The notes under the pieces are model-generated. The model did not search any database. It saw only the letters and a list, made by a program, of their open reading frames with translations, and had not been told where the DNA came from. Made by a program: the position numbers and the translations under genes. A stretch of DNA of 64,000 bases from Methanomassiliicoccus luminyensis B10 (lineage in GTDB: Archaea > Thermoplasmatota > Thermoplasmata > Methanomassiliicoccales > Methanomassiliicoccaceae), in the NCBI RefSeq assembly GCF_000308215.1, contig NZ_CAJE01000012.1, forward strand, positions 310,001 to 374,000. Reading direction: 5' to 3'. Positions 1 to 64,000 of this stretch are shown here, piece after piece; within the stretch, counting starts at the first letter, position 1, and every line of letters begins with the position of its first letter.

Positions 1-149
1 GATATCAGCAGGCTCATGGGCTTGCAGTTGGGAGCTGGTAGTTCAAGACCTTGACGCCCGGCGATCCCGCTGCAACAAGGCCAGCATAGCTTGATTACTG
101 CCCACGCCATCGGATGGCCCGCGTATGCCTTTTTCAGGAGGCACCGCCC

Positions 150-992
150 ATGACCGACGAGACAGGAACCAATCCGGCGCTGGAAAGCGCCATCGAGCTG
201 CTCCGCGACGAGCGGGCCACCACCAGGAGGAAGGCCGCCCACGCCATCGGCCAGATGGCACTGGTCGATGCGTTCGACAGTAAGAGCGTACCCCGCCTCC
301 TGGAGCTTCTGGACGACGATCTGGCCAGGCGGAACGCCGCCTTTGCCCTCAGGGTCCTGGCCGACAAAGGGGCGTTCAAGCCATCGCCCCAGGAGCGCGA
401 GGCCATCGGCGACTGGAACGCGCCTGGTACGTGCCCGTACTGCGGCAGCGAGGACGTAATGGAGGTTCTCAGCTTCATCAAGCGGCCCGGCCGGGACATC
501 GCCCTCCCGGAGCCGGCGGAGGTCCGCCCGTGGACCTATACCACCGCCCACTGCGTCAAATGTCGCCACGACTTCCCCGCGGACCCTTGGGAAAAGGAGC
601 CCCGGTGCGGCCGGTGCGCCGACGCCGCCGGCCAGCTGGAGCTGCGGTTCCACTGTCCCGGCCTGAAGTACCTGGACTTCAACTCTCCGGCCTTCGACAA
701 GAGCATCTTCGGCCGGGATTTCCGCTCTCTTTACTGGCAGTGCAAGAGCTGCCTGCGGACCTGGAGCCCGGTGAACGATCACGATCTGGCCAAAAAATGT
801 CCCCGGTGCGGAATGAGGGCGCTGGTCCCCGTGGCGAGGGGCTTCCCCAGCGGGGTCCTGATGGCCGCGTCGGAGAGGAAAGAGGTCTTTATAGGGGCCA
901 GCATCGCCATCGGTGATGAGCCGGAACGGGCCTGTACCGAATGCGGCTTCCGCTGCAATGAGTCCGACATGAATGACGGCCTCAGGGAATGA
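150..992 (+). CDS. HEAT-like plus multi zinc-ribbon protein
   Basis: About 280 residues, function not recognised. The N-terminal ~75 residues are helical and HEAT/armadillo-like (ATTRRKAAHAIGQMALVD, then SVPRLLELLDDDLARRNAAFAL). The rest holds a series of CxxC knuckles: CPYC, CVKC, CGRC, CKSC, CPRC and CTEC, enough for about three zinc ribbons. The ATG at 150 is chosen over the in-frame ATG at 114 because AGGAGG at 136-141 lies 8 nt before it. No signal peptide or membrane segment is seen, so it is probably cytoplasmic. A role in protein or nucleic-acid binding is inference from the zinc ribbons only. Confidence 0.75.
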   Translation: MTDETGTNPALESAIELLRDERATTRRKAAHAIGQMALVDAFDSKSVPRLLELLDDDLARRNAAFALRVLADKGAFKPSPQEREAIGDWNAPGTCPYCGSEDVMEVLSFIKRPGRDIALPEPAEVRPWTYTTAHCVKCRHDFPADPWEKEPRCGRCADAAGQLELRFHCPGLKYLDFNSPAFDKSIFGRDFRSLYWQCKSCLRTWSPVNDHDLAKKCPRCGMRALVPVARGFPSGVLMAASERKEVFIGASIAIGDEPERACTECGFRCNESDMNDGLRE

Positions 993-996
993 GGGC

Positions 997-1353
997 TCAG
1001 AGGTACGTCTTCTCGCCGACCAGGGTCGACTCGTCCACTATCTCCGGCCCAGCGGTCCTCCCCACCAGCCTGGCAGTGGAGGGCCTGCTGTCCTCGCAGT
1101 ACGCGCGCATCCGCATCATGTACTCCTTGAACTTGGGATCGCCCCTAAGCCTTTGCACTCCCATCTCGGACTCGAACGGCCAGAACGCGAAGAACCTCCT
1201 CGGCTCCGCCATGTCCTGCACCAGGGTGCCTTCGTCCGCGCCAACGTTCATGTCCTCCGTCCAGAGAGCCAGGTCCTGCCAGGTCGCGATGAACTCCGCT
1301 TCGCGACCCGGCTTCACCAACCATGTCCCGATCGAGTATGTAATGCCGCTCAT
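997..1353 (-). CDS. ABM-like dimeric alpha/beta barrel protein
   Basis: 118 residues. The pattern GTWLVKPGREAEFIATWQDLALW followed by an aromatic-rich block (RRFFAFWPFESEMGVQRLRGDPKFKEYM) resembles the antibiotic-biosynthesis-monooxygenase (ABM) fold, small dimeric proteins that act as monooxygenases or as stress proteins. The start at 1353 is preferred because GGAGG (complement of 1362-1366) precedes it by 8 nt; a longer in-frame start at 1392 has no such site. It runs convergently into the zinc-ribbon gene with 4 nt between the stops. The substrate cannot be named from sequence. Confidence 0.65.
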   Translation of the reverse strand: MSGITYSIGTWLVKPGREAEFIATWQDLALWTEDMNVGADEGTLVQDMAEPRRFFAFWPFESEMGVQRLRGDPKFKEYMMRMRAYCEDSRPSTARLVGRTAGPEIVDESTLVGEKTYL

Positions 1354-1492
1354 CGTTCCTGCCTCCATTAACAATAGATAATTGCTCTCCAAAGGTATAA
1401 TCCTTCTTTTCGAACGTAACGTAGGGGAGCGAATTAACGGCCCCGAAGGGCGGGAAAAGCATTAAGTTGAGCAAGGCCGAAGTCATACCCCT

Positions 1493-1822
1493 ATGCAGCA
1501 AGAGATCCACCCGCCCAGGGAATCCATCGTCGACCTGGCTCTGCTCCTGGAGGAGCACCTCCGGCGGGAGGGCGAGGACTGGTACACCGGCGACCAGGTG
1601 ATGGACATCCACGCCCTGAAGAAACGGCTCAAGGAGGAGCACGGGGCGCTGGAGTCATCGCTGGACCGTGTCAGGCTCCAGGGCTGCAGGGCCGTTCTGA
1701 CCAGGCCTCAGAAGGAGGCGGTGCGCCGCGACGCCGTGGCGCTGGCGGGGCTGTGCATGCATATCCTGCAGGCCACCAGGCTCCTCGACCCCCTGGAGGA
1801 CATTGAGGCCCCTGGGCGATGA
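1493..1822 (+). CDS. hypothetical small helical protein
   Basis: 109 residues, not recognised. It is charged and predominantly helical (IVDLALLLEEHLRRE, IHALKKRLKEEHGALESSLDRVRLQG), with two Cys but no clear metal motif, signal peptide or membrane segment. Codon use matches the neighbouring genes (third-position G/C), which supports it being real. No convincing Shine-Dalgarno is seen before the ATG. The next gene begins 66 nt downstream. Confidence 0.55.
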   Translation: MQQEIHPPRESIVDLALLLEEHLRREGEDWYTGDQVMDIHALKKRLKEEHGALESSLDRVRLQGCRAVLTRPQKEAVRRDAVALAGLCMHILQATRLLDPLEDIEAPGR

Positions 1823-1888
1823 ACCCGCCGCTGTTACGAAGATTCAAATAAATCCGGCTCCGAAGTGTGCCCCGGAGGACGACCGCAT

Positions 1889-2407
1889 ATGCTGGAGCAA
1901 CATAGAGCCGTTGAACGGCCCGACCGCGACCTCGAGATCGAGGTGGAAGGCGGCACCATGCCGTCGGCGGAAACATGCGAAGGTCCGGATTATACTCCGG
2001 AAGTGAGGATCAATGGCCTGTGGGCGCCCTATTTCGCCCTTATAATGGACGACCCCTCGGCGTCGGAGGGCGGGTTCACCCAGTGGCTGATGTGGAACGT
2101 GCAGCGGACCGATCGGATCCCCCGCAACATCCCCAAGTCCACGGAGATCAATTTTCCGATAAGGGCGGTCCAGGGCCGCAACTCTCTCGGCGAGATCGGC
2201 TACAGCGGACCGTGCCCCCCTCCTGGGGAGGTGCACGAGTACAACGTCAGGGTGTACGGGCTCGATGAGCCGCTGGACCTCAATCCCGCTTCTGCCCGCG
2301 AGGCCCTGGAGAAGGCCATGTCTGGCCATATCATCCAATACGGTCAAACCCAGGTGGAGTACAGACTGAAGAGGGAGATGAAGATAGCCTCGGGGTCCCG
2401 GCTGTGA
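1889..2407 (+). CDS. YbhB/YbcL-type PEBP family protein
   Basis: 172 residues. Belongs to the phosphatidylethanolamine-binding protein (Raf kinase inhibitor-like) family. Family landmarks are present in order: MDDPSASEGGFTQWLMWNV (the DPDAP-xxx-HW block), GRNSLGEIGYSGPCPPPGEVHEYNV (GxxN-GY-GPxPPxG-H), then YGLDEPLDL and GHIIQYGQ. The His of the usual FxHW motif is Gln here (FTQW), a substitution at the ligand pocket. The ATG at 1889 follows GGAGG at 1874-1878; a GTG at 1865 is the alternative. Function in prokaryotes is poorly known, and the binding partner cannot be inferred. Confidence 0.85.
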   Translation: MLEQHRAVERPDRDLEIEVEGGTMPSAETCEGPDYTPEVRINGLWAPYFALIMDDPSASEGGFTQWLMWNVQRTDRIPRNIPKSTEINFPIRAVQGRNSLGEIGYSGPCPPPGEVHEYNVRVYGLDEPLDLNPASAREALEKAMSGHIIQYGQTQVEYRLKREMKIASGSRL

Positions 2408-2484
2408 TCTCCGCGGCCGGCGCGCAGGCCCAATGGTCAGATTAATGCCAGAGTACGCGTTCTCCCTCCCATCGAGGCGATGAT

Positions 2485-2913
2485 ATGAGCGATTCCATTC
2501 CCGCCGCGTTCGGCGGCGATGATATCGAGGAGCGGCTGAAGGCCATGGTGCAAGCGCCCTACGCGGCGCATCTGAACATCGAGACCGTGAGCATCGGCGA
2601 TGGCAAGGCGGTGGTGCGCATGCCGGTGGACGGTTTGACCAACGCCCTGGGCGCGGTGCACGGCGGCGCGATCTTCTCAATAGCGGACCAAGCTTTCGCC
2701 CTGGCATGCAATTTTTCGGGGGACCCTCAGGTGGGGATCAGCGCCAGCATAACTTATCTCAAGCCGGCCAGGGGAGACCTGGAGGCGAGAGCGAGAAGGA
2801 TCGGAGAGAACAAGAGCACCTCGGTGTACGAGGTGCTGGTGTATGACGGCGACGATCTCGTCGCGACTTTCCAGGGCATCGGGTATCGCCTGAGGAAGAG
2901 GTCCAAAAGTTAG
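2485..2913 (+). CDS. PaaI-family hotdog thioesterase
   Basis: 142 residues, the usual length for a single hotdog domain. The diagnostic stretch ALGAVHGGAIFSIADQAFALAC matches the PaaI/YdiI motif (HGG followed by a catalytic Asp/Glu in the central helix), with the later ASITYLKPARGDLEA strand. The family hydrolyses acyl-CoA or aromatic acyl-CoA thioesters in the cytoplasm. The ATG follows a GAGG-like site (cgaggcgatgat). It could work with the acyl-CoA synthetase at 11,532-13,268, but nothing in the sequence links them. Confidence 0.85.
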   Translation: MSDSIPAAFGGDDIEERLKAMVQAPYAAHLNIETVSIGDGKAVVRMPVDGLTNALGAVHGGAIFSIADQAFALACNFSGDPQVGISASITYLKPARGDLEARARRIGENKSTSVYEVLVYDGDDLVATFQGIGYRLRKRSKS

Positions 2914-2941
2914 AAGAGCTTGGCGCGTGAACGTCCTCCGC

Positions 2942-3121
2942 ATGAAGCAGTGCATCAAGTGCTACGCAGAGAACGACGATCATGTCGCCATATGCAGGGC
3001 CTGCAACAGCACCAAGTTCATTATGGAAAAGGAAAGCTCCATGCGATGCCCGGCCTGCGGGGCCGAGAACGAGGAGGGGCACGACATGTGCTACTCCTGC
3101 GGGCACCGTCTAGACCGCTGA
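2942..3121 (+). CDS. small double zinc-ribbon protein
   Basis: 59 residues containing two complete CxxC-x(n)-CxxC ribbons: CIKC...CRAC and CPAC...CYSC. This arrangement is typical of archaeal double zinc-ribbon mini-proteins of unknown role, often adaptor or nucleic-acid-binding. Start uncertain: the ATG at 2942 is used, and an in-frame GTG lies at 2927. No strong Shine-Dalgarno is seen. It sits 28 nt after the thioesterase and may be co-transcribed with it. Confidence 0.65.
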   Translation: MKQCIKCYAENDDHVAICRACNSTKFIMEKESSMRCPACGAENEEGHDMCYSCGHRLDR

Positions 3122-3236
3122 CGGAGGTTCAGCGCCCGCCGGGCCTGCGGCGATGGGCGAGTTTTTCGGCATCGTTCCGGGGCATGCAGTGTGAAACGGC
3201 CCTCATAGCGGCAAAAACCCGCCTTCCCACTAATTT

Positions 3237-3248
3237 CTATCGTGATAG
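3237..3248. promoter_or_regulatory. short palindrome upstream of the surface protein
   Basis: CTATC-GT-GATAG is a 12-nt inverted repeat in AT-rich DNA about 90 nt before the membrane protein at 3339. It could be an operator. No second copy was seen, so the assignment is weak. Confidence 0.25.
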
Positions 3249-3338
3249 TACTAAATCTCGGACGCTGGGATAGGCCACGTCGAGCTTGCTGACCCTGTCA
3301 GGGAGTTCATCCAGAGCCTCATCGAGAAAGGAGGTCGT

Positions 3339-4877
3339 ATGAGAGAAGACGACAGACCGAATAGATGGGACAATCCGGATCCGGACCGGACCGATAGGTT
3401 GGATGGACCGGATCGGCCGTCCGGTCGTGACAGGCCGGACGGGCTAGAAGGGCACGAGAACGAACGTGTCATAGAGGAGAGGGTAGTCAGCAGGACAGAG
3501 GAGCAGGTGTATGAGCCCGCCCCCGTGGAGGCGCCGCCCCCCAGGGCGCCGCCGCCCGCGAGATCGTATAGATGGGTGGGCGCGCTGATCCTCGCCGCCG
3601 CGCTCATCGCCGCGGCATTTGGAGCATATGCTTTACTGAACCAGGAACGGCCATCCATGCCGGAGACCACACCCAGTGAGCCTACGCCTCAGGTGACCGC
3701 GCCTAACAACACCACGAACGTGACGGCGCCGAATATGACGGCACCGCTCCCGGTGCTGCCCAACGCCACCTCACCAGGACCCGCTTCGTCGAACAATACC
3801 ACGCCTGTGGTGCTCCCGCCAGGGATCCCCGCAGGCCAGGGCAACGTGTCGGCGGCCGGCGTTCAGGGGGTGGCAGCGGGCAACGTGACGGCACTTTCGC
3901 CGGCGACGTTCCCGCAGATGGCGCAGGACCTGCAGCTTACCTCGATCGAGCAGGGATCATCTGATTCCCTGACCAGGATCGCGGTGGCTAACAGTGGGTC
4001 CGAGGCGGTCACGCTGCAGTACAGCGGCTTCCTCGCCACCCTCGCTGACGGCTCTACTGTCGCACCCACCAACGCGGCCGGCATCGTGCTGCCGCCGGGG
4101 ACCACCACCTTCGTGACGCTGGGCTTCCCGACGGGGGGACAGGCCATAAGCGCTATCAGCTACTCCGACGGCACCACCGCGTTCGGTGTGCCGTACGAGG
4201 GCGCAACCTTCGCCCCCGCCGGAGAGCCGGTGACCATGCAGACACCCTCGGGCCTGGTGCCGAACACCGATATCGGGTTCGCATCACCTGACTCCTGGAT
4301 GTCCGACGACAGCCTGGTGGTCCTGGTACAGGCCACCAACAACAACCCCGATCCCGTGGCCATAAGTCCATCGGACTTCTGGATCGATCTGGGCGGTGGC
4401 ACCTGGGTGCAGGCGGACGGCGTGAACAACAATGTTCCTGCCGCCCTTGAGCCCGGAGAGACCACTCCATTCCTGGTAGGATTCAGCGGCGTCTCCGGCG
4501 CCTCTCCCGACCAGGTGTGGTACTGGCCAGGCGGCCCCTCGCTGGAGCGCATCGGCATAGAGCCGTCCAGTGCTGCCGGCACCGGCGCCCAGCTGTATCA
4601 AGCGTGGGCATCGGACAGCGCCGACCCGGCCATGCAGGAGGTTTCGTTCGTCCTGCTGAACAATGGAGCGGCCGCCATCAATGGCTGTGAGATCGTGGCG
4701 TACACTGCCAGCGGTGGAGTGTACAACGCCGCGGCTGCGGTCGCTGGAACCACTGACCTGCCCGGCAACGCCGGCGTGGGCACCGTAACGGTGACCTTCG
4801 ACGTGCCGAGGGATGACAACATCGTCCTCCTCAGCTACGTGCAGAACGGGGAGACCCAGTACGCGCAGTTGGGTTGA
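3339..4877 (+). CDS. membrane-anchored Thr/Pro/Asn-rich surface protein
   Basis: 512 residues, family not recognised. Residues 1-77 are highly charged and Asp/Arg/Pro-rich (repeats of DRPDG type), presumably cytoplasmic. One hydrophobic segment at about 79-100 (VGALILAAALIAAAFGAYALL) follows. Next is a Pro/Thr/Asn linker (~105-165) with several N-x-T sequons (NTTNVT, NMT, NATS, NNTT), suitable for archaeal N-glycosylation. The remaining ~340 residues are Gly/Ala/Ser/Thr-rich, beta-type sequence resembling tandem Ig-like modules. AAGGAGG at 3328-3334 fixes the ATG at 3339. Type II orientation is inferred. Confidence 0.7.
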   Translation: MREDDRPNRWDNPDPDRTDRLDGPDRPSGRDRPDGLEGHENERVIEERVVSRTEEQVYEPAPVEAPPPRAPPPARSYRWVGALILAAALIAAAFGAYALLNQERPSMPETTPSEPTPQVTAPNNTTNVTAPNMTAPLPVLPNATSPGPASSNNTTPVVLPPGIPAGQGNVSAAGVQGVAAGNVTALSPATFPQMAQDLQLTSIEQGSSDSLTRIAVANSGSEAVTLQYSGFLATLADGSTVAPTNAAGIVLPPGTTTFVTLGFPTGGQAISAISYSDGTTAFGVPYEGATFAPAGEPVTMQTPSGLVPNTDIGFASPDSWMSDDSLVVLVQATNNNPDPVAISPSDFWIDLGGGTWVQADGVNNNVPAALEPGETTPFLVGFSGVSGASPDQVWYWPGGPSLERIGIEPSSAAGTGAQLYQAWASDSADPAMQEVSFVLLNNGAAAINGCEIVAYTASGGVYNAAAAVAGTTDLPGNAGVGTVTVTFDVPRDDNIVLLSYVQNGETQYAQLG

Positions 4878-5076
4878 TGCCGGATCGTCACAAACCTCTT
4901 CCCGACTTTTTTTCTTCCGAGGCGCCTGCGCTCTCCTCGCAGGGGGCAGTGTCGACAAAGCACCGGAAGAACGCTCCGAAGAATTACCGGGGCCGATCGG
5001 ACCGCATAACTAATGAAGAGATCGTCGAAAAAGAAAGAGGGAAAATGTTTGGAGCTGAGCCGATAAGCTTCCGTGT

Positions 5077-7056
5077 TTATCGCCGTCTCCTGCTGTACAG
5101 CACAGCTCCGAGGGCTCCGAAGGAAGCTATCGCGGCAATGCCGGCGAGGGCGTACGGCGCTGCGCCACCGTTGTTCTCCTCGCTCAAGCCGCCAACGACA
5201 CTGTCGTCGATCTCACCGGTCGGTGTTTGGCTGTCATCGGACGATCCGTCCTCGGACGTCTCCTCGCTGGGTGGTTCGGGCTCACAAGGGGGTACCGAAT
5301 ATTTCACACCGCCGATGCAGATCACGCTCCCGTCGGGGATCGCGTTGTTCTCGACGACTATCTCGCCGAACTGCTCGCCGTTCATCATCAGGGGGTACCC
5401 GCCGTTGTGGCAGAGGACGTTGTCCGTTACGGTGACATTGCCGTAGGCCTCGCCGTCGAAGAGCACCCCGTCGCCGCCGTTGTACCACGCATCGTTCTCG
5501 GTAACGATCACATTGCCATAGCTCGTGGCGCTGAAGGCGATGCCCGCCCCGACGTTGTTGTTGAGGCAGTTGCTCATCACCACGACGTCCCCGATCACGC
5601 CGTCGATCGCTTCAACGACTATGCCGTTCGCGCCATTCCCCATGGCAGTGTTGTCCCTGACGATGACGTCCCCGATGTTGGCCGCGGCCACGCAGATGCC
5701 GTCACTGGTGCTGCCGCTGACGCCATTCCCTTCAAGAACGATGCTGGCAATATCTCCGGCTACACCGACATATATGCCGTAATAGCCGCTCGTGACGCTA
5801 TTGCCGCTTATGCGGACATCGCCCAGAGAGGTGATGTTGGTCCCGACAGCATGGGCCAGCACCCTTATGTAGGACGACGCGTCAACGCCGACGGAGTTGT
5901 TCTCCACAACCAGGTCCCGGATGCCCACGCCGCCTCCCGTGGCATATGCCTGGATATCGATCCCGCCCCGGCCGGCGTTGGTGACGATGTTGTCCGCAAC
6001 GACCACGCTGTCCGCGTCCCAGAGATCGAGGTGGATGCCGCCGGAACCGATTATGTCCACATTGTTCCTGATGATCACGCTCTCCGCGCCGGAGAGGGAA
6101 AGAACAATGCTGGTTTCGGTGGTGTTGCGGAAGGTGTTGTTCACGACGATGAGGTTGCCGTACCCGGAGCCATAGGCGTGGAGGCCGAGCCAGTTGTTCT
6201 GGAAGGTATTTCCTTCGAACACTACGCTCTGCGCCGATATGTGCGTATAGACCACTACACCGATGCCGTGGAAGGTTTCAGCGGAGCCTTCGATGTAGTT
6301 ATCCTCCATGATCAGGCTGTTGATGGTCTCGCCGGTGACATCGAAGCCATCGCCATGCGCGGTGTTCCCCGTGAAGGTGACGTTCCCGATGGCGCCCCCG
6401 TTAACGGCGATGCCGCTGTACCTGTTGTCACGGACCACATTGTTAGCTATAACTAGGTCGCCGATGGCTTCGCCGGTGAAGGCTATGCCGACATTGTCGT
6501 TGCCAATGGCGGTGTTGCCGCGGATGACGGGATCGGGGCAGTCCGTCAGGAGTATGCCGAAGACGTTCCCCGTGAACGTCGAGTTCGTTATCTCCACGTT
6601 CGACCCGGTGGCCAAGACGGCGTTATCGGCGTTGGAGAACTCGGCATTGTCAATGGATATGGTCGAACCCGAAGTGGCATTGATGCCGAACCAGTAGCTA
6701 AAGCCCGCATCGGTGGTGTTAGGGCCGAAGATCACCGGATCGGCCGAAGTTCCTGCGATGATCAGCGCACCGCTGACATTGAGCCCGGTGCCCGCGCTGA
6801 ACAGCACCGTCACTCCCTCCGGGATGGTGAGAGCGACCCCGGCCGGCACGGTCAGATTGCCGGTTACGATGTAGGTGTCGCCCGGCACCCATTCGGTATC
6901 GGTAAGTATCTCTCCGTTCACATAGTTCGTATCCTGCGCGCTGACGTTCCCCAATGCCAAAAAGAGCGACATTACCAGTACTAAGGCCAATGCGTACGAA
7001 GACAATCTTTTGGCCAAGGGGTTTTTCAGCGCTTCCGCTGCGCTATTTTGTTTCAT
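5077..7056 (-). CDS. secreted parallel beta-helix repeat protein with C-terminal anchor
   Basis: 659 residues. A signal peptide spans about 1-41 (LSSYALALVLVMSLFLALGNVSA-Q). Most of the chain is made of short repeats of the right-handed parallel beta-helix (PbH1/NosD) type, such as VVVMSNCLNNNVGAGIAFSATSYGNVIVTEND, repeated about 18 times with the pattern N-x-hydrophobic-x-(G/N)-N. After an acidic linker (EETSEDGSSDDSQ) comes a hydrophobic segment ending in RRRR, a C-terminal membrane anchor. It should be displayed outside the cell, possibly binding polysaccharide or acting in adhesion. No catalytic signature of a glycosidase is evident. Confidence 0.8.
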   Translation of the reverse strand: MKQNSAAEALKNPLAKRLSSYALALVLVMSLFLALGNVSAQDTNYVNGEILTDTEWVPGDTYIVTGNLTVPAGVALTIPEGVTVLFSAGTGLNVSGALIIAGTSADPVIFGPNTTDAGFSYWFGINATSGSTISIDNAEFSNADNAVLATGSNVEITNSTFTGNVFGILLTDCPDPVIRGNTAIGNDNVGIAFTGEAIGDLVIANNVVRDNRYSGIAVNGGAIGNVTFTGNTAHGDGFDVTGETINSLIMEDNYIEGSAETFHGIGVVVYTHISAQSVVFEGNTFQNNWLGLHAYGSGYGNLIVVNNTFRNTTETSIVLSLSGAESVIIRNNVDIIGSGGIHLDLWDADSVVVADNIVTNAGRGGIDIQAYATGGGVGIRDLVVENNSVGVDASSYIRVLAHAVGTNITSLGDVRISGNSVTSGYYGIYVGVAGDIASIVLEGNGVSGSTSDGICVAAANIGDVIVRDNTAMGNGANGIVVEAIDGVIGDVVVMSNCLNNNVGAGIAFSATSYGNVIVTENDAWYNGGDGVLFDGEAYGNVTVTDNVLCHNGGYPLMMNGEQFGEIVVENNAIPDGSVICIGGVKYSVPPCEPEPPSEETSEDGSSDDSQTPTGEIDDSVVGGLSEENNGGAAPYALAGIAAIASFGALGAVLYSRRRR

Positions 7057-7070
7057 TCCTATTCCCCACG

Positions 7071-7131
7071 AGATATCTAGACTGTTATCTAGATAGAGAA
7101 TGATGTTGTATCATGGAGTATTTAAAAATTA
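7071..7131 (-). promoter_or_regulatory. promoter region of the beta-helix protein
   Basis: On the minus strand a TATA-like TTTTTAAATACTCC (about 7118-7131) is followed by a leader with two close TATCTAGA repeats (7071-7096), and then GTGGGG about 8 nt before the ATG at 7056. The repeated TATCTAGA could be a regulator site. Confidence 0.35.
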
Positions 7132-7193
7132 TCAATTAATCAGGCCATGCGTATACAAAAGCACCTATCTTTGAAGAACATATACTGTTCTGA

Positions 7194-7204
7194 CCTAGGC
7201 CTAG
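7194..7204. promoter_or_regulatory. CCTAGGCCTAG element upstream of pepF
   Basis: CCTAGGCCTAG contains the 10-bp palindrome CTAGGCCTAG. The same 11 nt occur before the Lon-type protease gene at 43,607-43,617. A direct repeat AGCGACAATT (7203-7212 and 7229-7238) follows. The pepF TATA-like TTATTTTTC lies at about 7237-7245. Confidence 0.35.
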
Positions 7205-7270
7205 CGACAATTTCGGTCCGCGCTTTGCAAGCGACAATTATTTTTCTTCATACTGATTTAACAAGCAGAC

Positions 7271-9052
7271 ATGACTGAAGCCGCCGCCAAGTGGGACCTC
7301 ACGCAGCTGGTCAGCGACCCCGACACCGACAAGGTCGCCAAGGAGATGGAGAACGCGGTTAACAGGGCCTCGGAGTTCCGGGCCAAGTACCAGGGGAAGA
7401 TCAGGGACCTTGATGCCGCCGGCCTTCTGAAGTTCATCGAGGAGCGCGACGACGTGTTCCTGCCGTTCGAGGGAGCGTTCCAGTACGCCCGGCTGTCGTA
7501 CTCCGCCGACTCCACCGACCCGGCGGCGAAGAAGCTCAACGACGTGGCCAGGAAGGCTGGCACCAGGGCGGGGCAGCAGCTGGCGTTCGCGGAGATCGAA
7601 CTCGGGGAGCTGCTGAAGGCCAAGCCCCAGCTGGTCGACGATCCCAAGCTGGCGGAGTACCACCACTACCTGGAGAGGGCGCTGAAGCGCGTCCCCCACC
7701 AGCTCTCCGAATCGGAGGAGCGCCTCATCATGGCCAAGGACCAGAACGGCATCGACGCGTGGTCCCAGCTGCAGGGGGACTGGCTTTCCACCCGCACCTT
7801 CAAGATGACCGTGGACGGGGAGGATAGGATTCTGCCGTACGGACAGATCATCGGCTATTATCAGGACCCTGACCGCGTCAAGAGAAGGGAGGCGAACCGG
7901 GTGGTGTACGACGGCCTGGGCAAGGACGAGATCGTGTGGGCCTCCGCCCTGCGCTCGGTGGCCGCGGACCATCTGCAGATGATGGAATGGAGAAAATACT
8001 CCTCGCCGCTGGAGCCGAGCCTCAACGACAACGACGTCGACGAGGCGTCCGTGGACGCGCTGATGAAGGTCATGCGCGAATCTGTGGGAGTGTACCGCAG
8101 ATACCTAGTGCTGAAGGCCAAGATGATGGGGCTGGAGAAGCTGGGGAACTGGGACGTGGTGGCGCCGCTGCCCCACGCTCCCGACAAGCACTATTCCTGG
8201 GAGGACTCCCGCGCCGAGGTCGTCCGCGCGTACACCAAGTTCGACGAGCAGTTCGGGGAGTGGGCCGAGGACATGTACAAGGGCCGGCGCCTGGACGGGC
8301 AGGTCCGCAAAGGCAAGGTCAGCGGGGCGTTCTGCTCCTACTGGTACGGTGGGAGGACCGCTTTCGTGCTCCAGAGCTTCACCGGCCGCATGGGGGACGT
8401 GTACACCCAGGCGCACGAGCTCGGCCACGCCATCCACGGATACATAGGGTCGAGGCACCAGAGGCCCAGCAACTTCGAGATGGGGTCGTGCATCGCCGAG
8501 AGCAGCTCCATCTTCGGCGAGCTGCTGCTGACCGATCAGCTGCTGGGAGAAGCGAAGAGCGACGCGGAGCGCCAGGCGGTGCTGTCTAACGTGCTGGACG
8601 AGTTCGGCATGGCCGCCTTCCAGGTCAGCGCCCGCTACTTCTTCGAAAAGAGCCTGTACGAAGCTATCGAGAACGGCACCTTCCTGGACGGAGAGACCAT
8701 TTCGGAGCTGTGGGTGAGGGCGCGCGACGACGTGTACGGGGACGCGGTGGACTGGCTGCCGGAGATGAAGTGGGAATGGACCATGAAGCTCCACTATTAC
8801 ATGCCCAACTACCGGTTCTACAACTACCCCTACGTGTTCGCCCAGCTGTTCGTGTTCGCGCTGTACCGTCTGTATCTGGAGCAGGGAAGGGAATTCGTCC
8901 CCAAGATGAAGGCCCTGCTGGCGGCCGGGTCCAGCAGATCGCCGGCCGAGCTAGCCAGGGAGATGGGGTTCGACATCCGCACCGAGGCGTTCTGGCGGAA
9001 GGGCATCGAGCAGTTCGAGGAGTTCCTGGGGCAGCTAGAACGGACTCTTTGA
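7271..9052 (+). CDS. pepF: oligoendopeptidase F (peptidase family M3)
   Basis: 593 residues, normal for PepF (about 590-600). It is a zinc metallopeptidase that cleaves short oligopeptides in the cytoplasm. The HExxH motif is HELGH at 382-386 (GDVYTQAHELGHAIHG), with the third zinc ligand expected in the GSCIAESSSIFGE helix about 25 residues later; the C-terminal HYYMPNYRFYNYPYVFAQL block is typical of the family. A TATA-like element (7237-7245) lies about 28 nt upstream, consistent with a leaderless transcript. Expressed alone. No signal peptide. Confidence 0.93.
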   Translation: MTEAAAKWDLTQLVSDPDTDKVAKEMENAVNRASEFRAKYQGKIRDLDAAGLLKFIEERDDVFLPFEGAFQYARLSYSADSTDPAAKKLNDVARKAGTRAGQQLAFAEIELGELLKAKPQLVDDPKLAEYHHYLERALKRVPHQLSESEERLIMAKDQNGIDAWSQLQGDWLSTRTFKMTVDGEDRILPYGQIIGYYQDPDRVKRREANRVVYDGLGKDEIVWASALRSVAADHLQMMEWRKYSSPLEPSLNDNDVDEASVDALMKVMRESVGVYRRYLVLKAKMMGLEKLGNWDVVAPLPHAPDKHYSWEDSRAEVVRAYTKFDEQFGEWAEDMYKGRRLDGQVRKGKVSGAFCSYWYGGRTAFVLQSFTGRMGDVYTQAHELGHAIHGYIGSRHQRPSNFEMGSCIAESSSIFGELLLTDQLLGEAKSDAERQAVLSNVLDEFGMAAFQVSARYFFEKSLYEAIENGTFLDGETISELWVRARDDVYGDAVDWLPEMKWEWTMKLHYYMPNYRFYNYPYVFAQLFVFALYRLYLEQGREFVPKMKALLAAGSSRSPAELAREMGFDIRTEAFWRKGIEQFEEFLGQLERTL

Positions 9053-9119
9053 TCCTACCGGTCCGCCCCGAAAAACGGGAGCGAATATTATTTACCCTTC
9101 CCGGCCCTCTTTGGCTCGA

Positions 9120-9542
9120 ATGAGCGGGGAGGAGGCCGGGAAGGCCAAGAGCTGCGAGCCCAGGCCACGCGGCCGTCTGAACCGGGCGGTATGGAACGTT
9201 CTCGGGACCTTCTTCGTCGTGCTGGGGGCCATCGGGATCGCGCTGCCGGTGCTGCCCACCACCCCGTTCGTCCTCCTGGCCGCGGCATGCTATGCCAAGG
9301 GCTCCGAGAGAATGCATTGCTGGCTGATGAACAACAAGTACTTCGGCAAGTACCTCCGCGATTACGCCGAGCACAGGGGCATGCCGATGCGCGCCAAGAT
9401 CGTTTCCATACTGTTCGTATGGGCGGGCATTCTGTTCTCAGCGTACTTCTTCGTCCCCGTGCTGTGGGGCCAGATTGCCATGGTCGCCGTCGCGATAGGG
9501 GTCACCGTCCACCTGCTGAAGCTCAAGACCCTTAGGTCCTGA
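9120..9542 (+). CDS. DUF454 (YbaN-type) inner-membrane protein
   Basis: 140 residues. Matches the DUF454/YbaN family: after a basic N-terminus comes a hydrophobic segment VWNVLGTFFVVLGAIGIALPVLPTTPFVLLAAACYAKGSERMH, including the family hallmark LPTTPFxLL, then WLMNNKYFGKYL and two more membrane segments (SILFVWAGILFSAYFFVPVLW, IAMVAVAIGVTVHLL). Function is unknown. The ATG at 9120 is used; the preceding in-frame TTG at 9111 is less likely. It ends 49 nt before the pirin start. Confidence 0.85.
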   Translation: MSGEEAGKAKSCEPRPRGRLNRAVWNVLGTFFVVLGAIGIALPVLPTTPFVLLAAACYAKGSERMHCWLMNNKYFGKYLRDYAEHRGMPMRAKIVSILFVWAGILFSAYFFVPVLWGQIAMVAVAIGVTVHLLKLKTLRS

Positions 9543-9591
9543 AGGCCCGGTGCCTAAAGCGTATATACGTCCGCTTGCCACGTGGCAGGCC

Positions 9592-10449
9592 ATGAAGGAT
9601 ACGACCAAGATGATGCGGAGGGTCGACAGGGTCCTGAAGGGCGAGGAGACCATGGAGGGCGCGGGCGTGCGCCTGAAGCGCGTCCTGGGTCGGGACGAAC
9701 GATCGACCCTGGACCCGTTCCTCATGCTGGACATGTTCGAGTCTGACGACCCCCGCGACTACCAGGCGGGGTTCCCGGCGCACCCCCACCGGGGCATCGA
9801 GACCGTAACCTACATGTTGAAGGGAGAGATGGAGCACGGGGACAGCACCGGGACCAGGGGCCTGATAGGTCCCGGAGAGGCGCAGTGGATGACCGCGGGG
9901 AGCGGGATCATCCACCAGGAGATGCCGGTGGTGTCGTCCGAGGGGATAAACGGCCTGCAACTATGGGTGAACCTGCCCCAGCGGGCCAAGATGAAGAGGC
10001 CCCAGTACCGGGACGTCAGGAAGGACAGCATCAAGAAGGTGGACCTGGGCGACGGCGTGGAGGCCAGGATCATTGCCGGCGAGCTTGAGGGGTCTGCCGG
10101 CCCGGTAAGGGACCTGGAATCCGACATCCAGTTCTTCGACGTGGTCATGAACCCTGGCAGCACCGTCTCGCTGAACGTGCCCAGAGGCCGCACCTCTTTC
10201 GCCCTGGTGCTGGACGGCGCGGCCTCCTTCGAGCCCGGCGGCTCGCCCGTCAAGAAGGGCGAGGCAGCGGTGTTCGCCGACGGGGACTCCGTTCAGGCCG
10301 GCGCGTCGGACCGCGGGGCCAGGTTCCTGCTCATCTCCGGAGATCCCCTGAACGAGCCGGTGTTCTGGCGCGGGCCCATCGTGGTGAACTCGCAGGAAGA
10401 GCTGGACCGGACCTTCGAGGAACTGCGGAACGGTACCTTCGTCAAGTGA
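9592..10449 (+). CDS. pirin family protein
   Basis: About 285 residues, normal for pirin (bicupin). The N-terminal cupin carries the metal-binding motif FPAHPHRGIETVTYMLKGEMEHGDSTG (His-x-His and Glu/His), then MTAGSGIIHQEMP. The second cupin is degenerate, as is usual. Pirins act as quercetinases or as redox-sensing iron proteins. The ATG at 9592 is chosen because a TATA box GTATATACG (about 9561-9569) lies 27 nt upstream, placing this codon at a leaderless 5' end; an in-frame GTG at 9550 would lie upstream of the TATA box. Confidence 0.9.
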   Translation: MKDTTKMMRRVDRVLKGEETMEGAGVRLKRVLGRDERSTLDPFLMLDMFESDDPRDYQAGFPAHPHRGIETVTYMLKGEMEHGDSTGTRGLIGPGEAQWMTAGSGIIHQEMPVVSSEGINGLQLWVNLPQRAKMKRPQYRDVRKDSIKKVDLGDGVEARIIAGELEGSAGPVRDLESDIQFFDVVMNPGSTVSLNVPRGRTSFALVLDGAASFEPGGSPVKKGEAAVFADGDSVQAGASDRGARFLLISGDPLNEPVFWRGPIVVNSQEELDRTFEELRNGTFVK

Positions 10450-10562
10450 GGACGCCGATCCTCCTTTTTATCTTCGATCGTCCATGGATGTCTGGTCCGG
10501 CGTTCGGTTCAGACAGGACATTTTTTAAACGGTGATGCATATTAGCCGTTCGGGATGCACTT

Positions 10563-10781
10563 ATGGTTGCTGACGTGAAAGTTCCAGCTCAAGATGCGGA
10601 GAAGGCCGAGGAGAAGCGCAGGGAGAACGTGTGGAGGGTCGCCCCCCGCATATGGGAGAGGTGCCTGACCTGCGAGGTGCGCAAGAAGTGCACCGAGGCC
10701 GGGGTGGTAAGGGGATCCAGGGCCTGCATCAATGCCCGCGCTTCCCTGATAAAGAGAGGCGGCGAGAAAGGGCCGTTCTAA
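10563..10781 (+). CDS. small four-cysteine protein
   Basis: 72 residues, not recognised. It holds CLTCEVRKKC and a later Cys in RGSRACINARA, giving four Cys that could bind zinc or an iron-sulphur cluster. The N-terminus is charged. A TATA-like TTTTTTAAA at about 10,521-10,530 lies some 30 nt upstream, supporting leaderless transcription from this ATG. It stands alone between the pirin gene and a convergent surface protein. Confidence 0.6.
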   Translation: MVADVKVPAQDAEKAEEKRRENVWRVAPRIWERCLTCEVRKKCTEAGVVRGSRACINARASLIKRGGEKGPF

Positions 10782-10902
10782 GGCGACATTCAGGGCCATA
10801 ATCAGGCTGCAGATAATGCGTCATTGGCTTCGCGTCCAGCGATAGCATTGAAGAGAACGGGCAGGGAAGGTCTTGTCTCCGGCCGCCCCGGGTCCGTCGC
10901 GA

Positions 10903-11451
10903 TCACCGTTCCTGCTCGGAAGGCCCGACCGGCCCAGCGGTCTGCCTTGCGGAACGCTTCTTCCGCCTCCTCCATAGCAGGAAGAGCACCGCGGCGATGA
11001 CGGCCACGGCCGCCACGGCGATCATGACGACATTCACCCAGTTCGGACCGTTGGCGATCTCGTAGGCCACAGTGGCCGGTCTGCCCGCGTAGGTCTCGCC
11101 GTGGACCTGCGAGTTGTCAATGATGACGTAGTACATGCCCGGGTCCAGCTTCACCTTCGCGTCCACCGAGGTGACGCCCATGAAGCTCCCTCCGTCCACG
11201 ATATCATACGATCGCAGGGACTTGTTCAGCTTGGCATAGTTCTCCTCGTCCAGGACGAAGACGTCGACCTCGTGGTTGGCGGTGACGGAGATCGACATTT
11301 CCGTGGCGGACCTCACCTCGTAGCTCAGCAACAGATATTCTCCGGGCTGAATGGTCTGGGTCATTGCCGCGGCCGAGGCCGCCGGCGCGGCGAGCAGGCC
11401 GACCAGCAAAATGGCTAACGCTAGTCCAGTGAACGGTTGGGAGCCCCTCAT
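10903..11451 (-). CDS. secreted beta-domain protein with C-terminal anchor
   Basis: 182 residues, family not recognised. Signal peptide at 1-28 (LALAILLVGLLAAPAASAAA), one compact beta-rich domain (about 32-132) with PGEYLLLSYEV and LDPGMYYVIIDNSQVHGETYAGRPATVAYEI resembling bacterial PPC-type or jelly-roll pre-peptidase domains, then a transmembrane helix (VNVVMIAVAAVAVIAAVLFLLW) and a basic tail RRRKKR. So it is an exported protein held in the membrane by its C-terminus. Possible role in cell-surface binding is inference. Confidence 0.7.
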   Translation of the reverse strand: MRGSQPFTGLALAILLVGLLAAPAASAAAMTQTIQPGEYLLLSYEVRSATEMSISVTANHEVDVFVLDEENYAKLNKSLRSYDIVDGGSFMGVTSVDAKVKLDPGMYYVIIDNSQVHGETYAGRPATVAYEIANGPNWVNVVMIAVAAVAVIAAVLFLLWRRRKKRSARQTAGPVGPSEQER

Positions 11452-11531
11452 CGTTTTCCCACGTTACATGATTTCATCAACAACATGATGAAACCAAGCA
11501 TTTCCCTGCGATGGGGAAAAGAGGTCCCGGC

Positions 11532-13268
11532 TCACTCTTCCAGCGTGGAGAGGTCGCCCAGCGGCTGCCCCAGCTCCTTCGCTTTCAGGACCCGCCTCAT
11601 GATCTTGCCCGATCGGGTCTTCGGAAGCTTCTCGACGAACTCGATCTCCCGCGGATACGCGTAATACGCCAGGCGGGTCTTCACGAAGCGCGTTATCTCT
11701 TCCTTGAGCTTCTCTGACGGCGCATAGCCGGGCCTCAAGGAGACGAACGCCTTGACGATCTCGCCCCTCAGCTCGTCGGGCTTGCCGATGACGCCAGCCT
11801 CCGCTACTGCTGGATGCTCGATCAGAGCGGACTCCACCTCGAACGGTCCCAGCCTCTCCCCGGAGGTCTTGATGACGTCATCCGCCCGACCAAGGAACCA
11901 AAGGAAGCCGTCCTCGTCCTTGTAGGCCTGGTCCCCGGTGATGTACCAGCCCGGGATCCTGAAGTACTCCTTGTAGGTGGAGGCGTTCCTCCAGATGCCG
12001 ATCATCATGGACGGCCAGCCGGGGCGGAGCGCCAGGAACCCCTCTCCATACGGCGGGACCTCCGCCCCGTTCTCGTCCACCACGGCGGCAATGAGCCCAT
12101 GGATGGGCTTGCCCATGGAGCCGGGCTTGATGATGTTGCAGGGATAGTTGACGATGCAGGGGGCGCCCGTTTCGGTCTGCCACCAGTTGTCGTGGACCCT
12201 CTTCCCCATGGTCCTCATGGCCCAGCGGATGACCTCCGCGTTGAGCGGCTCTCCGGCGGAGCAGATGTGGCGAAGCTTGCTGAGGTCGAACTCCTTGACG
12301 ACATCGTCACCGGCCCTCATGAGCATCCTCAGGGCGGTGGGTGCGGTGTACCACACGCTGACCTTAAATTTCTCCAGGAGGTAGTACCATGCCCGGGCAT
12401 CGAAACGGCCCTCGTACGATATGATGGACGTCCCCAGGAACCAGGGGGCGAATATGCCGGCAGAGGTTCCGGTGACCCAGCCGGGGTCGGCGGTGCACCA
12501 GTAGGTATCTTCCTCTCTGAGATCGAGGACATACTTGGCTGCGGCCATCTGCTGCACCATGGCCCGGTGGCCGAGCATGATGCCCTTCGGTTTTCCGGTC
12601 GAGCCGGAAGTGTAGTGGATTATGTAGGGGTCGGTGGGCTTCATGGGGACCGCCTTGAACCCATGGTCCCCCATGGCCAACAGCTCGCGGAAGCTGATGA
12701 TGTCCTTCCCGAGCCCTCGCAGGCTGCTGATCTCCTCGTCGTTCCCTACCACCACGATCTTCTGCAGATCTACAAGTTCATGCAGCACCGGCTCGATGCG
12801 CTTCAGCAGGTAGGGTGAGGTGAAGATGATATTGCAGCCACTGTCCAGGGCGCGGTCCTTGATCGCTTCCGGGCCCAGGGCGGAGAACAGCGGTCCGGCG
12901 ATGCCGCCCATCTTAATGATGCCTAGGATGGAAGCGTACACCTCGAAGCCCCGGTCCAGGTACACGAAGATCCGGTCGCCCTTCTGCGCGCCCAGCTTGA
13001 CCAGGCCGTCGGCGATCTTGCTGGACACCCCTGACATCTCGTCGAAGGTGTACTTCTCCACCCGGGAGTCGGCCTTCACGGCGTACAGGGCGATCTTGTT
13101 CTTGCGCCAGCTGTGGGAGTGGCGGTCGACGGCCTCGGCGGCGATGTTGTAGACTCCGCCGTGGTACCACTCGAAGTCCTCGTGAATGGATGCCCAGTTG
13201 AACTCCTTCGACAGCTGCTCGTAGTCTTGCAGGTTCCCTGTGCCCCTGGGAGGCAATACATCATCCAA
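11532..13268 (-). CDS. AMP-forming acetyl/acyl-CoA synthetase
   Basis: 578 residues, ANL superfamily. Landmarks in order: ATP-binding P-loop YTSGSTGKPKG, VSVWYTAPTALRML, DNWWQTETG (acetyl-CoA-synthetase type A5 motif), GWYITGDQAYKDEDGFLWFLGRADDVIKTSGERLGPFEVE, and the C-terminal catalytic lysine in KTRSGKIMRR. The WWQTETG tryptophan usually limits the acyl pocket to short chains, so acetate or propionate is likely. The start is TTG at 13,268, read after AGGTGATG with 6-7 nt spacing. A TATA-like ACTTTATATCCC lies upstream. In this organism it would activate acetate for assimilation. Confidence 0.9.
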   Translation of the reverse strand: MDDVLPPRGTGNLQDYEQLSKEFNWASIHEDFEWYHGGVYNIAAEAVDRHSHSWRKNKIALYAVKADSRVEKYTFDEMSGVSSKIADGLVKLGAQKGDRIFVYLDRGFEVYASILGIIKMGGIAGPLFSALGPEAIKDRALDSGCNIIFTSPYLLKRIEPVLHELVDLQKIVVVGNDEEISSLRGLGKDIISFRELLAMGDHGFKAVPMKPTDPYIIHYTSGSTGKPKGIMLGHRAMVQQMAAAKYVLDLREEDTYWCTADPGWVTGTSAGIFAPWFLGTSIISYEGRFDARAWYYLLEKFKVSVWYTAPTALRMLMRAGDDVVKEFDLSKLRHICSAGEPLNAEVIRWAMRTMGKRVHDNWWQTETGAPCIVNYPCNIIKPGSMGKPIHGLIAAVVDENGAEVPPYGEGFLALRPGWPSMMIGIWRNASTYKEYFRIPGWYITGDQAYKDEDGFLWFLGRADDVIKTSGERLGPFEVESALIEHPAVAEAGVIGKPDELRGEIVKAFVSLRPGYAPSEKLKEEITRFVKTRLAYYAYPREIEFVEKLPKTRSGKIMRRVLKAKELGQPLGDLSTLEE

Positions 13269-13582
13269 TCCAACATCACCTAGACTGGCGACCTAAAAAC
13301 ATAGTGGGATATAAAGTCCACGACCAGTGGAACAACGCGGCCAGATCGATGGACAGAGGGGCGTGGCGGCAGAACGGATGTCCCCTGCATCGCATGACCT
13401 CGCCTCGACGTTCCGCTGTCGCGATGAGGTCGACGGCAAATTGCAACATCGCGGGATAGGGCGCCGGTGAGAACGCTCGGAAGGCGCTCCGGCCGGCAAT
13501 CCCTCACCGTTCATATGATGGGGCCCACTTATCGAGCGGACAAACGGCATCAATGCCCCGTTGCGCTCGTTCATGCGATATC
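13269..13582. other. intergenic region between divergent genes
   Basis: About 314 nt separating the acyl-CoA synthetase (minus) and the hydrolase (plus). It carries the TATA-like element of the synthetase near 13,305-13,316. No other coding or RNA feature was recognised. Confidence 0.5.
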
Positions 13583-14440
13583 ATGAATGTCGGTACCAAG
13601 TACATCGAAGTAGAGCCGGGGGTGTATAACTACGTGCAGGACTGGGGTGAGGGGCGGCCGCTCCTGCTCATCCACGGGTGGCCGCTGAGCCACCGCATGT
13701 TCGACGCGCAGTCCGCGGAGCTGCCCAAGAGGGGGATCAGGGTGATCACGTACGACCTGCGAGGGTTCGGACGATCAAGCAAGACCTGGAACGGTCTGGA
13801 CTACGACACCTGGGCCAATGATGTGGACAAGATCATAGAGGCCCTGGACCTGAGCGACGTCACCCTGGCCGGGTTCTCCATGGGAGGGGCGATCGCCATG
13901 CACTACGTAGCGACCAAGCGCGACTGGAAGGTGTCGAAGCTGGCCTTGTGCGCTGCTGCCGGACCCAGCTTCATCGCCAGGGATGGCTTTCCCCAAGGGG
14001 TGCCGAAGGAGGTCGCCCAGGGCATCATTGACATGGAAAAGAGCGATCCGGCCAGGTCAAAGCGGGAGTTCGGGAAGAGCTTCTTCTCCACGCCGGTCAG
14101 TGAGGAGATCGCCAGATGGTATGACAGCATCGGCATGGAGGCGCCCCCGCGTTCCACCATCAGGGGGATGGAGGAGCTGCGGGACCGGGACCTGAGAGGG
14201 GAGATGAAGAACATAGGCATCCCCACGCGCATCTTCCACGGCATCAACGACAAGATAGTGCCGTTCGCTCTGGGGGAGTGGCAGAGGGACAACATCGAAG
14301 GGTCCGTGCTGGTCAAGTTCGACAAAGGAGGCCACGCTTTTGCCTATGAGGAGATGGACAAGTTCAACGACGAGATGGAGCGGTTCGTCAAGGAAGAGGC
14401 GAAGGGCAGGGTGGAGGTGGCCGCCCGGGCCAGAGGATGA
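13583..14440 (+). CDS. alpha/beta hydrolase
   Basis: 285 residues. Alpha/beta hydrolase of the haloperoxidase/esterase group: oxyanion-hole LLIHGWPLSHRMF, nucleophile elbow GFSMGG (Ser), acid in GINDKIVPF and catalytic His in KGGHAFAYEE. The ATG at 13,583 gives an N-terminus (MNVGTKYIEVEPGVYNYVQDWG) that fits family members; two upstream in-frame starts add only Cys/Arg-rich sequence. Cytoplasmic, substrate unknown. Confidence 0.88.
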   Translation: MNVGTKYIEVEPGVYNYVQDWGEGRPLLLIHGWPLSHRMFDAQSAELPKRGIRVITYDLRGFGRSSKTWNGLDYDTWANDVDKIIEALDLSDVTLAGFSMGGAIAMHYVATKRDWKVSKLALCAAAGPSFIARDGFPQGVPKEVAQGIIDMEKSDPARSKREFGKSFFSTPVSEEIARWYDSIGMEAPPRSTIRGMEELRDRDLRGEMKNIGIPTRIFHGINDKIVPFALGEWQRDNIEGSVLVKFDKGGHAFAYEEMDKFNDEMERFVKEEAKGRVEVAARARG

Positions 14441-14668
14441 GGCCGTTCGGCCGTCCCCGGCCCGTCCGACAACAGCGGGGATCGAAGTGCCCTCGCCCAG
14501 CGGCCGCCCGCTGATCCTGCGGCACACTGGACTATCCTGCGGAACGGGGCCTATAATACTTTACTTTCGGCTAGATATTCGACCGTTATGCATGATATCT
14601 TCGAGCCGTTCTCTGAAGACTCGAAGGTTGAATATATAATGAACCGCGTTATGGTACCTTGGGGAACC

Positions 14669-14818
14669 ATGGTAAAGGTCTGCTTAAGTTGTGAGCTGGA
14701 GGTAGAGAATGGAACGGAGAAGTGCCCTGTCTGCGGCGGGGAGCTGCGGAAGAGGACCGTTGGCGACGCGATCGTCAACCTGTTCGAAGCGTCGGAAAAG
14801 AAGGACGAGTCGACCTGA
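14669..14818 (+). CDS. small single zinc-ribbon protein
   Basis: 49 residues with one ribbon, CLSCELEVENGTEKCPVCGG, followed by a short charged helix (VGDAIVNLFEASEKKDES). A strong TATA box GAATATATAATG (about 14,630-14,641) lies some 30 nt before the ATG at 14,669, which favours it over in-frame ATGs at 14,588 and 14,651. Function unknown. Confidence 0.6.
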   Translation: MVKVCLSCELEVENGTEKCPVCGGELRKRTVGDAIVNLFEASEKKDEST

Positions 14819-15047
14819 CTCCGGCCATGCCCTGGCTGGGCGGCCTGCGGCCGACAGTACGGCCGTTCGCTGAGCAATTTCAATAATTTTAAATAATCAA
14901 AGGAGAATGTGCTAATTGTATTCGCTGACGTTCCCAGGACATAGCCATTGGGGACACGGGTGCTGAACCCTTGTGTCGCCTGGGAACCTCAGTCTATATC
15001 TCAGGCACTTTTGGAAGGCTTTTTAAATCCATACTTGCTCAAGAGCC

Positions 15048-15665
15048 ATGTTGCAGCCTCCACAGACAGCTACGGTCCTCATCGACAACGGGTACCTGGT
15101 GAAGATCCTGGAGTACGAGTTCCACAATGCCCGGCTGGACTACGCGGCGTTCTCGGACTGCGTGTGCCGTATGAACTCGTGCGTGCGCAGGAACACTATA
15201 TTCTTCGATGCCGCGCCGGTGCAGTTCAGGGACTCCAGCTCCCGGGAGAGGAAGAAGTATGCCAACAAGCAGCGGTTCTTCGCCGAGCTGGCCAAGCTGC
15301 CGGATTTCGAGGTCAAGCTGGGAAAGCTTGTCCCCTATTATGACTGGGTCACCGGGGAGTCGAAGATGAGGCAGAAGGGCGTGGACGTGCAGATCGCGGT
15401 CGACATGGTGGCGATCTCGTGGGACCCCGCCCGGAAGGTGGACAAGATCATCCTTATTGCCGGGGACGGGGACTTCGAGCCCGCCGTCAAGTACGTCCGT
15501 ACCCTGGGGAGGGAGGTGGTGCTGTATCACTCCGCGCGAAGGAACAAAGATGGGTCGAAGAAGGTCGCCGACGCGCTTAGGGCCGCTTGTGACGAATGCT
15601 ATCCGCTGGACCAGGGCTTTATGACGGAGTGCTTCTACGACGGAAGGAAAGTTGCGGGAACGTAA
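15048..15665 (+). CDS. NYN-domain (LabA/DUF88-like) PIN-type nuclease
   Basis: 205 residues. NYN domain of the LabA/DUF88 type: the first acidic site is in TVLIDNGYL, then GVDVQIAVDMV (central Asp) and IILIAGDGDFEPAVKYVRTLGREVVLY (the GDGDF motif). These are the conserved acidic residues of the PIN-like fold, which usually cut RNA. It stands alone, with TATA-like TTTTTAAAT at about 15,020-15,028 and the ATG about 23 nt further on. The target is unknown. Confidence 0.85.
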   Translation: MLQPPQTATVLIDNGYLVKILEYEFHNARLDYAAFSDCVCRMNSCVRRNTIFFDAAPVQFRDSSSRERKKYANKQRFFAELAKLPDFEVKLGKLVPYYDWVTGESKMRQKGVDVQIAVDMVAISWDPARKVDKIILIAGDGDFEPAVKYVRTLGREVVLYHSARRNKDGSKKVADALRAACDECYPLDQGFMTECFYDGRKVAGT

Positions 15666-16072
15666 ACCGAATCCGTTTCAATCATGATCAGCAATTTGCA
15701 TATTGGATCGGATTCTGAGACCCGGGCCCGATATGTTGTCCAAAGAATTGATCACGAATATCCATTTGCCACCTCTCCAGAGGATCCTCATCTTTTCAGA
15801 TAACGGTCTTGGAATCCATAGGAATCATGTCATCTCAGTATAGCTGGTTTATCGTGAATAGTATGGTCTTGTGATGCCTGTCCATCGACCTGCTTTTTCA
15901 CATAATTTAATCTCGTTTCGTTAATAGGGAATAATTCTGCAAGTTCCTGTAAGCCATAAATAGGTAGGATAGAATTAATTGGATCTATAGCAAGGGCCCT
16001 GGATTTTTAATGAGCGTCCCCTGCTGGAACCCGTTAAAGGGAGCGAGTTCCGCTCACAACGGGATCGGTGGG
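15666..16072. other. AT-rich intergenic region
   Basis: About 407 nt of lower-GC DNA without a convincing open reading frame, tRNA or hairpin terminator. It separates the NYN gene from the methyltransferase island and may mark the island's edge. Confidence 0.4.
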
Positions 16073-16312
16073 TCATTCATCCTCGGGTGGAGGCGGTATG
16101 TCCTTTATCATTCCCCGCTCCTGCATGCGGCCGAGGAAGTCCTCTCGGTAGGCTACGTGGTCAAGGTAGTACCGTACGGAGGAGAGGATGAACTCGGATC
16201 GAGACATGTAACCCTTTTTGTTCACCCAAAGGTCTATTTCCGCGACCAATGCGGGAGGCATTCGTACGTTCACTATCTTGGAATCTTCTTGGTTTCCGGA
16301 TTTCCGGGGCAT
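16073..16312 (-). CDS. ribbon-helix-helix (CopG-type) repressor
   Basis: 79 residues. The core SKIVNVRMPPALVAEIDLWVNKKGYMSRSEFILSSVRYYLDHV is a ribbon-helix-helix DNA-binding domain: a beta strand (KIVNVRMP), then two helices with the typical G-YxSRSEFI turn. The ATG at 16,312 is preferred over 16,330 because the TATA-like TTTAATATAC (complement of about 16,337-16,346) lies 26-30 nt away. Its promoter and that of the divergent corrinoid operon share the half-site GTAATACA, so autoregulation and control of the methyltransferase genes are likely (inference). Confidence 0.85.
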   Translation of the reverse strand: MPRKSGNQEDSKIVNVRMPPALVAEIDLWVNKKGYMSRSEFILSSVRYYLDHVAYREDFLGRMQERGMIKDIPPPPEDE

Positions 16313-16321
16313 TCGATCGTT

Positions 16322-16344
16322 GTAATACACTTGTGTTGTATATT
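16322..16344. promoter_or_regulatory. RHH operator (imperfect) at repressor promoter
   Basis: GTAATACA (16,322-16,329) followed by an imperfect inverted copy TGTATATTA (16,336-16,344). The half-site is identical to that of the perfect palindrome at 16,393-16,414. It lies between the TATA box and the start of the repressor gene. Confidence 0.55.
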
Positions 16345-16392
16345 AAAGTCCTCCGTGCCCAAAAACTAAAGGAAAGAATAATATATCTACAA

Positions 16393-16414
16393 TTGTATTA
16401 CACAAGTAATACAA
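16393..16414. promoter_or_regulatory. perfect palindromic operator upstream of the corrinoid operon
   Basis: TTGTATTAC-ACAA-GTAATACAA: 9-bp arms, 4-nt spacer, no mismatch. It lies just downstream of a TATA-like AATAATATATC (about 16,377-16,387), so bound protein would cover the transcription start of the corrinoid operon. The probable ligand is the adjacent RHH protein. Confidence 0.7.
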
Positions 16415-16651
16415 GAAACCATCTCCATCCGAAATAGGGACGACCACAATGAGCCAAACGGAACGTATTGCGTGGCTTTTCGCGGCCTTGACCTCTAGAA
16501 CGGCGTTCAAGGTAGCTCCTAGCCCCCCATTGAACCGTATTGCCGGAAATCGTCGTTCTCTTTGATCTCTCCGGCAAGATTCACATCTAACTCGTCAGGC
16601 GGGAACGCCCATCCGATGAGATAGCGGTCCAGCCAGATAGGAGGAAAACAA
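16415..16651 (+). promoter_or_regulatory. long 5' leader of the corrinoid operon
   Basis: If transcription starts near 16,410 the leader is about 240 nt. Long leaders are known for methanol and methylamine methyltransferase operons in Methanosarcina. It contains a 38-codon open frame (16,449-16,565) starting at ATG and ending in TGA, with only a weak ribosome-binding site, which might be a leader peptide. No known riboswitch was recognised. Confidence 0.4.
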
Positions 16652-17305
16652 ATGGGAAACCAAGAGGAAATATTGGAAGGACTGAAGAACAGCGTGATAG
16701 ACTACGACCAAGATAAGGCCAAGGTCTACGCTATCCGAGCCGTAAATGACGGCATGGACGCACAGAAAGCCATCACCGACGGGCTGAGTGCGGGGATGAG
16801 TGAAGTGGGACAGCGGTACGAAAAACAAGATATGTACCTGCCGGAAGTAATGGCTGCATCACAAGCCATGTATGCGGCGCTAAATATCCTGATGCCTCAC
16901 CTGAGTGCCAAGGATGACACTAAGGTAATGAAGAAGGTAGTCATTGGCACCGTGGAGGGTGATGTGCATTCGATCGGTAAAACGATCGTAGGTACACTCC
17001 TTAAGGTGCATGGCTATGATGTCCAGGACCTCGGAGCGGATGTCCCCATAAATACGTTCATCGAGACCGCGGAGAAGAGCCAAGCAGATGTGATCGCCAT
17101 GAGCACGCTCATGACCACTACGATGGCGGGCATGGAAGATGCCATGAAGTCCCTCAAGGCCAAGGGGATCCGGGACAAATTCAAGGTGGCCGTCGGCGGA
17201 GCTCCGGTGAACGAGGAATTCTGCCGGCTCATTGGCGCGGACTTCACCGCCACCAACGCGGAGAAGGCGGTCGAAGAGGCCAACAGAGTGTTCGGAGGCG
17301 AGTAG
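16652..17305 (+). CDS. methyltransferase cognate corrinoid protein (MtaC/MtbC/MttC family)
   Basis: 217 residues, the normal length. The N-terminal helical cap (about 1-90) is followed by a cobalamin-binding Rossmann domain with D104-V-H106-S-I-G109, where H106 is the lower cobalt ligand, and the later STLMTTTM and VAVGGAPV motifs. It shuttles a methyl group on cob(I)alamin between a substrate-specific methyltransferase and a UroD-type enzyme that methylates coenzyme M. AGGAGG about 6 nt before the ATG. The partner methyltransferase gene starts 1 nt after its stop. Which substrate it serves is unknown, as no MtaB, MtmB, MtbB or MttB gene is adjacent. Confidence 0.93.
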   Translation: MGNQEEILEGLKNSVIDYDQDKAKVYAIRAVNDGMDAQKAITDGLSAGMSEVGQRYEKQDMYLPEVMAASQAMYAALNILMPHLSAKDDTKVMKKVVIGTVEGDVHSIGKTIVGTLLKVHGYDVQDLGADVPINTFIETAEKSQADVIAMSTLMTTTMAGMEDAMKSLKAKGIRDKFKVAVGGAPVNEEFCRLIGADFTATNAEKAVEEANRVFGGE

Positions 17306-17306
17306 G

Positions 17307-18398
17307 ATGTGGACCGAGACCATGACCCCGTTCGAGCGTCTGATGTCCCTTCACCAGACGGGATGGGCGGACCGGCCGGGGGTAGGTGCATTTGCTATGG
17401 GCATGATACCCAAGCTTACCCCGGGACTAACTATTGGGGAGTGTTACGAGGACCCTGTCAAATTCGCCAAGGCCTACCTGCCGATACAGCAGCTGTTCGG
17501 TTTTGACACTGGTCCTCTCTTCGGGCACGCCTGCTCCGGAGCGGCCGAGTTCGGCGGGACGATATCATATCCGGCCCCAGACTCACGATCGCAGTCTCCC
17601 ATGATAAGGAGCCACCCCCTTAACACGCCAGAGAAGGTCGATGCCATGGAGGTTCCCGATCCGGCCACCGCGGGGGAGGTCGAGAAGACCTGTCAGGGCG
17701 CGAGGTATGTGCTCAAGAACTTCCCTGATGGATATAAAAGTCCCTCCATCGTCACCGGCACGCCTTTCACATGGGCCGGCAACGCCGTCGGAGTGGAAAC
17801 TATGCTCCTGTGGATGATCAAGCAGCCGGATCTCGTGCACAAGGTGCTCAAGGGGGTGACGGAGTTTCTCATCGAGCAGGCCAAGTACATCGTGAAGACG
17901 GTTGGCCCGATCATGCTGTTCGATGGCGGGCCTAGCGATGCAAACGATCTCATCAGCCCCAAGCAGTTCGAGACCTTCGCCTTGCCCTACCTCATAAAGG
18001 TCAGGGAGGGAGCGCTGAAGGCAGGCATCCCCGGCTTCCTGGCGCACCCCTGCGGGAACCAGGTCAAGAACGTGGAGATGTGGGCCCGGGTGCCGGGATC
18101 GTTCGGCATCAACTTCGACTACCGCACTCCGCTGGAAACTTGCGTGAAGGTGTTTGGCCCCACCACCATGGTGATCGGGAACATCGAGCCGGCCAAGTTC
18201 CAGTACAGCAACTACGGCTGGATCTACCAGAAGACCATGGAGAGCCTGCGCACCGCGTACAACGCCCCTCATGGATATATGGTCGGTCCTGGCTGCGAGA
18301 TACCCACGGACACGCCTCCGCTGCACCTTGCCGCGATGATCCAGGCAACCAGGAAGTTCGCTCAGAGCAAGGAGTGGCAGGAGATCCGTCCCAAGTAA
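17307..18398 (+). CDS. UroD-family corrinoid methyltransferase (MtaA/MtbA/CmuA-like), copy 1
   Basis: 363 residues, uroporphyrinogen-decarboxylase fold. The zinc site of methyl-corrinoid:CoM methyltransferases is complete: H247-x-C249 in LAHPCGN and C330 in GPGCEIP. TIGECYEDPVKFAKAY and FDGGPSDANDLISPKQFE are also family-like. The ATG at 17,307 follows GGAGG at 17,294-17,298 (8 nt). It is coupled to the corrinoid gene (1 nt gap). It could be the CoM methylase or, as in CmuA and some newer groups, the substrate demethylase; the presence of a second copy suggests division of labour. Confidence 0.88.
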   Translation: MWTETMTPFERLMSLHQTGWADRPGVGAFAMGMIPKLTPGLTIGECYEDPVKFAKAYLPIQQLFGFDTGPLFGHACSGAAEFGGTISYPAPDSRSQSPMIRSHPLNTPEKVDAMEVPDPATAGEVEKTCQGARYVLKNFPDGYKSPSIVTGTPFTWAGNAVGVETMLLWMIKQPDLVHKVLKGVTEFLIEQAKYIVKTVGPIMLFDGGPSDANDLISPKQFETFALPYLIKVREGALKAGIPGFLAHPCGNQVKNVEMWARVPGSFGINFDYRTPLETCVKVFGPTTMVIGNIEPAKFQYSNYGWIYQKTMESLRTAYNAPHGYMVGPGCEIPTDTPPLHLAAMIQATRKFAQSKEWQEIRPK

Positions 18399-18440
18399 GG
18401 GCCGCTAGCGGACTTTAGAGGACATGACAGAGGTGTTACT

Positions 18441-19058
18441 ATAGCTGAAGCTAACAAAGAAAATCTGGTAAGGATAGTGGACTCGTCAGCGAGCCCGGAC
18501 GCGCTCGGCTCGATGCTGCTGGGTTGGGTGACCATCCTTCTGGCCTTGTCGGCCTTGAACGTATACCCGGTAGGGGGAATGGTCCTGGCGACCATATTCT
18601 TCTCCGGTTTCGGGTTCATGTTGGTGGCCTATATCGGGTACAAGCGGGGCGAACCCTTCACCTTGTTCGCTTTCGGAGCAATAGCGGTGTTCGTATGGTC
18701 CTTCTCAGGGTTCCATATCTTGCCAGCAATGGGCCTGACAGCGGCCACCACAGCAAACGAGGTGGCCGCATTCATGATAGTCTTCGCGTTATTCATTGCC
18801 GTCCTGGCCGTGATCACCATGAAGATGCCATGCCGCCTGCTGACGATCACGATCTTCTCGGCGGCGATATTGTTCCTCATGGTCGGCATCCAGGCGGCAA
18901 CGGGTGATGCGAACCTGTTGACCATGTTTGGGCTTTGGGGCATGTTCGTCGGCATTCTGGCCCTGTACCTTGGAAGCGCGATCACGTTGAACACGGTCTA
19001 CGGGAGAATGGTCGTCCCCCTGATGATGAAATGCGAGGTGATCAGAAAGGAAGCCTGA
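18441..19058 (+). CDS. GPR1/FUN34/YaaH family small-carboxylate transporter
   Basis: About 205 residues with six hydrophobic segments. Family landmarks: SPDALGSMLLGWVTILLALSALNVYPVGGMVL (equivalent of NPAPLGL), IAVFVWSFSGFHILP, and MFGLWGMFVGILALYLGSAITLN near the end. SatP/YaaH proteins carry acetate and succinate. No ATG or TTG exists in frame after the preceding stop. AGAGGTG (18,429-18,435) sits 5 nt before ATA at 18,441, giving MAEANKENLVRIVDSS..., while a GTG at 18,477 has only a poor site. It is the last gene before a terminator in the corrinoid operon. Confidence 0.85.
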   Translation: MAEANKENLVRIVDSSASPDALGSMLLGWVTILLALSALNVYPVGGMVLATIFFSGFGFMLVAYIGYKRGEPFTLFAFGAIAVFVWSFSGFHILPAMGLTAATTANEVAAFMIVFALFIAVLAVITMKMPCRLLTITIFSAAILFLMVGIQAATGDANLLTMFGLWGMFVGILALYLGSAITLNTVYGRMVVPLMMKCEVIRKEA

Positions 19059-19069
19059 AACGTAACGAA

Positions 19070-19111
19070 GACAGGGGCCTTTCACTGACATTTGGGCCCC
19101 TGTCATTTTTT
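19070..19111 (+). terminator. intrinsic-type terminator after the YaaH gene
   Basis: Perfect 10-bp stem GACAGGGGCC / GGCCCCTGTC (19,070-19,079 and 19,095-19,104) with a 15-nt loop, followed by A and six T. It ends the corrinoid operon before the second methyltransferase gene. Confidence 0.75.
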
Positions 19112-19181
19112 CCTAAGAGCATGGTTCACGAGTACACATCGGCGTTGGAAATAGGCTCCTTGTGTGCAACATCTGTGAAAT

Positions 19182-19270
19182 ACAGTAATATATGGCACAG
19201 GGAGCTAGATGACCGTAGGCGCATTGGTGGGGTTGACGCGATAGATGCAAGGTGAGCCTCGGAGGTGATC
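19182..19270 (+). promoter_or_regulatory. promoter and leader of the second UroD methyltransferase
   Basis: A TATA-like GTAATATATGG lies at about 19,182-19,192. At 19,261-19,270 GGAGGTGATC matches the full anti-Shine-Dalgarno complement, 8 nt (from GGAGG) before a GTG at 19,274. So copy 2 has its own promoter and a very strong ribosome-binding site. Confidence 0.55.
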
Positions 19271-19273
19271 AGA

Positions 19274-20371
19274 GTGTTCCGAGAGAAAATGACACCGAAA
19301 GAGCGGATCAACTCGCTCCATGAGACCGGCCGGGCCGACCGGCCGGGGATATCTGTCCTGGCGATGGGACTGGTCCCCAGGATGACTGGGGTCTTGACCA
19401 TCGGGGAGTGCTACGAGGATCCCATCAAGTACGCCCGCGCGTTCCTGAGGGTCCAGGAACTTTTCGGGTTCGACAGCGGGCCTGTGTTCGGACACCCCGC
19501 CTGTGGAGCTGCGGAGTTCGGGGGCAAGCTCCTGTATCCTCGGGCCAATTCCAAGATGCAGTCGCCTGTGATTGCCAAGCATCCTTTGACCAAGCTCGAG
19601 GACATCGATCGTTTGGAGGTCCCCGACCCTGCCAAGGCAGGAGAGATACCCAGATTGGTGGCCGGCGCGAAATATGTTCTGGACAACTATCCCGATGGAT
19701 ATCGGAACCCCATGCTGGTCTCCGGCGACCCCTTCACCTGGGCAGGGAACATCATTGGCATGGACACCATGCTTATGTGGATCGAGCAAGACCCCGCGCT
19801 GGTGGCCAAGGCGCTTGACATCGTAGCAGAGTTCGAGATCGAAGTGGTAAAATACGCACTGCGAGAGCTCGGGGAGGTTACTTTCTTTGACGGAGCCGTA
19901 TGCTGTTCGAACGACCTTATTAACGCAAAGCGGTTCAAACAGTTGGCCCTTCCCCCGCTGGTGAAATACAGAGTGGAGAGCATAAAGGCAGGAGCTGAAC
20001 GGTTCGTATCTCATCCCTGCGGGGACCAGAGCAAGAACATTGACTTCTGGGGCCAGGTACCGGGGACGTATACCATCAACTTCGATTTCCGTACACCACT
20101 GGAACTATGCGTCAGCAAGCTCGATAAGGAAATGACTATAGCCGGAAACATTGAGTGCATGCACTTCCTAATCGGCGACTACGACTGGATCTACAGGAAG
20201 TCTTACGACAAGCTCAAGTTCGCCGCCACTAGATGCCGGAGAGGATATCTCGTCGGTCCGGGGTGCGAGATACCTCCGAACAGCTCTCCCGTCAACATCC
20301 ACGCGTTGGTGTCCGCCGCGAGAGACTACGCCGCCAACGATCCCGATTGGAAAGCGATGGGAGCACGCTGA
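19274..20371 (+). CDS. UroD-family corrinoid methyltransferase (MtaA/MtbA/CmuA-like), copy 2
   Basis: 365 residues, clearly paralogous to the protein at 17,307 (TPKERINSLHETGRADRPG, TIGECYEDPIKYARAF, DPFTWAGNIIGMDTMLMWIEQDP). The zinc ligands are kept: H247-x-C249 in SHPCGDQ and C331 in GPGCEIP. Start at GTG 19,274, spaced 8 nt from GGAGG; an in-frame GTG at 19,265 overlaps that site. Its own promoter follows a terminator, so it may be expressed apart from copy 1. One copy may act on the substrate and the other on coenzyme M. Confidence 0.87.
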   Translation: MFREKMTPKERINSLHETGRADRPGISVLAMGLVPRMTGVLTIGECYEDPIKYARAFLRVQELFGFDSGPVFGHPACGAAEFGGKLLYPRANSKMQSPVIAKHPLTKLEDIDRLEVPDPAKAGEIPRLVAGAKYVLDNYPDGYRNPMLVSGDPFTWAGNIIGMDTMLMWIEQDPALVAKALDIVAEFEIEVVKYALRELGEVTFFDGAVCCSNDLINAKRFKQLALPPLVKYRVESIKAGAERFVSHPCGDQSKNIDFWGQVPGTYTINFDFRTPLELCVSKLDKEMTIAGNIECMHFLIGDYDWIYRKSYDKLKFAATRCRRGYLVGPGCEIPPNSSPVNIHALVSAARDYAANDPDWKAMGAR

Positions 20372-20486
20372 GCCTCGCAAGTAATTTTATCTTGGACAGA
20401 GCGACTCGGCCATTCATCTCGAGCGGTGGCATGATGAGCAACGGGATTGGAAAGGAAGGGAGCACCGCATCCATCAGTATGAGAAG

Positions 20487-20770
20487 GTGGAATGGTCGGC
20501 CGGAGAGGTCGATTACTCCGAGTTCGCTTTCCATAATGCTCTGGGAAAGAACGATGCTACGGTAAATGTGCTGGGGACAATGTCCTCAAAAGCATCGCTA
20601 GGGATATCGCCGACATCATCAACAAGAGCGCCAGGGAGAGCACTCGGGCCGACATGCGCCGCCTGGTCAAGCGCATCCTGCGGAAATACAACAACTCCCC
20701 AGATAAGCATGAGAAGGCCGTCACCATTGTGATGGAACAAGCGGAATTTTTGTATCTCGGCATGGCTTAA
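20487..20770 (+). pseudogene. decayed C-terminal fragment of type I restriction subunit HsdR
   Basis: Two adjacent frames together resemble the HsdR C-terminal domain (DUF3387). Frame 1 (20,487 to about 20,573) reads GEVDYSEFAFHNALGKNDATVNVLG. Frame 2 then reads GDNVLKSIARDIADIINKSA and continues to MRRLVKRILRKYNNSPDKHEKAVTIVMEQAEFL, ending at TAA 20,768-20,770. The alignment joins at the G run near 20,573-20,577, where one base is missing. No HsdM, HsdS or N-terminal HsdR is nearby, so it is a relic of a restriction-modification locus. Confidence 0.7.
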
Positions 20771-20775
20771 TCAAT

Positions 20776-20863
20776 GCTTATAAATACCAGCACGCCTACC
20801 ATGGTCGGGGATTGGATGCATCTGTTCTCACAGATCAATTACTTTCTCACTGAGTGAACAATC
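20776..20863 (+). promoter_or_regulatory. promoter and leader of the DEAD-box helicase
   Basis: TATA box TTATAAATA at about 20,778-20,786. With transcription starting 25 nt downstream, a leader of about 55 nt precedes the ATG at 20,864, longer than for most genes here. RNA helicase mRNAs are often leader-controlled (cold response); that is inference. Confidence 0.45.
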
Positions 20864-22204
20864 ATGACAACTTTCGAAGAACTTCATATCTCACAGAAGA
20901 TCATCAGCGCAATGAGCGACATGGGCTGGACCGAGCCAACCCCGGTGCAGATAGCATCGATACCGGTGGGTCTCGACGGCGGCGACATGTTCGCCCAGGC
21001 CCAGACCGGCACCGGCAAGACCGGCGCGTTCGGCACCATCATACTGGAAAGGACCAAGCCCGGGATGAAAAAACCATCCACGCTGGTCCTGGTGCCGACG
21101 CGCGAGCTCGCTAACCAGGTCTCCGAGGAGCTCGGAAAGCTCGCCAAGTACACCGGCCATACCTGCGTTCCCATCTATGGCGGCGTGGGCTTCACCCCTC
21201 AGATCGACAAACTCCGCCACGGTGTGGACATAGTGGTGGCGTGCCCGGGACGGGCCAAGGATCTCATCGACCGCAAGGACCTGGACCTCTCCAAGGTCAG
21301 CGTGGTCGTTCTGGACGAGGCCGACCGCATGCTGGACATGGGCTTCGCCAGGGACCTCCATTATATCCTGGCAAGAGTGCCGAACAAGCGCCAGTCCCTG
21401 ATGTTCTCCGCCACCATGTCCGAGGACATAAGGGACCTGGCCATGGACCAGATGGTAGATCCTCAGGAGCTCCTGGTCTCCAAGGACGAGCCGGTGCTGG
21501 ACCTCACCGCGCAGCAGTACATCGTGGTCGGCAACGACCTCAAGCGCGACGCCCTGTGCACCATCCTGGACACCAACTCGGCCAAGAGCATCGTGTTCTG
21601 TAACGCCAAGCACAGAGCGGACCGGCTCATGAAGAAGTTGCTGGCCTGCGGGTACTCGGCGGGAGCGATCCATGGCAACGTGGCTCAGAACAAGAGGGAG
21701 AGGATCCTCAAGAGCTTCAAGGACGGCTCCCTCAGGATCCTGGTCGCCACCGACGTGGCGGCGCGGGGGCTGGACATCGACAACGTCGACCTGGTGGTCA
21801 ACTTCGACGTGCCGGCCGACGCCGACACCTACGTCCACCGCATCGGCAGGACCGGTAGGGCGGGAATGAAGGGAACGGCGGTGACGATCTTCACTCCGGA
21901 GGAGAAGAGCATGCTCAAGGCCATCGAGAACCGGACCGGAAAGCCCATCGAGCAGATCGAGCTGGAGATCGTGCGCCGGCCCGAGCTTGAGCCGAAGCCA
22001 CGCGCCCCCGGCGATCGCCGCAGCGGTGCCGGAAGGGGGCCGCGCGCGTCCAACCGGGATACTCCTCCCAAAAAGCACTCTCACCGCCCCCCGCAGAACG
22101 CGCAAGGTCCCAAGAACGACGGCAAGCGGCACCTCAAGCCCCGCGCCGCCGGGGGCAACCGCCCCCGCCAGGACTCTAGGCCCTCCGGTGCGAGAACGCG
22201 CTGA
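20864..22204 (+). CDS. DEAD-box ATP-dependent RNA helicase
   Basis: 446 residues. All helicase motifs are present in order: Q motif (GWTEPTPVQIASIP), motif I AQTGTGKT, PTRELA, motif II DEAD, motif III SAT, then the C-terminal RecA domain with ATDVAARGLD and HRIGRTGR. After about residue 375 comes a basic, Arg/Gly/Pro-rich tail (RRSGAGRGPRASNRD...HRPPQN...GARTR) suited to RNA binding, as in bacterial RhlE/CsdA. It probably unwinds RNA during ribosome assembly or in cold. No operon partner. Confidence 0.94.
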   Translation: MTTFEELHISQKIISAMSDMGWTEPTPVQIASIPVGLDGGDMFAQAQTGTGKTGAFGTIILERTKPGMKKPSTLVLVPTRELANQVSEELGKLAKYTGHTCVPIYGGVGFTPQIDKLRHGVDIVVACPGRAKDLIDRKDLDLSKVSVVVLDEADRMLDMGFARDLHYILARVPNKRQSLMFSATMSEDIRDLAMDQMVDPQELLVSKDEPVLDLTAQQYIVVGNDLKRDALCTILDTNSAKSIVFCNAKHRADRLMKKLLACGYSAGAIHGNVAQNKRERILKSFKDGSLRILVATDVAARGLDIDNVDLVVNFDVPADADTYVHRIGRTGRAGMKGTAVTIFTPEEKSMLKAIENRTGKPIEQIELEIVRRPELEPKPRAPGDRRSGAGRGPRASNRDTPPKKHSHRPPQNAQGPKNDGKRHLKPRAAGGNRPRQDSRPSGARTR

Positions 22205-22282
22205 TATGAAGGGTCTTCGCACTCTATTCTTTGATGAGCATGCAAACGCTCAACTAAAGAGATAGCTTCTAGTCTGATCGAT

Positions 22283-23098
22283 ATGCCCGAGACCACCTCC
22301 ACGTTCGAAGGCGAGCGCGTCGCCAAAGTGCTTGCGAGAGCGGGCGTATGCTCGCGTCGCGACGCCGAGAAGCTCATTGCCGACGGCCGCGTCGCCGTGG
22401 ACGGCGAAGTGCTGACCTCCCCGGCAGTGAACGTCACCAGAAAGAGCGTCATCACGGTCGACGGGGAGCCGGTGAAGGCGGCCGAGGAGACCCGGGTGTG
22501 GCGCTATCACAAGCCTCCCGGAGCCGTCACCACGTCCAGGGACCCTCAGGGGCGCCCGACCATCTACGACCGGTTGCCCCCGGAGATCGGCCGCGTGGTG
22601 AGCGTGGGCCGCCTGGACATCAACAGCGAGGGGCTGCTCCTCCTGACCAACGACGGCGAGCTGGCCCGCCATCTCGAGCTCCCGCAGAACGCCTGGCAGC
22701 GCCGCTACCGGGTGAGGGTCCTGGGCGACGTCGACAGCCGGAAGCTGGCCTCGGTGGCCAAAGGCGTGGAGATCGACGGGGTGCGGTATGAAGGCGCCAA
22801 GATCGTGCTGGAGAGAGGGGACGAGGGCGCCCATCACTGGGTCTCGGTCACTCTCCGCGAGGGCAAGAACCGCGAGGTCCGCAACATCATGGCCCACCTG
22901 GGCCTGCAGATATCGCGCCTGGTCCGCGTGGAGTACGGGCCGTTCAAGATAGGCAGGCTGCCGCGCGGCGGCCTTGATGAGGTGCCGCAGGACGTCCTCC
23001 GGAAGTCGCTGGGGCAGTTCTACAGCGAGAAGAGAGGAAAGGAGAGATCGTCCCGGCCGAGCGGCGGAAAAGGGGTCCGCGAGAAGCGGTACCGTTGA
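22283..23098 (+). CDS. RsuA/RluB-type pseudouridine synthase
   Basis: 271 residues. An N-terminal S4 RNA-binding domain (ERVAKVLARAGVCSRRDAEKLIADGRVAVDGE) is followed by the RsuA-family catalytic domain with GRLDINSEGLLLLTNDGELARHL (catalytic Asp in GRLD) and GKNREVRNIMAHLG. It converts specific uridines of rRNA to pseudouridine. This family is mainly bacterial and rare in archaea, so horizontal acquisition is likely. The C-terminal tail is basic. It lies between the helicase and a methyltransferase, hinting at an RNA-maintenance neighbourhood. Confidence 0.9.
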   Translation: MPETTSTFEGERVAKVLARAGVCSRRDAEKLIADGRVAVDGEVLTSPAVNVTRKSVITVDGEPVKAAEETRVWRYHKPPGAVTTSRDPQGRPTIYDRLPPEIGRVVSVGRLDINSEGLLLLTNDGELARHLELPQNAWQRRYRVRVLGDVDSRKLASVAKGVEIDGVRYEGAKIVLERGDEGAHHWVSVTLREGKNREVRNIMAHLGLQISRLVRVEYGPFKIGRLPRGGLDEVPQDVLRKSLGQFYSEKRGKERSSRPSGGKGVREKRYR

Positions 23099-23135
23099 GT
23101 AACTCTTTAACGGTCAGGTTTACAAAGAGCATTTC

Positions 23136-23882
23136 GTGAGCGAGAGGCCTTCGTCCAATGATGCGGCATGGACCGCGGAGCGTGATGATGATTCCGCCGC
23201 CAGGGAGAGGCTGGTCAGTTCATTCTTCTCGGGGACCGGCAAGAGCTATGACCGGGTCGTCAATATCTTCACTCTCGGGCTCGACAGGCATTGGAAGACC
23301 GAGATCGTCAAGCTGGTCCCGGGTCCGGGAAAGATCCTTGACCTTGCCTGCGGCACCGGCATACTCACGGAGCGCCTGGCAAGAAGGTTCCCCGCCGCGG
23401 AGATTATGGGGGTCGACATCACCCCTGACTACCTCGCGGAGTACGATAAGCGCATCGATAGGAAGCCCTGGATACGGGCCCGCTCCGCCCTCGGGAACGC
23501 CGAGACAGTGGCCCTGGACGGCGAGTTCGACGCGGCGATCTCCTCGTATCTGGCAAAATATGTCGATCCCGACGCGCTCCTCGACAACATCGGCCCCCGC
23601 CTGAGGAAGGGCGGAATGTTCATCGCTCACGATTTCATCCTGCCGACGAAGCCAGTGTATCTGGCAGGATGGAACGCATACACGCGCGCGATGAACCGGG
23701 TCGGCCCTGCCTTGTTCATCGGTTTCCGGACCGTGTTCGACGATGGATTGACAAGCCTGATCCGCAGAACGGATTGGTTCGACGCCTTCGCGAAGGCCCT
23801 CGAGAGACATGATTATGCGGATATCCATGCCCGGCGGCTCAGCTTCGAGACCGCGGGGATCATCTGGGCAACCAAGACCTGA
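23136..23882 (+). CDS. class I SAM-dependent methyltransferase (UbiE-like)
   Basis: 248 residues. SAM-binding motif I is ILDLACGTGILTERLA, with the acidic loop at MGVDITPDYL and motif III around LRKGGMFIAHDF. The region FSGTGKSYDRVVNIFTLGLDRHWK before motif I resembles UbiE/MenG enzymes, which methylate quinone rings, but the later part is unlike UbiE, so the substrate is open. Start GTG at 23,136. It follows the pseudouridine synthase by 37 nt and may be co-transcribed. Confidence 0.8.
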   Translation: MSERPSSNDAAWTAERDDDSAARERLVSSFFSGTGKSYDRVVNIFTLGLDRHWKTEIVKLVPGPGKILDLACGTGILTERLARRFPAAEIMGVDITPDYLAEYDKRIDRKPWIRARSALGNAETVALDGEFDAAISSYLAKYVDPDALLDNIGPRLRKGGMFIAHDFILPTKPVYLAGWNAYTRAMNRVGPALFIGFRTVFDDGLTSLIRRTDWFDAFAKALERHDYADIHARRLSFETAGIIWATKT

Positions 23883-23951
23883 CCTCTGATCAGATCGAGA
23901 TCGGGACCGCTGATCGGCTCCATTGGTCCTCGGAGGCTGCCTTGGCCTCCA

Positions 23952-24932
23952 TCATCGGGGGCACACGGTCAGATTCGCCAGGGACTCCGCCTCAATGTAG
24001 ACGCGCTTCGTTTCCGGGTACGCCGCGCGCAGGTCGGTCTCGATGCGGCGGATGGATGCGTGCATCTCCTGGTCGGTGGCACCGTCGGCGAAGCAGACCC
24101 CCATGTTGATCAGGAGGTCGTGGGGACCAAGGTACATCGTGAGGATGTCCCCGGCCCGCCGCACCGTCGGGTCCGACTCCACTCTCCGCCGGATGTCCGC
24201 CAGCTCGTCCGGGTTCACGCCCTCTCCTACCAACAGCCCCTTGGTACGCGAAGCGAGGAACCAGGCTACGCTCATGAGCAGCAGACCGATGGCGATGGAC
24301 GCTACCCCATCAAGGTACGGGTTGTTGAAGAGGTGGCCCAGGAAGATGCCCAGGAACGCGAACACCAGGCCGAGCATGGCCGCGCTGTCCTCGAACACCA
24401 CCGCGTAGAGGCTGGGGTCCTTGGAGCGCCGGATGAACTCCCCCGCGCGCATCTTCCCTTTGGCCTTCATGAACTGCCTGACGGCGATGGTGAACGACGC
24501 TCCTTCCACTACCAGCGCGATGGCGAGCACTATGTATGCTGCGGTGGGGTCGCCCAGGACGGTATGCTCACCTACTGAGGTGACATGGGTGATGCCCTCA
24601 TAGAGGGACATGCCGCCGCCGATGCCGAAGATGGAGATGGCCACGATATTTGTCCAGAAGTACAGCGATTTGCCGTGGCCGAAGGGGTGCTCCTCGTCAG
24701 CAGGCTTATCGGCGTCCTTCAGCCCCAGCAGCAGGAGGCCGCCGTTGCCGGTGTCCACGACCGAGTGTATGCCCTCGGAGATCATGGCCGATGAGCCGGT
24801 GAACGCCGCCGCGATGAACTTTATGATCGCTATGATGAGGTTGCTCGCGATGGCCGCTACCACCGCTATCTTTGACTCGCCGTGTTCCGCCGTACGAAGC
24901 CTCCGAGGATGAGGCAGTGGATGGCCGCGCAA
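23952..24932 (-). CDS. cation diffusion facilitator (CDF) transporter
   Basis: About 326 residues. Six membrane segments are visible, with the CDF metal-site motifs EGIHSVVDTGN (HxxxD in TM2) and HPFGHGK in the TM2-3 loop, and a C-terminal cytoplasmic domain (DPTVRRAGDILTMYLGPHDLLINMGVCFADG) of the ferredoxin-like metal-sensing fold. It exports divalent metals (zinc, cobalt, iron or manganese) by proton exchange. The start is uncertain: TTG at 24,932 is used, since no ATG or GTG precedes the first helix. Possibly relevant to metal balance with the uptake island at 48-64 kb. Confidence 0.85.
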   Translation of the reverse strand: MRGHPLPHPRRLRTAEHGESKIAVVAAIASNLIIAIIKFIAAAFTGSSAMISEGIHSVVDTGNGGLLLLGLKDADKPADEEHPFGHGKSLYFWTNIVAISIFGIGGGMSLYEGITHVTSVGEHTVLGDPTAAYIVLAIALVVEGASFTIAVRQFMKAKGKMRAGEFIRRSKDPSLYAVVFEDSAAMLGLVFAFLGIFLGHLFNNPYLDGVASIAIGLLLMSVAWFLASRTKGLLVGEGVNPDELADIRRRVESDPTVRRAGDILTMYLGPHDLLINMGVCFADGATDQEMHASIRRIETDLRAAYPETKRVYIEAESLANLTVCPR

Positions 24933-24948
24933 GTACTTAATCCCAAAC

Positions 24949-25041
24949 TCAGACCTTGTCCTTCATGATCTTGAGGAAATCGCTGTTCTCGGCCTTGTAG
25001 ACCACCAGGCCCCTCTTCTTCAGAACATGAAGGATATTTGT
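24949..25041 (-). pseudogene. possible gene remnant (C-terminal fragment)
   Basis: Minus-strand frame ending at TGA (24,949-24,951) reads NILHVLKKRGLVVYKAEN then SDFLKIMKDKV, a plausible protein C-terminus with codon bias like real genes. It is cut off by an in-frame TAA at 25,042-25,044. It may be a truncated gene. Family not recognised. Confidence 0.25.
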
Positions 25042-25096
25042 TTATCGGCCCCGCATCGATACCGAACCCCCTGGACCACCGTCGGAGGGCGGGGGC

Positions 25097-26257
25097 TCAA
25101 TTGATCGTCTTGAACCGCTGGTGCACCCAATCAAAGAACACTGGGTCGGACATCCTGTAGTATCCGGTGCGAGGCCTCTCCAGGACCCCGCAGTTCAGCA
25201 GCAGCTTCAGGGTCTTAGAGATGTTCACAATGGGCTTCCTGACCTCCCGGGCGATCTCGCTCGGCTTCTCCATGCCGAGGGACAGGGCGATCAGTATCTC
25301 CCTCTCCAGCGGGGAAAAGGAGCTGAAATACGTTTCGAACTCGCCGTCCAGGCCGATGAGCATGTCCTCGTACACCTTGTTGACGTCCGCCTCGGTGAGC
25401 GAACCGCCGGGACCCACGGAAAGATAGAGCTCCAACCCCAGACGCTGGACGTAATCGGGGAACCCCTCCGACAGCGTCACGATCCTGGACGACACTGCGT
25501 TGCTGGCCTTGATGCCCACCGAGCCGAGCCGCTTCTCCAGGAAGGAATGGACGACCTCTTCCCGGAGCTTCCCGATCGGTACTTCGACAAGCTGACGGTA
25601 GAAGGGTGAGCGGGTGTCATAGACCAGCTCGTGCATTATGGTGGTGGCCGAACCGGCGAATATGTAGCAGACCCTGCTCTGGGACTGTATGACCGTGCGC
25701 ATCCTTTTCAGCGTTCCCTCTCCCCACCGGATGATGTCCTGGAACTCGTCGAACATTATGAGGAAATAAACTTCCTTCTCGCCAGCCAGCGTTTCAGCGA
25801 ATCGCAGCGCGTCCTCCAGGAGGGCGACCTCGTCGACATCCTTCTCCCTCAGCTTGACGGTGAAGTCCCGGAGCGAGACCTCGCTCACTCTTTCGGAGGC
25901 CGCTTTGGCCGCCTCATCCACGATGATCTTGAACCTGCGGAGATAGGCTTTGTCTCCCGTCTTCTTTACATAGCTATCAATGACGCTGTCGATGAGGATC
26001 CTAGCAAGCCGCGGTTTCGAGGCGATACCGTAGCAGTTCACGATTACCGGGATGATCTTCTTGTTCGAGTCCAAATGTTCGGAGATCTGGTATAGCACCG
26101 ATGTTTTGCCTGTTCGTCTCAACCCAGCGATGACGGAATTGCTGGCAGCTCCGTTCTGCACCCCCTCGACCAAGATCAATAGTCGCTTTATCTCGTCCTC
26201 CCGGTCCACGAAATAATCGCCTGTCGCTGGCCGGCCAACAATGAACGGAGGGGGCAT
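25097..26257 (-). CDS. archaeal-type AAA ATPase with winged-helix C-terminus
   Basis: 386 residues. Matches the archaeal ATPase family (PF01637-like): FVDREDEIKRLL, Walker A GLRRTGKTS, Walker B FLIMFDEFQDI, and sensor FAGSATTIM. The last ~90 residues form a winged helix (SPLEREILIALSLGMEKPSEIAREVRKPIVNISKTLKLLLNCGVLER) and then a DPVFFDWVHQRF tail. Members are found near mobile elements and may be signalling or DNA-associated ATPases. Two tandem palindromes overlap its promoter, suggesting repression, perhaps by itself. Confidence 0.85.
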   Translation of the reverse strand: MPPPFIVGRPATGDYFVDREDEIKRLLILVEGVQNGAASNSVIAGLRRTGKTSVLYQISEHLDSNKKIIPVIVNCYGIASKPRLARILIDSVIDSYVKKTGDKAYLRRFKIIVDEAAKAASERVSEVSLRDFTVKLREKDVDEVALLEDALRFAETLAGEKEVYFLIMFDEFQDIIRWGEGTLKRMRTVIQSQSRVCYIFAGSATTIMHELVYDTRSPFYRQLVEVPIGKLREEVVHSFLEKRLGSVGIKASNAVSSRIVTLSEGFPDYVQRLGLELYLSVGPGGSLTEADVNKVYEDMLIGLDGEFETYFSSFSPLEREILIALSLGMEKPSEIAREVRKPIVNISKTLKLLLNCGVLERPRTGYYRMSDPVFFDWVHQRFKTIN

Positions 26258-26272
26258 GGTCTCGGCTTCGGT

Positions 26273-26308
26273 ATAGGGATTTATGCCTATATAGGATTTA
26301 CTGCCTAT
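26273..26308. promoter_or_regulatory. tandem 18-bp palindromic repeats at ATPase promoter
   Basis: Two adjacent units, ATAGGGATTTATGCCTAT (26,273-26,290) and ATAGGATTTACTGCCTAT (26,291-26,308). Each is an inverted repeat ATAGG-N8-CCTAT. On the minus strand they overlap the likely TATA box, about 27 nt from the ATG at 26,257. Likely a repressor binding site. Confidence 0.5.
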
Positions 26309-26414
26309 GTAGTCGCGTGTCCGCAGTTCGGATAGTTACTATCGACGGTACTTCTGAAGTGACTTGCCGACAAATATCTCTAGAGGCTAGATACTTATTA
26401 TTATGAAATAAAGG

Positions 26415-26487
26415 TGGACAGAGCGGGATTTGAACCCGCGGCCTCGACATTGCGAATGTCGCGATCTTCCAGCTGATCTATCTGCCC
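26415..26487 (-). tRNA. tRNA-Ala (anticodon CGC)
   Basis: 73 nt, no intron, CCA not encoded. Acceptor GGGCAGA/TCTGTCC includes the G3-U70 pair that identifies alanine tRNAs. The anticodon arm is CGACA-TTCGCAA-TGTCG with anticodon CGC; the T arm is GCGGG-TTCAAAT-CCCGC. It decodes GCG. It lies between the archaeal ATPase and the TnpB element, a common integration neighbourhood. Confidence 0.95.
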
Positions 26488-26653
26488 AATGCTGGGGGAG
26501 TGTAATGCCAGGACAGATATAATCTTTTGTGGTCGGAAGGCCACTCGTCCATGTAGCATACGCCCAGATGAGTTGGTGAGGCATTGCGAAGGCGTTGACA
26601 CTCCCACACATCAATCTGTAGGATTCTAAGATTAGCATCGTTCATTCCGTTGC
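26488..26653 (-). other. region downstream of tnpB (possible omega-RNA / element right end)
   Basis: 166 nt between the tnpB stop and tRNA-Ala. In IS200/IS605-type elements the guide RNA (omega-RNA) overlaps the tnpB 3' end and extends to the right end, so this is where it should lie. No clear end hairpin was identified by eye, so the boundary is unknown. Confidence 0.3.
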
Positions 26654-27660
26654 TTACTGAGGGGTATCAATGCGCCCTTTGCATGCATCCCTGTCTGCAT
26701 GCAATCGACCATTACCTTCTCCCAGAGGAGGACGCAGCGCGATGTTGAATGACGCGTTCACGTCAGCGTGGTCAACGTGCCCGCAATGGGGACACGAGAA
26801 ATCCTTGCCGTTCCTGTTACCTATCCTGCCACAGCGTGAGCACTGTTGGCTGGTGTAAGCAGGGTCAACGTAGGCGACCGGTACCCCGCGCAGCTTGGCT
26901 TTATGTTCTATCATCATTTGTATCTGATAGAACGACCAACTGTGCAGCGAGGCCCTGGTCGATTTGGATGTGCGTGCGGTCGTTCGTATGTCGCTCAGCC
27001 GTTCCATTTTTATACCGCACCCTTGCTGAGCTGCATTGTTCACAATTTCTCTTGAGATTTTGTGGTTCAAATCCTTGGATATCCTATTCTCCTTATTCCT
27101 TATCTTCTCCTTGGCTACTTTAGGGTAGCCTTCGTTGTTGAGGTTATTCCGCATCTTGGAGTACTTCTTGTGGATGTGCGGCACTTCCTTGCCGTACTTC
27201 TGGACCTTACCCGTGGATGGGTTAGCTACAACGGCGACGTGTCCGGTTGAGTTTAGATCGATACCGACCCACTGCTCGACCTCGCATATCGGCAGCTCGT
27301 TGACCGTAACCATAACGTGCGCGTATTCTTTGTCCAGTTCTATATGGTTTACCTTCTCGAACAATGGCAGATGGCTTATGTCAAGGCGGAGCTTGAGGCA
27401 TGGTATGTACAGTTCTCGATGGTCCACGCTCACCCTTGCGTCCCTGCCATAGAGGGACAGCAGCACGTTGTCTCCTTGAGCCTGTAGTTGCGAGAGTACT
27501 TCCTGAGCACTTGACCAGATATCGCTGAGGGCAGGCCAATGTCCTTGACGTCCTTAGATGTCCCGTAACCAACGCGGAGAGCATACTCCGCCACTTGCCT
27601 GGCCTTGGCCAACTCGACGCTGAGGTCCCTGTTGTGCTTTACGTTGTACGTCAAGAGCAT
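26654..27660 (-). pseudogene. tnpB: frameshifted TnpB (IS200/IS605 OrfB) RNA-guided nuclease
   Basis: Two frames make one TnpB of about 335 residues. The N-terminal part (27,660 to ~27,455) reads MLLTYNVKHNRDLSVELAKARQVAEY...DVKDIGLPSAISGQVLRKYSRNYRLKE. It shifts frame at 27,455-27,470 into NVLLSLYGRDARVSV and the RuvC domain: GIDLNSTGHVAV (first Asp), KMERLSDI (Glu), the CSRCG...CPHCG zinc finger, and DHADVNASFNI (last Asp). One base appears to be missing, so the copy is probably dead, although the catalytic residues remain. No TnpA is present nearby. Confidence 0.8.
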
Positions 27661-28010
27661 GAGCTCACATCCTCGACCGGACCCAGCGCATAAAAGAGAC
27701 CGAAGCGCGCCAGTGGCAAGAAGATCATCTGCTCAGAAAGTTCGGTCCGCTACCGGACCTCGATCTGAGGGAGGATACCTCTGGCCGTGCTTGGCTCTTC
27801 CTGTTTCTCGCACTGCCTACCTCCCCTCTGTTCCCATTGCTCGATAAAGCAGGGCATATAAAATGGATTATGGAAGGTTGGGCGAAAATACAATGGCCGC
27901 TGAGAGCGTCCAGCACCGAGATGGAAACCCGAAGACGTCGAACGTTCACAACCCCGGAGATCGCCATGCCGGCCTCGATGACGGGCGGCACCTCCAAAGA
28001 GGGACAATCC
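27661..28010. other. intergenic region between TnpB and ABC exporter
   Basis: About 350 nt. It should include the left end of the TnpB element, which I could not place. An isolated TATA-like GCATATAAAATGG occurs at about 27,857-27,869, with no clear gene after it. Confidence 0.35.
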
Positions 28011-28769
28011 TCACTCGATATTCCTCTTGTACAGCCAGTCCGCGGCGATCTGGAACACCAGGGTGAACGCTGCCAGCGCCGCCACGTCGATGAGCGGGTC
28101 GATGTTGGAGCGGCCGGTGAAGGCGCTCTGGATGAGGTCGTTCCCGTACGTCAGCGGGGAGAGGTAGGCGATCCACCGCGCGGCCTCCGGCAGCTCGGCG
28201 ATGGACACGAACACCCCGGAGATGAATATCAGGGGGAAGCGCACCAGGTTCAATATGGACATGATGTCGCCGGGGCTCTCGGTGGGATACGCCGCGGACA
28301 GCGTGCCCATGGTGGCGAAGCAGAACGATGTGAGCAGCGCCCCCACCAGCAGCGGAAGGGCACTGACGATGGTGCCGTCCAGCAGGAGCATTCCCGCCAC
28401 CAGCGGGACCAGGGCGATGCCCAGCGCGTACAGGAAGCCGCTGAGGCTCTCCCCCAGCACCACCGCGTTCAGTGAGATGGGCGCCGACACCAGGCGGTCG
28501 AAGGTCCGCATCCTTCTCTCGATGGGAATGGACACCGGCTCGATGGAGGATGCGGAGAACAGGAGGGTGATGGAGATGAGCCCGGGGATTATGATCTCCG
28601 CCCCCAGGGGGCGGCCGACCGCGAACGCCAGGAACATGAACAGGGGGAACAGCAGACCGGACACGATGATGCTCGGGCGGAGATAATAGATCAGCACGTC
28701 CTTCTTGCAGATGGCCCACGCCGCCGTAAGCTCGTTGCGCAGCCTCGCCGCCCCGAGACCATCAGTCAA
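28011..28769 (-). CDS. ABC-2 type transporter permease
   Basis: 252 residues with about six membrane segments. The ABC-2 family shows in PSIIVSGLLFPLFMFLAFAVGRPLG, SASSIEPVSIPIERRMRTFDRLVSAPIS (the conserved E-R-x-GT/TFDRL loop) and GVFVSIAELPEAARWIAYLSPLTYGNDLIQ near the C-terminus. It forms the membrane part of an exporter with the ATPase gene immediately upstream, which it overlaps by 8 nt (translational coupling). Drug or lipid efflux is usual for the group; the substrate is unknown. Confidence 0.9.
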   Translation of the reverse strand: MTDGLGAARLRNELTAAWAICKKDVLIYYLRPSIIVSGLLFPLFMFLAFAVGRPLGAEIIIPGLISITLLFSASSIEPVSIPIERRMRTFDRLVSAPISLNAVVLGESLSGFLYALGIALVPLVAGMLLLDGTIVSALPLLVGALLTSFCFATMGTLSAAYPTESPGDIMSILNLVRFPLIFISGVFVSIAELPEAARWIAYLSPLTYGNDLIQSAFTGRSNIDPLIDVAALAAFTLVFQIAADWLYKRNIE

Positions 28770-29718
28770 TGGCCTTCACCCCTCGGGCCTGGGGCTCCAG
28801 CCCGGTCAGCTTGATGAAGACGTCCTCCAGGCTGGGCCCGTAGGTGTTCAGGCTGATGACGGGGTTATCGTGCTGTCTGGCATACTCGGCCAGGTCGGCG
28901 ATCGCGCACGGCGGGTCCTCGGTGATGAGGCGGAACTTGTCGCCCTCCTTGCGCACCTCATGAACGCAGGGGATGGCCATGAGGTGCCCCTCCAACTCCG
29001 GCACGTTCCTCTGAAAAGCGACCTCCACCGACTGCACGCTCTGTATGGCGCCCTTCAGCCTCTCGGGCGAATCGATGGCCGCGATCTTGCCGTGGTTGAT
29101 GATGGCCACGCGGTCGCAGGTGAGGTTGGCCTCCTCGATATTGTGCGTGGTCAGGAAGATGGTCACGCCCCGGGAGTTGAGGTCGCGTATCATGTCCCGG
29201 ATGATCAGGTTGCTCTGCACGTCCAGTCCCGAGGTCGGCTCGTCCAGGAACAGGAGCCGCGGCTCGTTGATCAGCCCCATGGCGATGGTCAGTCGCCTCT
29301 TCATGCCCTTGGAGAAGCCGCGGGCTTTGCTGTCCTTGCGGTCCCACAGCCCCATGGTATGGAGCAGCTCCCTCCCCCTTCGCTCCCGGGACGACCTTCC
29401 CACGGAGTACAGCTCGGCGGCGAACATTAGGTTCTGCCAGGCGGTCATGTCGTCGTAGATGTTCGAGGTCTCCGGGACGATGCCCATCATCCTCTTGGCG
29501 GCCACCGTCTCCTTGGCGATGTCCTTCCCGAATATCTCCGCTCTCCCGCCGGTGGGAGGGACGATGCCGGTGAGGACCCTGATGGTGGTGGTCTTGCCGG
29601 CCCCGTTCGGCCCCAGGAACCCAAAGGTCTCCCCATCGTTCACCTCGAAGCTGATGCCCCCCAGGGCCTGGAAATCGCCGAACCTCTTGTACAGGTCCTT
29701 AACATCGATGGCATACAA
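28762..29718 (-). CDS. ABC-2 exporter ATPase (DrrA-like)
   Basis: 318 residues. Walker A GPNGAGKTTT, signature FSKGMKRRL, Walker B LLFLDEPTSGLD and H-loop TTHNIEEA are all present. After about residue 225 there is the extra C-terminal domain found in daunorubicin-type ATPases (ending PSLEDVFIKLTGLE). The start is TTG at 29,718, with GGTG about 8-9 nt upstream. A perfect 19-bp palindrome at 29,744-29,762 probably controls the pair. Confidence 0.92.
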   Translation of the reverse strand: MYAIDVKDLYKRFGDFQALGGISFEVNDGETFGFLGPNGAGKTTTIRVLTGIVPPTGGRAEIFGKDIAKETVAAKRMMGIVPETSNIYDDMTAWQNLMFAAELYSVGRSSRERRGRELLHTMGLWDRKDSKARGFSKGMKRRLTIAMGLINEPRLLFLDEPTSGLDVQSNLIIRDMIRDLNSRGVTIFLTTHNIEEANLTCDRVAIINHGKIAAIDSPERLKGAIQSVQSVEVAFQRNVPELEGHLMAIPCVHEVRKEGDKFRLITEDPPCAIADLAEYARQHDNPVISLNTYGPSLEDVFIKLTGLEPQARGVKAID

Positions 29719-29743
29719 GGCAAAGCACCGGCCTCGGGGAGAA

Positions 29744-29762
29744 GCCTATTGACTCAATAGGC
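29744..29762. promoter_or_regulatory. perfect 19-bp palindrome upstream of ABC exporter
   Basis: GCCTATTGA-C-TCAATAGGC, 9-bp arms around one base with no mismatch. It lies 26-44 nt before the TTG start of the exporter ATPase and downstream of a TATA-like AAAAAAGATATCAT, so it would overlap the transcription start. It probably binds a dimeric repressor; no regulator gene is adjacent. Confidence 0.6.
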
Positions 29763-29837
29763 ACCGGGCCATGATATCTTTTTTGCCGAAAAGGAATAAA
29801 AGAGGGAAGGGGGGCGGAGCCTGCCGGGCCGAGACGC

Positions 29838-31202
29838 TCAGGCCACCTTCTTGCCTAGGGCCCTCTCCGCCGCCTTCACGACCTGGTCCACCATCTGCGG
29901 GGCGCTCCCCACATAGTTGTCGGGGTCCATGGCGGCGTCCAGCTCCTGAGGGGAGAGCAGGCTCATGACCTCCTTGCTCTCCCGCAGCGCCTGCTTCAGG
30001 CCCTTGCCCTCCGCCTCCGCCCGGATCGCAATCTGGCGCACCAGCTCGTGCGACTCCTGTCTTCCCAGACCTTTTCCGGCCAGGGACAGGAGCGCCGACT
30101 CGGCCATGATGAACCCGTTGGCGGAGTCGATGTTTCGGCGCATGTTCTTCTCATAGACATTGAGGTGGGCGAACACGTCGATCATCTTGTACAGGATGTC
30201 GTCGGTGAGCACCGCTACGTGCGTCAGGATGAACCTCTCCGCCGAGGAGTTGGTCAGGTCCCTCTCGTGCCACAGCACCATGGACTCCATCTGCGGGGCG
30301 ATGTACGAGCGCACCACCCTCGCCAGGCCGCATACGTTCTCCGACAGCATGGGGTTCTTCTTCTGAGCCATTGTGGAAGAGCCGACCTGCTTCTTCACGT
30401 CGAACGCTTCGGACACTTCGCCGATCTCCGACCTCTGGAGGTTCCTGACCTCGGTGGCGTACCTCTCGCACGAGGTGGCTATGAGCCCGAGCACGAACAC
30501 CAGTTCGGAATAGCGGTCCCTGCACACTATCTGGGTGGCCGCATCCTCGATCCCGAGGCCGAGGTCCTTCATGACCGCCTCCTGGACCTTGAAGAACTTC
30601 TCGCCGAAACCTGCCCCCGTGCCGATGGCCCCGGACATCTTGCCCACGCAGGCGCGGGCCTTCAGCTCCCTGACCCTGTCGCGGTGGCGCAGCATCTCCG
30701 ACACGTACCCGGCGATCTTGAACCCGAACGTCGTGGGAATGGCGAACTGCCCGTGGGTGCGGCCGATCTCCACGGTGGAACGGTGCTTCTTGGCCAGCTG
30801 TGCAAGTGTAAGGATGAGCTTGTCCAGGTCGGCCTCGATTATGTCCAGGGCGTGCTTGAACTCCAGCCCGGTGGCGGTATCTACGATGTCGTTGGACGTA
30901 GCCCCCAGATGCACGTACCTGCCGGCGTCGCCCTCGCACTGCTCCGATAGCGCCCTTACGATGGCCATGACATCGTGCTTGGTCTCCGCCTCGATCTCCT
31001 TGACCCGGTCCAGCGTCACGATCTCGGGGACAGCCTTCCTGGTGATCTCATCGGCCGCGGTCCGGGGAATGTTCCCCACGGACGCTTGGGCCCTGGCCAA
31101 CGCTGCCTCTACCAGTAATTGGGCGTTCAGGCGGCTCTCCTCGGAGAATACCGCCTTCATCTCTTCCCTTCCGTATCGATAGTCTAATGGGCAGATGAGC
31201 AT
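29838..31202 (-). CDS. purB: adenylosuccinate lyase
   Basis: About 454 residues. Fumarase/aspartase superfamily signature SSTMAQKKNP (catalytic Ser loop), with GRTHGQFAIPTTFG (catalytic His) and HLGATSNDIVDTA. It cleaves SAICAR to AICAR and adenylosuccinate to AMP in purine synthesis. The ATG at 31,202 (MLICPLDYRYG) is preferred because GGTGA lies 4 nt upstream and it fits the family N-terminus; an in-frame ATG at 31,214 adds four residues. Single gene. Confidence 0.95.
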   Translation of the reverse strand: MLICPLDYRYGREEMKAVFSEESRLNAQLLVEAALARAQASVGNIPRTAADEITRKAVPEIVTLDRVKEIEAETKHDVMAIVRALSEQCEGDAGRYVHLGATSNDIVDTATGLEFKHALDIIEADLDKLILTLAQLAKKHRSTVEIGRTHGQFAIPTTFGFKIAGYVSEMLRHRDRVRELKARACVGKMSGAIGTGAGFGEKFFKVQEAVMKDLGLGIEDAATQIVCRDRYSELVFVLGLIATSCERYATEVRNLQRSEIGEVSEAFDVKKQVGSSTMAQKKNPMLSENVCGLARVVRSYIAPQMESMVLWHERDLTNSSAERFILTHVAVLTDDILYKMIDVFAHLNVYEKNMRRNIDSANGFIMAESALLSLAGKGLGRQESHELVRQIAIRAEAEGKGLKQALRESKEVMSLLSPQELDAAMDPDNYVGSAPQMVDQVVKAAERALGKKVA

Positions 31203-31348
31203 GACGTCACCCATCGAGGATAAAAACGGGCTGATTTAAAAGTATGGTCGCCCCCGCCCATTTTATCGGCGCCACGGACCCAGCGCAAAAAGTTTATAGG
31301 GATATGGTTAATATTGAAAGCTGTCTAATTTAAGTATAGGTGCAGCGC

Positions 31349-32965
31349 ATGGTATCTATCCCCGCGGCGGAGAAGCAGAAAGGCAACATCCCCAAGGTCA
31401 TCCTGGAGTTCCTTAGGTCCTCGGGCGGCCATTCCATGATGATAAAAGGGGACGCCGGCACTGGCAAGACCACCCTGGCCCTCCAGATAATCGAGGAAAC
31501 GTCCGAAGAGATGCCGGATTATTACCTCTCCACCCGCGTCTCCGACGAGGCGCTGTTCCGCCAGTTCCCCTGGGTGAGAGAGCGGACCAAGAGGGACGAC
31601 ATCCTGAAGGCGGGAAAGACGTTCCTGAAGAGGGCCAAGGATGTGCCCGAGGCCCCCGAGTCCGCGGCGCGCCAGCAGGTCACCCTGCAAGCGGCCAAGG
31701 ACCTCCTCCGCGCGCTGAACACTCACGACAACAAGCTTATGGTGGTGCGGTCGGAGCTGCAAAAGCTGGAAGGCCAGGTGGAGGCGGGAGAGGTCGGGGC
31801 CGAAGAGGAGGGCGGGTTCTTTGGCGATGTCACCGACGAGGAGATCACCTTGGACCTGGGGGTGATGCTCCCGGAGCTGGAGGTCGCTTACGATCTGGCC
31901 GAAGCGAACCTCCCCAACAAGACCCTCATGGTGGTCGACTCCATCGACGCGCTGTCCGAGAGATATGGCATAAGCCAGTCCAGGATCATCAACACGCTCC
32001 AGAAGGACCTCGCGGAGAACTCCGGCACCAACATCCTATACACGCTGGAGCGCTCGGGCAAGACGGATCTCGATTATCTCGGCGACGGGGTTATTCAGAT
32101 GCTGTCGGAGGACCGCAGCGGACGGCGGATGCGCCAGCTGGTGATAGAGAAGCTACGCGGCCAGTCGGTCGAACAGTGGAAATACTATTTCACTTTGTAC
32201 GGCGGCAGGCTGAACGCCTTCGAGCCCACCTGGGTCCGGATACCGGAGAAGATGGGCAAGCACGCCCCGGTGAACGATCCCTCGATGCGGACGGTGTCGT
32301 CCGGCAACAAGTACCTCGACGAGTACGTCGGCGGCTTCCCCAAGGGATCATTGATCCTGTGGGAGTTTGAACTGGACGTGCACCAGGACGTGGTGCGGTG
32401 CCTTGAGCTGGGCGTCATGGCCGACTTCCTGGCCAAGGGCCGCGGGGTGGTGTGGCTACCCATGTACGCCACGGACTACTCGCTGGTCAACTCCCAGATG
32501 GGACACTTGGTGGGCGGCAGCCTGGGGACCAACTTCCGCATCCTGGACCCCGAGAAGGAGCAGGAGGTCAGCTATCCGTTCATCACCGCCATAGAGGGCG
32601 AGGACGCCGGCCAGGACCTGCGCATGTCCAGCATCAACTACATGCTGGCCGAATCCCAGGCCCCCCGTCTGAGCATCCTCGGCTACGACGTCATGGAGGG
32701 GCTGTACGGCCAGGACGTGTTCAAGAGGACCCTCCAGCACATCGACGGGATGAGGAGGGCGGGCCACGTGGTCATCGCCATCGCTTCCTCGACCTCCAGC
32801 TCCCTCGCCTCCCTGAGGGAGCAGGCCAAGATCCACCTGAGGTTCGAGAACATGGGCGGATGCGTGATGATGGTAGGCATGAAGCCTCATACCCCATACT
32901 ACTACCTCGACTTCGAGGGCCAGGAGGGTAAGCTCCCCTCGGCGAAGCTGGTGCCCATGATCTGA
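31349..32965 (+). CDS. double RecA/KaiC-like ATPase (GvpD-like)
   Basis: About 538 residues with two RecA-type domains. Domain 1 has Walker A GDAGTGKTT and Walker B TLMVVDSIDAL, with an inserted charged region (~115-165). Domain 2 (from ~residue 325, GNKYLDEYVGGFPKGSLILWEF) has lost the P-loop Gly-Lys-Thr, so it is probably regulatory. KaiC/RAD55-like archaeal ATPases include the gas-vesicle regulator GvpD, which this resembles in layout. An in-frame GTG at 31,340 is an alternative start. It lies upstream of two winged-helix regulators. Confidence 0.8.
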   Translation: MVSIPAAEKQKGNIPKVILEFLRSSGGHSMMIKGDAGTGKTTLALQIIEETSEEMPDYYLSTRVSDEALFRQFPWVRERTKRDDILKAGKTFLKRAKDVPEAPESAARQQVTLQAAKDLLRALNTHDNKLMVVRSELQKLEGQVEAGEVGAEEEGGFFGDVTDEEITLDLGVMLPELEVAYDLAEANLPNKTLMVVDSIDALSERYGISQSRIINTLQKDLAENSGTNILYTLERSGKTDLDYLGDGVIQMLSEDRSGRRMRQLVIEKLRGQSVEQWKYYFTLYGGRLNAFEPTWVRIPEKMGKHAPVNDPSMRTVSSGNKYLDEYVGGFPKGSLILWEFELDVHQDVVRCLELGVMADFLAKGRGVVWLPMYATDYSLVNSQMGHLVGGSLGTNFRILDPEKEQEVSYPFITAIEGEDAGQDLRMSSINYMLAESQAPRLSILGYDVMEGLYGQDVFKRTLQHIDGMRRAGHVVIAIASSTSSSLASLREQAKIHLRFENMGGCVMMVGMKPHTPYYYLDFEGQEGKLPSAKLVPMI

Positions 32966-33123
32966 GGCATCTTGAACAAAGAGGGCGCCGCCCGAAGGAC
33001 GGACGAATAGCCAGCATAATTAATCCGGCATTACTAAAAAATTATTCTTATAGATAATACTAATATTGTCGATTCTGATAGTTATGAGGCAAGTTCTTTA
33101 ACGGGTACGTCGATTCAACCCCA

Positions 33124-33486
33124 ATGGACAGGACCATCTCTCGCGATGAGGAGATCTCAAGACTTATTGCCGACGAGTACGCTGGCAAGATCCTCACCGC
33201 GACGTTCAAGAACCCGATGTCGGTGCAGCAGGTCAGCCGCGCGTGCGCCATACCTATCGCTGTCGCCTACCGAAGGGTGGCCAAGATGGAAGAGCTGGGC
33301 TTGATCAAGTGCGTCGGGTACGAGGAGGTCTATCGAGGAAAGAAGGTCTCCTACTATCAGTGCGCGGTCAACGTCGCCAAGGTGACGTTCTCCAGCGGAA
33401 AGTTCAACGTGGATATCGAATACATCCCTGATTCTGAGATGTCCCGGGTCGGAGAGGGCATCGCCGCTTCCGGCGACCACGCTTGA
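33124..33486 (+). CDS. winged-helix transcription regulator, paralogue 1
   Basis: 120 residues. The DNA-binding part is LIADEYAGKILTATFKNPMSVQQVSRACAIPIAVAYRRVAKMEELGLIKCVGYEEVYRGKKVSYYQ, an ArsR-like winged helix with the recognition helix AYRRVAKMEELGLI and a wing at YRGKKVSYYQ. The C-terminal ~45 residues (VAKVTFSSGKFNVDIEYIPD) may be a small ligand or dimer domain. No metal-binding Cys motif. It is paralogous to the gene at 33,683. Confidence 0.8.
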   Translation: MDRTISRDEEISRLIADEYAGKILTATFKNPMSVQQVSRACAIPIAVAYRRVAKMEELGLIKCVGYEEVYRGKKVSYYQCAVNVAKVTFSSGKFNVDIEYIPDSEMSRVGEGIAASGDHA

Positions 33487-33682
33487 ACCTCGCTCGGGCC
33501 GAACTGTTTGGCTGTGTCCTACTATTTATAGAAGCGCCCGAAATCATTATTAATCAAAATCGTTTTTTCAGGCCAGAATCAGGGATGGGCATCCGGACCT
33601 GATGCGGATATCTCCTGCCAGCAGCAGAGAAGCATTTATGTCCGGTCCAGAACCATTTCTAGATTAAAATGGGGAGATAGTC

Positions 33683-34096
33683 ATAGACGTACTGCGCGTA
33701 TCCCAGCTACTGACCGATGAATATGCGGTCAAGATCTTAGTGGCCACGGTACGCCAGCCCCGTTCGGCGCAGGACATCGCCAACAAGTTCGGGATCCCCA
33801 TCGCGGCCACGTACCGCCGCATCAAGGACCTCGAGGCCGCCGGCCTGCTGGTATGCCATGAAAGGCGGCTGTCCCAGCAGGGGAAGCGCGTCTCCTACTA
33901 CATCTCCATGCTCAAGAACGCCTACGTGTTCTTCGAGGACGGGCATCTCAGGGTGAAGTTCCAGCTCAAGACCGGGGGCGCTGACCGCTTCGGCACCGAC
34001 TGGCACGAGGTGCAGCTCGAGCCGTCCAAGGACGAGTCCCCAGGTGGCAATGAGAACGAGCTTGACGAGGAAGCCGAGGACAACCAGAAAAAGTAA
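33683..34096 (+). CDS. winged-helix transcription regulator, paralogue 2 (probable AUA start)
   Basis: About 137 residues, aligned with paralogue 1 from LTDEYAVKILVATVRQPRSAQDIANKFGIPIAATYRRIKDLEAAGLL to GKRVSYYISMLKNAYVFFEDGHLRVKF. The conserved DEYAxKIL helix lies before the first GTG (33,740), so that start would truncate the domain. In the open frame back to a TAA the only plausible codon is ATA 33,683 (MDVLRVSQLLTDEYA), 6 nt after GGGGAG at 33,671-33,676; CTG 33,692 is the alternative. The acidic tail ends DEEAEDNQKK. Confidence 0.7.
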   Translation: MDVLRVSQLLTDEYAVKILVATVRQPRSAQDIANKFGIPIAATYRRIKDLEAAGLLVCHERRLSQQGKRVSYYISMLKNAYVFFEDGHLRVKFQLKTGGADRFGTDWHEVQLEPSKDESPGGNENELDEEAEDNQKK

Positions 34097-34206
34097 TCCT
34101 GGCTAGTTCAAAATGATATCGTTGTCCAATCGTAAATAATATAAACAAGTGTCAGTATGTCCTTTTTTGCCAAGCCATTTTATCGCTTGCTATTGAGTGT
34201 GAACGT

Positions 34207-35076
34207 ATGACTGAACTCTTGGAGGAGCTCGAACAGAAGCGTCAATTGCATAACACTGAGGCGGAAAAGCACCGCCGTGTTCGTGATGAGCTCAATGAGA
34301 AGACCAGGGAATGGGTTGAGAAGAGAGACGCCCTGAACGCTAAGGTAAGAGAGCTTGTTGACCAGGCCGCCAAGCACCGCGAGTCCCGCGACCAACTGAA
34401 CGTGAAGGTCCGCGAGGCCAAGGAAGAGCGCGACAAGTGGAACAAAGTGGTCAACGAGCTGAACGAGAAGGTGACCAAGGTCAAGAAGGACAATCTCCCC
34501 AAGAACGGTCCTCCCATCTCGAAGCTGAAGAAGGAGCTCAAGAACCTTGAGTTCAAGCACATGACCTCCACCCTGTCCAAGGACAAGGAGCAGGAGCTCA
34601 TCGATCAGATGGGCGAGCTGCAGGCCCAGATCCGGGAGAGGGAGAAGGCTTACGATCAGAATGAGGAGATCAAGGACGCCGTGAAGGAGCTCCGCGAGGC
34701 CAAAGAGCAGGCGGAGTCGCACCACAAGGCCGTTTCCGAGTGCGCCGAGAAGGCTCAGACCGAGCACGACGCCATGATCGGCCTGTACGAGCAGGCCGAT
34801 GCTCTGAGGAAGGAAGCTGATGGCGCCCAGGAATCATTCATCGCCAACAAGCTCAACGCCGACGAAGAGCACAAGAAGCATATCGAGAACATCCGGCAGG
34901 TCCACGACTACGACAAGATCATCGCCGGGATGAGGCAGAAGGCTCGCAAGGCCAAGAAGAAAGAGGATGAGAGTTCCGCCAAGGAAGAGGCCGAGAAGAT
35001 CTTCGAGAAGTTCAAGGCCGGCGAGAAGCTCAGCACCGACGACCTCATGGCCCTGCAGAAGTCAGGCTACCTTTGA
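34207..35076 (+). CDS. archaeal coiled-coil protein (COG1340-like)
   Basis: 289 residues, almost entirely charged coiled coil, with heptad repeats (ELEQKRQLHNTEAEKHRRVRDELNEK, KVREAKEERDKWNKVVNELNEK) and a short break at LPKNGPPISKL (~100). The C-terminal ~50 residues (EEAEKIFEKFKAGEKLSTDDLMALQKSGYL) look like a small domain. This fits the conserved archaeal coiled-coil family of unknown function. Cytoplasmic. A strongly AT-rich promoter region precedes it. Confidence 0.85.
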   Translation: MTELLEELEQKRQLHNTEAEKHRRVRDELNEKTREWVEKRDALNAKVRELVDQAAKHRESRDQLNVKVREAKEERDKWNKVVNELNEKVTKVKKDNLPKNGPPISKLKKELKNLEFKHMTSTLSKDKEQELIDQMGELQAQIREREKAYDQNEEIKDAVKELREAKEQAESHHKAVSECAEKAQTEHDAMIGLYEQADALRKEADGAQESFIANKLNADEEHKKHIENIRQVHDYDKIIAGMRQKARKAKKKEDESSAKEEAEKIFEKFKAGEKLSTDDLMALQKSGYL

Positions 35077-35150
35077 ACAATGTTCCTTCCCAAACCCCTT
35101 CTAGCGTTTCATTTATTTTTGTTCTATAAATTTTTAGGTGACGGGCAAAA

Positions 35151-35256
35151 TCTATAAATAGCCTAGAGTGAATATTAGGAGCGGGAAGCGTTGGGCTAGT
35201 TTACAGAGTGCATCCCATCCCTTCTGACAGAGCTAGCCCTTCCCACTTCCTTTTTG
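35151..35256 (+). ncRNA. candidate small non-coding RNA with its own promoter
   Basis: A strong TATA box TCTATAAATA (35,151-35,160) faces no open frame for 150 nt. About 25 nt downstream begins a stem: GGGAA (35,183-35,187) and GGGCTAG (35,193-35,199) pair with CTAGCCC (35,233-35,239) and TTCCC (35,240-35,244), separated by a 33-nt loop. A five-T run at 35,251-35,255 follows, like a terminator. The RNA would be about 75 nt. It is not a tRNA, and I see no clear C/D or H/ACA boxes. Confidence 0.5.
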
Positions 35257-35311
35257 GTGCCATTCCTGGAGCATATCTATTTCTTCTGGCTTATGCGATC
35301 CAGTCTGTGAA

Positions 35312-35962
35312 ATGGCCCTGACGATCAAGCACCTGTCGCGGTCCTGTTTCCAGCTCCGGACCCCTGACAGATGTGTGTACTTCGACCCCGGCCCCCTCGG
35401 CAGGGGCCTCGGTCTTCCCAAGGCCGATCTCATACTGGTGACGCACCACCACTGGGACCATGTTCTCCGCGGGACCGTGGCCCGGCTCACCGGCGCCGAC
35501 ACCCTGGCGGTCGGGACCGAAAAGTCCCGCCGAAAGCTCGGGCCGCGCAGGATCATCATCAATCCCGGCGAGAGCGTGGACGTAAAGGGCATCGCCATCA
35601 ACGCTGTTCACGCCTACAACTCATCAGGGAGCCGGCGCATCACGTACCACCGGAAGGGCGCGGGGGTGGGGTACGTGATCTCCATGGGCGGCAAGACCAT
35701 CTACCACGCCGGGGACACCGGGCTGATAGAAGAGATGAGCTCGCTCGGCGGCATCGACATCGCCTTCCTGCCCATCGGCGGCAAGTTCACCATGGATATC
35801 GGCGAGGCGGCGGAGGCGGTCGAGCGGATAAGGCCCAGGATCGTGGTTCCCATGCACATGCTCAAGGCCGACCCCCTGGAGTTCAAGGAGCTGGTGGAGA
35901 AAAGAGCACCCACGACGGCGGTGCGGGTGCTCAGACCGGGGGAAGAGATGGCCCTCGAATGA
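35312..35962 (+). CDS. metallo-beta-lactamase fold hydrolase (UPF0173-like)
   Basis: 216 residues. Metal ligands appear in THHHWDH (HxHxDH-like), then in GKTIYHAGDTGLIEEM and at the end VVPMHMLKAD (His). The IKHLSRSCFQLRT start and IYHAGDTG are typical of UPF0173/YtkL-type metal-dependent hydrolases. A two-metal site is expected; the substrate is unknown. The gene follows the ncRNA candidate and runs convergent to the ECF-like gene. Confidence 0.85.
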   Translation: MALTIKHLSRSCFQLRTPDRCVYFDPGPLGRGLGLPKADLILVTHHHWDHVLRGTVARLTGADTLAVGTEKSRRKLGPRRIIINPGESVDVKGIAINAVHAYNSSGSRRITYHRKGAGVGYVISMGGKTIYHAGDTGLIEEMSSLGGIDIAFLPIGGKFTMDIGEAAEAVERIRPRIVVPMHMLKADPLEFKELVEKRAPTTAVRVLRPGEEMALE

Positions 35963-35980
35963 GACCGCCGCTGGCGCAGC

Positions 35981-36553
35981 CTAACGCGCCCCGGCCGCGC
36001 GGTCGGAGCGATATCTCGCCAGCCGGGGATATGCCAGCCAGACCACGGCGGTCCCCAGAGTGCAGGTCCATACCAGGTTGTTGAGGGATATTATCCCGAA
36101 AGCGGTGACCAGGTCGACCAGGCCGAACATTTCCAGTCCGACGGCGATGATGACGGCACAGGCCACGCTGGACACGATGACAGCGATAAGATAGTGCCCG
36201 GCGGAGCGGAGGTCGAAGCAGTACTTGGACCCCGATCCCAGCTCGTCCCACACCAGCCACGCCACGAAGGCGAGAGTGAAGTTGCCGATGAAACCCCCGA
36301 TGCTGCCCATGGTGAGAGTCCCGCCCAGGATGTCCCCTATGAGGTTGCCGACCGCTGAGCCCAGCGCCGCGCCGGGCCCGAACAGTATGGCCATGGCCAC
36401 GGGGACGGCCCCGGCGGGGCGAATCTCGGTGATGGCGTCCACGATGACGAACTGCTTGAACGGTATGAGCAGAACGGCGTACAGGACCGCGGTCACCAGG
36501 GCCACTTGCAGCCCCCGCTTGCCGAACATCTCCCCGAGAATCGATGGGGTCAT
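35981..36553 (-). CDS. ECF-transporter S-component-like membrane protein
   Basis: 190 residues, about five or six membrane segments. The stretch RPAGAVPVAMAILFGPGAALGSAVGNLIGDILGGTLTMGSIGGFIGNF has the G-x3-G-x3-GN pattern of energy-coupling-factor S components (QueT/ThiW-like), which bind a vitamin or metal outside the cell. Start ATG 36,553 with a TATA-like TTTATCTGG about 27 nt upstream. No EcfA or EcfT gene is adjacent, so it would share a remote energising module. The substrate is unknown. Confidence 0.7.
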   Translation of the reverse strand: MTPSILGEMFGKRGLQVALVTAVLYAVLLIPFKQFVIVDAITEIRPAGAVPVAMAILFGPGAALGSAVGNLIGDILGGTLTMGSIGGFIGNFTLAFVAWLVWDELGSGSKYCFDLRSAGHYLIAVIVSSVACAVIIAVGLEMFGLVDLVTAFGIISLNNLVWTCTLGTAVVWLAYPRLARYRSDRAAGAR

Positions 36554-36662
36554 GCCGAGGAGATAATATCCGTCCAGATAAATCTGCCTCTGAACGGGTC
36601 GGGGGCATCCCCCAAGAGCAGCTTGTCGCATGGGGTGCGATTTATAATATTCTCGAATCTTG

Positions 36663-37538
36663 ATGTCCGGAGCGAGGTCGGGCGGATTGGTCCAGGTGCG
36701 AACTCTGAAGATCGCTTTCGCGGTGGCGGTCGCTTTGGTGGTAATAGAATCGGCGGCGCTGGCCGTCGTGGTCACGGACAAGAGAACGACGGACGCGAAG
36801 CTCAGGGGATCGGAGCAGCGGGCGGACATGGTCACGGCGCTGATCGCGGTGTCCTCGAAATTCCAGGAGGAGCTGAGCGTTCTGGACCAGGCCACCTCGG
36901 AGGGCGCCGCCCGGCTGGCCGGCCAGGACCTCAACGGGAGCCTGGCCCGCACCGTTGTCAATGACACTCTGGCCAGCTCCGAGTATGCCATCGACGTCCT
37001 CACTTGCGACCGCAGCGGGAAGGTCCTGGCCATCGGGCCCGAGCCATGGCGGTGGATGTCCGGGACCACCCTCAATGCCAACGATCCGGTGGTCCTGCTC
37101 ATGGACGACAACAGGCCTATCGTGAGCGGCCTCTTCCTCACGCTGGAGGGGTTCTGGGCTGTGACGGTGGCCTATCCGGTGGTCGACTCGAACGGCGTGG
37201 TATCAGGCGCCATCTCCACCCTTTTCAGGCCGGACCACATGATGGAGAACATATCGAGATCGCTGAACGGCATGAGCGCGATGGTCCAGCAGAGCGACGG
37301 CGTGATACTGTACGATCCAGACACGACCCAGGTGGGCAAGGACGTCTTCACCGATCCCATGTTCGAGGATTACCCCCAGGTCAGGACGATATCGAGCATG
37401 ATGGTGGGGAACACCAGCGGCAGCGGCCAGTATGATTTTGCCGGCTCCGGGGGCACCGTGACCAAGCTCATCCACTGGACCACCGTAAGCGCCCTGGAGG
37501 CCCGATGGTCGGTGGCGGTCCACATGGCCGCCGCGTAA
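36663..37538 (+). CDS. membrane-anchored Cache-type sensor domain protein
   Basis: About 291 residues. An N-terminal membrane helix (IAFAVAVALVVIESAALAVVV, ~18-38) precedes an extracytoplasmic domain with Cache features: DVLTCDRSGKVLAIGPEPWRWMSG, FLTLEGFWAVTVAYPVVDSNGVVSGAISTLFRP and GVILYDPDTTQVGKDVF. There is no second membrane helix and no HAMP, kinase or methyl-accepting domain, so it is an isolated sensory or ligand-binding module. Start uncertain: ATG 36,663, or a downstream GTG near 36,696. Confidence 0.7.
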   Translation: MSGARSGGLVQVRTLKIAFAVAVALVVIESAALAVVVTDKRTTDAKLRGSEQRADMVTALIAVSSKFQEELSVLDQATSEGAARLAGQDLNGSLARTVVNDTLASSEYAIDVLTCDRSGKVLAIGPEPWRWMSGTTLNANDPVVLLMDDNRPIVSGLFLTLEGFWAVTVAYPVVDSNGVVSGAISTLFRPDHMMENISRSLNGMSAMVQQSDGVILYDPDTTQVGKDVFTDPMFEDYPQVRTISSMMVGNTSGSGQYDFAGSGGTVTKLIHWTTVSALEARWSVAVHMAAA

Positions 37539-37658
37539 TGGCGGCATTGGGGGAGAGGTTTCGGTCCGGCATTGGGTGCCATTATCGGCGGCGGACCGGC
37601 CGAAATGGATGGCAACCTTTAAAACACCGGTCCACGCTCAATGTGGCAGGTATCATAG

Positions 37659-38996
37659 ATGGTTCTCGAAGGCTTGGGACAGTCACTGCGCAATGTCCTT
37701 AAGAAGATCACCGGGGCCAGCCATATCGACGAGGCGCTGGTAAAGGAGATATCCAGAGATATCCAGCGTGCCCTGCTGCAGGCCGATGTCAATGTCAAGT
37801 TGGTCCTCGAGCTCACCAAGTCGGTGGAGAACAGGGCCCTCACGGAGAAGCCTCCCGCTGGTACCAGCCCCAAGGAGCACGTTGTTAAGATCATCTATGA
37901 CGAGCTCATAAAGATCCTCGGGACCCCCCGGCCGCTGCCCATCGCCAAGCAGACCATCATGATGGTCGGCCTGTACGGGCAGGGAAAGACGACCACCACA
38001 GGCAAGCTGGGGAGGTACTTCCACAAGAAAGGCCTTCAGGTCGGGGTCATCGCCGCTGACGTGCACCGGCCGGCCGCGTACGACCAGCTGAAGCAGGTGG
38101 CCGAGAAGGTCAACATCCAGTTCTACGGGGAGCCGGGCGAGAAGGACGCTGCCAAGATCGTCAAGGATGGCATGGAGCACTTCGCCAGTACCGATGTGGT
38201 CATTATCGATACTTCGGGGCGCCACGCCCTGGAGGACGACCTCATCGCCGAGCTGAAGCGGGTAGCCGACGTGGCCAAGCCGACCGAGCGCATCCTGGTC
38301 CTCGACGCCTCCGTGGGGCAGCAGGCCGGCCCCCAGGCCAAGGCGTTCCACGACGCCGTGGGCGTGACCAGCGTCATCATCACCAAGATGGACGGCACCG
38401 CCAAGGGAGGCGGCGCGCTGTCGGCGGTGGCGCAGACCCAGGCCGCCATCGTGTTCATCGGGACGGGGGAGCACCTCGTCGACCTGGAGCCGTTCGACCC
38501 CACCAGGTTCATATCCAGGCTCCTGGGCATGGGCGATCTCCAGACCCTGCTTGAAGCTGCCAAGGACAACATCAATGAGGAGGAGGCCCAGGAAGCGGTC
38601 AGGAAGATGATGTCCGGGCGGTTCACCCTCACCGAGATGTACGAGCAGATGGAGATGCTCACCTCCATGGGCCCGCTCAAGAAGCTGGTGTCCATGCTCC
38701 CCGGGATGAACACCATGGGGGACAAGGTGGATATGGAGCAGTCCCAGGAGAAGCTCAAGAAGTTCAAGTACATCATGGACTCCATGACCGAGGAGGAGAT
38801 GGATGACCCCAAGCTCATAAAGTCCACCAGGATCACCCGCATCGCCAAGGGCGCCGGGGTGGAAGCTAAGGACGTCCGCGAGCTGCTGAAGCAGTATAAC
38901 ATGTCCAAGAAGGCGGTCAAGGGCTTCATGGGCAACCGGAAGTTCCGCAAGCAGCTCATGAAGCAGTTCCAGTCCGGGGAGCTGGGCATGCAATGA
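37659..38996 (+). CDS. srp54: signal recognition particle 54 kDa protein
   Basis: 445 residues, normal. The N domain (1-85), then the G domain with GLYGQGKTTTTGKLGRYF (G1), DTSGRHALEDDL (G3), TKMDGTAKGG (G4), and the M domain with Met-rich helices (MYEQMEMLTSMGPLKKLVSMLPGMNTMGD). It binds 7S RNA and signal peptides and targets ribosomes to the membrane. A possible promoter (AACCTTTAAAACACC, ~37,613-37,627) precedes it. The trmY start overlaps its stop by 4 nt (ATGA). Confidence 0.97.
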   Translation: MVLEGLGQSLRNVLKKITGASHIDEALVKEISRDIQRALLQADVNVKLVLELTKSVENRALTEKPPAGTSPKEHVVKIIYDELIKILGTPRPLPIAKQTIMMVGLYGQGKTTTTGKLGRYFHKKGLQVGVIAADVHRPAAYDQLKQVAEKVNIQFYGEPGEKDAAKIVKDGMEHFASTDVVIIDTSGRHALEDDLIAELKRVADVAKPTERILVLDASVGQQAGPQAKAFHDAVGVTSVIITKMDGTAKGGGALSAVAQTQAAIVFIGTGEHLVDLEPFDPTRFISRLLGMGDLQTLLEAAKDNINEEEAQEAVRKMMSGRFTLTEMYEQMEMLTSMGPLKKLVSMLPGMNTMGDKVDMEQSQEKLKKFKYIMDSMTEEEMDDPKLIKSTRITRIAKGAGVEAKDVRELLKQYNMSKKAVKGFMGNRKFRKQLMKQFQSGELGMQ

Positions 38997-39601
38997 GGCG
39001 GTTCGTCATCGTGGGGCACAAGGCCTCGACGTCCGGCGATTTCAAGCTCGACGACATGGCCGGCGGCGCAGGACGGCTGGACATCCTGCTGCGGTGCGTC
39101 AACTCCACCTTCTTCCTGTCCCACGGCATCCGCAAGGACGCCGAGATCTACCTGGTGTTGCAGGGCCCCCCGACCCCGCCCCGGACCATCCGCATCTCCG
39201 GTCAGGAGATCCGGTACCTGAACCCCGACGAGCGGTCCACCGGCGCGCTGGTGCGCAACGCCCTGCTGAAGGATATGGTGGGCGAGGAGACCAAGTCGTC
39301 GCCCGGGATCTACGTTTCCAAGCGCCCCCTGGAGGACGTGCTGAAGGACCTTGCCTCGAAGAGCAAGCTCGTGTACCTCAAGGAGACGGGCGAGGACGTG
39401 CGAGGGCGGAAGTTCGAGGGTGACGTCACCTTCGTCATCTCCGACCACCAGGACCTAACCGCTCAGGAAGAGGAACTTCTGCTGACCTTCGACCCGGACA
39501 TCATCACCCTCGGCCCCCTGTCGCTGCACGCGGACCACTGCATCATCCTGGTGCACAGCGAGATGGACCGCGCCGCACCGGACAAGGAACTGGGCGCCTG
39601 A
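38993..39601 (+). CDS. trmY: tRNA (pseudouridine-54 N1) methyltransferase TrmY
   Basis: 202 residues. Matches TrmY (DUF358, SPOUT superfamily): MRRFVIVGHKASTSGDFKLDDMAGGAGRLDIL at the N-terminus and the knotted SAM site near ITLGPLSLHADHCIILVHSEMD at the C-terminus. It makes N1-methylpseudouridine at position 54 of archaeal tRNA. The ATGA overlap with srp54 shows translational coupling. Confidence 0.92.
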   Translation: MRRFVIVGHKASTSGDFKLDDMAGGAGRLDILLRCVNSTFFLSHGIRKDAEIYLVLQGPPTPPRTIRISGQEIRYLNPDERSTGALVRNALLKDMVGEETKSSPGIYVSKRPLEDVLKDLASKSKLVYLKETGEDVRGRKFEGDVTFVISDHQDLTAQEEELLLTFDPDIITLGPLSLHADHCIILVHSEMDRAAPDKELGA

Positions 39602-39764
39602 ACAGTACGGCGATGACCGTCGTTCATCCTCGCGATGAATCCGAAGGCGCCGCGAGACGTCGCAAACCTTCCCCCGAGCCTTTGTTCACCCATTGGCCTG
39701 GCCGTGGGCCAACGGCCGGAAAGTAAGAATAACCTTTTATCGCCAGGGGGCCATGGGGAGCATC

Positions 39765-39962
39765 ATGGTAGAGAAGATACCGCAGCACAGCCACTGCGCC
39801 CAGTGCGGCAAGGCCTACATCGGCGAGGGCCGCTTTTGCTCGGAGGAGTGCAGCGGTTCCCACGGCGTCAACATGAAGAAGCGAAAACGCCAGCTCATGC
39901 TGCTCTACGCGGTCAGCCTGGTGGTCTTGGTCATAGCGATCATCGCGCTGCAGTTCCAGTGA
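39765..39962 (+). CDS. DUF2116-like zinc-ribbon membrane protein
   Basis: 65 residues. The zinc knuckle CAQCGKAYIGEGRFCSEEC is followed by a basic linker (MKKRKRQ) and a C-terminal membrane helix (LMLLYAVSLVVLVIAIIALQF). This pattern fits the archaeal DUF2116 family (small zinc-ribbon proteins with a C-terminal helix). The ATG at 39,765 is about 29 nt after a TATA-like CTTTTATCG; an in-frame ATG at 39,753 is the alternative. It lies 7 nt before the next gene. Confidence 0.75.
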   Translation: MVEKIPQHSHCAQCGKAYIGEGRFCSEECSGSHGVNMKKRKRQLMLLYAVSLVVLVIAIIALQFQ

Positions 39963-39969
39963 GGCGGGG

Positions 39970-40938
39970 ATGAGAAAGGTCGGCGTGGGAGGCACGTTCA
40001 ACGCGCTCCACCGCGGCCACAAGGCCCTGCTGGATAAAGCGTTCTTGTCGGGGGACGAGGTGGTCGTCGGCCTTACCACCGACGCTTTCGCCGCGGGGCG
40101 CAAGGAGAAGGTGATACCCTATGAACAGCGCCGGACCGAGCTGGAGGATTACCTGCGCGCCAAAGGCCGCCCCTGGGCGGTCGTGCCGATCGACACCCCC
40201 GCCGGCAACACCGACCAAAGCTCGGACGTGTCCGTTCTGGTGATATCCCCCGAGACCCTGCCGGGGGCCGTGGCCATCAACGACGCCAGGCGGGAGAAGG
40301 GGCTGGAACCTCTGGAGCTGGTCATGACGCCTCATGTCTTGGCGGAGGACTGCGTGCCCATATCATCCGGCCGCATCATGTCCGGTGAGATCGACGGAGA
40401 GGGCAGGCTGCTCCGCCCGCTGGTCGTCAACGTCGGCTCCGACAACCGCATCAAGATCGACGCAGTGCGGAACGTCCTCACGAAGCTGTACTCCAGCGTC
40501 GAGGTCAGGGGGGTAAAGGTCGTCACCTCCGTCCCGGAGCAACCAAGGGGAGAACAGACCCGCCAGGGAGCGATGGAGCGGGCCAGGGAATCGATCGGCC
40601 CCGCCGACTTCGGTATCGGGCTCGAAGCGGGCGTATTCGATGCTCCCGACGGCCTCTACGACGTCCAGTACTGCGCCGTGATCGACAAGCGCGGCCACTA
40701 TACTGTCGGCCATGGCTCCGGGTTCCGCTACCCTCCCGCCGTGGCGGAGAGGGTCAACGAGGGCTGGACAGTGGGCAGGTCGTTCCGAGAGCTGTACTCG
40801 TGGGAGAAGGACGGGAAGAAGGAAGGCGCGATAAGCTACCTCACCAACGGCGTCCTCAAGAGGACCGAGCTGGCCGAGCAGGCGGTCCTGGCGGCGATGG
40901 TGCCGCGCATAAAGAGGGACCTCTACCCGGACCTTTGA
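39970..40938 (+). CDS. fused phosphopantetheine adenylyltransferase / ITP-XTP phosphatase
   Basis: 322 residues in two domains. Residues ~1-150 form an archaeal-type PPAT: GGTFNALHRGHKALLDKAF (the HxGH-like nucleotidyltransferase motif, here RGH) and a later ISSGRIMSGEID (ISSTxIR-like). This makes dephospho-CoA. Residues ~152-322 match the YjjX/ITPase-like NTPase family: VVNVGSDNRIKIDAVRNVL, EQPRGEQTRQGAMERA and FGIGLEAGVFDAPDGLYDVQYCAVID, which destroys ITP and XTP. Such fusion would couple CoA synthesis with nucleotide-pool cleaning; why is unclear. Confidence 0.88.
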   Translation: MRKVGVGGTFNALHRGHKALLDKAFLSGDEVVVGLTTDAFAAGRKEKVIPYEQRRTELEDYLRAKGRPWAVVPIDTPAGNTDQSSDVSVLVISPETLPGAVAINDARREKGLEPLELVMTPHVLAEDCVPISSGRIMSGEIDGEGRLLRPLVVNVGSDNRIKIDAVRNVLTKLYSSVEVRGVKVVTSVPEQPRGEQTRQGAMERARESIGPADFGIGLEAGVFDAPDGLYDVQYCAVIDKRGHYTVGHGSGFRYPPAVAERVNEGWTVGRSFRELYSWEKDGKKEGAISYLTNGVLKRTELAEQAVLAAMVPRIKRDLYPDL

Positions 40939-41204
40939 CGGACCTCAGCCAAGCTCCTGTCAATGATGTTCGCGGCGCGCGAAGCTCTCGCATCGCCTAT
41001 CTGTCGTTCAGGAGCATCCAGCACGTGCTGGCATCGAGTCCCGGACCGCTCGCGGTGCGGGCTGCGCGAACCATTCGTCCGACCGGCTGCGTCTGGCTTC
41101 CTTGCGGTACGCGATATCCTTGATCTTGCGTATGATTAAGTGCATTTGCCATCCCGAAGGTGGGATGGGTTTGGAATTATAAATAGTTCACAGTTTTAAT
41201 GATA
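40939..41204. other. intergenic region
   Basis: 266 nt between convergent genes (PPAT fusion and Lon-type protease). No RNA, palindrome or conserved open frame was recognised. Confidence 0.4.
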
Positions 41205-43583
41205 TCATGGATGAAACTCCTTGACCTTGCCGGCCATGTCCTCCAGGCGCTTCTGGACCAGGTCGTTCACGCTCCCCTTGTCGTAGGTCCCGTCCTTCCT
41301 CCTCTTCCCCGCCTTCACCCCGGTCAGCATCTCGATGCCCTGGTCGATGGTCCCGATCGGGTAGATGTGGAACTTGCCGGCCTTGATGGCCTCCACCACC
41401 TCGTCCTTGAGCATGAGGTTCTTGACGTTGGACGCGGGCACCATGCAGCCCTGGGTCCCCGTGATGCCGAGCCGCTTGCACACCTCGAAGTACCCCTCCA
41501 CCTTCTCGTTCACCCCACCGATGGCCTGGACCTCCCCCTTCTGGTTGACGGAGCCGGTGATTGCTAGGTCCTGCCGGATGGGCAGCCCCGACAGTTCCGA
41601 GAGGAGAGCGTACAGCTCGGTGCTGGAGGCGCTGTCCCCGTCCACGCCGGAGTAGGACTGCTCGAACACCAGGCGGGCCGACAGGCTCAGCGGGGCATTG
41701 GTGGCATAGCGCTCGTTGAGGAACCCGGTGAGGATGCCGATGCCCTTGGTGTGGGTCGGCCCTCCCATCTGGGCCATGCGCTCGATGTCGATGACGCCCT
41801 CGCGGCCCACCCCGACGCTGGCGGTTATCCTCGACGGCCTGCCGAACGCGAAGTCACCGGTGCTCAGTACGGCGAGGCCGTTGGCCTGCCCCACCTTCTT
41901 GCCGGCGATGTCCAGCAGGACGGTCCCCTCGGCAATGAGCTCTTCGATCTTCTGCTGGATCAGGTTGGATCGGTAGGTCTTCTCCTCCAGCTGCTTGTTG
42001 ATGTGCTTCCGGCCGATGAACTTGGCCCCCTCCTCCACCGTATAGAAGTTCGCCTCCCGAATGATGTCGGCGATGAGGGAGAACTGCGTGGACAGCTTCT
42101 CCTGGTCATCGGCCATGCGCGATGAATATTCCACTATCGCCGCCAGCGCCGAGGAGTCAAGGTGCAGCAGCCCCTCCTTGTTGCACAGCCCGCAGATGAA
42201 CCTGGCGTACCTCTCGACGTTCTTGTCCTCCCTCGGCATCACCGTGTCGAAGTCGGCCTTGACCTTGAACAGCTCCCGGAAGTCGGGGTCCATGTTATAC
42301 AGAATGCCGTACGTCTGGGGATTTCCGAGCAGCACGATCTTGGCGTCGAAGACCACCGGCTCGGGCCGGAGGGTCTTGGTGATTATGTACCCCATGCGGG
42401 AGGCGAAGTCCTCGGTCTCCAGAGCGCCGTTGGAAATGGTCTGCTTTAATCCCTCCCACACCAGGGGGTCCTGGAACATCCTCTCCACCGGGATCACCAG
42501 GAACCCGCCGTTGGCGCGGTGGGCCGCTCCTGGCCTCACCAAGGTGTAGTCGGTGACGAGCGTCCCGAACCTGGCCTCCTTCTCGGTGGCCCCAAACAGC
42601 CTCGGGTATGTCGGATTGTTCTCCAGGACCGTCGGCGCTCCCTTGAGATTGGAATTGTCCACCACCAGATTGACGTGGTAATCGCGGATGGGATCGACCG
42701 GCACCTGTCCCGGCGCTCCGGCCTCCTTCTGGGCCGCCACCATGAACAGCAGCACGTTCTCCAGGATGTCGTTCTCCACGTCCTTGAGGTACGACTGGAC
42801 CTCGTCGTTGGGCTTGAACATGCTCTTGATGCCTTCCAGGTAGGGGGCGATGGCGTACGCGGCCACCTGGCGGTTCATCGCCTGCAGCTCGCTGTCCACC
42901 TTGCGGACCAGCTCCTGCATCGGCCGGAAGGCGTCCCCGATCTTGGAGTTCAGGGCCTCCCGGTCCTGCTGGATCTTCTTCTGGAGAGCGGGGGGCAGCT
43001 GCGCGATCTCCTGGTCGGTGAGCGGCTTCCCCTCCTCGTTGACGGGGGTGAGGGCGAGCCCGATCTGCGACGGCTGGACGATGAAGCCGGCCGCCTGGGC
43101 CATGGTGTTGATGCTGTGGACGATCTCGTCCCTCTCCCGATTTATCTTCTGCATGGTGGCCTCGCGCCTCTTGGCGTAGTCCTGGCTCTCGAACGCCTCT
43201 CTCAGCGCGGGCTGTATGGAATTGGCGAACTTCTCCATGGCATCCTTCAGCTTGCGGCCCATGCCGGCCGGGAGCGTCAGCGCGTTGGGGCGGGAATTGT
43301 CCTGGAAGTTCTGCACGTACACGAGGTCGGGCGGCACCGGCCGGGTCGCCGCAAGCTCCTTTAGCGATTCTAGAATGGTGGTCCGCCTCCCCGTCCCCGG
43401 CTGGCCGGTGACGAAGACGTTGAACCCCTTGCCGCCCATGCGAAGGCCGAAGTTCAGGGCCCGCATGGCCCGGTCCTGGCCCACTATCTCGTCCAGGGGA
43501 GACAGTTCGGCGCTGCTGTCGCATTCGAAGGTCACTTCGGGGCAGGCCCTGCGGACCTGTTCATAGGAGAGCTCCTCGACCAT
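41205..43583 (-). CDS. bacterial-type ATP-dependent Lon-related protease (LonB/YcbZ-like)
   Basis: 792 residues. AAA domain with Walker A GQPGTGRRTT, a long inserted helical region (~90-300), then Walker B and sensor parts (GNPQTYGILY), and a C-terminal Lon proteolytic domain with the Ser-Lys dyad S651 (VDGDSASSTEL) and K694 (GGVNEKVEGYF). This layout matches the AAA_32-type Lon relatives common in bacteria, not the membrane-anchored archaeal LonB; no membrane segment is seen. Horizontal origin is likely. CCTAGGCCTAG and a TATA-like AAATATATC precede its ATG. Confidence 0.9.
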   Translation of the reverse strand: MVEELSYEQVRRACPEVTFECDSSAELSPLDEIVGQDRAMRALNFGLRMGGKGFNVFVTGQPGTGRRTTILESLKELAATRPVPPDLVYVQNFQDNSRPNALTLPAGMGRKLKDAMEKFANSIQPALREAFESQDYAKRREATMQKINRERDEIVHSINTMAQAAGFIVQPSQIGLALTPVNEEGKPLTDQEIAQLPPALQKKIQQDREALNSKIGDAFRPMQELVRKVDSELQAMNRQVAAYAIAPYLEGIKSMFKPNDEVQSYLKDVENDILENVLLFMVAAQKEAGAPGQVPVDPIRDYHVNLVVDNSNLKGAPTVLENNPTYPRLFGATEKEARFGTLVTDYTLVRPGAAHRANGGFLVIPVERMFQDPLVWEGLKQTISNGALETEDFASRMGYIITKTLRPEPVVFDAKIVLLGNPQTYGILYNMDPDFRELFKVKADFDTVMPREDKNVERYARFICGLCNKEGLLHLDSSALAAIVEYSSRMADDQEKLSTQFSLIADIIREANFYTVEEGAKFIGRKHINKQLEEKTYRSNLIQQKIEELIAEGTVLLDIAGKKVGQANGLAVLSTGDFAFGRPSRITASVGVGREGVIDIERMAQMGGPTHTKGIGILTGFLNERYATNAPLSLSARLVFEQSYSGVDGDSASSTELYALLSELSGLPIRQDLAITGSVNQKGEVQAIGGVNEKVEGYFEVCKRLGITGTQGCMVPASNVKNLMLKDEVVEAIKAGKFHIYPIGTIDQGIEMLTGVKAGKRRKDGTYDKGSVNDLVQKRLEDMAGKVKEFHP

Positions 43584-43606
43584 GTGGTTCCCGTAGTGAT
43601 ATATTT

Positions 43607-43617
43607 CCTAGGCCTAG
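43607..43617. promoter_or_regulatory. CCTAGGCCTAG element upstream of the Lon-type protease
   Basis: Same 11 nt as at 7194-7204 before pepF. It lies 24 nt upstream of the ATG, directly next to the TATA-like element (43,597-43,605), so it could be an operator or activator site. Confidence 0.35.
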
Positions 43618-43642
43618 ATAAAGCTGTAACCTGAAGGCCACA

Positions 43643-44575
43643 TCATGAGGGCGCGGAGGCCAGCGCGGCCGCTGTGGGAGCGGGCGGGAACATGAACCTG
43701 CTGACATAGATCAGCCAGGCGATGTCCACGGTCATGCATACCGCGGCAGGGAGGGCGGCCGCGTCGCCGATGAGGGCAATGGCTAGGGCCGCTGCCATGC
43801 CGGTGTTCTTGTGGGTGGCGAACAGAGCGCCGGAGACGCGCTCCTCCCGGGGCATCCCTTTCCACCGCATGAAGCGGTCCAGAGCGATGCCGATGCCGAA
43901 AGTGCGAACGATGGCCACCGCCAGCAGGGGGAGGACCAGGGCTGGGTCGCCGAAGAAGGCGCCACGATTGGACCCGCACACGGCGATGACCAGGCAGAAG
44001 AAGGCCAGGTTGATAGCGATATGCCTCCCCTCGGAGCCGATGGGCGCCCTCCTCAGGGGGCGGGAGAGAGCCAGGGGGATGACGATGAGCATGGCCACGT
44101 ACCAAAGAAGGGTGAGGGGGTCCACGGCGTGGCCGATGAACAGGAGCGTGAGGACCGGGGTCAATGCGAGGGCGATGATGTACAGGGCCGCCGAGGACAC
44201 CAGGGTAGCCTCCGCGTCGCCTCTGAGAAGGACCACGAACGGGATCACCGACACCGCGGACGGCACCGCGGCCTCTATTATCCACCCGCTGCGGATGTCC
44301 CCCGTGAACAGGAAGGCCATCAGGATGGTGGTGCCGGTCGACAGAACGAACGACAGCAGGAAGGCCCTCCACACCGCCCCGGTGTGCTTCCGGACGTTCA
44401 GGCCGCCTAGCCGCAGGCTGCACAGCGAGAAGGTCATCATGACCATCAGGGAGAGCATGGCCAGGTCCTTGTTCATGCGAGGGTACGCTTCGGGAAAGCC
44501 GCCGAAGAGCATGGCCACGATGAACCCGGCGATCATCATGAGGGCATTGTTGCCCATGAACTCCTTGATGCTCAC
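43643..44575 (-). CDS. bile acid:sodium symporter (BASS/SBF) family transporter
   Basis: 310 residues with about nine or ten membrane segments. BASS features: LSLMVMMTFSLCSLRLGGL, EAAVPSAVSVIPFVVLLRGDAEATLVSSAALYIIALALTPVL (the crossover region) and GALFATHKNTGMAAALAIALIGDAAALPAAVCMTVDIAWLIY. The family moves organic anions with sodium. No adjacent partner. The Asn of the usual sodium site (TxxxQN...) is not obvious, so substrate and coupling are uncertain. Confidence 0.78.
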   Translation of the reverse strand: MSIKEFMGNNALMMIAGFIVAMLFGGFPEAYPRMNKDLAMLSLMVMMTFSLCSLRLGGLNVRKHTGAVWRAFLLSFVLSTGTTILMAFLFTGDIRSGWIIEAAVPSAVSVIPFVVLLRGDAEATLVSSAALYIIALALTPVLTLLFIGHAVDPLTLLWYVAMLIVIPLALSRPLRRAPIGSEGRHIAINLAFFCLVIAVCGSNRGAFFGDPALVLPLLAVAIVRTFGIGIALDRFMRWKGMPREERVSGALFATHKNTGMAAALAIALIGDAAALPAAVCMTVDIAWLIYVSRFMFPPAPTAAALASAPS

Positions 44576-44632
44576 GACCGCGGTAACGCCGGTCCGGGAT
44601 TAGTACTTTCAGACGCGAACCGGAAAAGAGAG

Positions 44633-44719
44633 CGCCGAGGGGGAGATTCGAACTCCCGTAGTGCAGGGCACCACCAGCTCTCAAGGCTGGCGCCGTGATC
44701 CGGGCTTGGCTACCTCGGC
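44633..44719 (-). tRNA. tRNA-Ser (anticodon TGA)
   Basis: 87 nt, class II tRNA with a long variable arm. Acceptor GCCGAGG/CCTCGGC with discriminator G; anticodon arm CCAGC-CTTGAGA-GCTGG, anticodon TGA; T arm CGGGA-GTTCGAA-TCTCC-like. It decodes UCA. An IS element inserted about 50 nt from its 5' side. Confidence 0.92.
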
Positions 44720-44768
44720 AACAGGTCCGGCCAGGCGCCTGGATGATATTAAGCGTTCCGGTCCGCCG

Positions 44769-45762
44769 AACCGTGTTGACTAATTCAGCAACATCGCGTT
44801 GTACGCGATGACGTTGCGCTCGATCTCCGAGCGCATCGTGTCGAGACTGCGCGAGCTGATCGCGTCGTCGAACATGCGCTTGAAGCCCCCGAAAGTCCGC
44901 TCGATCGTCCACCGATCCGAATAGCCGTGCTCGCACTTCCAGACCTCCACGCCGACGCGCTTGATCTCGCGCACGACGCGAGACCGAGCCATGCTCCCTC
45001 CCTGCATCTTGGCGTTCGCTCTCCTCCGCACGTTGATGCCCGCCTCGATGCCTTGCAAGTCCAAGAAGTCGAAGTTGGCCCGAGCATCATAAGCGGCGTC
45101 CGCCAGCACCTTCACCACTCGGCCGTCCAGACTCTCCTGCGCCTGACGGACCAGCGTCGGCAGCAAGCGAGCGTCGCCGGTGCGTTCGTCCGTAACTACA
45201 TACGAGGCGAACGCTCCAGAAGCCACATCGACCGCGGCGTGCAGCTTGACGAAGCCTCTGTTCCGACCGCGCAGCCATTCGCCTCGCCGCGACACGGCGA
45301 GGCCGGTACTGTTGATAGTCAGGACGTGCTCCTTCGATCGCGGCACCGTCAGTTCGTCCTCGTCCAGCAGCAATCGCTTTCGCAGCGTGGTGTAGTCCGG
45401 CGCTTCAAGGCCGAACGAGCCGAGCAGCGAGGCCAGCGCCCCCTGCAGACGGCGCAGGCCCAGCCGCGACGACGAGCGCAGCCGCGAAGCGAAGCGTACC
45501 AGCGAACGAGGGAAGCGATACGGCCTCCCCCGCTTGCCCGAGTTCATCGCCTCCAGCTCGTCGTGCCAGTGTCGCACCCAGGCCCGGTCCATGAGCCGTC
45601 GCCCGCTGGCGACGTGCTGTGCATCGATCGCTCCCCAATCTCTTTCTAATCGTCGTTCCAATGCATTCTCGCGCGTCATGTTTTTCGCCAAACCAGCATT
45701 GCGAGCGCAACGCTGAAAAGACCTCTGACGCGCGCCCTTCTCCCGAATTAGTCAACACAGTT
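44769..45762 (-). mobile_element. IS5-family insertion sequence, 994 bp, complete
   Basis: Terminal inverted repeats are AACCGTGTTGACTAATTC (44,769-44,786) and the reverse complement of 45,745-45,762 (AACTGTGTTGACTAATTC), 17 of 18 identical. A 9-bp target duplication flanks it. One transposase gene fills the element. The intact ends and duplication point to a fairly recent insertion. Confidence 0.9.
44780..45691 (-). CDS. IS5-family DDE transposase
   Basis: 303 residues. N-terminal DUF772-like helices, then the DDE core: LTINSTGLAVSRRGEWLRGRNRG (normally DSTG, here Asn replaces the first Asp), VKVLADAAYDARANFDFL (second Asp) and the C-terminal RWTIERTFGGFKRMF (Glu) block. The D-to-N change at the first catalytic position would be expected to abolish transposition, if the alignment is right. 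The stop TAG lies inside the inverted repeat. Confidence 0.85.
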   Translation of the reverse strand: MAKNMTRENALERRLERDWGAIDAQHVASGRRLMDRAWVRHWHDELEAMNSGKRGRPYRFPRSLVRFASRLRSSSRLGLRRLQGALASLLGSFGLEAPDYTTLRKRLLLDEDELTVPRSKEHVLTINSTGLAVSRRGEWLRGRNRGFVKLHAAVDVASGAFASYVVTDERTGDARLLPTLVRQAQESLDGRVVKVLADAAYDARANFDFLDLQGIEAGINVRRRANAKMQGGSMARSRVVREIKRVGVEVWKCEHGYSDRWTIERTFGGFKRMFDDAISSRSLDTMRSEIERNVIAYNAMLLN

Positions 45763-45866
45763 GGTCCGCCGGCCCCGCTCGTCTGCACTATTTTTATTAG
45801 ACCGGAGAAAGAACCAATTCTGCTGCCGAGCGGTCCGGCCCGGCCCAGGTTCGAGGAGGGGACAGG

Positions 45867-46439
45867 ATGAAGGGGTTCATCGCTTATGACACGGTCCACG
45901 GCAGCACCAAGGCGGCCGCGGAAGCCATAGCCGAGCGGTTGAGGGAGAGAGGGCACGAGGTCGAGATCGTGTCCATCAAGGACGGGGGCGTCCCGCCGAC
46001 CAGCGGAGATTGCATCTTCATAGGCTCGCCCACCCGGGGCGGCACGCACACCAAGGGGGCCAGGGAGTTCATCGAGAGCATGGACGCCTCATACTGGAAC
46101 GGCCGGCCGGTGGTCCTGTTCGACACCCTGGGGCCGATGCCGAAGAAGCCCAATCAGCAGGTCATGTGGATGGCCGTAGTGGAGCAGAAGGAAGCGACCG
46201 CCGCGCAGAGCATGAGGAAGCAGTGCGCCGGGCGCGGCATCAGGGCCCGTGAGGAGCTGTGCCACCTGCCGGTCAAGGGTATGTGGGGGCCCCTGAGAGA
46301 GGACGCGCCGAGCGCCGCCAAGGAATACACCAGGGAGTTCTTGGAAGATATGGAGGAACCGGGAGAGGTCTCGGAGAGATCCAGCGACCCTAAGCCCGCA
46401 CAGCTCGATCCGATCATAAATGCGGCCAAGCCAGTATAA
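45867..46439 (+). CDS. flavodoxin-like protein
   Basis: 190 residues. FMN-binding loop YDTVHGSTKAAAEAIAERLRERGHEVEIVSI (T-x-H-GST type phosphate loop), and SPTRGGTHTKGAREFIESM near the second ring contact. Longer than a minimal flavodoxin (~150) because of a C-terminal tail (PGEVSERSSDPKPAQLDPI). GAGGAGGGGACAGG precedes the ATG. Probably an electron carrier or FMN-dependent redox protein in the cytoplasm. Confidence 0.85.
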   Translation: MKGFIAYDTVHGSTKAAAEAIAERLRERGHEVEIVSIKDGGVPPTSGDCIFIGSPTRGGTHTKGAREFIESMDASYWNGRPVVLFDTLGPMPKKPNQQVMWMAVVEQKEATAAQSMRKQCAGRGIRAREELCHLPVKGMWGPLREDAPSAAKEYTREFLEDMEEPGEVSERSSDPKPAQLDPIINAAKPV

Positions 46440-46537
46440 GGCTCAGGGACTGGAAGAAAGCGGGAACGCCCCAGCACCTCGGAAAAGAGGGATTATGGCA
46501 ATGGCCGCGGGCCACGCTCGCGGCGGGGATCGGGGGA

Positions 46538-48196
46538 TCACGCCAGCCTTTCGAGCTTACCCTCGGTGACCGCCGCCACATCCAGCTCGAACGCCGCGAT
46601 GGGGTACCCGAGCTCGAAGTTCTCTATGACCTCGGGATGGAGTTCGCCGAACGAGCCAATGATCTTGTCGGCCACCACTACGTCCGCTCCGCGGCCGTCG
46701 AGATATGCCCCGGACGCCGAGGGGCGGACCGTGGACTTCACCGACAGGTCCCTGAGCGCGCTCTCCACCAACGATTTGATCTCGGTGAACGATGCCTTGG
46801 AAGATATGCTGACGGCGGCGAGGTGCTTGCGCCTCTTGGCCCCGGCGAGCACGTCCCCGACCTCGAACAGCCGCTGGGGCAGGTCCCGGTGCTTGTTGCG
46901 GCGCAGCACCACCATGAGGCTGGGGAGCAGGGAGACCCGCAGGCAGGTGTGGTCCTCGCTGATGGGGTTCAGTACCTCCACCACTTCGCCGGGCGGGAGG
47001 CGCATCTTCCGGAACTGGTCATCCTCGGAGGTGAGCGTCAGGGTGGTGACCTCAAGGAACCCGTACCCGATCATGAGATTGCGCACCACATCAGCGGCCT
47101 TGTTGCTCTTGAGCTCGGAGCCGAAGGTCTGGATCGCCGGCAGCGACCTGCCGAACTTCTCGTACCCGTAGCCCTTGGCAACATCCTCCATCAGGTCCAC
47201 GGGATGGAGCATGTCCAGGCGGGTGGCGGGGACCAGGGCCTTCACCACGTCGCCCTCCGGTGTGGCGCCGTACCCCATCTTCTCCAGCGCCTCGGCCGTC
47301 TGCTGGGCGCTCAGATCGGTCCCCAGCCAGGCATTGGCATCGGCGACCTTCAGCGTCCAAGGCCGGGGCTCCAGGTCCGGCGTCACGATCTTCCTGTCCC
47401 CTAGATCCACCACTACCGAGCGGACCTTCCCGCCCCTCTCCGCCATGGCGGTGGCCACGATGTTGAGGGCGCCGGAGACGGCGTGGTGGTCCGTCCCGGT
47501 AACATCGATGAAAACGTTACGGGTCTCTTCTGTAACGGTGGTGAGGGTCCCGTTGATGATCGGCGGGAACGACAGCACCCGGCCGTCCTTGTCTACCAGG
47601 AGGGGGTACTTGTCCATGCCCTTCAGGATGTAGGCGTAGTCGATGCCTTTCTCGTGCCTCTCCAAGATCTCCTGCAGGTCCCACTTCTCGGTCTTGGCCA
47701 ACGGGATGAACTTCACCGAACGGGGGTCCACCGCCTTGTATGTGAACGGCGCGCGGACGTGATCTAGGTCATGCACGCCGATGGATACTTTGGCCCTCTT
47801 CCGCCCCATGGTGAGGTGCAGCTTCTCCTGCAGCTCCATCAGGGAGCGTATGAGCTCGTCGGACATGACGATGTCATTGACCACCCCGGCCACCACCTGC
47901 GGCCTGACGGGGACCACACTGGGATCTCTTTTAAGGACAATGCCAGAGGGTTCGACGGGGTACCTGGTCAGCCCCTTCTCGAAGCCCAGAAAGGTCCGCA
48001 GCGCCCTGGCGGCGCCCTCGACGCAGTAGAGGTCCGGGCGGTCGGGGAAGAACTCTATGGAGATCTCCCTGGTAGCCTCATCATATGAGTGCACGTCCGC
48101 TCCCAGCTGGGGGACCCGCTCCAGCAGGGTGTCCACGCTCACCTCCCGGCCCAGCAGGCCGGTCAGGTCATCGTAGCCGAAGGTAACTACTGGCAT
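46538..48196 (-). CDS. pheT: phenylalanine-tRNA ligase beta subunit
   Basis: 552 residues, archaeal length. Features: MPVVTFGYDDLTGLLG start, B3/4 editing region, B5 (DANAWLGTDLSAQQTAEALEKMGYG), and the catalytic-like core with DLMEDVAKGYGYEKF and GYGFLEVTTLTLTSE to the C-terminus (SFGELHPEVIENFELGYPIAAFELDV). Works as an alpha2-beta2 tetramer with PheS, which is not in this window. The ATG at 48,196 is used because a TATA-like CAAATATAG lies ~27 nt upstream; a longer open frame to 48,322 is not supported. Confidence 0.95.
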   Translation of the reverse strand: MPVVTFGYDDLTGLLGREVSVDTLLERVPQLGADVHSYDEATREISIEFFPDRPDLYCVEGAARALRTFLGFEKGLTRYPVEPSGIVLKRDPSVVPVRPQVVAGVVNDIVMSDELIRSLMELQEKLHLTMGRKRAKVSIGVHDLDHVRAPFTYKAVDPRSVKFIPLAKTEKWDLQEILERHEKGIDYAYILKGMDKYPLLVDKDGRVLSFPPIINGTLTTVTEETRNVFIDVTGTDHHAVSGALNIVATAMAERGGKVRSVVVDLGDRKIVTPDLEPRPWTLKVADANAWLGTDLSAQQTAEALEKMGYGATPEGDVVKALVPATRLDMLHPVDLMEDVAKGYGYEKFGRSLPAIQTFGSELKSNKAADVVRNLMIGYGFLEVTTLTLTSEDDQFRKMRLPPGEVVEVLNPISEDHTCLRVSLLPSLMVVLRRNKHRDLPQRLFEVGDVLAGAKRRKHLAAVSISSKASFTEIKSLVESALRDLSVKSTVRPSASGAYLDGRGADVVVADKIIGSFGELHPEVIENFELGYPIAAFELDVAAVTEGKLERLA

Positions 48197-48379
48197 CGAC
48201 GATGCGATGGGGAAGACTATATTTGAATCATTCCGTCCTCCGGCGGGAAGCGTGAATGTCACCGTGCGTGAACTTTGGACCCGCGGATTGGTTTCGAACA
48301 TGAGGTACATCTGTTCGCTCATGACGGGGGGTCTCCTCGCCGGGAGCAGGTCTCAACAGGACCGGCAACATCCCGCGAT

Positions 48380-48425
48380 GGTTAATATATCCGGACCGCA
48401 CTACATAGTGGGAGTATACATCCAA
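48380..48425 (+). promoter_or_regulatory. promoter with TGGGAG-N5-ATCCAA operator
   Basis: TATA-like TTAATATATCC (about 48,382-48,391), then a variant of the 17-bp regulon palindrome, TGGGAG-TATAC-ATCCAA (48,409-48,425), near the expected transcription start of the FecCD ATPase gene. Confidence 0.55.
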
Positions 48426-48439
48426 CTGTTGTGAGGTCC

Positions 48440-49294
48440 ATGAGAGTTAACATCGACGGGATATGTTTCAGCTACTCCAGCGTTCCTGTGCTGAAAGATG
48501 TGCGCCTGGACATTCAGGGCGCGCAGCTGGTCTCTATCATAGGCCCCAACGGCGTGGGGAAGTCCACGCTGATCCACTGTATCAACAAGATATTGGAGCC
48601 TTCTTCAGGTTCCGTATATATCGATGATATCGACGTAAAGAAATACACATTGAAGGAGCTGGCGAAGGTCATGGGGTACGTCCCCTATTCTTCCAGCGAC
48701 GCTTTTCCCCTGACAGTAGTGGACACGGTCCTCATGGGGAGGCACCCGCACAGCGGATGGAAGTCCACAGAAAAGGACTTGGAGATAGTGTACGACGCCC
48801 TGAAATCGCTAGGCATACACCATCTGGCCATGAGGCCCTTTGACGAGCTCAGCGCAGGCCAGCATCAGAAGGTAATGCTGGCCCGCGGTCTCGTGCAGGA
48901 ACCCAAAACCCTGCTCCTCGATGAGCCCACGGCCAATTTGGACATCAAGCACCAGATGGAGGTTACCCGTATGCTGAGGGACCTTTCGCGCAACAAAGGG
49001 ATAACCGTCATCATGATCAGCCACGACCTCAACATAGCAGCGAAGTACTCCGACACGATGATCATGATGCACGAAGGGAGCATTTTTTCCACCGGCAGTC
49101 CGGAAGAGGTCATGACCGAAGCCAACATCAAAGCCGTGTATGGTGTGGACTCCCGGGTGATCCAGGACGAAGGAAGGCCTCACTTGATCGTCAGGGACAA
49201 GGAGTTCGACGCCGAGGTTAGCGAGCACGGCGACTACAGTATGGTGTCGACAGTCAAGGCGGTCGATGAGGGGCCCCGCGCAGAGGCACATTGA
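48440..49294 (+). CDS. FecE/BtuD-type ABC importer ATPase
   Basis: 284 residues. Walker A GPNGVGKST, signature LSAGQHQKV (altered from LSGGQ), Walker B TLLLDEPTANLD, H-loop ISHDLN. Typical of iron-chelate, haem or cobalamin importers. It is the only importer ATPase in the window and may serve both permease pairs. Start ATG 48,440 (GTG 48,431 is in frame upstream). The tail (~255-284) is an extra charged stretch. It carries the regulon operator upstream. Confidence 0.9.
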   Translation: MRVNIDGICFSYSSVPVLKDVRLDIQGAQLVSIIGPNGVGKSTLIHCINKILEPSSGSVYIDDIDVKKYTLKELAKVMGYVPYSSSDAFPLTVVDTVLMGRHPHSGWKSTEKDLEIVYDALKSLGIHHLAMRPFDELSAGQHQKVMLARGLVQEPKTLLLDEPTANLDIKHQMEVTRMLRDLSRNKGITVIMISHDLNIAAKYSDTMIMMHEGSIFSTGSPEEVMTEANIKAVYGVDSRVIQDEGRPHLIVRDKEFDAEVSEHGDYSMVSTVKAVDEGPRAEAH

Positions 49295-49478
49295 CCTAGC
49301 TCGATGAAACATTAGCGCCGATTTGTAGGCACGCAGTGGGAGACCAGCCGATACATACATCTGTATCGACGGGGCCGCCACATAATTCTCCATTCTAGAC
49401 GTCAAAATGAATTGCCACTATGGAAAAACATCGTTCCGCCCTGTATCAAAATCAATAATAGAGAAAGAATAGGAAGGT

Positions 49479-49494
49479 GCGGCCCCAGGGCCGC
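49479..49494 (-). terminator. probable terminator after SBP1
   Basis: GCGGCCC-CA-GGGCCGC hairpin downstream of the substrate-binding protein stop (49,506). On the minus strand it is followed by a pyrimidine-rich ACCTTCCTATTCTTTCTC tract. Confidence 0.45.
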
Positions 49495-49505
49495 GTTGAG
49501 GCCGC

Positions 49506-50831
49506 TCAGAGGCTGTCCTTGACCATGTCGTAGGTTATGAGCGTGGTCATATCCTGGGAAACGTCGAAGTCATCGCCGAGGTACGACATGAACGTGTCCA
49601 CGAATTCCTGGTGGACAGAGTCTCCGTACCCGTCTCCGAATATCTCGGGATAGAAAACCTCTGCCAGATACGCGATCCTGCACACTACGGGTATGCTCGA
49701 GTTGATGTATATCAGGTTCTCGTAGCAGTCCAACTCATCGAAATAGGTCATGTACGCCTTCCAGGTATCAACAGGGGTCATGGTCTTGCCCTTGGTCATG
49801 TCCAGATAGTCTATGCTATAGTCCAAGGTGCGATAGCTGACGATGTAGTCAGCGTTCCACGCCTTGTAGTATTCGTCCCCCTGATCCATCTTCGCGGACC
49901 CATCGCCTTCGAGCGTGCATACGGTGGGAGAACCTGCCAGAGCAGTAAGTCCAGTGTAGTCCGAATCGATCCTTGCAACATAATAGCCCATGGTGACGGA
50001 GAAGGAAGTCTTGACATCAGCGGGATCAACTTCCTTCAGCTTTTCCTTGATCTCGTCCAGGATCTCGTACGACATCAGCGCATAATTTATGGCCTGCTTC
50101 TCGCAGTCCTCGCCCAAGAGATATCCGATGGTAAGTGCCCCATCTATGGAGCTCAGTCCTTCAGCAGTGTCAAACCGGAGGATGGTCACCTCGGCGCCCT
50201 CCAAAAATGACGCGGACTTCTTTAGATAGGAATCTGAGTTCTGGGTCACGACCGCATCGATGCCTCCATCTATGCTTGCGTCAAGATTCTTGAAGGCATT
50301 TATGGAGTCGTCAGTATCGAGGTCAAAAATGCCCCCTCCTAATTGTACGGCGTTGTTCAGGATCGGACTGTGGGCCACACCATAGTTGGTCTTCGTGTAC
50401 CCGACCACCGTTTGGGCACCGCCAATCTGTATTATCGTAGATATAAGGTTCGTGCCCACAGGAACTATGTGCTCCAGAGGATACTCTATGCCCACGGTGG
50501 CACCTGAGGCATCAAAAACGTATACAGTTATGCCCTTTTTCTTGTCAATCATGTCGCGCAGATGGTCGACGTCCTTGCTGTCGACGGCCCCATCATAGTT
50601 CGCGTCGGCAAGAGGGTACTCATTTGCTTTGAGTTCTCCACTGATGATCTTCTCCACTGTTGAGACATCATCTTCGTCTATCTTGTAGTCGTTATCAGCA
50701 TTTCCGTATATCGATAATGGGGCATCGACCTTCGCCAGGGTTGCCGACCCCTGATTCATCAGGAGGTAGGCGCCTACTCCCGTCCCGGCGAGGACCACCA
50801 CTAGGATCACTGCTATGATCTTTGTATTCAT
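49506..50831 (-). CDS. dockerin-like / periplasmic binding protein fusion (SBP1)
   Basis: 441 residues. Residues ~5-25 form a membrane anchor (IIAVILVVVLAGTGVGAYLLM) with no lipobox Cys. Next come two dockerin-type calcium loops with helices: GNADNDYKIDEDDVSTVEKII (~43-63) and ADANYDGAVDSKDVDHLRDMI (~75-95). The rest (~105-441) is a class III substrate-binding fold (VYVFDASGATVGIEYPLEHIVPVG...). It should bind a metal chelate or tetrapyrrole outside the cell and hand it to the permeases at 51,038-53,178. Two regulon palindromes lie upstream. Confidence 0.85.
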   Translation of the reverse strand: MNTKIIAVILVVVLAGTGVGAYLLMNQGSATLAKVDAPLSIYGNADNDYKIDEDDVSTVEKIISGELKANEYPLADANYDGAVDSKDVDHLRDMIDKKKGITVYVFDASGATVGIEYPLEHIVPVGTNLISTIIQIGGAQTVVGYTKTNYGVAHSPILNNAVQLGGGIFDLDTDDSINAFKNLDASIDGGIDAVVTQNSDSYLKKSASFLEGAEVTILRFDTAEGLSSIDGALTIGYLLGEDCEKQAINYALMSYEILDEIKEKLKEVDPADVKTSFSVTMGYYVARIDSDYTGLTALAGSPTVCTLEGDGSAKMDQGDEYYKAWNADYIVSYRTLDYSIDYLDMTKGKTMTPVDTWKAYMTYFDELDCYENLIYINSSIPVVCRIAYLAEVFYPEIFGDGYGDSVHQEFVDTFMSYLGDDFDVSQDMTTLITYDMVKDSL

Positions 50832-50839
50832 GGCACCAC

Positions 50840-50856
50840 TTGGATGTATAATCCAA
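50840..50856. promoter_or_regulatory. regulon operator, copy at SBP1
   Basis: Perfect 17-bp palindrome TTGGAT-GTATA-ATCCAA, 9 nt before the SBP1 start (minus strand). Confidence 0.75.
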
Positions 50857-50870
50857 CTCTTCATGTTTTA

Positions 50871-50887
50871 TTGGATATATAATCCTA
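50871..50887. promoter_or_regulatory. regulon operator, second copy at SBP1
   Basis: TTGGAT-ATATA-ATCCTA, one mismatch from the palindrome, 31 bp centre to centre from the copy at 50,840 (three helical turns). AT-rich, so it may also hold the TATA element. Confidence 0.7.
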
Positions 50888-50979
50888 TCTGCGCTTGCCC
50901 AGATACGACCATTTTCGTTACCTCTCGATATCGATAAGTGCACCGCTCATCAGTTTTTTATATCAACTACTTGTTTTGG

Positions 50980-50996
50980 TTGGATTAATCATCCAA
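50980..50996. promoter_or_regulatory. regulon operator at the permease operon
   Basis: Perfect palindrome TTGGAT-TAATC-ATCCAA upstream of the plus-strand permease gene. A further half-site TTGGAT lies at 51,010-51,015. Confidence 0.75.
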
Positions 50997-51037
50997 TTAC
51001 CCATTCTATTTGGATGACCTGCCGGTGAGGAAGTCCA

Positions 51038-52111
51038 TTGAGCGATGATATTAAGGAAGATTATCGCAGGCACGTCTTGCGGAAGATCGTGTTCATATCA
51101 GCGTGCTTGGTCTCCATAATCGCCATCATAGGATTGGCCTGCAATGTGGGCCAAAGCCTTTCGCTGATGGAAACGTATACCCTGATATACAACCACATCA
51201 CGGGAGTAACTTATCCAGTAAGGAGCCCCACGTGGTGGCAAGATTACTTCATATGGAACTCCGTAATGCCCCGAATAGCGGTGGCGATCATCGCTGGGAC
51301 CTCCCTGGCACTGGGCGGGACAATCATGCAGAGCATGATGGCCAATCCCCTGGCGGAGCCGTATACTACCGGCATAGCCTCCGGTGCATGCTTCGGTGCG
51401 GTGGCGGCCATCGTCGCGGGGGTCTCCTTCTCTACCATAGCTGGGCAATATGGGATAGTGACCAACGCGTTCCTCTTTTCTCTCATCCCCGCGTTCATGG
51501 TCATCCTCATATCCAGATATGTCGACGCTTCCCCCGCTACCCTCGTGCTGGTGGGAACAGCCATATCGTATTTCTTCAATGCCATGGTCACCCTGCTCAT
51601 GGTCACGACCGACGCTGACACGCTCCAGGCGGCCTACCTGTGGCAAGTTGGCTCCTTAGTGGGCGTGACGTGGGCTGATGTCCCCCTCATGCTAATCGTG
51701 ACCGTCCTATGCTCTATATTCATAATGTACACGGCAAAAAACCTCAATCTGATGACCTTGGGGGACAACAACGCCAAGAGCCTGGGGCTGAATGTGGACC
51801 AGTACCGGACCGTGTGTATGCTCATCCTCTCGGTGATGGTGGCCTCCGTCATCAGCTTCACCGGCATAATCGGGTTCGTGGGGCTGGTGGCCCCCCACAT
51901 CGTCCGGCTGGTCATTGGATCCGACAACAGGTTCGTCGCCCCAGCGTCGATGATAGTAGGAGCGCTCATACTGCTGGTTGCCGACCTGGTGGCCCGGACG
52001 GTCTCGGTATCCAGCGAGATACCGGTCGGGGTGGTCATGGCATTCATAGGCAGCCCGATATTCCTTCTGCTCATCCTCTTCAAAAATAAAGGCTACGGGG
52101 AGGTCTATTGA
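51038..52111 (+). CDS. FecCD/BtuC-type permease 1A
   Basis: 357 residues, about nine or ten membrane helices. The family signature is GGTIMQSMMANPLAEPYTTGIASGACFGA and, later, TGIIGFVGLVAPHIVRLVIGSDNR plus IPVGVVMAFIGSPIFLLLILFK. The start is TTG at 51,038, after GGTGAGG at 51,024-51,030. With the next gene it forms the membrane channel for SBP1. The stop overlaps the next ATG by 1 nt (TGATG). Confidence 0.93.
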   Translation: MSDDIKEDYRRHVLRKIVFISACLVSIIAIIGLACNVGQSLSLMETYTLIYNHITGVTYPVRSPTWWQDYFIWNSVMPRIAVAIIAGTSLALGGTIMQSMMANPLAEPYTTGIASGACFGAVAAIVAGVSFSTIAGQYGIVTNAFLFSLIPAFMVILISRYVDASPATLVLVGTAISYFFNAMVTLLMVTTDADTLQAAYLWQVGSLVGVTWADVPLMLIVTVLCSIFIMYTAKNLNLMTLGDNNAKSLGLNVDQYRTVCMLILSVMVASVISFTGIIGFVGLVAPHIVRLVIGSDNRFVAPASMIVGALILLVADLVARTVSVSSEIPVGVVMAFIGSPIFLLLILFKNKGYGEVY

Positions 52112-53178
52112 TGTACCAGGATTTCGAGGACTTCAAGAAGGACTATACTTCCAGAACCTCCAGGAAGGTCCTCTTCGCCCTTATCGTCCTTGCCCTGGCC
52201 TTCGTCGTCTTCGGCATCACTATTTCTGTGGGGGAGTACCCCATAGGCTTCCTGGAATCGTACCAGATCGTCTTCGATCGACTGCTCGGGAACCCCGCGA
52301 GCGACCGCATGAAGGACATTATAATATGGAACTACCGTCTCCCCCGGGCCATAATGGCCGCGCTGGCTGGTTCTGGCCTGGCGATAGGGGGCGCGGTCAT
52401 GCAAAGCGCTCTCAGGAACCCGCTGGCGGAACCATACACAATGGGCATATCGTCCGGCGCATCCCTGGGCGCGGCCCTATCGATAATAAGCGGCATATGC
52501 ATAATCCCCTCGATCACTGGCGAGTCCGCTACGATCATCAACGCCTTCGCTCTGTCCCTGATACCCGTGGCCGTCATCCTGCTAGTAATCAGGTTCAAGA
52601 AGACCACGCCCACGATGATGATCCTTTCCGGCATAGCGGTCATGTACGTGTTCAGCGCGGTGACCACGATGCTCATGGTCGTGGCTGACCCCACCAGTCT
52701 CTCGGAAGTATATCAATGGAGGGTGGGGACCCTGGGCAAGGCGAGCTGGGATAACATCCCCATCGTATTGATATTCGTGGCGGCAGGCATAGCGGCGCTT
52801 TGGTATCTCTCAAGAAATCTCAACATCCTGGCGATGGGGAACAAGGGCGCCACCTCCTTGGGCGTGAACACCAACAGGCTTATGATGGCAAGTCTGGTGG
52901 TGGTGGCGCTGGTCACCTCTGCCATCGTGTGCTTCACCGGGACCATAGGCTTCGTGGGGCTGATAGTGCCGCACATGGTCAGGATATTCATCGGATCGAA
53001 CAACAAGTACCTGATCCCCACCTCCGCCTGCTTCGGCGCGCTCTTCCTGATGGTGATGGATTCCATAGCCAAGGTGGCAGGCCAGACCGGGCTCCCAGTG
53101 GGAGTCATATGTGCTGTGGTCGGCGGTCCCACATTCATCTACGTGCTAATAAAACAGAAAAAGTCCGCATGGAAGTAG
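52111..53178 (+). CDS. FecCD/BtuC-type permease 1B
   Basis: 355 residues, same fold: GGAVMQSALRNPLAEPYTMGISSGASLGAAL, FTGTIGFVGLIVPHMVRIFIGSNNKY and PVGVICAVVGGPTFIYVLIKQKK. The ATG at 52,111 follows GGAGG (~52,099-52,103). It is distinct in sequence from 1A, so the transporter is likely a heterodimer. CobN begins 26 nt downstream, in the same operon. Confidence 0.93.
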   Translation: MYQDFEDFKKDYTSRTSRKVLFALIVLALAFVVFGITISVGEYPIGFLESYQIVFDRLLGNPASDRMKDIIIWNYRLPRAIMAALAGSGLAIGGAVMQSALRNPLAEPYTMGISSGASLGAALSIISGICIIPSITGESATIINAFALSLIPVAVILLVIRFKKTTPTMMILSGIAVMYVFSAVTTMLMVVADPTSLSEVYQWRVGTLGKASWDNIPIVLIFVAAGIAALWYLSRNLNILAMGNKGATSLGVNTNRLMMASLVVVALVTSAIVCFTGTIGFVGLIVPHMVRIFIGSNNKYLIPTSACFGALFLMVMDSIAKVAGQTGLPVGVICAVVGGPTFIYVLIKQKKSAWK

Positions 53179-53204
53179 CCGGGCCTGAAGACAAGGAGTA
53201 TGCT

Positions 53205-56200
53205 ATGTCTGGAGATATCCTCGAAGAGGGCAATGCTGGCGGGACGGTCGGCCGGCGAATGAGAATAGTGAACCTTTCCATACAGAGCACCGACGCTAAG
53301 ATGCTGGTCGGGCCGGTCAGCGAAGTCGAGGAAGAGCTGGGCATCAACATAGACCTCTTTTGCGCCAACGCAGCAGACGTGGACGAGGACGTTCTCATGT
53401 ACCAGAGGCTGGTGGCCGCCACCGAGGGGGCCGACTTCGTCTTCATCAGGTGCATGTCCGATCCCGGCAAGTTCAAGTGGTTCGAAAGGTACGAGGCCGT
53501 GCTGAGGTCCATCAAGGGCCGCGTATTGCTTTTCTCCGGCAATGCGGAGGTGCGGCTCCTTTATCGCGACCTCTTCAATGGTTCAGACCAGGACTTCTTC
53601 ATTCTGTGCAAATACTTTGGGTACAGGGGCCACCTTAACGACAAGGGCATTATCCTCTGGGCGTACAAGGCCCAGATCGACCCGGACTATCAGCTTCCGG
53701 AGCCAGTGAAGCAGAGGCCCGATGGGATATATCACCCTGATTTCGACAAGGATGTTTCCTTCGAGGAGTACCTGAGACATCTGAAGAAGGATGCTCCCAC
53801 GGCAGGCATAATGATGATGGGGAACGTGTGGGTGTACGACAACCTGGAGTACATCGACGTCCTGATAAGGGAGCTGGAAGGGAGGGGCATGAACGTGATT
53901 CCCATCTTCTTCTCCGCCGCCGTGAGCTCGTCAACGGACCTGTGCAGCACCGCGGACGTATGCGAGCGCTACTTCATGGACGAGGGGAGGCCGCGGGTGG
54001 ACGTGCTGATAATCAACTCCCCATTCTCGCAGCTCGCCAATTCCAAAAAGACCTCCGGCATGTTCACGCCCGACGAGGAGAACTTTTTCAGGCGCGAGAT
54101 GAACGTGCCCGTAATCCAGGCCATGACGGTCACCGGGCATTACCGCGACTATGAGGAATGTACCGCGGACATGACCAAGGCCGAGGTGTCCTCGCAGGTG
54201 GCGTGGCCGGAGGTCGACGGACAGATCATCGCTGTCCCGATAGGTTGCTCCACCGACTCTCCCAAGTCCGTGAGGAGGACCGCCCCGATCCAGGACCGCA
54301 TAGAGCATATCGCGGCGCTTGCGTACAACTGGGCGAGGCTGGGCAGGACGCCCGTGTCCGAGAGGAAAGTGGCGATCCTTATGTACCAGTCCAGGCCAGA
54401 CTCCGGCCGCATAGGCAACGCCGCCTCTTTGGATGTCATCGAGAGCGTCTACGAGATGCTGAAGACGATGAGGGACCTGGGATACTCCCTGGACCACGTT
54501 CCCGGGTCCAGCAGGGAGCTGATAGACGAGATACTGGAGAACGTGACCAATGATTTCAACTGGATGCCCCCCGGAGAGATAACCAGGAAAGCCGCGGACC
54601 TCGTCGGCGAGAGAGAGTACAGGGGACATTTTGACAAGCTTTCCGATTTCAACAAAAGGTCCATGATGGAAAGTTGGGGAAAGCCTCCCGGAGAGATATG
54701 CGTGGAGGGCGGGAAGATAGTGATCCCAGGCCTGAGGAACGGCAATGTATTCATCGGCTACCAGCCCCTGAGGGGATGGGCGGAGCAGAGCGGCTCGATA
54801 TATCACGATCCGGTGCTGGCGGCCACGCACCAGTACCTGGAATACTACCGCTGGCTGCAGTACGATTTCGGCGCGCACGCGGTCGTCCACATGGGGACCC
54901 ATGGGACATTGGAGTGGCTGCCGGGCAAGAGCGTCGGAATGTCCTCCAAGTGCTACCCCGACATCATTCTCAACGCCATGCCTCACATCTACCCTTACGT
55001 CATCGATGACCCCGGCGAGGGCATACAGGCAAAAAGGAGGTCCGAGGCGGTGCTGATAGGGCATCTCAACGCCACGATGGCGAGGGCGGGCGAGTACGAC
55101 GACCTCGCAGCCGTGGACGTCCCCCTGCAGGAATACTTCAAGTGCAAGGCATCGGCCTCCGATGACAGGAAAAGGACATTGGTGCAGCAGATCTACGAGG
55201 CTTCGAGAAAAGCCTCCCTGCTCAACGATCTGAACGTTCCCGATAGCACCGGGCCAGAGAGTTTCGAGGGTCATCTGGGAAAGCTGCATGACTACCTCAC
55301 GGAGGTCAAGGACGCCTTGGTGAGGGATGGTCTGCACGTTCTGGGCAGATGTCCGCGCGAGCACCATTTGGACGAGGCGGTGTACTCCCTGACCCGGCTG
55401 GCCAACGGGGATGTCCCTTCTCTCAGGGACTCCCTCGGTGAGACCATGGGAGTGGACACGGACGCGGCCCTGAACGCTCCGTCCGAGCTGTCGGGTTCCG
55501 GCGAGCTCAACAGCGCCCTGCTGGACAGGGTCGACGATGAGCTCCAGCTCATCCTGTCGGAAATGCGGGGGATGGACTATGACACGGACAGGTGCGTCTC
55601 GTTCGTCAGGGAGAGGCACCCGAACATGACCCCGTCCCTGACGACGGTCTTGGGATACATATGCGGAACGCTGGTCCCCAACCTAAAGAGGACGTCCGAC
55701 GAGATCACCCACATGATGGGGGGGTTCGAGGGCAAATACGTCCTGCCGGGACCCTCTGGCGCCCCCACCCGGGGCAACGCCCACATACTGCCCATGGGGC
55801 GAAACTACTACGGCATAGATCCCGACTCCATACCGACCCCGGCATCCTGGGCCACCGGGGTGAGGATGGCGGATCAGATGATAGAGCACTACATCAGCGA
55901 GAAGGGGACGTATCCCCGGGAGATAGGCTTCATCATCTGGGCTACGGACACCATGAAGACAGGGGGAGATGACGTGGCCTATATCTTGTGGCTCATGGGC
56001 GTGCGGCCGGTGTGGTCTCGCACCGGGGGGCAGGTCATCGACCTTGAGATCATACCCCCTTCTGAGCTGAAGAGGCCCCGGATCGATGTCACGGTACGCA
56101 TTACAGGATTGTTCAGGGATACCTTTCCCAATCTCATCGATATGATCGATGACGCCGTGCACTTGATATCTGACCTCGACGAGACCGATGAAGAGAACTA

Positions 56201-57008
56201 TTTGGCAGCAAATCTGAGAAGGGACATAATACAGGGCCTTCAGGAAGGGATCGCCGTGGACGAGGTGCGTCGGCGTTCGTCCGTGAGGATCTTCGGCTGC
56301 CCGCCGGGGGCCTACGGTCCGGGCGTGAACCACGCCATAGAGTCCAGCGACTGGGAGACCGTGAAGGATCTCGCGGACATATATATCGCCTGGGGAAGTT
56401 GCGCCTATGGCCGCGGCATCAACGGGGAATCCATGAAGGATGAGTTCATCAAGCGGTTCGGCAAGGTATCGGTCACTGTTAAGAACATGCCGGACCGGGA
56501 GATCGACCTTTTCGACATGGATGATGTATACGGATATCTCGGGGGGCTCAACGCGTTCGTGCGGCAGTATGGGAACCCTGATGCCATGTCGGTTATGGGG
56601 GACGGGTCCAACCCCGAGAGGCTGAAGATCAGGGATACCAAGGAGGAGTGCAGGTTCGTGTTCAGGAGCAAAGTGCTCAACCCCAAGTTCATCAACGGGC
56701 TGAAAGAGCACGGGTATCGCGGCGCCGCAGAGATGGCGAACCTGACCGAATATGTATTTGGATGGGATGCCACGTCCGACGTCATTGACGATTGGATGTA
56801 CGAGCAGCTGGCCGAAAAATACGCCCTTGATCAGGAGACCAAGGAGTGGATGACGAATGTCAATCCCCATGCCCTCATGAACATTATCAGCAGGCTCCAG
56901 GAGGCCATAGAGAGGGGGTTGTGGGACGCGTCTGACGAGATGAGGGAGAGGCTGAAGGACCTGTTCATAGAGGCGGAGGGGAGGCTGGAGGAGATATCCG
57001 ACCGGTAG
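53205..57008 (+). CDS. cobN: CobN/magnesium-chelatase-type chelatase large subunit
   Basis: 1267 residues, full-length for CobN. Diagnostic block near residue 562: HMGTHGTLEWLPGK, then NAMPHIYPYVIDDPGEGIQAKRR; also ARDI-like ATDTMKTGGDDVAYILWLMGVRPVW and FGCPPGAYGPGVN. This subunit binds the tetrapyrrole and metal. The ATG at 53,205 has AAGGAG 6 nt upstream; ATG 53,169 would overlap permease 1B. No CobS/CobT or ChlI/ChlD is in the window. Co-transcription with the importer suggests metal insertion into, or removal from, an imported tetrapyrrole. Confidence 0.93.
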   Translation: MSGDILEEGNAGGTVGRRMRIVNLSIQSTDAKMLVGPVSEVEEELGINIDLFCANAADVDEDVLMYQRLVAATEGADFVFIRCMSDPGKFKWFERYEAVLRSIKGRVLLFSGNAEVRLLYRDLFNGSDQDFFILCKYFGYRGHLNDKGIILWAYKAQIDPDYQLPEPVKQRPDGIYHPDFDKDVSFEEYLRHLKKDAPTAGIMMMGNVWVYDNLEYIDVLIRELEGRGMNVIPIFFSAAVSSSTDLCSTADVCERYFMDEGRPRVDVLIINSPFSQLANSKKTSGMFTPDEENFFRREMNVPVIQAMTVTGHYRDYEECTADMTKAEVSSQVAWPEVDGQIIAVPIGCSTDSPKSVRRTAPIQDRIEHIAALAYNWARLGRTPVSERKVAILMYQSRPDSGRIGNAASLDVIESVYEMLKTMRDLGYSLDHVPGSSRELIDEILENVTNDFNWMPPGEITRKAADLVGEREYRGHFDKLSDFNKRSMMESWGKPPGEICVEGGKIVIPGLRNGNVFIGYQPLRGWAEQSGSIYHDPVLAATHQYLEYYRWLQYDFGAHAVVHMGTHGTLEWLPGKSVGMSSKCYPDIILNAMPHIYPYVIDDPGEGIQAKRRSEAVLIGHLNATMARAGEYDDLAAVDVPLQEYFKCKASASDDRKRTLVQQIYEASRKASLLNDLNVPDSTGPESFEGHLGKLHDYLTEVKDALVRDGLHVLGRCPREHHLDEAVYSLTRLANGDVPSLRDSLGETMGVDTDAALNAPSELSGSGELNSALLDRVDDELQLILSEMRGMDYDTDRCVSFVRERHPNMTPSLTTVLGYICGTLVPNLKRTSDEITHMMGGFEGKYVLPGPSGAPTRGNAHILPMGRNYYGIDPDSIPTPASWATGVRMADQMIEHYISEKGTYPREIGFIIWATDTMKTGGDDVAYILWLMGVRPVWSRTGGQVIDLEIIPPSELKRPRIDVTVRITGLFRDTFPNLIDMIDDAVHLISDLDETDEENYLAANLRRDIIQGLQEGIAVDEVRRRSSVRIFGCPPGAYGPGVNHAIESSDWETVKDLADIYIAWGSCAYGRGINGESMKDEFIKRFGKVSVTVKNMPDREIDLFDMDDVYGYLGGLNAFVRQYGNPDAMSVMGDGSNPERLKIRDTKEECRFVFRSKVLNPKFINGLKEHGYRGAAEMANLTEYVFGWDATSDVIDDWMYEQLAEKYALDQETKEWMTNVNPHALMNIISRLQEAIERGLWDASDEMRERLKDLFIEAEGRLEEISDR

Positions 57009-57052
57009 TTCGGACCTCTAGCTTACTCCCCTGAGAACAGTTACATACCTAG

Positions 57053-57069
57053 TTGGTGATATCCTCCAA
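57053..57069. promoter_or_regulatory. regulon operator (variant) before ABC-2 exporter
   Basis: TTGGTG-ATATC-CTCCAA, the outer TTGG/CCAA arms kept. It lies upstream of a TATA-like GATATAAAC (~57,086-57,094), which is about 25 nt before the TTG start at 57,113. Confidence 0.5.
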
Positions 57070-57112
57070 TTGATTCAAACTCCATTGATATAAACGAACT
57101 GGAAATGATAAC

Positions 57113-57973
57113 TTGACAGATATAATAGTCGCTGAGAAGTTGGTCAAGAAGTACAATGGCAAGGCTGCCGTTAACGGCATCGACCTCAGGGTAAGAAAGG
57201 GAGAGGTGTTCGGGTTCCTGGGACCGAACGGGGCCGGCAAGACCACCACCGTCCGCTTGTTGTCATCGCTGGCGACCATAGATGAAGGAAGGATACTGAT
57301 CGACGGCCACGATATCGTCAAGGAGCCCATCGAAGCCAAAAGCTGCATGGGAGTGATACAGCAGCACATCAGCTTGGACAAGGACCTCACCGTAAAGGAG
57401 AACATGATGCAGCACGCCATGTATCACAAGATACCTCGGTCGCAGAGGGAGCCTAGGATAGCCGAGCTGGTCAAGTACGCGGGGCTGGAAAAGTACCTCG
57501 ATCACATGGTAAACTCCCTTTCGGGAGGATGGAAGCGCAGGGTGGCAATAGTCTGCGCCCTCTTCCACAAGCCCGCATTACTATTCCTAGACGAACCGAC
57601 CGCGGGACTGGACATCCAGGCCCGGAGACTTCTTTGGGACCTCATCCGCCAGCTGAACAAGGACGGTACTACGATATTCCTCACGACCCACTATATAGAG
57701 GAGGCGGAGGCCTTGTGCGACAGGGTGGGGATAATCGATGAAGGGGAGATCATTGCCCTGGGAACTCCTAAGGAGCTCTGCGGAAAGCTGGGGTCAACGG
57801 CCGTGGAATATTTCGGCGACAGTAAAAAGACACAATATAAATACTTCCAGGGAAGGGACGAGGCCAATGAGTTCATAAGGACATTGGGAGGGGAGGAGAC
57901 CGTGATACTGAGGAACACGAGCCTGGAGGATTGCTTTGTGGAATTGACCGGCAAGACGGTTGGTGATGCCTGA
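57113..57973 (+). CDS. ABC-2 exporter ATPase
   Basis: 286 residues. Walker A GPNGAGKTTT, signature NSLSGGWKRRV, Walker B LLFLDEPTAGLD, TTHYIEEAEAL. A short C-terminal part (ELTGKTVGDA) is typical of DrrA-like exporters. Start TTG 57,113, apparently leaderless after the TATA element. The stop and the next ATG overlap (TGATG). Position in the regulon suggests export of a metal ligand or of a processed tetrapyrrole. Confidence 0.92.
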   Translation: MTDIIVAEKLVKKYNGKAAVNGIDLRVRKGEVFGFLGPNGAGKTTTVRLLSSLATIDEGRILIDGHDIVKEPIEAKSCMGVIQQHISLDKDLTVKENMMQHAMYHKIPRSQREPRIAELVKYAGLEKYLDHMVNSLSGGWKRRVAIVCALFHKPALLFLDEPTAGLDIQARRLLWDLIRQLNKDGTTIFLTTHYIEEAEALCDRVGIIDEGEIIALGTPKELCGKLGSTAVEYFGDSKKTQYKYFQGRDEANEFIRTLGGEETVILRNTSLEDCFVELTGKTVGDA

Positions 57974-58722
57974 TGTTCGAGACCGCCAAGGAGGTCTATT
58001 ACGTCTCCTGGTCGGACATCCGGTTCATGATGCATAACATCGTGAACGTGATCCTCATGAGCCTCATGAGCCCTTTGCTATATCTGATAGCGTTCGGGTT
58101 CGGGCTGGGCAACAATATCACTGCGCAAGGCGTCCCCTATATCGCGTTCATGATCCCGGGCATAGTAGCCCTCACATCACTGTCATCCTCTTTTACGTCC
58201 ACATCCACGAGGCTCAATGTCCAGAGGCTCTTCTACCGCAGCTTCGACGAGATGCTGATGTGCCCCCTGAAGTCCACTTCCATAGTGCTCGGAAAGACCA
58301 TGCTGGGATTCATACGCGGCCTGCTGAGCTGCGCCGTGATATTCACGATAGGGCTGTTCCTGACACCATATCTCAGCCTGACGCCTCTCTTCATCGTCAG
58401 CGTCCTGCTGTCCTGCTTCACGTTCTCGTGCCTAGGCGTGACCGCTGCGCTTCTGGCCAAGTCCCATCAGAGCATGGCGACGTTCAATACCCTGGTCATC
58501 CTCCCGATGACCTTCCTATGCGGCACTTTCTTTTCGATAGACAGCCTCCCTGAGGTGTTCCAGTGGATCCTCTACGCGGTACCCCTGACCCACTCCAGCG
58601 TGTGCATCAGAGCGGCCGCCCTAGGCTGGTCGTTCCCATGGATATCTTTGGTGGTCCTGGCGGCCTTCGCGGTGGCATTCTTCCTGATCAACATCTATCT
58701 GCTGAAGACCAGGAGGGTGTGA
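57973..58722 (+). CDS. ABC-2 type exporter permease
   Basis: 249 residues, six membrane segments. ABC-2 features: PLLYLIAFGFGLGNNI, FYRSFDEMLMCPLKSTSIVLGKTMLGFIRG (the E/D-ML-PL loop), and LPEVFQWILYAVPLTHSSVCIRAAALG. Partner of the ATPase by 1-nt overlap. Substrate unknown. Confidence 0.9.
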   Translation: MFETAKEVYYVSWSDIRFMMHNIVNVILMSLMSPLLYLIAFGFGLGNNITAQGVPYIAFMIPGIVALTSLSSSFTSTSTRLNVQRLFYRSFDEMLMCPLKSTSIVLGKTMLGFIRGLLSCAVIFTIGLFLTPYLSLTPLFIVSVLLSCFTFSCLGVTAALLAKSHQSMATFNTLVILPMTFLCGTFFSIDSLPEVFQWILYAVPLTHSSVCIRAAALGWSFPWISLVVLAAFAVAFFLINIYLLKTRRV

Positions 58723-59096
58723 TGGATACCCATCCGTCAGGTCGAACGGGAACGGGGCGGGACCGCAATAACTGCAAGGCCGGGACAGGGCCCGCGGTAA
58801 TCGCCGTTCCCGCCATCGGACCGATAACGCAATCTCGGGCGCGAAATGATCTCACCGAGGCCAGTTCATCGTCTTCCAGGAAACAACTGGGCTCGGGATA
58901 GTATGGTCTCGTGCCGAATGATGTAGATAGGCAAGGCAACAAAAAATGCATGCGGCCGATCAGATGGCCCAAGGTGCCCGGCGCCTCGGCCCGCCGCATG
59001 TGGCTTCCCTTTTAATAACTATTGCTCCCTTGCCGAGCGGCTTCCTCACGATCTGGAACTGATGAATAAAATACCCATTGTGATTCGGATGAATAG

Positions 59097-59113
59097 TTGG
59101 ATATATAATCCAT
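59097..59113. promoter_or_regulatory. regulon operator at the Sel1 gene, distal
   Basis: TTGGAT-ATATA-ATCCAT, one end mismatch from the 17-bp consensus. Confidence 0.7.
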
Positions 59114-59126
59114 TATATGGTTTTAT

Positions 59127-59143
59127 ATGGAGATATCATCCAT
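59127..59143. promoter_or_regulatory. regulon operator at the Sel1 gene, proximal
   Basis: ATGGAG-ATATC-ATCCAT. Weaker consensus match, centred 30 bp from the distal copy, and overlapping the expected transcription start. Confidence 0.55.
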
Positions 59144-59223
59144 ATTGATTGGCCGAACTAGGGGGACGGACGGCAACAGTACCAGTCATATGGCCTCGAG
59201 GTGGATGAGCGAGAAGTGATGGC

Positions 59224-60048
59224 ATGTTGGAGACATACAAGGATGTGAAGGATCCCGAGCAAAAGGGGCGGGAACATTTCCGCGAGGGATTGAGAGCAAT
59301 GGGCAATGAGAGTGGGATCCCTAGGGCGAAAGACCTCTTCACCTTGGCCGTCGAGGAAGGCTGCACCGAAGCGATGGTGAACCTTGGAGCAATATATTCT
59401 CAGGGAGATCAGACAGATAAGGAGACGGCCCTTTCCCTTTTCATGCGTGCGGCCGCTGCCGAGGATGCAGTGGGGATGAGAAATGTCGGTTACTTCCACG
59501 CTTTGGGGATCGGTGTGCCCAGGGACAAGAAGCTCGCTGCTGAGTGGTATGAAAAGGCTGCGCTGAAGGGAAATGCCCGGGCGCAATGCAATCTGGGCGT
59601 CCTTTACGCATTCGGCAACGGAGTGCCCCAGAACTATGAAAAAGCGGCATACTGGTACAAGAGGTCTGCGGAGAACGGATACTCGCGCGGACAGACCAAC
59701 CTCGGCGTGTTGCTCATCCAAGGCAAGGGTGTGGAAATGAACCCCCTGGCCGCGGCATATTGGTTCGCCCGGTCTCAGTCGCCCCGGGCGCTCTACTATT
59801 TGGCCCGCCTCTACCTGCAAGGGGAGGGGGTCCCCTACGACGCTGACGAAGGATGGCGGCTGATGAGGTCATCTGTGGCAGGCGGCTATTCCAAAGCCTT
59901 GGTGGCCGTGGCCCACACCGTCGAAGGGACGGACCCCGAACGGTCCGTGGATATGTACCGTGCCGCTGCCGGAAAGGGAAGCGAGGAAGCCAAGAAAAGG
60001 CTGGCTGAGCTGGGGATCGCCGTTCCGACCGCCAAAGGGAAGCAATAA
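59224..60048 (+). CDS. Sel1-like repeat protein
   Basis: 274 residues. About six Sel1/TPR-type repeats, for example AMVNLGAIYSQGDQTDKETALSLFMRAAAAEDA, GMRNVGYFHALGIGVPRDKKLAAEWYEKAALKG and AQCNLGVLYAFGNGVPQNYEKAAYWYKRSAENG. No signal peptide, so it is cytoplasmic. Sel1 repeats mediate protein-protein contact. Such proteins are mainly bacterial or eukaryotic, hinting at transfer. It has two regulon operators, so it belongs to the island's response, not to housekeeping. Confidence 0.85.
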   Translation: MLETYKDVKDPEQKGREHFREGLRAMGNESGIPRAKDLFTLAVEEGCTEAMVNLGAIYSQGDQTDKETALSLFMRAAAAEDAVGMRNVGYFHALGIGVPRDKKLAAEWYEKAALKGNARAQCNLGVLYAFGNGVPQNYEKAAYWYKRSAENGYSRGQTNLGVLLIQGKGVEMNPLAAAYWFARSQSPRALYYLARLYLQGEGVPYDADEGWRLMRSSVAGGYSKALVAVAHTVEGTDPERSVDMYRAAAGKGSEEAKKRLAELGIAVPTAKGKQ

Positions 60049-60148
60049 CGGCCGGTCCGAGCGGTCCGGGCATGAAGGCCGCGGCAATTCGATAACGGTT
60101 CTCAATTGCATGAAGGATATAAATAATAAAACGGCATTTCAACCATAG

Positions 60149-60165
60149 TTGGATTATATATCCAA
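60149..60165. promoter_or_regulatory. regulon operator at SBP2
   Basis: Perfect palindrome TTGGAT-TATAT-ATCCAA, 40-56 nt before the SBP2 start. A weaker match TAGGTC-GATAT-GTCCAA follows at 60,179-60,195. Confidence 0.75.
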
Positions 60166-60204
60166 TAATAATTGATAATAGGTCGATATGTCCAAGTGGT
60201 CAAT

Positions 60205-61521
60205 ATGCTTAACAAAATAAAAGCGCTGATTGTAGCAGTGATCGTCGTGGCCGTCTCCGTGGTCGGAGCGGTCATATATCTAGCGGGAAGTGGCCATGAT
60301 GACGATAACCATGATACCGATGCGGCTTTGAAGGTCTATGGCAATGCCAATGGTGACCACACCATTGATTCCAGCGATCTGGATCTGATAAGTGGCATAA
60401 TTGCAGGTGACGCATCTTTCGACGAGCATCCGCTTGCCGATGCCAATTATGATGGGGCCATCACTCAGGCCGATGCGGACCTCGTGCAAAAAATAATGAA
60501 CAAAGAGAACTGCACGGTGTATCACATCAACACGTGCACCGCTGGCGACTATGTCGCGAGCACCAAATGGCCGGTAAAGTCCGCAATAGCTACAGGCGCG
60601 GCGAACGGCTTGCTTTTCCTGACCATGGCAGGGGTCAAGGACATGATCCACGGGATCTCTTATACCTCCACGTCAAAGCCCGACCCCACGCTCTTCCCGA
60701 CGTTCAGCGCGATGCCCAGCCTCAGTACCTCATCTACCGAGATGGGTATTGAGGCTTCTACGCCGATCATAAAGCAGTACAAAGTCACCGCACTGATAAC
60801 CGACAAGACCGCTTCCACGGTCCAAAATGAACAGGAGTTCGAGAATATAGGCGTGGATGTGATAAGGATCGCTCCGGCAATGGTAGATCCGAACGAGTCC
60901 AGATCTCAGCTTCTGATGATCGGTTTCCTGTTCGGTACCGAGACCCAGGCCATGCAGGTGGCGGAATGGCAGACCAACCTCCAGAACTATATCGATTCGA
61001 AGCTGGAGGGAGTGTCCAAGGTGACCGCTATTACCTCCAACGGGAACCACAAAGATAATGGGGCGTGGATCTCCGCTGGTACATCTGATTACAAGGACGT
61101 CCTATTAGCCGCGGGAGCGATCTACGGCATAAGCGACGATACGAGACCGAACAAGTTCGGGTCCGGGGATTACTTCGCAGGCGGGGGCACCTGGCTATAC
61201 AATTACGACTTCGAGTACCTCATCTCGATAAGGACGGGAGGCTGGTACAGTGGGACCGTGGACGCCACCGCAAAGTACACTGAATCCATGCAGTTCCTCA
61301 CTCACACGGAGGCATACGAGAACGGAAAGGCCTATGTAGTCGTCGGCGACGGCCCTATTCCCATCAGGATAGCCTACTGCGCCGCGGTGATGTACCCCGA
61401 GATATTCTCGATGCATTGGGCGAACAGCATCAACCAGGAGTTCTTCGAGAAATACTATGGCGAGCAGGTTGATCTCACCGGCCGGTTCTTCGTTATATCG
61501 CCTGACATGGTGTCCGGATGA
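60205..61521 (+). CDS. dockerin-like / periplasmic binding protein fusion (SBP2)
   Basis: 438 residues. Anchor helix ~4-28 (ALIVAVIVVAVSVVGAVIYLAG), a short Asp/His-rich linker (GHDDDNHDTD) that could itself bind metal, then two dockerin-like loops: GNANGDHTIDSSDLDLISGII (~46-66) and ADANYDGAITQADADLVQKIM. The remainder is a class III substrate-binding fold, divergent from SBP1. The ATG at 60,205 is chosen; an in-frame ATG at 60,172 overlaps the operator region. It should feed the permeases at 61,657-63,880. Confidence 0.85.
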   Translation: MLNKIKALIVAVIVVAVSVVGAVIYLAGSGHDDDNHDTDAALKVYGNANGDHTIDSSDLDLISGIIAGDASFDEHPLADANYDGAITQADADLVQKIMNKENCTVYHINTCTAGDYVASTKWPVKSAIATGAANGLLFLTMAGVKDMIHGISYTSTSKPDPTLFPTFSAMPSLSTSSTEMGIEASTPIIKQYKVTALITDKTASTVQNEQEFENIGVDVIRIAPAMVDPNESRSQLLMIGFLFGTETQAMQVAEWQTNLQNYIDSKLEGVSKVTAITSNGNHKDNGAWISAGTSDYKDVLLAAGAIYGISDDTRPNKFGSGDYFAGGGTWLYNYDFEYLISIRTGGWYSGTVDATAKYTESMQFLTHTEAYENGKAYVVVGDGPIPIRIAYCAAVMYPEIFSMHWANSINQEFFEKYYGEQVDLTGRFFVISPDMVSG

Positions 61522-61523
61522 AC

Positions 61524-61544
61524 GCCGGCGGATACCGGCCTTTT
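61524..61544 (+). terminator. possible terminator after SBP2
   Basis: GCCGG-CGGATA-CCGGC hairpin followed by CTTTT, just after the SBP2 stop. Short, so read-through into the permeases may occur. Confidence 0.35.
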
Positions 61545-61656
61545 CCCCAATCCATTTTTCTCTTTGGAGCCGACAAGGGCGCTGCCGGGCGGGATGAGAT
61601 GTCACGCCCCCAGCCGATGGGACATCTATGAACGTTAGCCTCCCCGGTAGATCAAC

Positions 61657-62817
61657 ATGAACTATCCCCAGCACCACGTTCGAGCTGACGAAGCCAGTGC
61701 AGCGCAGGAAGGCCCTGAGGTCAGCGGCAAGGTGGCTAACGCGGGCGGACATGACGGGATGAAGAGCGAATACCACCGCTATACTGAGAGAAAAATCCTG
61801 TTCATTACTGCGTGCATCATTGCCGCGTTCCTCCTGCTGGGCATTTCCATATGTATAGGCGCTGCGGGCATCGATTTCTGGGAAGCTTATGATCTTCTGT
61901 TCAAGCATCTCGCCGGCACAACTTACGACATGGGCACTGTTCCGTTCATCCACGATTATGTCATCTGGAATGTGAGGCTGCCCCGCGCATTGTTCGCCCT
62001 TGTAGGGGGCGCTGGACTGGCTGTCGGCGGAGCGGTCATGCAGAGCGTCATGAGGAACCCCTTGGCCGACCCATACACCACCGGCATATCCTCCGGCGCC
62101 CTCCTGGGTGTGGCCGTGGCCATAATCCTCGGCCTTACCGTCTCCGGCTCCCATCTCAACGATGTTGGGCTGGTGGTCAACGCGTTCATCTTCGCCCTGA
62201 TACCGATGGCGTTCATCATGGTCATCGCTCCCATGAGCAACTCCTCCCCGGCGACGCTGATACTGGCGGGAGTGACCGTATCCTACATCTTCAACGCGCT
62301 GACCACGGTGCTCATGATCTCCACCGATGCGGAGGAGCTGGCCATAGTGTACCGGTGGCAGGTCGGGTCCCTTTCCATGATCACATGGAACAGCCTGCCC
62401 ATAATGGTCATCGCCAACATCGCCGGGGCGGTGGCAGTGATGGTGGTAGCCAGACAGCTGAATGTCCTTGCGCTGGGAGACGATAATGCCAAGAGCCTCG
62501 GGCTCAACGCCAACAACATGAGGGTCCTCTGCGTCATGATAACCTCGTTCATGGTCGCGTCGGTCATAAGCTGCGTGGGCATCATCGGGTTCATCGGGCT
62601 GATCTGCCCGCACATCATACGGATATTGATAGACTCGGACAACCGGTTCGTCATACCGGCCTCCGCGGCCCTGGGCGGGGTGTTCCTGCTGGGCGCGGAC
62701 ATTTTGGCCCGCTGCCTTTCTCCCATCGATGCCATTCCCGTGGGTGTCATCCTCTCCTTCGTGGGCGCCCCGATCTTCCTCTACCTGATCATCCGGCAAA
62801 AGAAAGCGATGTGGTAA
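61657..62817 (+). CDS. FecCD/BtuC-type permease 2A
   Basis: 386 residues; 352 if translation starts at the in-frame ATG 61,759 (MKSEYHRYTERKILFITA), which fits the length of its relatives better. Signatures: GGAVMQSVMRNPLADPYTTGISSGALLGVAV, VGIIGFIGLICPHIIRILIDSDNR and PVGVILSFVGAPIFLYLIIRQKK. Pairs with 2B for SBP2. No strong Shine-Dalgarno before either start. Confidence 0.9.
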   Translation: MNYPQHHVRADEASAAQEGPEVSGKVANAGGHDGMKSEYHRYTERKILFITACIIAAFLLLGISICIGAAGIDFWEAYDLLFKHLAGTTYDMGTVPFIHDYVIWNVRLPRALFALVGGAGLAVGGAVMQSVMRNPLADPYTTGISSGALLGVAVAIILGLTVSGSHLNDVGLVVNAFIFALIPMAFIMVIAPMSNSSPATLILAGVTVSYIFNALTTVLMISTDAEELAIVYRWQVGSLSMITWNSLPIMVIANIAGAVAVMVVARQLNVLALGDDNAKSLGLNANNMRVLCVMITSFMVASVISCVGIIGFIGLICPHIIRILIDSDNRFVIPASAALGGVFLLGADILARCLSPIDAIPVGVILSFVGAPIFLYLIIRQKKAMW

Positions 62818-62818
62818 C

Positions 62819-63880
62819 ATGGACGCATTCGTCGAATCGTACAAGGCCAACTCCCGGAGGAAGGTTCGGCTATCATTGGTAACTATCATCATCACAGCCG
62901 CTGTGGCCTTGTTCTCGATATGCGTGTCCAAGTACCCCGTCGGTCTGGCGGAAGCGTACGGCATAGTGTACAACAACCTCCATCACATCGAACCGGTCAC
63001 GTACGTGGAGAGGCTGAAGGACTACATTGTATGGGAGGGTTTCGTGCCCCGGGCCATCGCGGGGGTCCTGATCGGCGCGATACTAGCTGTCGGCGGAGCG
63101 GTCATGCAGACGATCATCAAGAACCCCCTTACCGACTCGTACACCACCGGCATATCCTCCGGTGCCCTGTTCGGGGTGACCACATTCATCGTACTGGGGT
63201 TCAGTATCGTGCCGGGGCTGACCGGGGACCTCGGAATGATAGTCAATGCGTTCGTGTTCGCTCTGGTCCCGGCATTGATAATAATGTTCTTCTCTTTGTT
63301 CCGAAGGGTCACCCCCACGGCCATGGTGCTCATCGGCATAGCGGTGATGTACATATTCAACGCCTCCACCACTCTGATGAAGTATGTGTGCACCGAGGAT
63401 GACCTGGCGACGATATATGCATGGTCCGTGGGCACCTTGGGGAAGGCGACCTGGGACAGCGTCCCATACCTGCTCGGCTCGTTCATATTGATCTTTGCGG
63501 TAATGATGGTCCAGTCCAGGACCCTGAGCGTTATGTCCACCAACGACAACGTGGCCAAGACCCTGGGCATAGAACCATTGAGGGTCCGGCTGATCTGCAT
63601 GCTGGTCATATCCATGACCACCGCGGTGGCCGTTTGCTTCACCGGCACCATAGGATTCGTGGGGTTGGTCTCGCCTCACATAGCCCGGATCCTGGTGGGT
63701 TCCAACGCAAGATTTCTCATCCCTTCGTCGGCGAGCATCGGGGCGTTCATGCTCATCGCCTCCGACTGCTTGGCCAGGGTCGTCGGTAACACCGGGGTGC
63801 CGGTAGGCGTGGTCACGGCTCTGTTAGGGGGGCCAGTGTTCCTGCTCATCCTGATCAAGCAGAGGAAGGGCGCCTGGTGA
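62819..63880 (+). CDS. FecCD/BtuC-type permease 2B
   Basis: 353 residues. Signatures: GGAVMQTIIKNPLTDSYTTGISSGALFGVTT, FTGTIGFVGLVSPHIARILVGSNAR and PVGVVTALLGGPVFLLILIKQRK. It starts 1 nt after the 2A stop and probably forms a heterodimer with it. No ATPase follows within the window (63,881-64,000 is non-coding as far as visible), so the ATPase at 48,440, or one beyond the window, must drive it. Confidence 0.92.
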   Translation: MDAFVESYKANSRRKVRLSLVTIIITAAVALFSICVSKYPVGLAEAYGIVYNNLHHIEPVTYVERLKDYIVWEGFVPRAIAGVLIGAILAVGGAVMQTIIKNPLTDSYTTGISSGALFGVTTFIVLGFSIVPGLTGDLGMIVNAFVFALVPALIIMFFSLFRRVTPTAMVLIGIAVMYIFNASTTLMKYVCTEDDLATIYAWSVGTLGKATWDSVPYLLGSFILIFAVMMVQSRTLSVMSTNDNVAKTLGIEPLRVRLICMLVISMTTAVAVCFTGTIGFVGLVSPHIARILVGSNARFLIPSSASIGAFMLIASDCLARVVGNTGVPVGVVTALLGGPVFLLILIKQRKGAW

Positions 63881-64000
63881 GGGATCATTTCCTTTCCGGG
63901 CCGTCCCCCTCATTCTCATGACCGTACTTTGTCCAATACTGCTCCGAGGAACTCTCGGCCTTCCGCCCCATCAAAACTGCGCAGATCAGAACGAATAAGG

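Follow-up and report, generated by a model that had tools for sequence, protein, structure and literature searches.

In Methanomassiliicoccus luminyensis, five genes encoding an RHH regulator and, divergent from it, a corrinoid protein, a UroD-superfamily methyltransferase (UroD1), a YaaH-type permease and a second UroD (UroD2) form a real module that is conserved across genomes. By phylogeny its two UroDs are ancient paralogues in a clade of their own, a branch without a previously assigned substrate, and these zinc enzymes probably strip a methyl group off a small methylated acid. We consider it moderately probable that the module is a substrate-entry cassette under regulation, feeding hydrogen-dependent methylotrophic methanogenesis.

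ORF and profile checks of the window (the whole 64-kb stretch of DNA analysed) confirmed the five genes listed in a preliminary description, all with intact frames. The features of the locus are as follows.

16073-16330, minus strand: RHH regulator, divergent from the cassette, with orthologues at the same place in genomes G018 and G019
16393-16414, no strand assigned: operator-like perfect palindrome, TTGTATTAC-ACAA-GTAATACAA, between the RHH and corrinoid genes
16652-17305, plus strand: corrinoid protein of MttC/MtbC-like size with the motif DVHSIG (PF02310, 9.5e-27; PF02607, 7.9e-19)
17307-18398, plus strand: UroD1, UroD-superfamily methyltransferase with zinc ligands H-C-C (PF01208, 4.6e-43; zinc motif; tree)
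18477-19058, plus strand: divergent YaaH/SatP-type (AceTr) permease, start uncertain (NF038013; SatP 5zug, 2.5e-15)
19070-19104, plus strand: terminator-like hairpin with a trailing T run, separating YaaH from UroD2 (-23.1 kcal/mol, z -5.06)
19265-20371, plus strand: UroD2, paralogue of UroD1, with zinc ligands H-C-C (PF01208, 1.3e-33; alignment; tree)

The corrinoid protein carries both B12 domains, scores 212.8 bits against TIGR02370 (cut-off 215.3) and has orthologues in L055 and L056. The best candidate start of UroD1 is the ATG at 17307, and UroD1 and UroD2 align with 50% identity. The RHH protein has no Pfam hit by itself and matches NikR-type RHH proteins weakly; its orthologues in G018 and G019 score 121.9 and 130.6 bits, respectively, and distant relatives in other genomes exceed the Pfam RHH_1 cut-off.

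Three of 147 Methanomassiliicoccales genomes (G000, G018 and G019) have all five genes, with order and orientation preserved and at 50–70% identity; at E ≤ 1e-40, the UroD pair was found in none of the 147 besides these three. A contig scan with UroD-pair patterns from the N-terminal region returned distant relatives alone (21-26%), a plasmid scan returned distant UroDs alone, and scans of the phylum and of relatives yielded no further close UroD members. An acetate-CoA ligase gene in the window (11532-13268) was rejected as a module partner, as none was seen next to the modules of G018 and G019.

The association of the transporter with the UroDs, on which the preliminary description had leaned, held up across relatives. 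Every genome found to have the UroD pair has the YaaH gene linked to it, and linkage of RHH, YaaH and UroD recurs in a second family, where genome G145 carries all three together. In our tree, the G145 UroD is sister to a UroD that immediately follows the G019 module on its downstream side. Distant relatives of the RHH protein adjoin YaaH and UroD in G145 and a pair of UroDs in G010, and a UroD was found within 1.5 kb at none of 30 ordinary YaaH loci. Because the transporter is linked with the UroD pair wherever that pair was found, and a relative is UroD-linked in a second family, we conclude that transporter and UroD belong together. The permease subfamily as such is not tied to methyl transfer, since window-type YaaHs are also found with no UroD nearby, in one case next to genes for acetyl-CoA synthase.

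The orthologues of UroD1 and those of UroD2 make up separate trios within a clade of six (support 100/100). The duplication therefore predates the species split, and both copies have been retained. The preliminary description had proposed a phylogeny to see whether the two proteins group with MtaA and MtbA. Both instead fell outside the SCMT clade, which holds MtaA, MtaA/MtbA-type and MtsA-like proteins (100/99; AU p = 0.034), a separation that depends on deep, long branches. Against the NCBIfam MtaA/CmuA model they score 85.6 and 84.1 bits, far under a cut-off (235.4) that four other UroDs of the genome exceed. It is thus hard to see both as spare CoM methylases (MtaA/MtbA isozymes), with the corrinoid protein depending on a substrate methyltransferase encoded far away, a reading we hold to be very unlikely even though the fold and zinc site are common to MtaA and MtbA and the similarity to models of these enzymes is weak but real. 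The AlphaFold model of UroD1 (pLDDT 94.8, built from a 25-row alignment; a six-row version was weak, with pLDDT 67.8) has MtaA as its best PDB match (4ay7, TM 0.81-0.86). Genes elsewhere in the genome also speak against this alternative: matches to MtaB (three), MtmB (four) and MttB (one) all adjoin or lie near corrinoid genes of their own.

These eight genes, of which those for MtmB and MttB carry an in-frame TAG, all lie on contigs other than that of the window, and no MtrH was found in the genome. Thus the window has no classic substrate methyltransferase of the families tested (MtaB, MtmB, MttB and MtrH), as first described; "orphan" is an apt term for the locus and not for the organism, because its MtaB, MtmB and MttB genes sit on other contigs. 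The corrinoid gene of the module is the only one found between positions 310001 and 374000 of contig C12. None of the six RamA/RACo-type activase matches in the genome is in the window.

The zinc site bears on the kind of methyl group removed. In the UroD superfamily, a His-Cys-Cys zinc site marks S- and Se-methyltransferases, whereas O-demethylases lack one or both cysteines (PMC10418091). The alignment shows all three ligands in each of the six module UroDs, and the intact H-x-C...C sites noted earlier in UroD1 and UroD2 are indeed present, which places both on the S-methyltransferase side. Their ligands make S- (or Se-) methyl substrates likelier than O-methyl ones, and hence methylthio-carboxylates likelier than methoxyacetate. 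A system for O-demethylation of methoxyacetate or comparable methoxy-acids would suit a permease of small-acid type, and aryl O-demethylases do belong to the superfamily (PMC10418091), but with both cysteines kept in six of six proteins we regard such a system as highly improbable. Two other sequence features proved uninformative. An invariant Arg in the UroD1/UroD2 motif FD(Y/F)RTPLE resembled a carboxylate binder but is not diagnostic, because a Lys occupies the aligned position in proteins of the MtaA/MtbA type; profile scores did not tell which UroD performs the CoM step, UroD1 scoring slightly higher on SCMT profiles with overlapping ranges.

The permease belongs to the SatP/Ato (AceTr) transporters by NCBIfam (NF038013, 81.6 bits, cut-off 50) and, barely, by Pfam (25.7 bits, cut-off 25), but departs from them in its signature motif, SPDALGS in place of NPAPLGL, and at all three constriction residues (F17→L, Y72→I and L131→A). 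Members of its subfamily show similar changes, whereas most ordinary YaaHs of the order retain the F-Y-L constriction. In yeast ScAto1, the L219A substitution, equivalent to L131A, admits succinate (PMC8779868). Because all three constriction residues are changed, the cargo is probably larger than acetate. The best reading of the locus is that a UroD acts on the substrate and that this substrate is a small acid bearing a transferable methyl group. To this extent the original proposal is supported, and the altered pore fits a bulkier acid; the methoxy-acids it also named are disfavoured by the His-Cys-Cys site.

Several known systems resemble the cassette. In Methanosarcina acetivorans, mtpCAP-msrH, which is required for growth on methylmercaptopropionate, combines genes for a corrinoid protein and a CoM-methyltransferase-like protein with those for a transporter and a regulator (PMC7374477). 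The module unites the same ensemble in one locus (a comparison of architecture only), and its zinc ligands suit S-methyl chemistry, so it could be the Methanomassiliicoccales equivalent of MtpCAP, or of MtsAB, with a different permease. We treat this as possible though rather doubtful: MtpP is an MFS transporter and the permease here AceTr, that system has one methyltransferase against two here, and the regulator is of another type (RHH here). MtsAB (methylthiol:CoM methyltransferase) likewise joins a UroD to a corrinoid protein in S-methyl chemistry, but the genome already has two MtsA-like UroD and corrinoid pairs elsewhere, separate from the module, within the SCMT clade and with a larger corrinoid partner.

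A corrinoid protein with at least two UroDs that keep His-Cys-Cys is also found in SdmABC of Methanococcus, where one UroD is proposed to serve the substrate and one CoM, and in type 1 mlp gene clusters (PMC10418091, PMC11097638). By this analogy methyl groups might be removed to free sulfur or selenium and not for methane, and UroD1 and UroD2 score about as high against profiles of mlp-type sequences as against those of SCMTs. We find such scavenging unlikely. In our tree, the mlp-like rows included, from Acetoanaerobium and Lachnospiraceae, fall in other, well supported clades; the conserved module has a permease and an RHH regulator but no activase, selenium or sulfur-assimilation gene; and dimethylselenide is volatile, active transport being assumed needless for it (PMC11097638).

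We infer that the cassette is under the control of the RHH protein, acting at the predicted operator palindrome in the divergent promoter region. A search pattern taken from this site itself matched once in the 64 kb even at three mismatches (0 expected, 100 shuffles), and related boxes (GTATTA...TAATAC / ACAAGTGTA(A/T)TACAC) occur in the corresponding intergenic stretch in both G018 and G019. UroD2 may be transcribed apart from the other genes, because the terminator-like hairpin splits it from the rest of the window cassette; at the hairpin position, G018 and G019 have shorter stems that lack a T run and are no better than shuffles.

In the mechanism we favour for this substrate-entry cassette, the permease would import a methylated carboxylate (or zwitterion) that is small but bulkier than acetate. 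An S-methyl compound is the likeliest cargo, for instance 3-methylthiopropionate, though this particular acid is a tentative and fairly unlikely choice. At least one of the UroDs would bind the substrate sulfur on its His-Cys-Cys zinc and transfer the methyl group to Co(I) in the corrinoid protein dedicated to the cassette. One of the six activases encoded elsewhere would reactivate this protein. The methyl group would then move to coenzyme M, through either the other UroD of the cassette, with labour divided as proposed for SdmB and SdmC, or an MtaA/MtbA-type enzyme encoded elsewhere, and be reduced to methane. Demethylation of the substrate may not be confined to one copy: the two UroDs may act in series, or a separate MtaA-type enzyme may perform the CoM step, as suggested by two MtaA-type genes that immediately follow the module in G019.

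A more speculative scheme, to which we give little credence, has UroD1 and UroD2 as serial demethylases of one imported molecule with two transferable methyl groups, sharing one corrinoid protein: for example, the sulfonium acid dimethylsulfoniopropionate and then methylthiopropionate. The acidic residue that replaces alanine in the permease signature would then recognise the cation, and the cassette would represent an as yet undescribed route to methane from a zwitterionic sulfonium compound.

Methanomassiliicoccales are considered to use methanol and methylamines, and perhaps methyl sulfides, as substrates, with MtsAB homologues unmatched with growth (PMC10673518, PMC10805028). With H2, M. 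luminyensis is reported to grow on methanol and on methylamines (PMC5688252), and our literature search found no report of its growth on methylthio-acids. If our reading of an entry cassette is true, it adds a food source to methylotrophic methanogenesis, and surveys of methylotrophy that count known MtxB genes alone can miss such UroD-only systems. A conserved import-plus-demethylation cassette in the cultured M. luminyensis would make the question of what gut methanogens eat directly testable by growth and assay.

The source genome, G000 (2,620,233 bases in 26 contigs, with the window at G000:C12:310001-374000), was found by genome search to encode three MtaB, four MtmB and one MttB proteins; each MtmB and the MttB has one in-frame TAG, and contig 23 carries MttB together with two of the four MtmB. 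M. luminyensis has been reported to contain three mtaBC, four mtmC and single mttBC and mtbBC sets, with a large methylamine cluster placed on contig 23 (PMC5688252). On this agreement, G000 is very probably M. luminyensis. The genome also holds 15 UroD and 15 corrinoid-protein genes. By position and published counts (PMC5688252), about nine of these corrinoid genes belong to classic methanol and methylamine systems, excluding the window copy. A further corrinoid system lacking a classic substrate methyltransferase (L032:4046-9711; G000 C15:64-70 kb) comprises a UroD, a corrinoid protein and a hydantoinase/oxoprolinase-like protein; its UroD clusters with UroDs from Lokiarchaea, which likewise have a corrinoid gene next to them.

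Relatives of UroD1 occur in only 3 of 147 Methanomassiliicoccales genomes (E≤1e-40), each having two copies about 2 kb apart. The full five-gene set is present in comparison genomes G018 and G019, with gene order and strand as in the window:

16073-20371: RHH regulator, divergent (-); then corrinoid protein, UroD1, YaaH and UroD2 (+)

The G018 and G019 copies are 70 and 66% identical to window UroD1, and 67 and 67% identical to window YaaH. That the five genes stay linked despite this much drift is not due to chance. Distribution within the family is patchy, and loss or transfer of the module is therefore likely. An AMP-forming acetate-CoA ligase (11532-13268; NF003313 over cut-off) is encoded on the opposite strand at a distance of 3 kb from the cassette; in G018 and G019, no such ligase gene was seen next to the module.

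The intergenic region that separates RHH from the corrinoid gene holds a candidate RHH operator at 16393-16414: two perfect 9-base palindromic arms around a 4-base centre. In G018 and G019, related GTATTA/TAATAC boxes occur in the matching region. YaaH is followed by a strong hairpin and a T run, and UroD2 may therefore be transcribed from a promoter of its own.

In a tree of 42 UroD sequences, the three UroD1 and three UroD2 proteins form a single clade (100/100) that splits cleanly into a UroD1 branch (100/99) and a UroD2 branch (99/96). Two other unassigned G000 UroDs, a G010 UroD and a UroD of a different Thermoplasmatota family are its neighbors, together making a group of 10 rows (100/99). 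A distinct clade (SCMT; 12 rows, 100/99) unites M. mazei MtaA with MtaA/MtbA-type and MtsA-like proteins. Constraining the six module UroDs into the SCMT clade cost 26 log units (AU p=0.034), good but not overwhelming support for their separation. The UroD1 structure model (pLDDT 94.8) has MtaA as its top PDB match. All six retain His-Cys-Cys (H-C-C) zinc ligands, coordination that Kountz and Balskus describe as the mark of superfamily S-methyltransferases, suited to S or Se; O-methyltransferases have lost one or both Cys (PMC10418091). An H-D-C paralogue beside MtaA-type, corrinoid-protein and activase genes (L038:9619-13568; G000 C12:117-123 kb) would, by this rule, suit O-demethylation. Three further paralogues (L039:8858-9919, L035:8640-9701, L036:9336-10373) form a single clade with H-H-C instead of H-C-C; two adjoin apparent genes for an ABC transporter and its substrate-binding protein, which suggests another substrate class.

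Window YaaH is an AceTr member by NCBIfam, yet divergent. In alignment, window-type YaaHs carry L for the SatP constriction residue F17, I for Y72 (V in G145) and A for L131, and the NPAPLGL signature becomes SPDALGS in window YaaH; the alignment is gapless around F17 and L131. Most ordinary Methanomassiliicoccales YaaHs retain F, Y (or F) and L. In yeast Ato1, the L131A-equivalent change admits succinate and L131V improves lactate (PMC8779868). From this alignment and the yeast mutants, the window-type pore is predicted to be larger than acetate requires.

The permease–METHYLTRANSFERASE link recurs in G145, from another family, where a relative of window YaaH adjoins a UroD and a distantly related RHH regulator gene; a second UroD lies on the other side. 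The G145 UroD L104_Ua is sister, in the 42-sequence tree, to a UroD downstream of the G019 module. In G010, an RHH gene of the module kind adjoins two UroDs without YaaH. No UroD lay within 1.5 kb of an ordinary YaaH at any of 30 Methanomassiliicoccales loci. Counting against a strict tie, window-type YaaHs without UroD neighbors occur in G018 and G020. A second window-type YaaH of G018 (L100:7492-14064) adjoins an acetyl-CoA synthase gene and its neighbors, away from any UroD. G000 has a separate second YaaH-UroD pair (C12:686-689 kb; L043:7280-10107) with an HTH_10 regulator; its YaaH keeps F17 and Y72 with G replacing L131, and the paired UroD, with H-C-C intact, has a G071 UroD as its sister.

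Among the papers searched we found no account of this locus or of any YaaH-linked corrinoid system; an earlier listing is possible in the work of Fu and Metcalf or in supplementary tables to papers on Methanomassiliicoccales genomes, which lay outside the search. Precedents for the mechanism are MtpCAP (PMC7374477) and SdmABC, the latter proposed to comprise a corrinoid protein, a substrate methyltransferase and a CoM methyltransferase (PMC11097638). By its build, the module is likened to these systems and would work as they do. The best reading is that YaaH would import a substrate to be demethylated on the UroD zinc, its methyl group passing to Co(I) and then to CoM. This last step could be performed by UroD2 or by a remote MtaA-type enzyme; the two extra SCMT-clade UroDs directly behind UroD2 in G019 speak for a separate CoM methylase, at least in that genome. 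The most economical proposal for the substrate is an S-methyl small acid.
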